A stretch of 22,983 nucleotides of DNA, from IMG/VR virus record IMGVR_UViG_3300045135_001970, positions 1-22,983 of that record. One strand, given 5' to 3'. Shown piece after piece: positions 1 to 22,983 of the stretch. The stretch is from a virus. Under the pieces are notes generated by a model. The model had not been told where the DNA came from. It worked only from the letters and a program-made list of their open reading frames with translations, and did no database searches. Position numbers and translations under genes: made by a program. Positions within the stretch are counted from its first letter, which is position 1; every line of letters begins with the position of its first letter.

Positions 1-719
1 GCCACTTGATTAACTCCCTCACCCACTTGCGTAATAGCGGTGAAACCAATCGAATGATCAATCTTCTCACCAGCTGCAGTAAGGTCACGCTTACCTACGT
101 TCTCACCACCAGTCATTGGCATCATGTTTGTACACAACCATGAAGTCACTACCTTAGTGTGAGTCGGGTCAGGTTCGATGAACAATACAGTCATACCAGT
201 ATAGTCTGGTAGTAGATCTGTAGGCTTAGTAGCGGCGTAGTTCATCACGCGAGGAATCTTAGTCTCAGGATCACCAAGTAGGTTTAAGATCCAACCGTCT
301 AAGAAGTTGTTTACAGCCTTACCATATTTCTCTGGCCACACGAACACTGGTGCAGAACGATCGCGAGTAACGTTAGCTACGTCCTGTTGCATCTCACCAG
401 CACCACCAACAGCATTCTCTACGTACTCAACCTGTAGAGTAGAGGTAAGACCTTCTATTGATTGAGGACAAAGCTCAACCAAGTTCTTCAGAGTCTTCAC
501 CCATACGTCCTTGTCAGGAAGGTCCTGGAAACCACGTGGTGGTTCCATCAGGATAGCGATTACATTACGCTTAACGTAAGAGCTATTAGCTACGATAGAC
601 TTAAGGTCCGTAAGTGGACCATTCTGACCTCGTGCGCCTCGAGACAAGTCCACAGCAGGTGCTTTAGTACCTTTCATGTGTCCTGCAGAAGCCGCAACTG
701 CATCTTTAATACGTGCCAT
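1..719 (-). CDS. Tail tube protein (phiKZ gp30-like), C-terminus cut by window edge
   Basis: The minus-strand frame starts with ATG at 719-717 and stays open to base 1, giving about 239 residues with no stop; the rest lies outside the window. The protein begins MARIKDAVAASAGHMKGTKA. It starts one base inside the stop codon of the sheath gene (TAATG overlap), so the two are translationally coupled. In phiKZ-type phages the tail tube gene directly follows the sheath gene, and the tube polymerises inside the sheath to form the DNA channel. The call rests mainly on this position and on the soluble, mixed alpha/beta character of the protein; I cannot point to a diagnostic motif. Another virion protein of the tail is the main alternative. 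Confidence 0.7.
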   Translation of the reverse strand, partial: MARIKDAVAASAGHMKGTKAPAVDLSRGARGQNGPLTDLKSIVANSSYVKRNVIAILMEPPRGFQDLPDKDVWVKTLKNLVELCPQSIEGLTSTLQVEYVENAVGGAGEMQQDVANVTRDRSAPVFVWPEKYGKAVNNFLDGWILNLLGDPETKIPRVMNYAATKPTDLLPDYTGMTVLFIEPDPTHTKVVTSWLCTNMMPMTGGENVGKRDLTAAGEKIDHSIGFTAITQVGEGVNQV

Positions 720-2758
720 TATTCAAGATCCTCTCTACGACGTGCGGTAACGGTGAAAGACCCAACAGTCTTCATGTTGTTGCCGTACATGTTGACTTCA
801 CAACTCCAGCTGTAACCACGCTTAGAGTCGTCTTCTGTGTAGTATGTTCTAGGAACAATAACTACGCGATTATCGAAGCGGTTAGATACTGCTTTGGCGA
901 TTAACTCGTTAGAGTGTTCTACAAACTCATCAGCCGTTAGCTGTGTATTGCCTGTTAGGTCACGCCAAGTACGTTGACACACTTTCTCTAGTTCAACAGC
1001 AATAGCCATGTTGATTGTAGAGTTAAGGATACTAGTGTCATCGTCATAAACAGTTTGGAAACCAGGGTAGAAGAAGCTACGACGGTTGTACGTCTCACTC
1101 CACGAAAGACCAGCAGCCCAATCCTTATTACGTACGCGCGTACGCTTATACGTATTGTTTAGATTGTTTAGCAACGACACGTGGTTATTACCAGCAATAT
1201 CATAACCAGCACCAGCTCGCATCTCACCATTACCTTGACCCATGAAACGTGCTTGTTTCTGAGCAAAGTCGATAACTTGCGGTACAAGCTTATCGTAGTT
1301 AGAGTTGGTTAGGTAACCAGCCTGCGGGATAATAACCGCACGACAACATGCTGTGCCGTACAATACAGATTCAGGATACATACGTGCTGCTGCACGCAAA
1401 GCAACGCCCATAGAAGAGTCAGCGCTAGCTGTGTTAGCTGGTTCACCATCCGTCTGTGTACTTAGTACCACATATACGTCTTTACGTAGACCGATTGGTG
1501 TTAGTAACTTCTTCTTAGTTTCAATAGAGAAACCAGAATCGTAGATTACTGAGAACGGATACTTAGCATCGTCCATCAGATCTAGTTCATCATTCTCGAA
1601 GTTAGCTACACTGTTACCAACCAACGTATCGAAAGTATCGTTGTCTAGCGTACCATCAGCACCACCTTTAAGGTAGTGTGTAGCACCTTCAGTCAATAGA
1701 ATACCACCCTGTGCAGGACCAACTAGTTCGAAGTTGTCGTATGGAATACCATCAACGTCAACACCACCTACGAAGTTATAGATGTGGCCGTCTTCAACAG
1801 CAACGCCTTCAATAGCAGAACCGACTTCAATCAATGCCGCCTCAACGTTGTCTTTGTATAGGTGTAGCTCGTCACAAGGACCGTATACTGGTGGAAGACC
1901 ACTAGTTGGGTCAACTGCACGATATGAAGATGGTAGTAGCTTACCGAACGAAAGCTCAGCATCTACCTTCTTGTTGATCACACCGTCTTTGAACGAGAAC
2001 TCAACAAACTGTCCGCCAGAAAGCGTACGTGTCGTTACTGGACTAGACTTAGCGTCTGGACGCTCAACGAACTGCAATCGGTATAGATATGCTTCCTGAT
2101 CTAAGATCACTTCATCATCTACAGCAATGCTAGAGTTTAGTGTAGGCGCATAAAAGCGGAAACCGATGTTATCGCCATACATACCCTTGTGACTCGCCGG
2201 TAAGTCCATGATAGGACGTACAACAGATGGAATCATCGGGTCGCTACCTACTAGGTCACCAGCCATAACTACGCCAGAACCTACTAGTTCTCCATCAGGG
2301 ATTTCTTTAACGATCCAGCGTGCTAGAACACCAGGAGCAGTCGCTCCACTAGAAACACGGTCACCGTTGATGTCTAGCTCGTAGGTACCGTCAGGATTAC
2401 GGTTCCATACAGTCAGTTCAGACGGTACTGTTTCAAGACAAAGGCGAAGTCTTGCTTTCTTTGCATCAGCTGCAGTGATACGACGTACCATAAGGGAGTT
2501 ACCCTCGGCATTGATCGTGTTGGCTAATACAGTAGCATGGTTAGCATACTTCGAACGATAGTCGAAGGATTTTGCACCGTAGATACGTGTCAGGTCAGCG
2601 CCAGCAGCTAGTTCTACTGTCTCTGGACCGCGCTCAGTGAAGAGATGCACGTATGGAAGGTGTTGTGGAAGTTCTTCTTGTACGGGTCCAACTTCTCGAC
2701 CGGAAAGGTCCTGGATCCCGTTTAGAATGAACTGTGGAGCTGCGCTCGTCACTGTCAT
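719..2758 (-). CDS. Contractile tail sheath protein
   Basis: A 679-residue protein, close to the roughly 695 residues I recall for the phiKZ sheath gp29. It would form the contractile outer cylinder of the tail, which shortens to drive the tube into the cell. The N-terminal part (about residues 30-100) and the C-terminal part (about 540-679, with LTADEFVEHSNELIAKAV and the closing strand NMKTVGSFTVTARR) have the conserved pattern of sheath core domains: a helix, then strands that end in an arm exchanged between subunits. The middle (about 100-430) is the variable outer domain. An AAGGAGT ribosome site lies about 7 bases upstream of the ATG. The gene overlaps the tube gene by one base. It is transcribed away from the next block out of the palindrome-rich region at 2759-2982. 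Confidence 0.85.
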   Translation of the reverse strand: MTVTSAAPQFILNGIQDLSGREVGPVQEELPQHLPYVHLFTERGPETVELAAGADLTRIYGAKSFDYRSKYANHATVLANTINAEGNSLMVRRITAADAKKARLRLCLETVPSELTVWNRNPDGTYELDINGDRVSSGATAPGVLARWIVKEIPDGELVGSGVVMAGDLVGSDPMIPSVVRPIMDLPASHKGMYGDNIGFRFYAPTLNSSIAVDDEVILDQEAYLYRLQFVERPDAKSSPVTTRTLSGGQFVEFSFKDGVINKKVDAELSFGKLLPSSYRAVDPTSGLPPVYGPCDELHLYKDNVEAALIEVGSAIEGVAVEDGHIYNFVGGVDVDGIPYDNFELVGPAQGGILLTEGATHYLKGGADGTLDNDTFDTLVGNSVANFENDELDLMDDAKYPFSVIYDSGFSIETKKKLLTPIGLRKDVYVVLSTQTDGEPANTASADSSMGVALRAAARMYPESVLYGTACCRAVIIPQAGYLTNSNYDKLVPQVIDFAQKQARFMGQGNGEMRAGAGYDIAGNNHVSLLNNLNNTYKRTRVRNKDWAAGLSWSETYNRRSFFYPGFQTVYDDDTSILNSTINMAIAVELEKVCQRTWRDLTGNTQLTADEFVEHSNELIAKAVSNRFDNRVVIVPRTYYTEDDSKRGYSWSCEVNMYGNNMKTVGSFTVTARRREDLE

Positions 2759-2777
2759 TTTTACGACTCCTTAATGA

Positions 2778-2797
2778 GTGTATGTTATTGCATACAC
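2778..2797. promoter_or_regulatory. Inverted repeat in sheath leader
   Basis: GTGTATG and CATACAC form exact 7-base arms around a 6-base spacer, 20 bases before the sheath start codon. In the sheath mRNA this would fold as a small hairpin just 5' of the ribosome site. As DNA it could be an operator. No function is shown. Confidence 0.5.
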
Positions 2798-2803
2798 GTT
2801 CGA

Positions 2804-2823
2804 TTTTAATTAGCTAATTAAAA
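2804..2823. promoter_or_regulatory. 20-base perfect AT-rich palindrome
   Basis: TTTTAATTAGCTAATTAAAA is a perfect palindrome with no spacer, in the gap between the divergent sheath operon and the virion-protein operon. Its symmetry and place suggest a protein-binding site or part of a promoter for the sheath mRNA. An AT-rich sequence makes partial symmetry more likely by chance, but 10 of 10 matched pairs is notable. Confidence 0.5.
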
Positions 2824-2864
2824 CAATTATGTTTGTAACGCACCATACTAAGAATCTATCGTCC

Positions 2865-2878
2865 TTGGCGGCCGCCAA
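2865..2878. promoter_or_regulatory. 14-base GC-rich palindrome
   Basis: TTGGCGGCCGCCAA is a perfect palindrome and a sharp GC-rich island in an otherwise AT-rich control region. It sits between the divergent genes, upstream of the AT-rich stretch that probably holds the plus-strand promoter (2879-2960, with TATATA and TATG-like words). It could be an operator; no family of binding protein can be named. Confidence 0.4.
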
Positions 2879-2982
2879 TGGTATATATCCGATGTAAAAA
2901 AATACGTTACATATTGATATGGGTATTTAGATACGTAATGTATACTCTTACTACAAACATGAAAGAAAGAGGACTAGTGAAA

Positions 2983-3897
2983 ATGCTTAAGAACTCATAC
3001 GACACAACGACAGGATCGCTATTCGAAATGGGTAGAGTGATTCGTGGTATTAAGGAAGACTCTATCCGTGGTCATCTAAGTACCGTAAGTGAGCTACTAC
3101 CAGACTCACCTAAGGTAATGAAGAAGGTTCGAGTGTTGGTGGATACCGAATCTAAAACCCCAGCCTTTTATCATCCCATCAAAGTAGACGATAATATCGT
3201 GATCGATGGTAGAACATATTTAGCTGGGCGTGGTCCTGATTCCACCATCCGTGTGAAGGATGAGGGGGGTTTGAAACTACTAGCCCTTCGCGCAGCTCTG
3301 GAGCTGATCTATTCGGACGATGACTATTCTCCACTATATCGCGTATCTGATGTTCCAATGTTTGTATTCGTTAGCTGGTTTGCTGAGAACATCAGTGGTA
3401 GATTAGGACTGGATCCAGATAGTCAATTAAAGGTAACGGTGGCGGCCGCTTACTACTACTATTCAATCCATACGAAGGATGCTGCTTGGAATGACGAACT
3501 GCGTGTTAAAGTAGCTAGCAGACTAGCCAACATAACTAAGATTCCTGTGGCCAATAGTCTAGAGATTGCCAGAGACCTAAACTATATAGATGATCTAGAA
3601 AACTTTGTTGGTAGAATTAAGACCCTTACGGGCAGTACACGACTAGCCGACCTGAACGTAGGTACACTAATTACGATGTTATCCTCCACTGCAGGCTGGC
3701 ACGGGGTGCAGGCTAAAGAGACGGTAGCTATTGGTCTAGAGCACCCACCTACATGGCACGCTCTTATGTATACCGCAATTAATGAAAAGAACTACACAAG
3801 AACTAGATTATCTAAGCAGGTGCAAAGATATCGAGGTAGAGGTAGTAGTGAAGATTATGTTCGTGCATTACTGCATCAACTAAGTGACCACGAATAA
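2983..3897 (+). CDS. Probable virion protein (phiKZ gp28-position)
   Basis: I chose ATG 2983, which gives 304 residues, because AGAGGAC lies 9 bases before it. The frame stays open upstream to 2878, but that extension (rich in Y, I and R) is AT-rich leader without a ribosome site. The protein is soluble. It has a beta-rich first third (about 45-95, with GRTYLAGRGPDSTIRVKDEG), then a mostly helical part. A polyaromatic AAAYYYYSI lies near residue 160 and a basic, arginine-rich end sits near 275-295. It is the first gene of a plus-strand run ending in the terminase. In phiKZ, the genes between sheath and terminase encode particle proteins, so a structural role is inferred from position only. 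Confidence 0.55.
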   Translation: MLKNSYDTTTGSLFEMGRVIRGIKEDSIRGHLSTVSELLPDSPKVMKKVRVLVDTESKTPAFYHPIKVDDNIVIDGRTYLAGRGPDSTIRVKDEGGLKLLALRAALELIYSDDDYSPLYRVSDVPMFVFVSWFAENISGRLGLDPDSQLKVTVAAAYYYYSIHTKDAAWNDELRVKVASRLANITKIPVANSLEIARDLNYIDDLENFVGRIKTLTGSTRLADLNVGTLITMLSSTAGWHGVQAKETVAIGLEHPPTWHALMYTAINEKNYTRTRLSKQVQRYRGRGSSEDYVRALLHQLSDHE

Positions 3898-3925
3898 GTC
3901 TACATCACCTTAGGAGATTCCTTAG

Positions 3926-6475
3926 ATGTTTAAAGAACTGATTAATAAGGCCACGAGGAATATCTGGTGTAATCCATTTATGGATAGACCATCCATATTG
4001 GTTCCAAAGCGAATAGCCCCTAAAGAGGGGATTAAGCGACATATGGAGCTCCCATGGAACATCCTGTACCTTCCAGACCAACAGGAAAGGTTTTACTTGT
4101 TCCAGATAGGTAACATACCAGATAGAGCCCTTGGTCTACTACAGCGTTACGAAAACTGGACAACCCTATCTGACGTAATGGTAGATAATGAACTAACTGC
4201 CAACTTATACTTAACCGACGGCGTAGAGTTCATGCGTAACCACGTGTACATCAAACGTGGTATGGGCGGGGTATTATTCTTAGCCATTAAACACTATAGC
4301 TACATGCCTGACCCTAGAGCAGATAAGCTATACTTACGTCTTTATCAGAATTCATTTAGGGAATCGTCTAGGTCTAGTGGCATAGATAAACTAATTTATG
4401 CGGCTGGTGGGTTGATGGATCATCGTGATACGATCCTTGAAGTCCTTAATGACTATTATGATCGTAAAGATTCTGGTTATGTCTGGCTAAAACATAATGG
4501 TCTGGAGTATGGTCATTTTAGTCCTGGCATGGTTACCGTTGGCGATAGTCTCGAATTCGTGCAGGACCTATCTGTTAAGAAGGTGTTAGATTTCAAGGTA
4601 TCTGAACTACCTACATTTGTGAGTGAGTTAGATAGTAAGGCTAAATACTTACTACATCAGCCTGTCTACGACAACCCAACAATTGACTATTATGACGACA
4701 TTGATATTCTTCTGATAGATAAGACCTTTGGCGGTGAAGGGAACTATAGAGGAGTGAGATACCACAACAATGCGTTAGACTCAATCCGTATGGTTACCCA
4801 CCAAGACTACTCCATCCCTGTGAATTACATTGAGGAATTCATCGCTGATAATCCTGACATCCTCAATATGGATAACCTAACCATTAGACTTATTATCAGA
4901 CACTCTGGTTATGACAGACCTCTGGATCATAATGCCTCTAAGACACATGAGTTATATAAGCTCAGTGATGAGGAGATATTGGAAGCAATGGTTGGATTTG
5001 GTGGCGTAATCGGTGAATGGCGTGCTGAAAAGTTGGAAGCTAGCGAACATGTGTCTCTATACTCCAAACAAGATGAGCTCACTATCTCTGATGTAACTAA
5101 GGGGTACGGGTATGACTCTATCATGGTAGAGCTATTCTCTAGTCCTATACCTGGTACTGATGACGGTGGTGAATTAGAGTTTAAACTGCCAGTAGGTCTA
5201 CGTAGTAACTCCACGATCTACGAGTATGATGGCGATGGTGTGATGTTGGGGCAGTACGACATTACCTCGAACAGATTCGAGTACTATCCACTTCATCCAG
5301 AATGTGCTCGTATAGAGGGTTTTCGTGGTAAGACTACGACCTCCCCAGATTATGTGGTTGGTGAAGTAATACAACCATTAGATCCAGAACGCAATTATAG
5401 ATTCTACCTGCTCACTGTAGCTCAGCCGTCTGGCTTAACCGGCGAGTGGATAGAAGCGGTGATCGACGAGCACTATAGAATCGAGGACTCTATAGTTAGA
5501 TGGGATGTTGATCCTAGACTACGTCTTCCGTTGGTGGTGTCGGATACGGAGGCGTTGGGGTACACTACCATCCTTAGGTCTACCGAACAGGTGTTACGAC
5601 ATAGGGTGGTTAGATATGAAGATGGTAGGTATCTTCCATTGGAACTACCAATGGGTAACCTTACAGTGTGGTTAAATGGCCACTGTTTGATAGCTGGTTT
5701 AGATTACGTACTAAATGACGGTACCGAAATAGTCATCATAAACAAAGAATACTTAGTGGCAGCTGCAGACCAGTCTCTCACGTTACGGTGGAGTGGACAC
5801 ATTGAGGATAAGTTACCTGAGGACCATTCTGAGTGTGGTGTAGTCAAGCAAGGTATGTTGAGCGCTAATAATAAGTTTGACATCCGTGATGATAGGTTGA
5901 GTAGGGTAGTGGTGCGTGGTAAGGTATTGCAGCCAGACATGTTAGAATATGCTGAAGATCACAGTGGTGTGTTGGTGGAGGGCGTTATGGATGGTAGTCC
6001 GTACACTATCGAATACTACCAACCACCGCACTATGGTTTAGGTATAGAAAACATTAGTGAGTTTAAATCGGATTCACTGTCTCTCAATATACGACTATCT
6101 GCATTACTGTCCAGTAAGCTACCACAACCAACCTTCCCACCATTCATTACTGTAGATAGAGCATATGTTCTTTATAGTGTGTTTATTTCAGCAGTACTTG
6201 AAGACATGAAGAACGGTAATATCCGTATAGAGCACGGTGCTCTTACAGAGAAGGAATTGGTTAGTCTTGCACAACCTTACCTACCTCTACTGGATATGGA
6301 CCCTACTCTAATAGATTTACCGTTTACTAAGGAACTGGTGGCTATACACCCACACCGCTATATGGAAGATATAACTGTAACACTCTATGAGTATCAAACG
6401 CTAGAGAGATTGTCTTTAAAATATCTTAATGGTCTAGTGGATATGACGCAACACGTTAGAATCGGAGGTGCTTGA
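3926..6475 (+). CDS. Large probable virion structural protein
   Basis: An 849-residue protein starting at ATG 3926, with TTAGGAGA 9-10 bases upstream. It has no signal peptide, no membrane segment and no enzyme motif that I can see. It is rich in tyrosine, aspartate and short beta-strand patterns (for example VTVGDSLEFVQDL and LTVWLNGHCLIAGLDYVLND). That suggests repeated beta-sandwich modules in the second half, as in tail, neck or fibre proteins. Its stop overlaps the start region of the next gene, so the two are one transcription and translation unit. The position between sheath and terminase matches the virion-protein block of phiKZ-type phages. The exact place in the particle cannot be given. 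Confidence 0.55.
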   Translation: MFKELINKATRNIWCNPFMDRPSILVPKRIAPKEGIKRHMELPWNILYLPDQQERFYLFQIGNIPDRALGLLQRYENWTTLSDVMVDNELTANLYLTDGVEFMRNHVYIKRGMGGVLFLAIKHYSYMPDPRADKLYLRLYQNSFRESSRSSGIDKLIYAAGGLMDHRDTILEVLNDYYDRKDSGYVWLKHNGLEYGHFSPGMVTVGDSLEFVQDLSVKKVLDFKVSELPTFVSELDSKAKYLLHQPVYDNPTIDYYDDIDILLIDKTFGGEGNYRGVRYHNNALDSIRMVTHQDYSIPVNYIEEFIADNPDILNMDNLTIRLIIRHSGYDRPLDHNASKTHELYKLSDEEILEAMVGFGGVIGEWRAEKLEASEHVSLYSKQDELTISDVTKGYGYDSIMVELFSSPIPGTDDGGELEFKLPVGLRSNSTIYEYDGDGVMLGQYDITSNRFEYYPLHPECARIEGFRGKTTTSPDYVVGEVIQPLDPERNYRFYLLTVAQPSGLTGEWIEAVIDEHYRIEDSIVRWDVDPRLRLPLVVSDTEALGYTTILRSTEQVLRHRVVRYEDGRYLPLELPMGNLTVWLNGHCLIAGLDYVLNDGTEIVIINKEYLVAAADQSLTLRWSGHIEDKLPEDHSECGVVKQGMLSANNKFDIRDDRLSRVVVRGKVLQPDMLEYAEDHSGVLVEGVMDGSPYTIEYYQPPHYGLGIENISEFKSDSLSLNIRLSALLSSKLPQPTFPPFITVDRAYVLYSVFISAVLEDMKNGNIRIEHGALTEKELVSLAQPYLPLLDMDPTLIDLPFTKELVAIHPHRYMEDITVTLYEYQTLERLSLKYLNGLVDMTQHVRIGGA

Positions 6476-6477
6476 TA

Positions 6478-8136
6478 ATGAGTACTGTAAATGAAGTAGT
6501 ATTGAAAGAAGATAAGAATCGTGGCTTTCGCCTATGGAGATTGGAAGAACTATGGATGGGTGATGGCAGTGAGGGTAGATTTGTACCTAACTTAGACGAT
6601 GCTGTACTTAGTTGGACTAGCGGTATGTCTAGAGTAGTTTATGTTGATCCAACTACAAAAGTACCTACCCTAAAGCCAGTGGATACCGTAGAGCTATCTG
6701 GAGTGAAGAAAGAGGAAGCGCTACTGGGAGCGAACATTGGTCAGCCAAGTGAGTCCTATCGAATATACGTCAACGATAGTGTCGTGCCAAATACTTTTAC
6801 GGTGGACAGTAGACTACGAGTATACGGTACAGCTAATGTGAAGTATAAGGTATTCCTTGGTAGAGACATCGGTCAACACGGTACAGTGATCAGTGCTAGA
6901 TACGACCAGAATAACAATGTGGTTGATGACGCTATTGAGCTTGAGACTGTGGGGAGCGATCCGCTGTCTTCTACCGCAATCAAGGTGCCAAGAAGTGGAC
7001 ACACTAACTATGCTCTAGACGACGGCGAATTGCTGACTCTCGTTATATATAACAACGAGGGTAATGTCTCTTCAATTAACCGTATGCTTGCTGTTAACAC
7101 CGCATTCGTTAAGTCTGCGAGTAATCCTGTTAAGCACGTTACGGGTGTCCGTCTAGTATCACCGTTCTTATCTAGTGATCTAAATAATACTGTCGTATAT
7201 CCACTCAACTTACCCCTCACTTCTATGAAGGCTAGTGCTGTGGTGGAGTATAGTGACGGCACTGTGCAGAATAGAAACATTGACGGGCAGACTACAACAC
7301 TCCACGGCTTGGATGACTACCTACCCTCAATCGTTGGTCAAAGAATACCCCTTGTACTTACGTACAAGCTCGATGACGACGAATCTACCTTCACTGGTAA
7401 CTCTAATGTAGGTATTGTCTCAGAGCGCTATACGGCGATCACAGAAGCCGCAGACGTAGCATATCAAGTTAAGCTATTCGTTGCACCACAATGGATAGAT
7501 GATGTGAATGGCTATAAGCTACGCTTCTTCCTATATAACATGGAGAGACAACTAGCGCTAGACGTCACGCAGTATGTTGACTTTGACGTGAACGGAGCTA
7601 ATGCGTTCCAGCCTACATTCTACGGCATTGAACAGACATTAGCAGCAGTCTTGAACCTTAAAGATGTTGATCCTTCGTATATGGATTATAGACACATCCA
7701 GACGTTCAAGCTAGTGTTAAAGGGTCCAGCCCACTCTGAAGAAAGTCCATGGTACCTTGACTATAATAGTGATGGTGATATGTTCTTCGGTCTAAACACT
7801 TATGCGTGTAGTAATGACCTAGGTGATGGTACGCATGAGGTATTCATCAGTTCAGAACACGATAATCTGAGCGACTGGTTGAACGACGTATACGTGAAGA
7901 CAGATCCACTCGTCAATGTAGAGGCTGGAGAAGGACATGCTGTAACACCAACACACATGCGTGTGGTTATAGATAGGACTGAGTTCCGCCGTCCAGTTAC
8001 AGATTGGCAAGAAACCTTCATTGTAGACTTTGTTCCTAATGCGAGCTGTAATGTAGATATACACTGGATTAAAGAGACCGCTACAGGCGATCTAGAGCTA
8101 GCTCAGTCTACACTAAACATGTACATTAATAAATAA
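6478..8136 (+). CDS. Probable virion structural protein, beta-rich
   Basis: A 552-residue protein. The start is ATG 6478 because GGAGGT (6464-6469) is 8 bases upstream; the in-frame TTG at 6472 is too close to that site. The ribosome site lies inside the end of the preceding gene, so the pair is coupled. The chain is acidic and beta-rich throughout, with long runs of alternating hydrophobic residues and no catalytic motif, signal or membrane helix. This fits a tail, baseplate or fibre component of the virion-protein block before the terminase. I do not recognise a specific family. A stem-loop at 8142-8169 follows the stop codon. Confidence 0.5.
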   Translation: MSTVNEVVLKEDKNRGFRLWRLEELWMGDGSEGRFVPNLDDAVLSWTSGMSRVVYVDPTTKVPTLKPVDTVELSGVKKEEALLGANIGQPSESYRIYVNDSVVPNTFTVDSRLRVYGTANVKYKVFLGRDIGQHGTVISARYDQNNNVVDDAIELETVGSDPLSSTAIKVPRSGHTNYALDDGELLTLVIYNNEGNVSSINRMLAVNTAFVKSASNPVKHVTGVRLVSPFLSSDLNNTVVYPLNLPLTSMKASAVVEYSDGTVQNRNIDGQTTTLHGLDDYLPSIVGQRIPLVLTYKLDDDESTFTGNSNVGIVSERYTAITEAADVAYQVKLFVAPQWIDDVNGYKLRFFLYNMERQLALDVTQYVDFDVNGANAFQPTFYGIEQTLAAVLNLKDVDPSYMDYRHIQTFKLVLKGPAHSEESPWYLDYNSDGDMFFGLNTYACSNDLGDGTHEVFISSEHDNLSDWLNDVYVKTDPLVNVEAGEGHAVTPTHMRVVIDRTEFRRPVTDWQETFIVDFVPNASCNVDIHWIKETATGDLELAQSTLNMYINK

Positions 8137-8141
8137 CATAC

Positions 8142-8169
8142 CTAGGGGATTGTATATACAGTCTCCTAG
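8142..8169 (+). promoter_or_regulatory. Stem-loop in gap before terminase gene
   Basis: Arms CTAGGGGATTGT and ACAGTCTCCTAG pair over 12 positions (two G-U pairs) around an ATAT loop. No T-run follows, so it is not a classical terminator. It separates the virion-protein genes from the terminase start at 8190 and could be an RNA processing or attenuation site. Confidence 0.45.
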
Positions 8170-8189
8170 CTCTATGCTGGGATATTGAG

Positions 8190-10349
8190 ATGATCCTAAT
8201 ACATAACGACTATAAGCGATTTCCAACAGCCATCGTGGATATGGAGACAACGAATGAGTCATTCATCCGCATGGCTAAAGTATATAAAAGAATGGGTGTG
8301 GAGAACAACTGTTTCCACTTAACACTGTTGCAGCCAGAATTACAAGGTATAGATCCACACTCCAAACTATTGAGTGAGGAAATTAAAGTTAAGATATATA
8401 CGGAGTGCTTCCATAACCCTTGGTACTTCTTTAGGGAGGTTGTTCGAATACCTCCTCAGTCTGGTACAGAACCAGTACAGTTTATAGCTAACCGTGGTAA
8501 CCTATCGCTAATCTGGTCGTTTTACATGGGGATAGATTATCTACTTATCCAACCACGACAAACAGGTAAGTCTGTCTCCACAGACTGTTTGATGGTGAAT
8601 CTATTATTTGTATCCTGTACAAACACAACCATCAACCTACTGACAAAAGATAACGCACTACGTACTGCTAACGTGGAGAGACTTAAACGTATTAGGGATC
8701 TACTACCAAGTTATCTATACGTTAAGGACAAGAAAGATTCTGACAACAGTATCGAAGTTACCTATAACACAAGAGGTAACAAATATAGAACAGCGGTAGC
8801 TCAGTCTAGTGAGGCGGCAGCGTTAAATGTAGGGCGTGGTGGTACATCCCCTATTAACCAGATTGATGAGGGACCATTCATCCGTCATGTCGGCACTTCC
8901 ATTCCAGCACTACTTGCTTCTGGTACAGCTGCACGTGAAGAGGCTAAACGTAAGGGTGTTCCGTACGGTACAATCTTCACTACGACGGCAGGTAAGATCG
9001 ATGATCGTGATGGTGGCTACATGTATAAAATCTATAGTGGAGCCACAGTCTGGACTGAACGAATATATGACGTTAAGACCAAGGAAGATGCGCATGTGTT
9101 AGTATCTAAAAACTGCACTGGTGCAATGACGCTGATCAATGGTACATTTAGCCATAGACAGTTGGGTAAATCTGATGATTGGTTGCGCACAGCACTCAAA
9201 GGATCGGGTGCCACTGGCGAAGAGGCCGACCGTGACTTCTTTAATAGGTGGACACGCGGTTCCCTTAAGTCACCACTAAATAACAAGTTAAATGGTGCTA
9301 TACGTGAGTCTGTAAAAGAACCAACACATCTGGAGATTACCAAAGAGGGATACATAGTTAGATGGTATGTACCTAAAGACCAGATAGACTACTACATGGA
9401 GCATAACAATGTGGTGATGGGCCTAGATACCTCAGAGGCTGTAGGTAGAGACTTTATAGCCTTGGTCGGTATTTCCGTATTGGACGGTGGTGTGGTATTT
9501 GTCTCTCCTATCAATGAGACAAATCTAATCACCTACTGTATGTTCTTATCTGACTTCATGATAAAGTATAAGAAAACTGTCTTGGTGGTTGAGAAGAAAT
9601 CTACAGGACAAACCATCACTGACTCGCTATTACTATCATTGCCTAACGCTGGAGAAGATCCGTTCAAACGTATCTTTAATAGGGTGATCGATGAGTCTGA
9701 CGATAGACAAAGGGACTTGTTGGAAATTAGACAACCGATGGGTAGAAGAACAGACGACGTCTATGTGAAGTTTAAGAAGGAGTTTGGTTTTAATACAACT
9801 GGAGCCAGTCGTGAGCTACTATACTCCAGAGTAATACAAAACGCTGCCTCTAATTCAGGACACCTAGTACACGACGATACGTTGTCTGGTGAGATCACTT
9901 CACTAGTGACCAAGAATGGTAGGATAGACCATTCGGCCTCAGGTAATGACGATTGTGTAATCGCATGGTTATTAGCACACTGGTTCTTGATGTATGGTAA
10001 ACACTTAAAGTACTATGACATCAAGGAGAACTCAGCCCTATCCCATGCCACTGGTGAGGCTAAAAGACTTACTCCTGAGGAGCTATATGTAAGGAGTGAA
10101 ATAGATAAGATCAAGACATACATTGAGTCAGTCAAGGAAGAGTTAGCTGCGTGTTCTGATCAAATAAAGATTGCTCTTATGGAGAACAGATTAGTGAGGG
10201 CTACCGAATACCTTACCAAGTTAGGTGGTAGACAGATCATTAATGCCGACTCACTTATCAGTGAGGCTAGGGATGAGAGACGTAAGAGAAATGGTAAAAC
10301 AAAACCACTGGCTAAGGCTCAAGAGAGATTAACTCCTAGCTGGTGGTAG
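8190..10349 (+). CDS. terL: Terminase large subunit (TerL)
   Basis: A 719-residue ATP-driven motor and nuclease that packages phage DNA into proheads. The ATPase half has a Walker A QPRQTGKS (residues 121-128), a Walker B with INQIDE ending at D226/E227, and a TTTAG coupling motif (264-268). The nuclease half is RNase H-like. It has an acidic residue after the first strand in MGLDTS (D413), E468 in VLVVEKKSTG, and D587/D588 in the late SGNDDCVIAWLL motif. These are the three acidic positions expected for metal binding. The length suits jumbo phages. About 110 residues precede the P-loop and a charged, helical C-terminal tail (620-719) follows the nuclease. The start at 8190 has only a weak GGGA ribosome site, so ATG 8241 is a possible alternative. 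Confidence 0.93.
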   Translation: MILIHNDYKRFPTAIVDMETTNESFIRMAKVYKRMGVENNCFHLTLLQPELQGIDPHSKLLSEEIKVKIYTECFHNPWYFFREVVRIPPQSGTEPVQFIANRGNLSLIWSFYMGIDYLLIQPRQTGKSVSTDCLMVNLLFVSCTNTTINLLTKDNALRTANVERLKRIRDLLPSYLYVKDKKDSDNSIEVTYNTRGNKYRTAVAQSSEAAALNVGRGGTSPINQIDEGPFIRHVGTSIPALLASGTAAREEAKRKGVPYGTIFTTTAGKIDDRDGGYMYKIYSGATVWTERIYDVKTKEDAHVLVSKNCTGAMTLINGTFSHRQLGKSDDWLRTALKGSGATGEEADRDFFNRWTRGSLKSPLNNKLNGAIRESVKEPTHLEITKEGYIVRWYVPKDQIDYYMEHNNVVMGLDTSEAVGRDFIALVGISVLDGGVVFVSPINETNLITYCMFLSDFMIKYKKTVLVVEKKSTGQTITDSLLLSLPNAGEDPFKRIFNRVIDESDDRQRDLLEIRQPMGRRTDDVYVKFKKEFGFNTTGASRELLYSRVIQNAASNSGHLVHDDTLSGEITSLVTKNGRIDHSASGNDDCVIAWLLAHWFLMYGKHLKYYDIKENSALSHATGEAKRLTPEELYVRSEIDKIKTYIESVKEELAACSDQIKIALMENRLVRATEYLTKLGGRQIINADSLISEARDERRKRNGKTKPLAKAQERLTPSWW

Positions 10350-10376
10350 AAAGACATCAACTAGGAGAATACAACT

Positions 10377-11405
10377 GTGAAAGCACTCACCAAAGAAACC
10401 AGAGACCACATCCTCTTTAATCTTCGAGACACTAGAGAGAAGTCCAAGATATCCTTTGTATATAAACCCCACCTATATTTGGCACTACAGAAAGTGATGG
10501 ATGTTAATAACGACTACACCATCGAGGACATAGAGTACGATAAACTACACGAACTAGATCAGCTGTTCTTTAACGAACAGCTAAAGGATTCTATTAATCC
10601 CTTCCGATCTCAGTTAGCCATAGTACGCTCCACTATGTTCGAATGGTGTACCAGACTCCCTACTTGGCTAGAGAGTCCAGAGATGAAAATGGTGGCAGAT
10701 AGGACGTATCGGGACATGGTGGTACGTGGTTTTGATAATCATTACTACACGGTAGATGATGTACCCGATTATATCGATGTACTATCAGTAGTCAAACCAG
10801 ACGTTACCATTGCTGTACCAGTGAAAGCCATTGTTGGTACTTGTCAAACAAACGTAACCCTGGCTCCGGCTTTGAGTCCTGAACAAGTACGTGCTGTATT
10901 CAAGACGGTATTGGCGTTAAAAGACCACGTGCATGGAATAGACTTTAATGGTATCCATGTTACTATTCCGAAATCTATCGTGGATTTCCTTACTGACGGT
11001 ACTATCCCTGAAGGTGTTAGCGATCGTGTAGTGTTGGCTAGTGTAGCTACTTCCCCCACTCCTTACAAGTTAGCCATTGAGTGGTTGTTACGTAATGTTG
11101 AGAGTAAGTTTGAAGATCTCAGCATGTTCAAGTCTATCATCTCGAGTAAAGCGCTAGATTTAGACTCAGAGTACAATGCAGTGAGAAGATCTAACGACAA
11201 ACCAATCCTTACTAATAAGCAGGCTCTGGCGGTCATCAACAAAGCCTTGGCGAAGGTGGACTATAAGGACAAGCTAAAGGCCAAGGACATCTACTACAGA
11301 GACTACGAGGTGTTGTCGTTCATCCGCTTCTTTGACGAACCACTTAAGGCTTTGCTACACTTCTTTGAGTCTACAGGTTATTTAGAAAAGGCAGTAGCGG
11401 CATAA
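10377..11405 (+). CDS. Conserved-looking phage protein of unknown function
   Basis: A 342-residue protein starting at GTG 10377, chosen because CTAGGAGA lies 9 bases upstream. It is 27 bases after the terminase stop and belongs to the same transcript. It is soluble, mainly helical at both ends, with a beta-rich centre (about 125-160: PDVTIAVPVKAIVGTCQTNV). The C-terminal third is lysine-rich. No catalytic motif, zinc site or membrane segment is visible. Linkage to terL suggests a packaging or virion role, but this is inference from position. The gene ends directly before the UUCG-loop hairpin at 11401-11434. Confidence 0.6.
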   Translation: MKALTKETRDHILFNLRDTREKSKISFVYKPHLYLALQKVMDVNNDYTIEDIEYDKLHELDQLFFNEQLKDSINPFRSQLAIVRSTMFEWCTRLPTWLESPEMKMVADRTYRDMVVRGFDNHYYTVDDVPDYIDVLSVVKPDVTIAVPVKAIVGTCQTNVTLAPALSPEQVRAVFKTVLALKDHVHGIDFNGIHVTIPKSIVDFLTDGTIPEGVSDRVVLASVATSPTPYKLAIEWLLRNVESKFEDLSMFKSIISSKALDLDSEYNAVRRSNDKPILTNKQALAVINKALAKVDYKDKLKAKDIYYRDYEVLSFIRFFDEPLKALLHFFESTGYLEKAVAA

Positions 11406-11434
11406 ATGTAGGGTCCTTCGGGACCCTACTTATG
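11401..11434. terminator. UUCG-tetraloop hairpin between convergent genes
   Basis: GTAGGGTCC and GGACCCTAC form a perfect 9-base stem capped by TTCG, extended after a 2-base bulge by CATAA/TTATG. It overlaps the last codons of the plus-strand gene and lies 8 bases from the end of the minus-strand gene. It is likely a bidirectional terminator or mRNA 3'-end stabiliser. The T-run is weak on both sides. Confidence 0.75.
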
Positions 11435-11441
11435 TCGTCTT

Positions 11442-12656
11442 CTAGCTAAAGTGTGACTTGGTGAGTGTACGTAGTACTATGTATAGTAAGAGGGCTGTTC
11501 TGGCACTAGCTAGTGTGGAACTACTCTTACTGGTTACAGACTCCTTAACCACCATATCTGCTAACTCACGCAATCGCATTAAGTTAGGGTCGGTAGATCT
11601 AGAAGACATATAGCTAGACCTAAGCTTGCTTATCACTAAAGGTAGGTCACTGGACTGAATATCGTTGTCACGTAGATAGCCTAGAGAGTACACTAGACAC
11701 TCATCGAGTAGTTCGGCAATAAACTCTGCTTTCCGTGCACCATAGTTGTCTGTAACGTATTCTAGAGCCTCTAAGAGGTGTTTCTCGGAGACTGTATGCA
11801 CCGCCTGACCGATGACCTTCACTAGCGGATCTTTAATGAGTCCGTCTTTAGAGGACACGACCGTGTGTATATATCTTTTACTGGCTATATAGTCACTACT
11901 CCTATCAGCCACATGGTTTACCCCATCCAACTCAATAGTACTACTTGTCGCAGTGATACGCGCATCAGCTTCTCGTACGGTGTAGAAGACATTAACCATC
12001 TTCTTTATCACCTCACGAATACGTCCCTGAATATCGTTTACCATCTTAACCAAGTCATCGTCACTACCATGTCTTTGGTAAGTCTTATACCAGATACTAT
12101 CCTTACCTAAGATATCCATACTACGAGCTAGAACTAGCTTGGCCCAACTACCGTGATTCTTAATAGCAAATTTCTTAGAGAGTGCGGCATATGTAGCTAA
12201 TGCCACTGACTTATCTGTTGGGTATGGGAAGTTATGTGACATCAACGAGGTGATGAACTTATACTGCATCATGTTCATTGCTTCAATGGCTCCCCTATCT
12301 TTGTCTTTCTGTGATAGGTGTTTGCTGGTTGCAAACTTATGTGCCACCCATATGAATGACTGGTTAGTGGCGTCACTGGATACCACAAATGAGGTATTGA
12401 TACTCTCAAGTGAGTGTAGGTCTTTCTTCAACGATAGTTCATCCATGTCCAACACTTCGTCAAACCAGATGTCTTTATCTTCTTTAGTATACTTAACGGG
12501 ATAGACACCAATCAATGCATCTCCAAAGAAGTTGATAGAGTCCTCATTCTTATTAACAAAACTAGAGACATAGCGAGTAAGTCTCTTTAACATCTTCTTA
12601 TCGAACTTGATATGGGATCCATACTCTTCGAATAACTGGTGTATTGTACTAGCCAT
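11442..12656 (-). CDS. Unrecognised protein, 404 residues
   Basis: A helical, lysine-rich protein (FDKKMLKRLTRYVSSFVNKN near residue 18) with no motif I can assign. A hydrophobic helix, ALLLYIVLRTL, lies at the extreme C-terminus (about 388-398). It is short for a membrane span but could be an amphipathic or tail anchor. The middle (about 130-260) has repeated long helices. It is a single minus-strand gene between two plus-strand blocks, convergent with the terminase operon and divergent from the leucine-rich-repeat gene. GGAGAGG lies about 16-18 bases before the ATG, farther than usual. Frame length and codon pattern support a real gene; a virion or lysis-related role cannot be told apart. 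Confidence 0.65.
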   Translation of the reverse strand: MASTIHQLFEEYGSHIKFDKKMLKRLTRYVSSFVNKNEDSINFFGDALIGVYPVKYTKEDKDIWFDEVLDMDELSLKKDLHSLESINTSFVVSSDATNQSFIWVAHKFATSKHLSQKDKDRGAIEAMNMMQYKFITSLMSHNFPYPTDKSVALATYAALSKKFAIKNHGSWAKLVLARSMDILGKDSIWYKTYQRHGSDDDLVKMVNDIQGRIREVIKKMVNVFYTVREADARITATSSTIELDGVNHVADRSSDYIASKRYIHTVVSSKDGLIKDPLVKVIGQAVHTVSEKHLLEALEYVTDNYGARKAEFIAELLDECLVYSLGYLRDNDIQSSDLPLVISKLRSSYMSSRSTDPNLMRLRELADMVVKESVTSKSSSTLASARTALLLYIVLRTLTKSHFS

Positions 12657-12795
12657 AGGACCGATATCCTCTCCGTTGGTAGGGGCGGTAAATAAAAAAA
12701 TTGTAAGTATATATAATAAACGGGAGAGTATAGTTCAACTACATCACCAACCTAGTTAATGTTTTGAAACTAGTAGTAATCAGGAGTAGAATCAG
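12657..12795. promoter_or_regulatory. Divergent intergenic region with AT-rich promoter-like core
   Basis: This 139-base gap lies between divergent genes. It holds an A-run followed by TTGTAAGTATATATAATAAA (about 12700-12719), which includes a TATAAT-like word and resembles the AT-rich early promoters of phiKZ-type phages. It probably drives the plus-strand genes from 12796. No clear operator symmetry was seen. Confidence 0.45.
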
Positions 12796-13140
12796 ATGTA
12801 TACAACAGGGAAAAACAGTAAAGGGGAAGTAGTAAAATTACCCCTACTGAATAATGGTCGAACATTGTTTTGTTCTGAAATGGATTTGGTGTCGGTCGAT
12901 ATACCTGAAGGGGTGGAGTGCTTCTATGGTAGTAAGAATGGGTTTACGGAACTAAGTCTACCTGAAGGCCTAATGATAGCCAGTGTGAATTATAATGGTA
13001 TCAAAGAACTATCTGTCCCAAATACAATAAAAACCCTATCTTGTATCGGTAACAAATTGACCGAGGTGGATGTACCACATGATCTAGTTACCTGCTATTT
13101 AGATAGCGGTGTGAATGTCAATAAAATAAAGAGAGAATAA
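12796..13140 (+). CDS. Small leucine-rich-repeat protein
   Basis: A 114-residue protein with CAGGAG about 9 bases before the ATG. From about residue 33 it shows repeats of roughly 19-20 residues: VSVDIPEGVECFYGSKNGF, TELSLPEGLMIASVNYNGI, KELSVPNTIKTLSCIGNKL and TEVDVPHDLVTCYLDSGVN. The pattern x-L-x-h-P-x-x-h-x-x-h-x-x-x-x-N-x-h is like the short bacterial LRR type seen in secreted effectors (YopM/IpaH style), though with only about four repeats and no catalytic domain. Such a solenoid normally binds another protein. It is the first gene after a probable promoter, three bases before the next gene, so it may be made early and act on a host protein; that is inference. Confidence 0.7.
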   Translation: MYTTGKNSKGEVVKLPLLNNGRTLFCSEMDLVSVDIPEGVECFYGSKNGFTELSLPEGLMIASVNYNGIKELSVPNTIKTLSCIGNKLTEVDVPHDLVTCYLDSGVNVNKIKRE

Positions 13141-13143
13141 ATT

Positions 13144-13434
13144 ATGGGTGATAAGTTAGAAAGATTAACTAAACTATTAGGTCGTGTTGAAAAGAATACA
13201 ACAGTTGGTGTTGATGAGGATGGTTGGATTGCGATAGATCATGTTGAGTCCAAGTTTCCACAACTACTACCACTATTGGATGTGCTACTGATTACAGAGA
13301 AAGGTAGACTCAATATAAGTACAATGGATATCCTCTCTAAGGCTGGATACCGTGTAACGTCTCACGAGACGGATGGTTTTGGTGAGTTATCGGCCATTGT
13401 CTGGACTAAGAAAGGTAAACTACTAGTAGTGTAG
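13144..13434 (+). CDS. Small protein with weak KptA/Tpt1-like N-lobe pattern
   Basis: A 96-residue protein, four bases after the LRR gene's stop and in the same transcript. The stretch LERLTKLLGRVE, then VGVDEDGWIAIDHV (about residues 21-34), resembles the start of RNA 2'-phosphotransferases (L..LLRH...GL.LD..GWV.ID.L). The NAD-binding C-lobe and its H/R catalytic residues are absent, and the length is only half. It may be just the winged-helix-like lobe or a chance likeness. It ends in a basic beta strand (TKKGKLLVV). A strong terminator follows at once. Confidence 0.5.
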   Translation: MGDKLERLTKLLGRVEKNTTVGVDEDGWIAIDHVESKFPQLLPLLDVLLITEKGRLNISTMDILSKAGYRVTSHETDGFGELSAIVWTKKGKLLVV

Positions 13435-13447
13435 TTAAGATCATAAG

Positions 13448-13480
13448 AAAGAGGACGCATTGCATCCTCTTTTTTTTTTT
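13448..13480 (+). terminator. Rho-independent terminator
   Basis: AGAGGACGCA and TGCATCCTCT form a 10-position stem with one C-A mismatch, extended by A-T pairs and followed by ten T bases. It is the clearest terminator in the window and closes the 12796-13434 operon. Confidence 0.9.
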
Positions 13481-13495
13481 ATTAAGGGGACGTTT

Positions 13496-14074
13496 ATGTC
13501 GGTTAAACTAAGGTTAGATTCTAATGTTGCCGGAGTTAAAGTTTTTGATGATGGTACCGGCGAGCTTATATGTAGCTTTTATGAACCTAAGGTAGGTACT
13601 AGTGGGGCTACCACATTCTTCTGTATACATGACGGAACACTAAAGGTCATGTACTTGGATATCCCAAAAAGTGGACTACTCAGTGACGTTGAGAAAGCTG
13701 AGTTTGTTTCAGGACTAGTGGAATCCATTAATAAACTAGACGACCATAGTAGTCTATTGGTGACGTCCTACTCGTGGTCAGATATACACCTAATCGAGTC
13801 CCCGGATACCCTACTAATAAAGTCTGGAAATAGTACCCTCTTTAAGATAGGTAGAGATACTAGCACTAAGGGTCCGCTAGTGCCATTCCCAGACAATACC
13901 ACTGGTATACTAGAAGATGCCATCGTGGGTGAAGTAATTTCCAATAGAGTGAACATGGATATGTTCCTACATAGCGTGTACAGCTTAATCAGAACAGCCA
14001 GTGATCCGCGATTGGAACACATGGAGCCTCCTTTTGCAGCAACTCCTACATCCTTCACCATCACCATACATTAG
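13496..14074 (+). CDS. Unrecognised protein, 192 residues
   Basis: The start is ATG 13496, with AAGGGG about 7 bases before it. The frame is open from 13460, but that would place the start inside the terminator hairpin and its T-run, so it is rejected. The protein begins MSVKLRLDSNVAGVKVFDDG and has a beta-rich N-terminal half, a helix near 75-90 and a second helix near 148-170, ending in a strand (TSFTITIH). No motif is recognised. It follows the terminator with no long leader, so its transcription depends on read-through or a promoter in the T-run region. Its last four bases overlap the end of the convergent minus-strand gene. Confidence 0.6.
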   Translation: MSVKLRLDSNVAGVKVFDDGTGELICSFYEPKVGTSGATTFFCIHDGTLKVMYLDIPKSGLLSDVEKAEFVSGLVESINKLDDHSSLLVTSYSWSDIHLIESPDTLLIKSGNSTLFKIGRDTSTKGPLVPFPDNTTGILEDAIVGEVISNRVNMDMFLHSVYSLIRTASDPRLEHMEPPFAATPTSFTITIH

Positions 14075-14859
14075 AAGGACGTCAACTTGAGTGCGCGATT
14101 GTATGCTGGCCTATCGTCCATGAAAGCTATCTTAGTCCACTTGGTCTCTAGGTATTCATCATACAACTCATTTGAGTCGGCATAGCTCTCTACCACATCC
14201 TTGAACTTACCTAACTCAGCACCACCATGTAAGACGCCGCTATCCATGGGTATTATGGTATTGGTATGTATCCACGCTTTAACAGCTAGTAGTACTAGCT
14301 TTGAAAATGCTTTGTATGTGGTAACGTTTAGGTTACTCATATTAGCGTCATTACTCAGCGTAACCTTTACGGACCCTACAAACCCATCGCCACCTAGATC
14401 TTTGATAGAGATAGTGTTGTCACCGATGATAGATACCTCGGCGCTATTGTTTGGTGTAGACGTCAACGCGGCGTCTGCCATCTTGTGTGCGGCACTAGAT
14501 AATGTAGAGCTACCACCCATTCCAGATAAGTACCCATTGTTTTCCACATGGTCAAAGTTTACCGAGTGCACTGCGGTAATACTTTTGTTCTGCGTTAGGT
14601 GTTTGGGGATTTTATACACCAATGTAGTGCCATCGTTGAAGATGGGTTTTAAATTACTGAGTTCGATATAATCTTGAACACCACCCACGATGTTACAGTC
14701 TTCTATAACTCTAGCATCTATAACCTTCTCTCTAATTACCGATTCCAAAGAAACAGGGTATCTTAGACTACCATAATGTGACCCTACAAAGGCATAATGG
14801 AGTACCTCTTTGGGTATGTTGAATTGAACATCTTTGATAGCTTTATCTATTGCGTTCAT
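14071..14859 (-). CDS. Unrecognised protein, 262 residues
   Basis: AAGAGG lies about 12 bases before the ATG. The protein is soluble, with an N-terminal helix-rich part and a glycine/serine-rich section (about residues 110-130: NNGYLSGMGGSSTLSSAAHK). A beta-rich section (140-180) and a C-terminal helical part follow. No catalytic motif, signal peptide or membrane helix is seen. The gene is divergent from phuZ across 143 bases and convergent, by a 4-base overlap, with the 192-residue gene. Being on the strand of the sheath and tube genes, it may be a late virion gene; this is only a guess from orientation. Confidence 0.6.
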   Translation of the reverse strand: MNAIDKAIKDVQFNIPKEVLHYAFVGSHYGSLRYPVSLESVIREKVIDARVIEDCNIVGGVQDYIELSNLKPIFNDGTTLVYKIPKHLTQNKSITAVHSVNFDHVENNGYLSGMGGSSTLSSAAHKMADAALTSTPNNSAEVSIIGDNTISIKDLGGDGFVGSVKVTLSNDANMSNLNVTTYKAFSKLVLLAVKAWIHTNTIIPMDSGVLHGGAELGKFKDVVESYADSNELYDEYLETKWTKIAFMDDRPAYNRALKLTSF

Positions 14860-14923
14860 TTTGATATAAAACCTCTTGGTTGATGCACTGTAAAATAAAC
14901 AGCGATCGGCTAATTTTCAAACC

Positions 14924-14963
14924 TATATTATTACTTTGAGCATTACTACAGATGCTTTATAGT
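14924..14963 (+). promoter_or_regulatory. Putative phuZ promoter
   Basis: Upstream of phuZ, TATATTATTAC (14924-14934) resembles the AT-rich early promoter word of phiKZ-type phages. Overlapping it downstream are TTGAGC (14936-14941) and TATAGT (14958-14963), 16 bases apart, like a sigma70 -35/-10 pair. The start codon follows about 40 bases later. Which of the two, if either, is used cannot be told. Confidence 0.5.
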
Positions 14964-15002
14964 AACAGTATTTAATAAACGAAAAAATAAGGAATGAATT
15001 AA

Positions 15003-15305
15003 ATGAAAAATGGTACTATTCGTATTTACGGTTGTGGCGGAGCAGGCACAAACATCGCGCAGCAATTCTTCGGTCTAGAGGAAGACCCGAACTTTGCTGA
15101 AATCAAAACCACTATCATCGACACTAGTCGTTCTAACCTACATGGTGGTATTCCTGACGAAGCATGCTTCATCTTACCTGACGTTGATGGTAGCGGTAAG
15201 GTTCGTAAAGAAAACCATGAAGAGATTGCCAAGTCTATCAAACCGATCCTGGTCAAACACCAACCTGAATCTTTAAATATTGTAGTGTTCTCTACAGCCG
15301 GTGGT
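15003..15305 (+). CDS. phuZ: Phage tubulin PhuZ, exon 1 (residues 1-101)
   Basis: AAGGA lies 9 bases before the ATG. Exon 1 has the tubulin/FtsZ T1 loop GCGGAGTN (residues 10-17) and a T3-like IIDTSRSN (38-45). It ends at NIVVFSTAGG, the strand and first glycines of the GTP-binding signature. Unspliced, the frame reads only seven more codons (KQAKAA-stop at 15326), giving a 107-residue fragment without GTPase activity. After splicing to exon 2 the protein is 321 residues, near the roughly 315 of the PhuZ from phage 201phi2-1. PhuZ forms GTP-driven filaments that centre the phage nucleus and transport capsids. The splice boundary is inferred from the IGS pairing (exon GGT with intron GCC at 15329-15331) and from the protein alignment. 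Confidence 0.85.
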
Positions 15306-15601
15306 AAACAAGCTAAAGCAGCTTAAATGCCTCGTCTAAGGGTGACCTTAGATTGTGCGTCTCCTAACTGCGGGGATCTCCTTAGAGTTCTATAGTACTA
15401 CTTACAACTAGAAATAGATTGTAATACCTACTCCAATAATGGAAGCAGTAGGCATAGTAAAAACCTATAGAAATTGGACAATCCGCATCGAAGTTCCTAA
15501 GCCTACGGGTATGGAATGTGATCAACGACTAACCCATTCACCAGGGTGTAGGGGTCAAGTGACCTCGAAATGGAGACATCTTTCAGACCATTAAAATAAA
15601 C

Positions 15602-15630
15602 TACCCTATTCTCGTGGGGAGAATAGGGTA
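15602..15630 (+). other. 12-pair stem-loop inside intron, before its ORF
   Basis: TACCCTATTCTC and GAGAATAGGGTA pair perfectly around GTGGG. It lies in the P8-side insertion between the ribozyme core and the ribosome site of the intron ORF. No T-run follows. It may insulate the ORF from the ribozyme fold. Confidence 0.6.
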
Positions 15631-15651
15631 CCAACAGATAAGGATTAATAT

Positions 15652-15876
15652 GTGGCTGTGCTATCTAGTAGAGCTGCCCTAGCAGCCATAACTAAAACCT
15701 ATAGGATCAACTTCGGTGATCATAATGAGGTGGTGTTTGGAGCCTATGAACTACTAAGGCGACTGAACATAACCTGTAGTAAACCATTGGCTAAAATAAC
15801 TGCGGCCGATGTGAACGTAATCCTCAACACACCCCACATCAGTGTTGAACGATTAAATTATAGTCTGAAAGAATAA
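15652..15876 (+). CDS. Intron-internal ORF, 74 residues, unknown
   Basis: The start is GTG 15652, with AAGGA (15640-15644) seven bases upstream. The overlapping ATG 15650 gives only ten residues. The ORF sits between the two P7 strands, the usual place for homing endonuclease genes in phage group I introns, and its TAA stop directly abuts the P7 3' element. The protein (ending VERLNYSLKE) has no HNH, GIY-YIG, LAGLIDADG or zinc-finger pattern. It looks like two helical stretches with a short beta-strand part. It could be an eroded endonuclease, an accessory splicing protein, or a freeloader gene. The ribosome site argues that it is expressed. Confidence 0.6.
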   Translation: MAVLSSRAALAAITKTYRINFGDHNEVVFGAYELLRRLNITCSKPLAKITAADVNVILNTPHISVERLNYSLKE

Positions 15877-15956
15877 GATATAGTCTCGCCTCTATGTGAA
15901 AGCATAGAGCTGGGTTCGTCCCGGTTCTAGAGTAACGACCTAGAATGAAGATAGCG

Positions 15957-16619
15957 ACAGGGTCAGTCTCTGGACCACTATTCATTAAAGAACTACTTGA
16001 TCGTGACGTACCTACAGTAGGTGTTGTAATCGGTGCTTCTGACTGTGCGACTACGTGTAAGAATACACTAGATACGTTGAAGTCCCTGGATAGAATTGCT
16101 CTTGCTACAAAATCACCAGTTGTTATTACCTATTTAGATAACAACGATTTTGACAACCGTAGTAAGGTGGATATTTTAGCCACTAAGACTATCTCAGCAC
16201 TATCTGCTTTAGTAGCGCCAAACAACAAGGAGTTAGATAGTCGCGACATCTCCACTTGGATCAACTTCAATCGCGTATCCTCCATTGAACCTCAGTTGGT
16301 TACGTTATCCGTATACAACGAGCATGATGAGATCGATGAGTCTAACGAGGCTGTTTCTGTGGCTACACTGTTGCGTAATTACGATAGTGCGGCACCCAAG
16401 TTAAATGCAGATTACAGTACTGTGGGTTATCGCACGGAAGAGTCAAACGATGGTCCGGACATCACATGCGTGATTGAGTTAGGTAAGGTTCCTAAGATCC
16501 ATTCATCAGTGTTGGAACGTAAGTCGAAGTTCGAAGAGTTAGAGGAGTCACGTTCGCGTGGGCGCTACTCCATCTCTGGTGACGATGATGACGTTACAGA
16601 TAGCTGCCTAGTGCTGTAA
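15957..16619 (+). CDS. phuZ: Phage tubulin PhuZ, exon 2 (residues 102-321)
   Basis: Exon 2 begins TGSVSGPLFIKELL. Joined to STAGG it gives AGGTGSVSGPLFIKEL, which aligns without gaps to the tubulin signature GGGTGSGMGTLLISKI. Then come the strand VPTVGVVIGAS and a T5/T6 region, and the T7 catalytic loop LDSRDIST with D195 and D198, spaced as in the PhuZ catalytic pair (D187/D190 in 201phi2-1). The chain ends in an acidic tail, SGDDDDVTDSCLVL; in known PhuZ proteins such a tail contacts the next subunit in the filament. An ATG at 15945 lies in the intron tail and keeps this frame open, so a routine gene call would report a separate 224-residue protein. I see no ribosome site before it. An 11-pair hairpin follows. 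Confidence 0.85.
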   Translation, partial: TGSVSGPLFIKELLDRDVPTVGVVIGASDCATTCKNTLDTLKSLDRIALATKSPVVITYLDNNDFDNRSKVDILATKTISALSALVAPNNKELDSRDISTWINFNRVSSIEPQLVTLSVYNEHDEIDESNEAVSVATLLRNYDSAAPKLNADYSTVGYRTEESNDGPDITCVIELGKVPKIHSSVLERKSKFEELEESRSRGRYSISGDDDDVTDSCLVL

Positions 16620-16631
16620 TAAACCCATAAC

Positions 16632-16658
16632 GATTCCTCTCCAATCAGGAGAGGAATC
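16632..16658 (+). terminator. Hairpin after phuZ
   Basis: GATTCCTCTCC and GGAGAGGAATC form a perfect 11-pair stem with an AATCA loop, 13 bases after the phuZ stop. No T-run follows, so termination may be partial or the stem may protect the mRNA end. A second stem, CTCAGA/TCTGAG, lies at 16682-16698. Confidence 0.65.
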
Positions 16659-16699
16659 TATGCCCGCATGTCCCAGAGGCCCTCAGAGCTCTTCTGAGA

Positions 16700-16751
16700 G
16701 TACTTGTATAAAAATATATACAGCAGCTATATATGAGAGCAAACAAGGTCT
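16700..16751 (+). promoter_or_regulatory. AT-rich promoter-like stretch before small-gene array
   Basis: TGTATAAAAATATATACA (about 16705-16722) is an interrupted inverted repeat (TGTATA/TATACA). A second AT word, GCTATATATGAG, follows. Its place after two hairpins and 60 bases before a strong ribosome site suggests a promoter for the array. Confidence 0.45.
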
Positions 16752-16768
16752 GTGAAGTCCCTAAGAAT

Positions 16769-16779
16769 AAAAGGAGGTG
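16769..16779 (+). promoter_or_regulatory. Strong ribosome binding site that decides a TTG start
   Basis: AAAAGGAGGTG is the strongest Shine-Dalgarno match I noticed in the window. It is 7 bases before TTG 16785. It lies inside the longer frame that begins at GTG 16752, so it rules against that upstream start. Confidence 0.8.
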
Positions 16780-16784
16780 TGATT

Positions 16785-17177
16785 TTGGAAAGCTATACAT
16801 TAATATTTGATAGCCTTGAGATACGCAGGCATCTGTCGCAACACTTAACCACTTTAGTGAGAGGATACAGATATAGTCTTGAGCAGGCTAGACGGTGGCA
16901 TAGTGACCAACTACACGGTTTGATAGCACAGTCATTGTTGCGTGTGTATGGGGTAGAATGCAATAGATCCATTACGGCTACCTGTCCTAGGGTAGAATCT
17001 AAGATAAATAATGACGCATTGGATGAGTTAGATCGATTGGTGTTCAGTGTCATAAGAATACCAGCTGGGTTCTCGCCACATATAGAACTGAAGGTACATA
17101 GCGATGTAGTTGTGATTACCGGCTACTATACAGCACAACAGTCTAATCAATATCCAAACAATCCTACTAGTGTGTAA
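16785..17177 (+). CDS. Small-array protein 1, unknown
   Basis: A 130-residue protein from TTG 16785. It begins with a short strand (SYTLIFDS), a helix (LEIRRHLSQHLTTLVRG) and a second long helix. It closes with a helix (DALDELDRLVFSVI) and then a hydrophobic strand after a short turn (HSDVVVITGYY). That order (strand, helices, helix, turn with G/S-D, strand of V/I) recurs in the next six genes, although sequence identity is very low. No catalytic or membrane feature is seen. It opens the array after the probable promoter. Function unknown. Confidence 0.7.
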   Translation: MESYTLIFDSLEIRRHLSQHLTTLVRGYRYSLEQARRWHSDQLHGLIAQSLLRVYGVECNRSITATCPRVESKINNDALDELDRLVFSVIRIPAGFSPHIELKVHSDVVVITGYYTAQQSNQYPNNPTSV

Positions 17178-17192
17178 GGACAGAGAACAATA

Positions 17193-17621
17193 ATGAATAA
17201 ACTAATATTGCCTACAAGAGAACTAGCGGAGATGCTGGCTTCGTCTAGTAAGGATTTTTTTACACCACACGGATTAGATATACCGCCTCTAAAGTCTTGG
17301 ATAGATATACTAGAAGTGGCCGTTTCTGATTACTTTCATACGCGCTGTAAGTGGAATGATAGTGGTAAGACTCTTCTACCAGCCACACTCAGAGAGAAGT
17401 TCGAGTGGTTTGATGAGGCGTGTGACTTCTCAAATTGCTGGTATATGGAAGTGTTTGATCCGTTCGACCTAAGGATTATGGAGCTTTTAAATAAAGTAGG
17501 GGGACTTACAGGTTGGGAAGAATGGTCTATCAGTGTAGTAGCTGGCGACCTAGTGGTGGTGATTCAGGAGGATCACCGTATCTTAGAATGGCATAGACAG
17601 AATGGTGTTCCGTATGAGTAA
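17193..17621 (+). CDS. Small-array protein 2, unknown
   Basis: A 142-residue acidic protein, 15 bases after the previous stop, with AAGGA some 12 bases before the ATG. Layout: strand and helix at the start (LILPTRELAEMLASS), a proline turn then helix (DIPPLKSWIDILEVAVSDYF), and a tryptophan-rich middle. A late helix (LRIMELLNKVGGLTGW) leads to the closing strand VVAGDLVVVIQED. The last part is the clearest form of the motif shared along the array. It overlaps the next gene. No family recognised. Confidence 0.7.
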   Translation: MNKLILPTRELAEMLASSSKDFFTPHGLDIPPLKSWIDILEVAVSDYFHTRCKWNDSGKTLLPATLREKFEWFDEACDFSNCWYMEVFDPFDLRIMELLNKVGGLTGWEEWSISVVAGDLVVVIQEDHRILEWHRQNGVPYE

Positions 17622-18090
17622 GACATACTTAATATCTCTTGCAGCACTTGAAAGGGAGCTTAGGGATGTACTTAGACAGAATGTAAAACCATCTACTCTA
17701 GCCGACGTAATAAATATCTACCCTATAATAGACGACATTTTACTTCAGCAGATATACGGTAATATACCTAGAGAGATGTTGAATGAGGACGCATTCTCTA
17801 TGTTGTCGCACTATAGACTACCCCCTGATAGAATATTGTCAGTAATAGAGCTACTTAAATCCACCTTAAACTCGACGATAGAAAGAACGATCGGTGGTTT
17901 GACTAGGTGGTCCGATTACGACTATCAGATGGTGGCTGGCTGTACTTTAATTCTTACAGACAATGGTGATGGTAGGGATAGACTGATTGCGGAACTACAA
18001 AGAAAGTTAAGTGAGAGAGAATTAGAACATGGCGATGCATTCGAAAAGCTTTACGGGAGAAGGGAGTGTAATCCTACCTATAGTAGATAA
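17614..18090 (+). CDS. Small-array protein 3, unknown
   Basis: 158 residues from ATG 17614, which overlaps the previous stop by 8 bases; ATG 17602 in the same frame would add four residues, and neither has a good ribosome site, as expected for coupled translation. Layout: strand and helix (TYLISLAALERELRDVL), proline then helix (KPSTLADVINIYPIIDDIL), late helix (SVIELLKSTLNSTIERTIGG), then YDYQMVAGCTLILTDNG. It carries an extra charged C-terminal helix (about 125-150) absent from its neighbours. The last 62 bases overlap the next gene. Confidence 0.65.
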   Translation: MSKTYLISLAALERELRDVLRQNVKPSTLADVINIYPIIDDILLQQIYGNIPREMLNEDAFSMLSHYRLPPDRILSVIELLKSTLNSTIERTIGGLTRWSDYDYQMVAGCTLILTDNGDGRDRLIAELQRKLSERELEHGDAFEKLYGRRECNPTYSR

Positions 18091-18457
18091 ATGGATTTTC
18101 CAAGATAGTGTCTTAACTGAACTGGATGACCTAGGTCATAGTCCGGAAGATTTAATTGCTGATGTTGTTCAGATATGGCTTACCATGAGAACAGCCTCGT
18201 GTTCACCTCGGAGCGTAGAGGAGGTGGTGTCAATGACACTACCTGAGTATATGTACGACCTCGTTGTGTTCAATTTGGATACTTACAGATCTCTTGAATG
18301 TATGGTGGTTAAAGCAGTTAAGGAATACCTACCTATCTTGGATAGGGTATTTATAAACCCCATGGATTTATTCCAGCTGTATTTTGAAAGTTTTTGCGGG
18401 GACGGAATAGTACTTGTTGCTGAGTATGGAGGAATGAATGATAAGCTGGGTTGTTAG
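18029..18457 (+). CDS. Small-array protein 4, unknown
   Basis: 142 residues from ATG 18029, overlapping the previous gene by 62 bases. The long overlap and the weak GAGAGA ribosome site leave the start uncertain. GGAGAAGGGAG at 18055-18065 looks like a ribosome site, but no standard start codon in this frame follows it. The protein has proline-helix (HSPEDLIADVVQIWLTM), late helix (ECMVVKAVKEYLPILDRVF) and closing strand (CGDGIVLVAEYGG), matching the array pattern. Acidic and soluble. Confidence 0.6.
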   Translation: MAMHSKSFTGEGSVILPIVDKWIFQDSVLTELDDLGHSPEDLIADVVQIWLTMRTASCSPRSVEEVVSMTLPEYMYDLVVFNLDTYRSLECMVVKAVKEYLPILDRVFINPMDLFQLYFESFCGDGIVLVAEYGGMNDKLGC

Positions 18458-18782
18458 TACTGAATTACTTTGGTTTATGATGGATGATAAGTCGGAAGAA
18501 CTACCGTTAAACTGTTTTCACGATACGGATATATTAGAGCACGCAATACAGACAGCGGTGACTGGAGTGGAATCTGTTAATGATAGGGAATTGTTGTTTG
18601 AGATATGTGGACTATCTAAAGACGGAGAGGGTATGTCTTTCCTTAGTTCTAAGTTAGGTGAGTTCATTGATGAACTTATAGAGGCGACTGAGTTGATACT
18701 GGAGAGATCTTTGGGTGTGTATGCTTTTGAGACATACGACTACGATTGGATGGGTAGAGACATTATTGTGTCTACAGAATAA
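18438..18782 (+). CDS. Small-array protein 5, unknown
   Basis: 114 residues from ATG 18438, with TGGAGGA 5 bases upstream inside the end of the previous gene, so the start is coupled to it. The N-terminal strand (ISWVVSTELLWFM) is followed by a helix (DTDILEHAIQTAVTGVE), a late helix (FIDELIEATELILERSLGVY) and a closing strand (WMGRDIIVSTE). Strongly acidic. It fits the array pattern and is the shortest member. Confidence 0.65.
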   Translation: MISWVVSTELLWFMMDDKSEELPLNCFHDTDILEHAIQTAVTGVESVNDRELLFEICGLSKDGEGMSFLSSKLGEFIDELIEATELILERSLGVYAFETYDYDWMGRDIIVSTE

Positions 18783-18797
18783 CTAGATGAGGTGGTT

Positions 18798-19175
18798 ATG
18801 TACGAATTCGAATCGCCTCATGCGGGTGAAAGACTCATTACTCTTGAAACCTCTACCATATTGGTGGAGTTAGAAGAACGACTCTATGGGCTGGAGTACT
18901 TCGAATACGACCTCCCTGAACTCATGTCTATTTTAGTGGAGGCTATCTCCATAAACCCAAACCACACTCCTGATGGTAGGGAAGACTATCTTACCCGATA
19001 CATTAGTGCTTACTGTACAGTGGCTGACACCGAACATTCTGTAATGTGCGTGATGTTGACCTTCGTGAGAAAGGTTGAGGCCAGACTTTGGTTATTGGGA
19101 CTTGCTAAGGGTAGTGAAGTGGTGAGGTTTGTTGGGTTGTCTGGTAAGGATATAATGGTTGGAGTCAGTGGATGA
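18798..19175 (+). CDS. Small-array protein 6, unknown
   Basis: 125 residues from ATG 18798; GAGG is 5 bases upstream, which favours it over GTG 18792. It has a helix (STILVELEERLYGLEYF), an exact proline-helix (YDLPELMSILVEAISI), a late helix (MLTFVRKVEARLWLLGLA) and a closing strand (LSGKDIMVGVSG). The D-x-P-x-L form here is close to that of array protein 2. The stop overlaps the next start (ATGA). Confidence 0.65.
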   Translation: MYEFESPHAGERLITLETSTILVELEERLYGLEYFEYDLPELMSILVEAISINPNHTPDGREDYLTRYISAYCTVADTEHSVMCVMLTFVRKVEARLWLLGLAKGSEVVRFVGLSGKDIMVGVSG

Positions 19176-19519
19176 TTACGGTATTTATCGAACTGAATGG
19201 TGTGAGGGATCTAGTTGATGCTATAGATGCACACATGGCCTCTAACGATTACGACGTAGGTAGCGGTTTGAGACTAACAAACACTATCCTTAACCATGAG
19301 TTGGGAATTAGCATAGTGGAGTGTCCTCTAGAACACCATTTTGATTATAGTCTATTGTCGCATCACGTGAGTCAGTTAATGGCTGAACTATTAAGTGTTT
19401 TGACTATACACGCCATACCCGACATAAACATATGTAATGCATTGGTAACCACACGCAGTGGTGCGTGTGTATTATACGTAGATGAATACGAACAGGAGAA
19501 TAGTAATGCTCGTAAGTGA
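19172..19519 (+). CDS. Small-array protein 7, unknown
   Basis: 115 residues; ATGA overlap with the previous gene shows coupled translation. Strand and helix at the start (ITVFIELNGVRDLVDAIDAH), middle helix (RLTNTILNHELGI), late helix (HVSQLMAELLSVLTIHAI) and closing strand (RSGACVLYVDEYEQE). It fits the array pattern, though the proline before the middle helix is replaced by glycine. The next gene's start at 19506 overlaps its last codons. Confidence 0.65.
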   Translation: MITVFIELNGVRDLVDAIDAHMASNDYDVGSGLRLTNTILNHELGISIVECPLEHHFDYSLLSHHVSQLMAELLSVLTIHAIPDINICNALVTTRSGACVLYVDEYEQENSNARK

Positions 19520-19907
19520 TGTACGAATTGGAGACACCGTTGACTTCCAATTACATACCAATTCAGCGTTGCCTTTAAAATACCTAGGTGTAAAAGTGTT
19601 GGCCGTATTGGATCTAGGTACGGCCAGACTGTTTAGTCCGGTAGAGTCTTACCATACAAGTATCTACCCTACATTACCGGAAGGAACACCTAACGACGCT
19701 AACGACTACCTATACTTTAAGCTACAACAGATGAATGGCGAGGTTGTTTGTATAGGTCAACCATGGGTTCGTGAGGAGACTCTTGCTGTAGCAGGTAGGT
19801 CTACATTACAAGTCACTATCGACAATGTTACTGTAGAAGATATACCTAAAGTGGTAGAGGCATTGAGTTCCAACGGATATACGGTATCTGAAACAAAGAC
19901 CGTGTAG
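19506..19907 (+). CDS. Small protein with SH3-like N-terminus and alpha/beta C-terminus
   Basis: 133 residues from ATG 19506, chosen because CAGGAG ends 7 bases upstream; the longer frame from 19482 is rejected. It differs from the seven genes before it. The N-terminal part (VSDVRIGDTVDFQL and LKYLGVKVLAVLDLGTARLF) suggests a small beta-barrel. The end (TLQVTIDNVTVEDIPKVVEALSSNGYTV) has a strand-helix-strand pattern. No known function. It is in the same transcript as the array and 27 bases before the macrodomain gene. Confidence 0.65.
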   Translation: MLVSDVRIGDTVDFQLHTNSALPLKYLGVKVLAVLDLGTARLFSPVESYHTSIYPTLPEGTPNDANDYLYFKLQQMNGEVVCIGQPWVREETLAVAGRSTLQVTIDNVTVEDIPKVVEALSSNGYTVSETKTV

Positions 19908-19934
19908 GTATTTCTGTAGTTCGAGGTAGCTGTT

Positions 19935-20378
19935 TTGGCTGATTTTAAAATAACCACAGGAAACATCTTCGACAGTAAGGCGGATGCACTAGTGTGTCCC
20001 GTCAACTGTGTTGGTGTGATGGGTAAAGGACTAGCCTTATCATTTAAACGTAAGTTTCCAGGACTCCATGAGAACTATAGTCGAGCCTGCGAGGAAGGAG
20101 GATTTACCATAGGATCCATTCACGCCTATGAGTCTTTAAATAGGGTAATACTATCCCTACCTACTAAACTACACTGGAGAAACCCTAGTGAGGTGGAGTA
20201 CGTGAGGGATGGGTTAAAGGGACTGGTCGCCGCTACACGTAGTCTTAACATTAAATCCATAGCGTTACCTATGTTAGGGTGTGGTTGTGGTGGACTTGAC
20301 TTTGATCTGGATGTATATCCACTAATGGTGGATATTCTTTCGAGTACTGACCTCGACTATGAGATTTATGTAAACTAA
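19935..20378 (+). CDS. DarG-type macrodomain ADP-ribosyl hydrolase
   Basis: 147 residues from TTG 19935, with GAGGT 7 bases upstream. It is a complete single macrodomain. TTGNIFDSKADALVCPVNCV (8-27) holds the adenine-binding acidic position and the N of the NCVGVMGKG loop. ILSLPTKLHWRNPS (72-85) carries K78 at the place of the catalytic lysine of Thermus DarG. IALPMLGCGCGGLDF is the diphosphate-binding loop. DarG removes ADP-ribose from DNA modified by the toxin DarT; this protein lacks the second, DarT-binding domain of DarG. The likely role is to reverse DarT-type host defence or other ADP-ribosylation. Appr-1''-phosphate processing is a weaker alternative. It precedes a strong terminator. 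Confidence 0.88.
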   Translation: MADFKITTGNIFDSKADALVCPVNCVGVMGKGLALSFKRKFPGLHENYSRACEEGGFTIGSIHAYESLNRVILSLPTKLHWRNPSEVEYVRDGLKGLVAATRSLNIKSIALPMLGCGCGGLDFDLDVYPLMVDILSSTDLDYEIYVN

Positions 20379-20379
20379 T

Positions 20380-20406
20380 AGAGGGTTCTAACGAACCCTC
20401 TTTTTT
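20380..20406 (+). terminator. Rho-independent terminator
   Basis: GAGGGTTC and GAACCCTC form a perfect 8-pair stem with a TAAC loop, followed by TTTTTT. It ends the array and macrodomain transcript, just before the polymerase leader. Confidence 0.92.
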
Positions 20407-20464
20407 ATGCCGTAAAAAAAGATTTTGGATAGCTATGTATGAACAGTGATGCGACAGGTAAAAT

Positions 20465-22594
20465 ATGATGAATTTGTTCCACCTAGACCCTACAGAATAT
20501 GTGCGTGATTTCAATATCCGATCCAATTACGTAGAAGACACCAGTTTTTATATCTCCACCATGACCGACGCTCCTTTGGATGAGGTTAGGGATTTTACTG
20601 TAGAAAAGTTAAAGGACGGTACATTCAACGTAGTGGATCCAGAGGTACTAGTAACAAATAGAGCACCTAATGGTGATAGAAGTTTACATCAAACAACATT
20701 TAGCGAATACCTCCACCATATCGAATCAAATGGACACATCGTTAGTCCTTCAGGTACGGTCTACACCAATCCGAACATAGAGAGATCTTACTTATCGAAG
20801 TATATCGAAGGTAATATAGACAAGCGGAATAAGGTAAAACATTTAAAGTTTGTCAGGAAGCAAGAGGGTGACAAACAGGGCGCACAAGACGCCGATAGAC
20901 TACAGTCAACCTTTAAGGTTAAAAACAATTCCTTATCCGGCGCACATGCCTCAAAGGGTACTATGTTATTTAACCTATCTAACCACCCTACTTTAACAAG
21001 TACTTGTTGTAGTACTACCAGTTACGCCAACGCCAACAATGAGCGTTTTCTTTTTGGAAATAGACACTACTACCATCCTGACGTAGCCATGGATAACATA
21101 GTGTCTGTTGTTAGAAACGCAGACATGGACTTAATACATAAGGCTATAGAAGAGTACGACCTAGTGTGTCCTACTGTAGAGCAGGTTTGTGAGTCCGTAT
21201 ACGAGTCATGCAAGTATTACTTCCGTGACGCTGAATTCATAGAGTATAGAGTTAAACCATTCCTGGAGAAGCTCACTCCGGAACAACTGGCTGCATATTA
21301 CTACAGTAACAACTTTAAGGCACTTAGAGATCTTAATGAGAAGTTCGTATGGGACTTCCTAGACAAACTGAGCACACAATCCCACAGTAGAGTGGATGAT
21401 CCTGAGAAGGTCATCTCATCTGCGGATGGCGACCTTATGGCTTACATTGGTGTACTATGTATGGACATCACTCGTGGTACTACATTAAAGGCCGTATCTA
21501 AGAACAATCCAGAAGGCTACAATACCATCGCATCTACCATCCTCACTGTGACAGAGACACTAGAGTCGTATAGAACCTTGATTAGAGCGTTTTGGGTAAC
21601 TAAGAGTCAGCCATCGAATATGGCTGCATTTAGTAGTGCGGTCAGAAAGGGAGTGGTTGTTTCGGATACAGACTCAACCATCTTTACACTACAGGAATGG
21701 GTCATTTGGTTCGAAGGTAAGTTAAGTTTCAGTGATAAGGCCGTAAAAATATCCGCAGCTTTAACATACATCGTCTCAATGTGTACTATTCACCTATTAG
21801 CTAACATGTCAGCTAGTATCGGTGTGGTGAGTGAGAAGCTCTTTCAGATAGCCATGAAGAATGAATTCCTGATGCCTGTCGTCATAATGACTAGTAGAGG
21901 TAAGCACTATACTTACTACAATTCAGTGTGTGAAGGTAACGTATACGAGGAACTGGATTTTGTTACAAAAGGTGTTGGTCTGAAGAACTCCAAACTACCA
22001 AAGCATGTGATCAATAGGCTGGAGGAGTTTATTAAGGCTATTATGGACACCATTATGGCTGAACAACCAGTGTCCTTAGAGTGGGCTGTGAAGTATGCGG
22101 GAGATATAGAGAGGGAGATTTATAGGTCTTTGGCAGACGGAGAGATTGACTACTTGAGTATGGGTAGAATTAATCCTAGATCTAACTATAAGAACCCTAC
22201 AGCATCGGCATTTGTCTATGATGAGATATGGAATAAAGGCTTCTCTGGTAAGTATGGCCCAGCCCCAGAACCTACCTATAGTACAGTTAAAGTAAATCTA
22301 ACTACTGGCTCTAAGACGAAAGTTAGTGCTTGGCTAGAGTCCATTGAGGATATAGAGTTGAGGGATAGTATCCAAACAGCCTTGGGTGATCATGGTAGAC
22401 TAGATGGGTTTCCTACTATGCAGATACCGTTGGAGATTGCTGTGTCCTCCGGCATCCCTAAAGAGCTCAGAGGCATTATCGACTCTAGAGAACTAGTGGC
22501 CACAACTATGGATGGCTATTACCTAATCCTAGAGTCTCTGGGTATCTACGCCAACGATGGTCAAAGACAGCGATTGGTGTCTGATGACTACTAG
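20465..22594 (+). CDS. Family B DNA polymerase, palm/fingers half (split enzyme)
   Basis: 709 residues; ATG 20465 (or 20468) follows CAGG, and an in-frame stop lies two codons upstream, so the chain starts here. Motifs in order: the motif A region at the very N-terminus (LDPTEY, then RDFNI, residues 7-18, with D8 the candidate metal ligand); NGHIVSPSGTVY (89-100); motif B K151..NS(155-156)..G159; motif C SDTDS (400-404, with D401 and D403 the metal ligands); K480-H-Y482 and TKG (501-503) as in the thumb-side KxY and KG motifs. The 3'-5' exonuclease and N-terminal domains are missing and must be encoded elsewhere. Motifs B and C are about 245 residues apart, against about 60 in RB69, so there is a large insertion. 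It replicates phage DNA, in phiKZ-type phages inside the phage nucleus. Confidence 0.85.
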   Translation: MMNLFHLDPTEYVRDFNIRSNYVEDTSFYISTMTDAPLDEVRDFTVEKLKDGTFNVVDPEVLVTNRAPNGDRSLHQTTFSEYLHHIESNGHIVSPSGTVYTNPNIERSYLSKYIEGNIDKRNKVKHLKFVRKQEGDKQGAQDADRLQSTFKVKNNSLSGAHASKGTMLFNLSNHPTLTSTCCSTTSYANANNERFLFGNRHYYHPDVAMDNIVSVVRNADMDLIHKAIEEYDLVCPTVEQVCESVYESCKYYFRDAEFIEYRVKPFLEKLTPEQLAAYYYSNNFKALRDLNEKFVWDFLDKLSTQSHSRVDDPEKVISSADGDLMAYIGVLCMDITRGTTLKAVSKNNPEGYNTIASTILTVTETLESYRTLIRAFWVTKSQPSNMAAFSSAVRKGVVVSDTDSTIFTLQEWVIWFEGKLSFSDKAVKISAALTYIVSMCTIHLLANMSASIGVVSEKLFQIAMKNEFLMPVVIMTSRGKHYTYYNSVCEGNVYEELDFVTKGVGLKNSKLPKHVINRLEEFIKAIMDTIMAEQPVSLEWAVKYAGDIEREIYRSLADGEIDYLSMGRINPRSNYKNPTASAFVYDEIWNKGFSGKYGPAPEPTYSTVKVNLTTGSKTKVSAWLESIEDIELRDSIQTALGDHGRLDGFPTMQIPLEIAVSSGIPKELRGIIDSRELVATTMDGYYLILESLGIYANDGQRQRLVSDDY

Positions 22595-22603
22595 GGCATA
22601 GAC

Positions 22604-22623
22604 GGAGTCCCAGATGGGACTCC
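22604..22623. terminator. Hairpin between convergent genes
   Basis: GGAGTCCC and GGGACTCC form a perfect 8-pair stem with an AGAT loop, 9 bases after the polymerase stop and 3 bases from the end of the minus-strand gene. AATT follows. It may serve both directions, though T-runs are short. Confidence 0.7.
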
Positions 22624-22625
22624 AA

Positions 22626-22983
22626 TTAACCTAATAGTGCCAGAATAATCTCTAACTTAGTATTGATGTAGTTAGTGACGTCCTTATTTGGAGCAGCCTC
22701 TGTTACTCTATCCGTGCGCATTCGTCTAAAGGCCCTCTTAGTTTTATTAATGAACTGTCTATTAGCTCCACCCTTAGTGGTAGATACGACAGTACATATA
22801 TATTCTAAGTATGGGATATAGGCTAACGTCAGTGCCCAGTATACTGCTCTGGTAGGAACTATAGGAAGGATTGGTAGTATGTCAGCCAACACCTTATCTG
22901 TACCTAATGGTATCTGCTCTAGTAGTTCAGACACAACTGTGTTTCTGCTAGAGAACCATTCTGCAATTATACCATATTCCCTA
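22626..22983 (-). CDS. Unrecognised protein, start beyond window
   Basis: The minus-strand frame ends at TAA 22628-22626 and stays open to the last base, giving about 118 visible residues; the GTG at 22934 is only an internal possibility and has no clear ribosome site. A hydrophobic stretch (about 35 residues, from VLADILPILPIV to YLEYICTVV) could hold one or two membrane helices. It is followed by a basic segment (NKTKRAFRRMRTDR) and a hydrophobic end (IILALLG). It could be the C-terminal part of a membrane or virion protein. No family recognised. Confidence 0.55.
   Translation of the reverse strand, partial: REYGIIAEWFSSRNTVVSELLEQIPLGTDKVLADILPILPIVPTRAVYWALTLAYIPYLEYICTVVSTTKGGANRQFINKTKRAFRRMRTDRVTEAAPNKDVTNYINTKLEIILALLG

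Follow-up and report, generated by a model that had tools for sequence, protein, structure and literature searches.

The window analysed here is a 22,983-base fragment from a virus collection, and phuZ copy number is visible within that stretch only. Typed by gene content, the window phage is of the jumbo type. Two plus-strand reading frames with homology to phage tubulin lie on either side of a predicted intron:

15003..15305, plus strand: phuZ exon 1, 101 codons, ending FSTAGG; matches phrog_4733 positions 2-101, E 2.1e-30
15306..15956, plus strand: group I intron, 651 bases, phase 0, last base G15956; RF00028 match 15314-15908
15957..16619, plus strand: phuZ exon 2, 220 codons plus stop, beginning TGSVSGPL; matches phrog_4733 positions 101-322, E 1.3e-48

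The first-pass annotation had read the two frames as one PhuZ split at 15305/15957, and the alignments bear this out. In PHROG family 4733 ('tubulin PhuZ', 323 positions), the exon 1 match ends and the exon 2 match starts at column 101, so that the two sets of columns abut. Joining the exons gives 101 + 220 = 321 residues with AGG/TGS restored and aligned with the relatives; near full-length coverage of the phrog_4733 profile and the GTP-binding signature, on which the PhuZ identity rests, are both present. Exon 2 also matches Pfam TubZ_C_2 (43.1 bits against a cut-off of 27), and solved phage tubulins match both exons (3zbp, 9pm9) or additionally exon 2 (3r4v, 3j5v). When aligned with the seven continuous PhuZ proteins of phages LucasX, Eowyn, pEa_SNUABM_54, AH06, RVTF4, PhiPA3 and DT01, the two halves abut at GG/[ST]G with a gap of 0 and an overlap of 0. 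By local tblastn, exon 1 ends and exon 2 starts on adjacent bases in 7/7 of these phages, whose phuZ genes are all uninterrupted at exactly the window junction. These sequence comparisons strongly support a single PhuZ gene with a group I intron inserted in its GTP-binding signature.

The same annotation had proposed a 651-base group I intron between the frames. Its coordinates are exact, its named elements (P2 with a GUGA loop, P4, P7 GACTA/TAGTC and P9-P9.2) are present, and the covariance-model search that it suggested as a check returns RF00028 at 62.1 bits, above the cut-off of 50 (E 8.8e-14, full model 1-253). Nothing else in the window reaches an Rfam gathering score. The helices are arranged as follows:

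15299..15334, plus strand: P1, exon CGG-U-GGU with intron GCC-UCG, U15305 facing G15329 (RNAfold)
15335..15352, plus strand: P2, UCUAAGG/CCUUAGA with a GUGA loop
15359..15577, plus strand: P3 enclosing P4, P5, P6 and the P7 5' strand; P3 15359-15364 with 15572-15577, P4 15369-15373 with 15483-15487
15527..15531, plus strand: P7 5' strand GACTA, pairing with TAGTC at 15881-15885; paired changes in two other split phuZ genes (L022 and L046, below)
15579..15872, plus strand: P8, 15579-15587 with 15864-15872, 9/9 pairs; the loop carries the intron ORF
15881..15945, plus strand: P7 3' strand (15881-15885), P9 (15890-15909), P9.1 (15910-15924) and P9.2 (15925-15945)

With strands chosen by eye after the Rfam match, pairing is complete for P3 (6/6), P4 (5/5), P7 (5/5) and P8 (9/9), giving the pseudoknotted P3-P7 core together with P4-P6 and P8. 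The consensus fold, made with no subgroup model, places hairpins between 15532 and 15571, that is, between P7 and P3. Extra P7.1/P7.2 hairpins in this position are a feature of subgroup IA. At the splice sites, U15305 lies opposite the guide G15329 in the predicted helix, and the intron terminates in G15956. The P1 model is weak: the element shared by all three phuZ introns described below is GGUA/UGCC only, and the remaining exon side differs. An inner hairpin that closes the P1 stem (AAGCU/AGCUU, 15310-15314/15320-15324) recurs with different letters in the two other introns. No P10 was seen in the window intron.

In two distant phages, L022 (IMGVR_UViG_3300013103_000022) and L046 (IMGVR_UViG_3300001594_000002), phuZ is interrupted between the same two codons. 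In all three genes the 5' exon ends in GGTGGT and the intron starts with AAAC, and the intron 3' end is TGAANATARCG or nearly so in each. P7 reads GACTA/TAGTC, GATCA/TGATC and GACCA/TGGTC in the three introns and is fully paired every time. P8, P9 and P9.2 are likewise fully paired in all three with differing letters, and the GUGA loop of P2 is present in L022, L046 and the terminase intron of a further IMG/VR contig, L067. Some helices as typed are imperfect (L022 P4, 1/6 ungapped; L022 P7.1/2, 4/6; L046 P3, 4/5; L046 P9.1, 5/6). Two other contigs repeat this junction and layout, and P7 is kept by paired changes, so the arrangement in the window is more than chance; the recurrence of the split also makes mis-assembly of the fragment unlikely. 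Rfam gives no group I call for the L022 phuZ intron even at E 1 and only 36.1 and 36.7 bits, below threshold, for that of L046, so the group I status of these two introns rests on homology and layout.

These observations bear on whether the two frames could be independent genes, the split PhuZ being made as two assembling polypeptides and the intron-like RNA being a dead relic. Both halves do have start codons (ATG 15003 and, in the frame of exon 2, ATG 15945), and an in-frame start lies 12 bases 5' of exon 2 in 3/3 split genes (ATG in the window, TTG and ATG in the others). That start codon is sufficiently explained as part of the shared intron end, and by eye no clear ribosome site precedes 15945. 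On its own, neither half would have the complete GTP-binding signature; the exons meet exactly, in frame as well as in position, and the helices of the window ribozyme are intact. Read unspliced, the exon 1 frame meets a stop after 6 intron codons in the window, 4 in L022 and 7 in L046. We regard the two-gene explanation as barely credible.

The P8 loop of the window intron holds an ORF that was absent from the first-pass annotation, with a hairpin upstream of it:

15602..15630, plus strand: 12-bp hairpin, by eye, 5' of the ribosome-site-like AAGGA (15640-15644) of the intron ORF
15652..15876, plus strand: intron ORF (ORF74) of 74 codons, starting with GTG; corresponds to the C-terminal end of a NUMOD4-HNH homing endonuclease and lacks the catalytic part

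In L022 and L046 the P8 loops contain ORFs of 409 and 411 residues, respectively, which are 39% identical to each other. The L046 protein matches NUMOD4 (2.2e-11), HNH_3 (1.4e-8) and NUMOD1 (4.9e-6), all over the Pfam cut-offs. That of L022 matches NUMOD4 above the cut-off and HNH PHROGs to 3.9e-32, with HNH_3 at 14.6 bits, under its cut-off of 24.8. By these domain matches, each of the two introns carries a full-length homing-endonuclease gene of the NUMOD4-HNH type, and by eye each gene has a hairpin at the position equivalent to that in the window, followed by AAGGA or AAGGAG.

ORF74 aligns without gaps to L046 endonuclease residues 341-408 (32% identity, E 4e-10) and to L022 endonuclease residues 349-408 (E 9e-6; both BLASTP). 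Its alignment scores exceed the shuffled maxima for both proteins (96 against 52 for L046, 74 against 54 for L022; 0/2000 shuffles each), which argues against a random frame; the other five frames score 20-32, i.e. background. The next best of 190 stop-free window stretches of at least 40 residues scores 39 when compared with the final 75 residues of L046's endonuclease. ORF74 shares 22/72 and 20/73 residues with the two endonucleases, and these share 19/71 with each other over the same stretch; its divergence from them does not exceed that between the full-length genes, which points to a recent deletion or to continuing constraint on the ORF. No Pfam family matches ORF74 even at E 10 and no PHROG family does, leaving it with neither a NUMOD4 nor an HNH assignment, and tblastn against phage records gives one match only, at E 7. 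An unrelated small gene was rejected on the grounds of homology to the two sister-intron endonucleases, found only there. On this evidence, ORF74 is a relic of a NUMOD4-HNH homing endonuclease and not a member of the family. Fold comparison did not provide an identity: the AlphaFold2 model (mean pLDDT 71.9) gave weak matches in either library, none below 0.001, with I-HmuI at rank 4 against the PDB (E 2.4), and the predicted model of the full L046 endonuclease was unusable (pLDDT 37.7).

The endonuclease C-terminus is narrowly distributed. A search of 50,697 phage records at E 0.1 with the C-terminal 169 residues of the L046 protein found no match. Among four contigs searched with its last 72 residues, matches occur in its own contig and at two places in the L022 contig, and none in the L013 and L060 contigs. 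A third relative of the endonuclease, L075, aligns over residues 1-102 only and lies on a 5.4-kb contig without phuZ. Common descent of the three introns from one phuZ-homing intron would rest on this shared C-terminus. A more far-reaching reading is a homing lineage specialised for the phuZ G-box and targeted through the endonuclease C-terminus, with ORF74 retained to act alone as a DNA-binding protein (such as an intron-gene repressor or a homing-site occupant) and not mere debris; we think this unlikely. Separately, the L022 contig contains a second stretch resembling the endonuclease C-terminus (G003:C1:8967-9128, E 1.8e-4).

Most of the phuZ loci sampled are uninterrupted. A profile scan of IMG/VR (alignment A3) yielded 40 loci, 38 of which have frames open through the junction; the 2/40 that are split are L046 and L065, the latter being the same contig as L022. 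LucasX PhuZ matched 185 of 50,697 phage records, at one place each (coverage below 80% in 36/185), and the 60 of these 185 matches that were listed are all in one piece, with no split phuZ. No second phuZ was found beyond the split copy in the 164.6-kb contig of L046, which is possibly incomplete. Single-protein scans of IMG/VR found no relative with the window exon 2 and DNA polymerase queries and one relative with the terminase query. Of two tight DNA patterns derived from the intron, one matched the L022 contig only and the other matched the L022 contig and L067.

To place the split genes, we used a PhuZ tree of 42 hand-picked rows, one per gene (7 named phages, 32 uninterrupted IMG/VR genes and 3 split genes). 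Repeat contigs were omitted (L024, L026, L027, L029, L030, L044, L045, L053, L055, L056, L059, L063, L065 and L066), as were copies, namely L037, L048, L049, L051 and L052, whose translations agree over 840 coding bases on either side of the junction taken together, and L032, which is identical. The three split genes are scattered, with three changes on the tree, and form one clade in 0/200 bootstrap trees. Constraining them to one clade is rejected (p 3.7e-63 for all three, 2.8e-59 for the window and L046). Two of the split genes each have a continuous gene as sister: L013 for the window (98/93) and L060 for L046 (100/98). The tree program (treekit) warned of long branches for L023, L022, L010 and L007, with L007 meeting L022, and of odd composition in L022, whose long branch is accordingly placed with little certainty. 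Since the three split genes form no single PhuZ clade, the site has probably been invaded more than once, and repeated entry is the likely history on this sequence evidence.

The competing history is an ancient insertion into an ancestral phuZ, followed by many losses and no horizontal movement. An identical junction in all three split genes would be expected from it, and change counts on the tree cannot separate gain from loss. The scatter of the split genes speaks against it, as does the retention of a full-length endonuclease in two of three introns. In addition, the intron 5' cores are far more alike than the exon DNA. For the window against L022, blastn gives E 3e-27 for the intron 5' core and 0.010 for the joined-exon DNA; the corresponding values against L046 are 3e-14 and 0.03. 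The window intron is 76.9% identical to that of L022 over 143 bases (E 3e-25 when compared with the whole L022 locus). Constraint on the ribozyme inflates this contrast and may explain part of it. An ancient intron is, in our judgment, improbable. A tree of nine intron 5' ribozyme cores has 0 supported branches and does not unite the three phuZ introns, so that a single ribozyme clade for them is unsupported; because, in addition, the L022 core is nearest to a terminase intron, the RNA does not demonstrate a single phuZ-specific intron lineage.

Taken as a whole, the evidence makes it highly probable that the window contains a homing-derived group I intron at the tubulin G-box that has lost its nuclease and probably still splices. 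The precursor RNA would fold into the ribozyme, guanosine would attack after U15305, and ligation of U15305 to A15957 would yield the 321-residue PhuZ; splicing is proposed here from anatomy, together with the known chemistry of group I introns. The intron would have arrived by homing, as its sister introns with a full-length endonuclease in the P8 loop suggest, and its endonuclease gene would since have been shortened to the last 74 codons. With the gene so reduced, this copy should be unable to home alone, yet able to splice. Insertion in an invariant glycine-rich motif means that imprecise loss of the intron would spoil PhuZ, which is how such sites are usually explained (PMC12908238). The same review notes a preference of introns for conserved residues of essential genes.

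The first-pass annotation had gone further and proposed that splicing governs the timing of PhuZ production. Position in a conserved gene is the one feature in this analysis that would suit such a regulatory switch; in addition, nucleus-forming phages uncouple transcription from translation (PMC12908238, available portion), which could give the RNA time to fold. The intron is absent, however, from 38/40 IMG/VR loci and from the 7 named phages, including L013 and L060, the nearest PhuZ relatives of the window and of L046, and the window element has the anatomy of an ordinary mobile intron with an endonuclease remnant. The timer proposal thus found no support, and we consider a regulatory role very improbable.

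A close known parallel to the window intron is provided by the group I introns of PhiPA3, which like the window phage carries PhuZ. Its own phuZ is continuous, and its introns sit in RNA polymerase and helicase genes, whereas the window intron is in phuZ. The PhiPA3 intron cores are 73-75% identical to the window core over about 105 bases, the RNA polymerase intron (55005-55454) at 73.3% over 105 bases, and the helicase-region intron scores 83.1 bits with RF00028. Two papers (PMC10449902 and PMC10643120) describe this RNA polymerase intron as lying between the two halves of one protein; by analogy, this supports the splicing reading of the window intron. The endonuclease gp210, of the HNH type, lies inside an intron of an RNA polymerase gene, and PhiKZ is inhibited by gp210 once it is imported into the PhiKZ nucleus (both PMC11620839). 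PhiPA3 gp210 is a whole endonuclease, whereas the window ORF is a remnant.

Related introns also interrupt the gene for the terminase large subunit, in contrast to phuZ in the window. The L067 terminase intron is 80.6% identical to the window core over 139 bases and 79.8% identical to the L022 phuZ core over 267 bases, and that of Shewanella phage KASIA is 71.6% identical to the L022 phuZ intron. The KASIA annotation places an HNH gene inside the span of the joined terminase gene; no ORF was seen in P8 of the L067 intron, which has no Rfam match at gathering score. In L067 the terminase large subunit is present in two halves around this ORF-less group I-like intron at about 2690-3140, and one half matches window terminase residues 1-248, the other the residues from 247 onwards.

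Classical mobile group I introns occupy conserved codons in phages T4 (td, nrdB, sunY), Twort and SPO1, and some of them have degenerate endonuclease genes. Their host genes are other than phuZ.

In the open-licence papers searched, as far as their accessible text goes, we found no report of an intron in a phage tubulin gene. As far as these searches reach, this would be the first example of an intron in a tubulin gene of a bacterial virus, by a mechanism that is itself known. Three PhuZ lineages have an intron at the same phuZ codon junction, and one endonuclease type appears at two stages, whole in L022 and L046 and reduced to its tail in the window. Gene finders would report two short proteins or no intact PhuZ at such loci, which matters where PhuZ presence is scored. 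Besides RNA polymerase, phuZ offers a second target gene on which to ask whether intron endonucleases serve as weapons between co-infecting nucleus-forming phages.

Several further features were noted in these contigs. In L022, another group I intron lies on the minus strand at 1026-1325 (RF00028, 74.3 bits), adjoining a minus-strand ORF at 1332-2213 that is ribonucleotide reductase-like by eye. The PhiPA3 segment from 113.7-119.8 kb (L011) has a group I intron match at 2872-3165 (83.1 bits); since the 'putative endonuclease' 133 (2907-3209) falls mostly inside this match, its annotation is doubtful. In the window, phuZ is followed on its 3' side by a run of seven ORFs without a family match. 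Two adjacent small ORFs (17193-17621 and 17602-18090) are mutually similar (score 54, 0/300 shuffles); a single paralogous family of the small ORFs at 16752-19172 was rejected, as 17193/17602 is the only one of 21 pairs that beats all 300 shuffles. A macro-domain protein with a TTG start (19935-20378; PF01661, E 1.5e-14; PHROG 'phosphatase') has as its neighbour a divergent DNA polymerase of family B (20465-22594). On the other side of phuZ, a divergent neighbour on the minus strand at 14071-14859 encodes a DUF7484 protein (E 2.4e-79). Opposite-strand genes of similar size occur shortly 5' of phuZ in LucasX (with one gene between), Eowyn, pEa_SNUABM_54 and AH06, and the DUF7484 gene is perhaps a conserved neighbour of phuZ.

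Follow-up and report, generated by a model that had tools for sequence, protein, structure and literature searches.

A diverged family of small proteins encoded in tandem arrays between the PhuZ and SH3DP-polymerase genes of nucleus-forming jumbo phages

What kind of genes fill the interval between the phage tubulin gene and the DNA polymerase of a phiKZ-like jumbo phage, and what might they do there? The window considered here, a virus fragment of 22,983 bases analysed at its full length, holds seven consecutive small open reading frames of 114-158 aa that run head to tail from 16785 to 19519, much as an earlier note on this DNA had described them; that note took them for tandem paralogues that had duplicated and then diverged rapidly, in the manner of arms-race genes. 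Profile matches in the window identify a tail sheath, a terminase, PhuZ, SH3DP (PF20287), a macro-domain protein and a divergent family-B DNA polymerase of the phiKZ-like type. Since the polymerase is at best ~37% identical to the polymerases of 285 phage records, the window represents a divergent lineage. We put the probability that the array as a whole is one diverged paralogous family at about 93%. Most of the seven are members of one family, hitherto unlinked, whose small and mostly acidic proteins consist of a single domain with a predicted architecture of one strand, four helices and a C-terminal hairpin. The family occurs as tandem arrays in the interval between PhuZ and the SH3DP-polymerase pair of nucleus-forming jumbo phages, and its copies are largely old tandem duplications that have kept their order and diverged almost past recognition under purifying selection. 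The genes concerned, with array genes named hereafter by their first coordinate, are these:

15003-16619, + strand: gene for the tubulin PhuZ, interrupted by a group I intron; bounds the array on the left
16785-17177, + strand: array gene 1, 130 aa, likely TTG start after AAAGGAGG; family A14
17193-17621, + strand: array gene 2, 142 aa; A0 superfamily (relatives of phiKZ gp43 / phrog_14023)
17614-18090, + strand: array gene 3, 158 aa; paralogue of 17193 within the A0 superfamily
18029-18457, + strand: array gene 4, 142 aa; placed only through its position, its size and a weak profile score
18438-18782, + strand: array gene 5, 114 aa; linked moderately, by way of its long helix and C-terminal hairpin
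18798-19175, + strand: array gene 6, 125 aa; A9 superfamily
19172-19519, + strand: array gene 7, 115 aa; last gene before SH3DP
19506-19907, + strand: SH3DP, an SH3-fold protein tied to phage DNA polymerases (PF20287, E 5.4e-31); right border
20465-22594, + strand: divergent family-B DNA polymerase, 709 aa (phrog_2927, E 3e-218); anchor for related loci

Used as single queries against viral contigs, the SH3DP and the polymerase of the window retrieved no relatives; an alignment was needed, and a polymerase alignment retrieved 80 IMG/VR loci, to which seven named phages were added, genes in these loci being predicted with a simple gene caller and grouped into families by phmmer clustering. The order of the region is kept: PhuZ or the homologue of phiKZ042, a row of small genes, SH3DP, polymerase. 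A count of array genes in related phages, suggested in the earlier note as a check, bears the reading out, with small genes in the PhuZ-to-SH3DP interval of all 60 loci that have both borders (5-12 each, median 8) and an A0-type gene in 59 of them, some of the 60 being near-identical copies, so that the figure overstates the number of independent lineages. SH3DP lies directly downstream of the array in nearly all loci. In these related loci, neighbouring array genes are separated by a median of 3 bp and 42% overlap, which makes the layout operon-like; SH3DP (phiKZ049) has this operon-like row in common with the array genes but, unlike them, forms a separate Pfam family and evolves more slowly. 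Close relatives differ by the gain or loss of single genes, c102 for example.

Databases give little purchase on these proteins. None of the seven has a Pfam match, the gathering score of PF20287 being reached by the downstream gene alone, and PHROGs returns sub-threshold matches only; Pfam has no entry for the family, and PHROGs splits it. Comparison among the related loci is more informative. By phmmer, 17193 and 17614 fall into one cluster with adjacent gene pairs of many other loci, and adjacent duplicates inside one genome match at up to E 1e-21. The profile-profile comparison that the earlier note had set as a test of paralogy gave significant scores against its controls: hhalign assigns a probability above 90% to 10 of 780 array-family pairs and above 50% to 19 of 780, mostly over 85-120 columns and, for A9-type families, almost end to end, while from the same loci 0 of 780 non-array pairs and 0 of 1,200 array-versus-non-array pairs exceed 20%. 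Iterative profiles gather an A0 superfamily of 92 members and an A9 superfamily of 66, the latter with as many as three neighbouring members in a single genome, and their sub-threshold matches are mostly other array genes. A merged profile, built along the structural correspondence of the two models described below, reached E<10 for 125 of the 340 array genes outside the superfamilies, compared with 17 of 587 other proteins (Fisher p 2e-43). The long A0 members (300-357 aa) were considered as fused tandem copies, an idea we rejected, since each is a single domain with a long insertion.

The C-terminal strings on which the earlier note had built its shared motif are present in all seven proteins, but the motif itself is a weak signal: a relaxed form of it turns up in 60% of array proteins, and also in 36% of the remaining small proteins encoded at these loci and in 41% of array C-termini after shuffling. 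Being so common in small proteins and shuffles, it was set aside as stand-alone evidence. It is the profile-profile similarity, with its clean controls, and the common predicted fold that argue for a likeness beyond chance.

How far this likeness extends to each of the seven was assessed with profiles built without the window's own rows and with 400 shuffles of each protein. The best placed is 17193 (62.6 bits; hhalign 99.2%), followed by its cluster partner 17614 (47.1 bits, 0 of 400 shuffles as good; hhalign 94.6%) and by 18798, a member of the A9 iterative profile (20.5 bits). For 16785 the clear placement comes through A14 only, a family that sits beside A0-type genes in other loci and that sequence alone does not connect with the superfamilies A0 and A9; the gene scores 19.9 bits against the A14 profile, with none of 400 shuffles as good, and aligns at an hhalign probability of 76% over residues 16-139 of its longer ORF. 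The merged profile reaches 18438 at E 0.4 (Z 2000), with model positions 75-119 on residues 72-112, and none of 400 shuffles scores as well. The remaining two are less secure. Seven of 400 shuffles equal the merged-profile score of 18029, whose alignment is out of register; 19172 scores 7.0 bits against the A24 profile, with 3 of 400 shuffles as good, and may, on weak evidence, be the probable positional counterpart of family c24, the final gene ahead of SH3DP. Judged from these scores, then, the claim that all seven are paralogues holds clearly for four (16785, 17193, 17614 and 18798) and moderately for 18438, and is weakly supported for 18029 and 19172. The likely starts are those of 16785, 17614 and 18798 as listed. 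No score on the array profiles was obtained for SH3DP, the macro-domain protein or the upstream ORFs 12796-13140 and 13144-13434, and the last two were rejected as additional array members for that reason.

Structure prediction, also proposed in the earlier note, joins two proteins that have no detectable sequence similarity to each other. The AlphaFold2 model of 17193 (pLDDT 92.5, pTM 0.83) places strand 2-6, helices 8-26, 33-51, 62-74 and 77-101, and strands 109-116 and 119-127; that of 18798 (pLDDT 87.2, pTM 0.81) places strand 12-16, helices 19-30, 39-50, 60-72 and 76-99, and strands 108-115 and 118-124. Compared by the order and length of their elements, without superposition, these two models out of the seven proteins have an identical predicted β-α-α-α-α-β-β topology, with a fourth helix of ~24 residues and a C-terminal hairpin. 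Both have BFVD matches among the uncharacterised proteins that phiKZ-related phages encode, the targets common to them including A0A976RU89, A0A481W487, A0A7R7EFI8, W8D0F2 and A0A7D3QIV5, and the named structure matches at probabilities above 0.9 are proteins of jumbo phages or environmental myoviruses. A0A481W487, from phage Psa21, has 305 aa, the length of the A0-type gene gp039 of that phage; matches in Psa21 and Eowyn fit several array genes each, lengths rather than accessions having been compared. Against the PDB, fold comparison gave best VIA Z scores of 4.1 and 4.0, none at 5 or above, and Foldseek with the 17193 model a best E of 1.1, none below 1; this absence of a PDB match to the predicted structures leaves a new fold unproven. 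PDB sequence matches of low score (designed helical proteins, SecA, SNF5, ALG-2) were discarded as helix bias.

That there is no single family, and that the seven are unrelated small proteins alike only as short helix-rich phage proteins are, could draw on the commonness of the C-terminal motif, on the scant links of 18029 and 19172 and on the matches of helical-family profiles to designed proteins, but it is very improbable given that the same procedure, applied to control families from these loci, yields nothing, that A9-type alignments run almost end to end, that the two models agree element by element, and that the high-probability structure matches are to phage proteins of the kinds just named.

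Among known proteins the nearest is phiKZ gp43, which with its close relatives forms phrog_14023 and which phmmer clusters and profile searches both place in the A0 superfamily. The direct match is slight: 17193 aligns with the 116-148 segment of phrog_14023 over 33 residues at E 0.013, below significance, with no full-length match, and gp43 differs from 17193 in its length of 357 aa and in a long insertion inside the chain. No link between gp43 and phiKZ 044-048 is made in PHROGs. In the phiKZ genome the A4 profile finds the place of gp43 alone, and the A3 and A5 profiles find no match.

The family extends beyond the polymerase locus. A profile search of whole records found members far from the polymerase, with two additional clusters each in the genomes G012, G018 and G020. 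Second clusters lie near genes for ribonucleotide reductase, dCTP deaminase or QueC-like proteins. The third cluster holds a run of five A9-type genes in G020 and six, not all adjacent, in G018. By locus, third arrays with five or six A9-type genes lie at 4439-7575 of L094 and 5627-7739 of L101. Genes on the opposite strand adjoin the third arrays of G018, L094 and L101, a DnaB-like helicase being among those genes in G018 and L094. One of the 12 profile matches in G018, in a 475-codon frame, might have been a domain fusion and was treated as chance after its ORF was read. Since the A9 profile finds nothing or almost nothing in the named phages, the multi-array organisation holds for one part of the group only. 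A second array is possible in phage Desertfox as well, because a 136-aa BFVD match from that phage has no gene of its length in the polymerase array, and gp28 and gp51, which lie elsewhere, fit.

The array genes are the fastest-diverging genes of the region. Where polymerases average 84% identity, PhuZ retains 79%, SH3DP 69% and the array genes 59%; at 55% polymerase identity the array genes stand at 27%, close to the random floor. In a tree whose bootstrap values are not fully settled and in which many branches are long, genes group by array position across genomes, and some neighbours are sisters. For the tandem pair c52 (6619-7443 in L018, 6639-7465 in L020), identity is 28-31% within a genome and 38-41% between genomes by position, so this duplication predates the split of these phages. 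Across six locus pairs with unsaturated dS, whole-gene dN/dS of array genes is 0.04-0.47, with no value above 1. One gene, c43 (19521-20096 in L082), has a pS lower than its pN against L008, probably through a poor alignment or a truncated ORF. Tree, identities and dN/dS together indicate duplication that is mostly old, divergence that is fast and selection that is purifying on average. The earlier note's account of duplication followed by fast divergence is thus upheld by adjacent homologues, by the position-grouped tree and by the gap between array and polymerase identities; its arms-race interpretation is not supported as such, whole-gene dN/dS being well below 1 and an array being present in every related locus that has both borders.

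What do these proteins do? Our best guess, a tentative one to which we give rather less than even odds, is that they are acidic protein-binding subunits serving phage replication. Compared with their neighbours, array proteins are acidic, lysine-poor and aromatic-rich, a composition that favours protein over DNA binding, and their being universal, fixed in place and held under purifying selection speaks for a constrained role next to replication. Each copy would be a protein-binding module, and the set would supply distinct subunits of an assembly that helps to replicate phage DNA inside or at the phage nucleus; binding partners may co-diverge with them, in which case fold and gene order would stay and sequences would drift. 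SH3DP itself has been suggested as a possible polymerase subunit (PMC7824862). The replication context recurs at the outlying arrays, with the DnaB-like helicase beside the third array of G018 and ribonucleotide reductase or dCTP deaminase near second arrays. We regard the helicase and polymerase neighbours as no more than suggestive of a role in replication; as evidence they are weak, given that one operon can hold unrelated functions. Knockdown of phiKZ049 (SH3DP), 050 (polymerase), 042 and 039 impairs phiKZ infection (PMC12571901), the effect of 049 and 050 counting in favour of replication subunits. Against them, phiKZ043-048 are absent from the listed hits of that screen (PMC12571901); fast divergence also fits conflict genes.

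Just behind replication subunits, and likewise short of probable, we rank host- or rival-directed effectors: inhibitors or decoys of small size, aimed at the defences of the bacterium or at phages infecting the same cell, encoded by an array that duplication would have expanded and whose diversity an arms race would maintain. Fast change and copy-number variation favour a role in conflict, and here the rapid divergence of the array genes, the spread of 5-12 genes with single genes such as c102 gained or lost between close relatives, the several arrays of some genomes, and the small size and acidity of the proteins all count. The logic would resemble that of tandem multigene families in large eukaryotic DNA viruses. 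African swine fever virus MGFs, for instance, are variable in presence, and for the most part have been linked to host range and immune evasion; like the array, they form several sets of tandem, strongly diverged paralogues per viral genome. Unlike them, the array, in unrelated viruses and of unrelated proteins, is present in every bounded locus. Its one fixed place in all 60 of these, the gene order kept despite strong sequence divergence, and a whole-gene dN/dS well below 1 speak against effectors, although such averages would hide a few selected surface sites.

A broader version of the replication-subunit reading, which we consider unlikely, is that all or nearly all small genes of the interval, together with the outlying arrays, form one multigene family of unsolved fold, building a co-assembled heteromeric machine universal in nucleus-forming phages. 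Sequence divergence too fast for matching would have kept such a machine out of the core genome of the Chimalliviridae, which is defined as genes in >90% of chimallin-encoding phages (PMC10299810); a criterion of that kind can miss genes diverging as fast as these.

Improbable, in our judgement, is a role as cargo or import adaptors of the phage nucleus, surface-reading proteins that would work with PicA/Imp1 to decide entry and would diverge since each phage must separate its own proteins from those of a rival. PicA-based import uses species-specific protein surfaces as signals (PMC11087766), which predicts fast co-divergence, and the named relatives include several nucleus-forming phages. 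However, PicA (phiKZ069) is encoded outside the array interval, and the phage-nucleus literature, as far as we covered it, gives no array protein as an import factor. PicA/Imp1, ChmB, ChmC and other phage-nucleus proteins are encoded by the same phage group as the array; PicA/Imp1, ChmB and ChmC lie at other loci, and sequence comparison found no relation between them and the array family.

In the part of the phage literature covered here, no paper describes this family, and a 2026 review counts the function of small uncharacterised jumbo-phage genes among the open questions (PMC13282480). Genes so far listed as individual unknowns can be treated as a single family for study. If one fold does unite many of these small genes, work on phiKZ gp43 would inform many of them, gene-by-gene knockdowns could allow for redundancy between paralogues, and the question of why one domain was multiplied and diversified beside replication genes would become testable.

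Several observations concern the neighbouring genes. The macro-domain protein (PF01661, E 1.5e-14) at 19935-20378, between SH3DP and the polymerase, is absent from that position in most related loci. On the other side, the sequence of the short ORF at 12796-13140 resembles leucine-rich repeats, and immediately upstream of PhuZ, on the minus strand, 14071-14859 encodes a phrog_3179 protein that is probably the homologue of phiKZ042, a gene whose knockdown is among the strongest in the published screen (PMC12571901). The second part of PhuZ matches phrog_4733 (E 1.3e-48), and both parts align with the unsplit PhuZ genes of related loci. The group I intron between them (RF00028, 15314-15908, 62.1 bits, E 8.8e-14) contains a 74-aa ORF at 15652-15876, and positions 15468-15573 of the window are 74.5% identical to the DNA under phiPA3 gene 133, a putative endonuclease.
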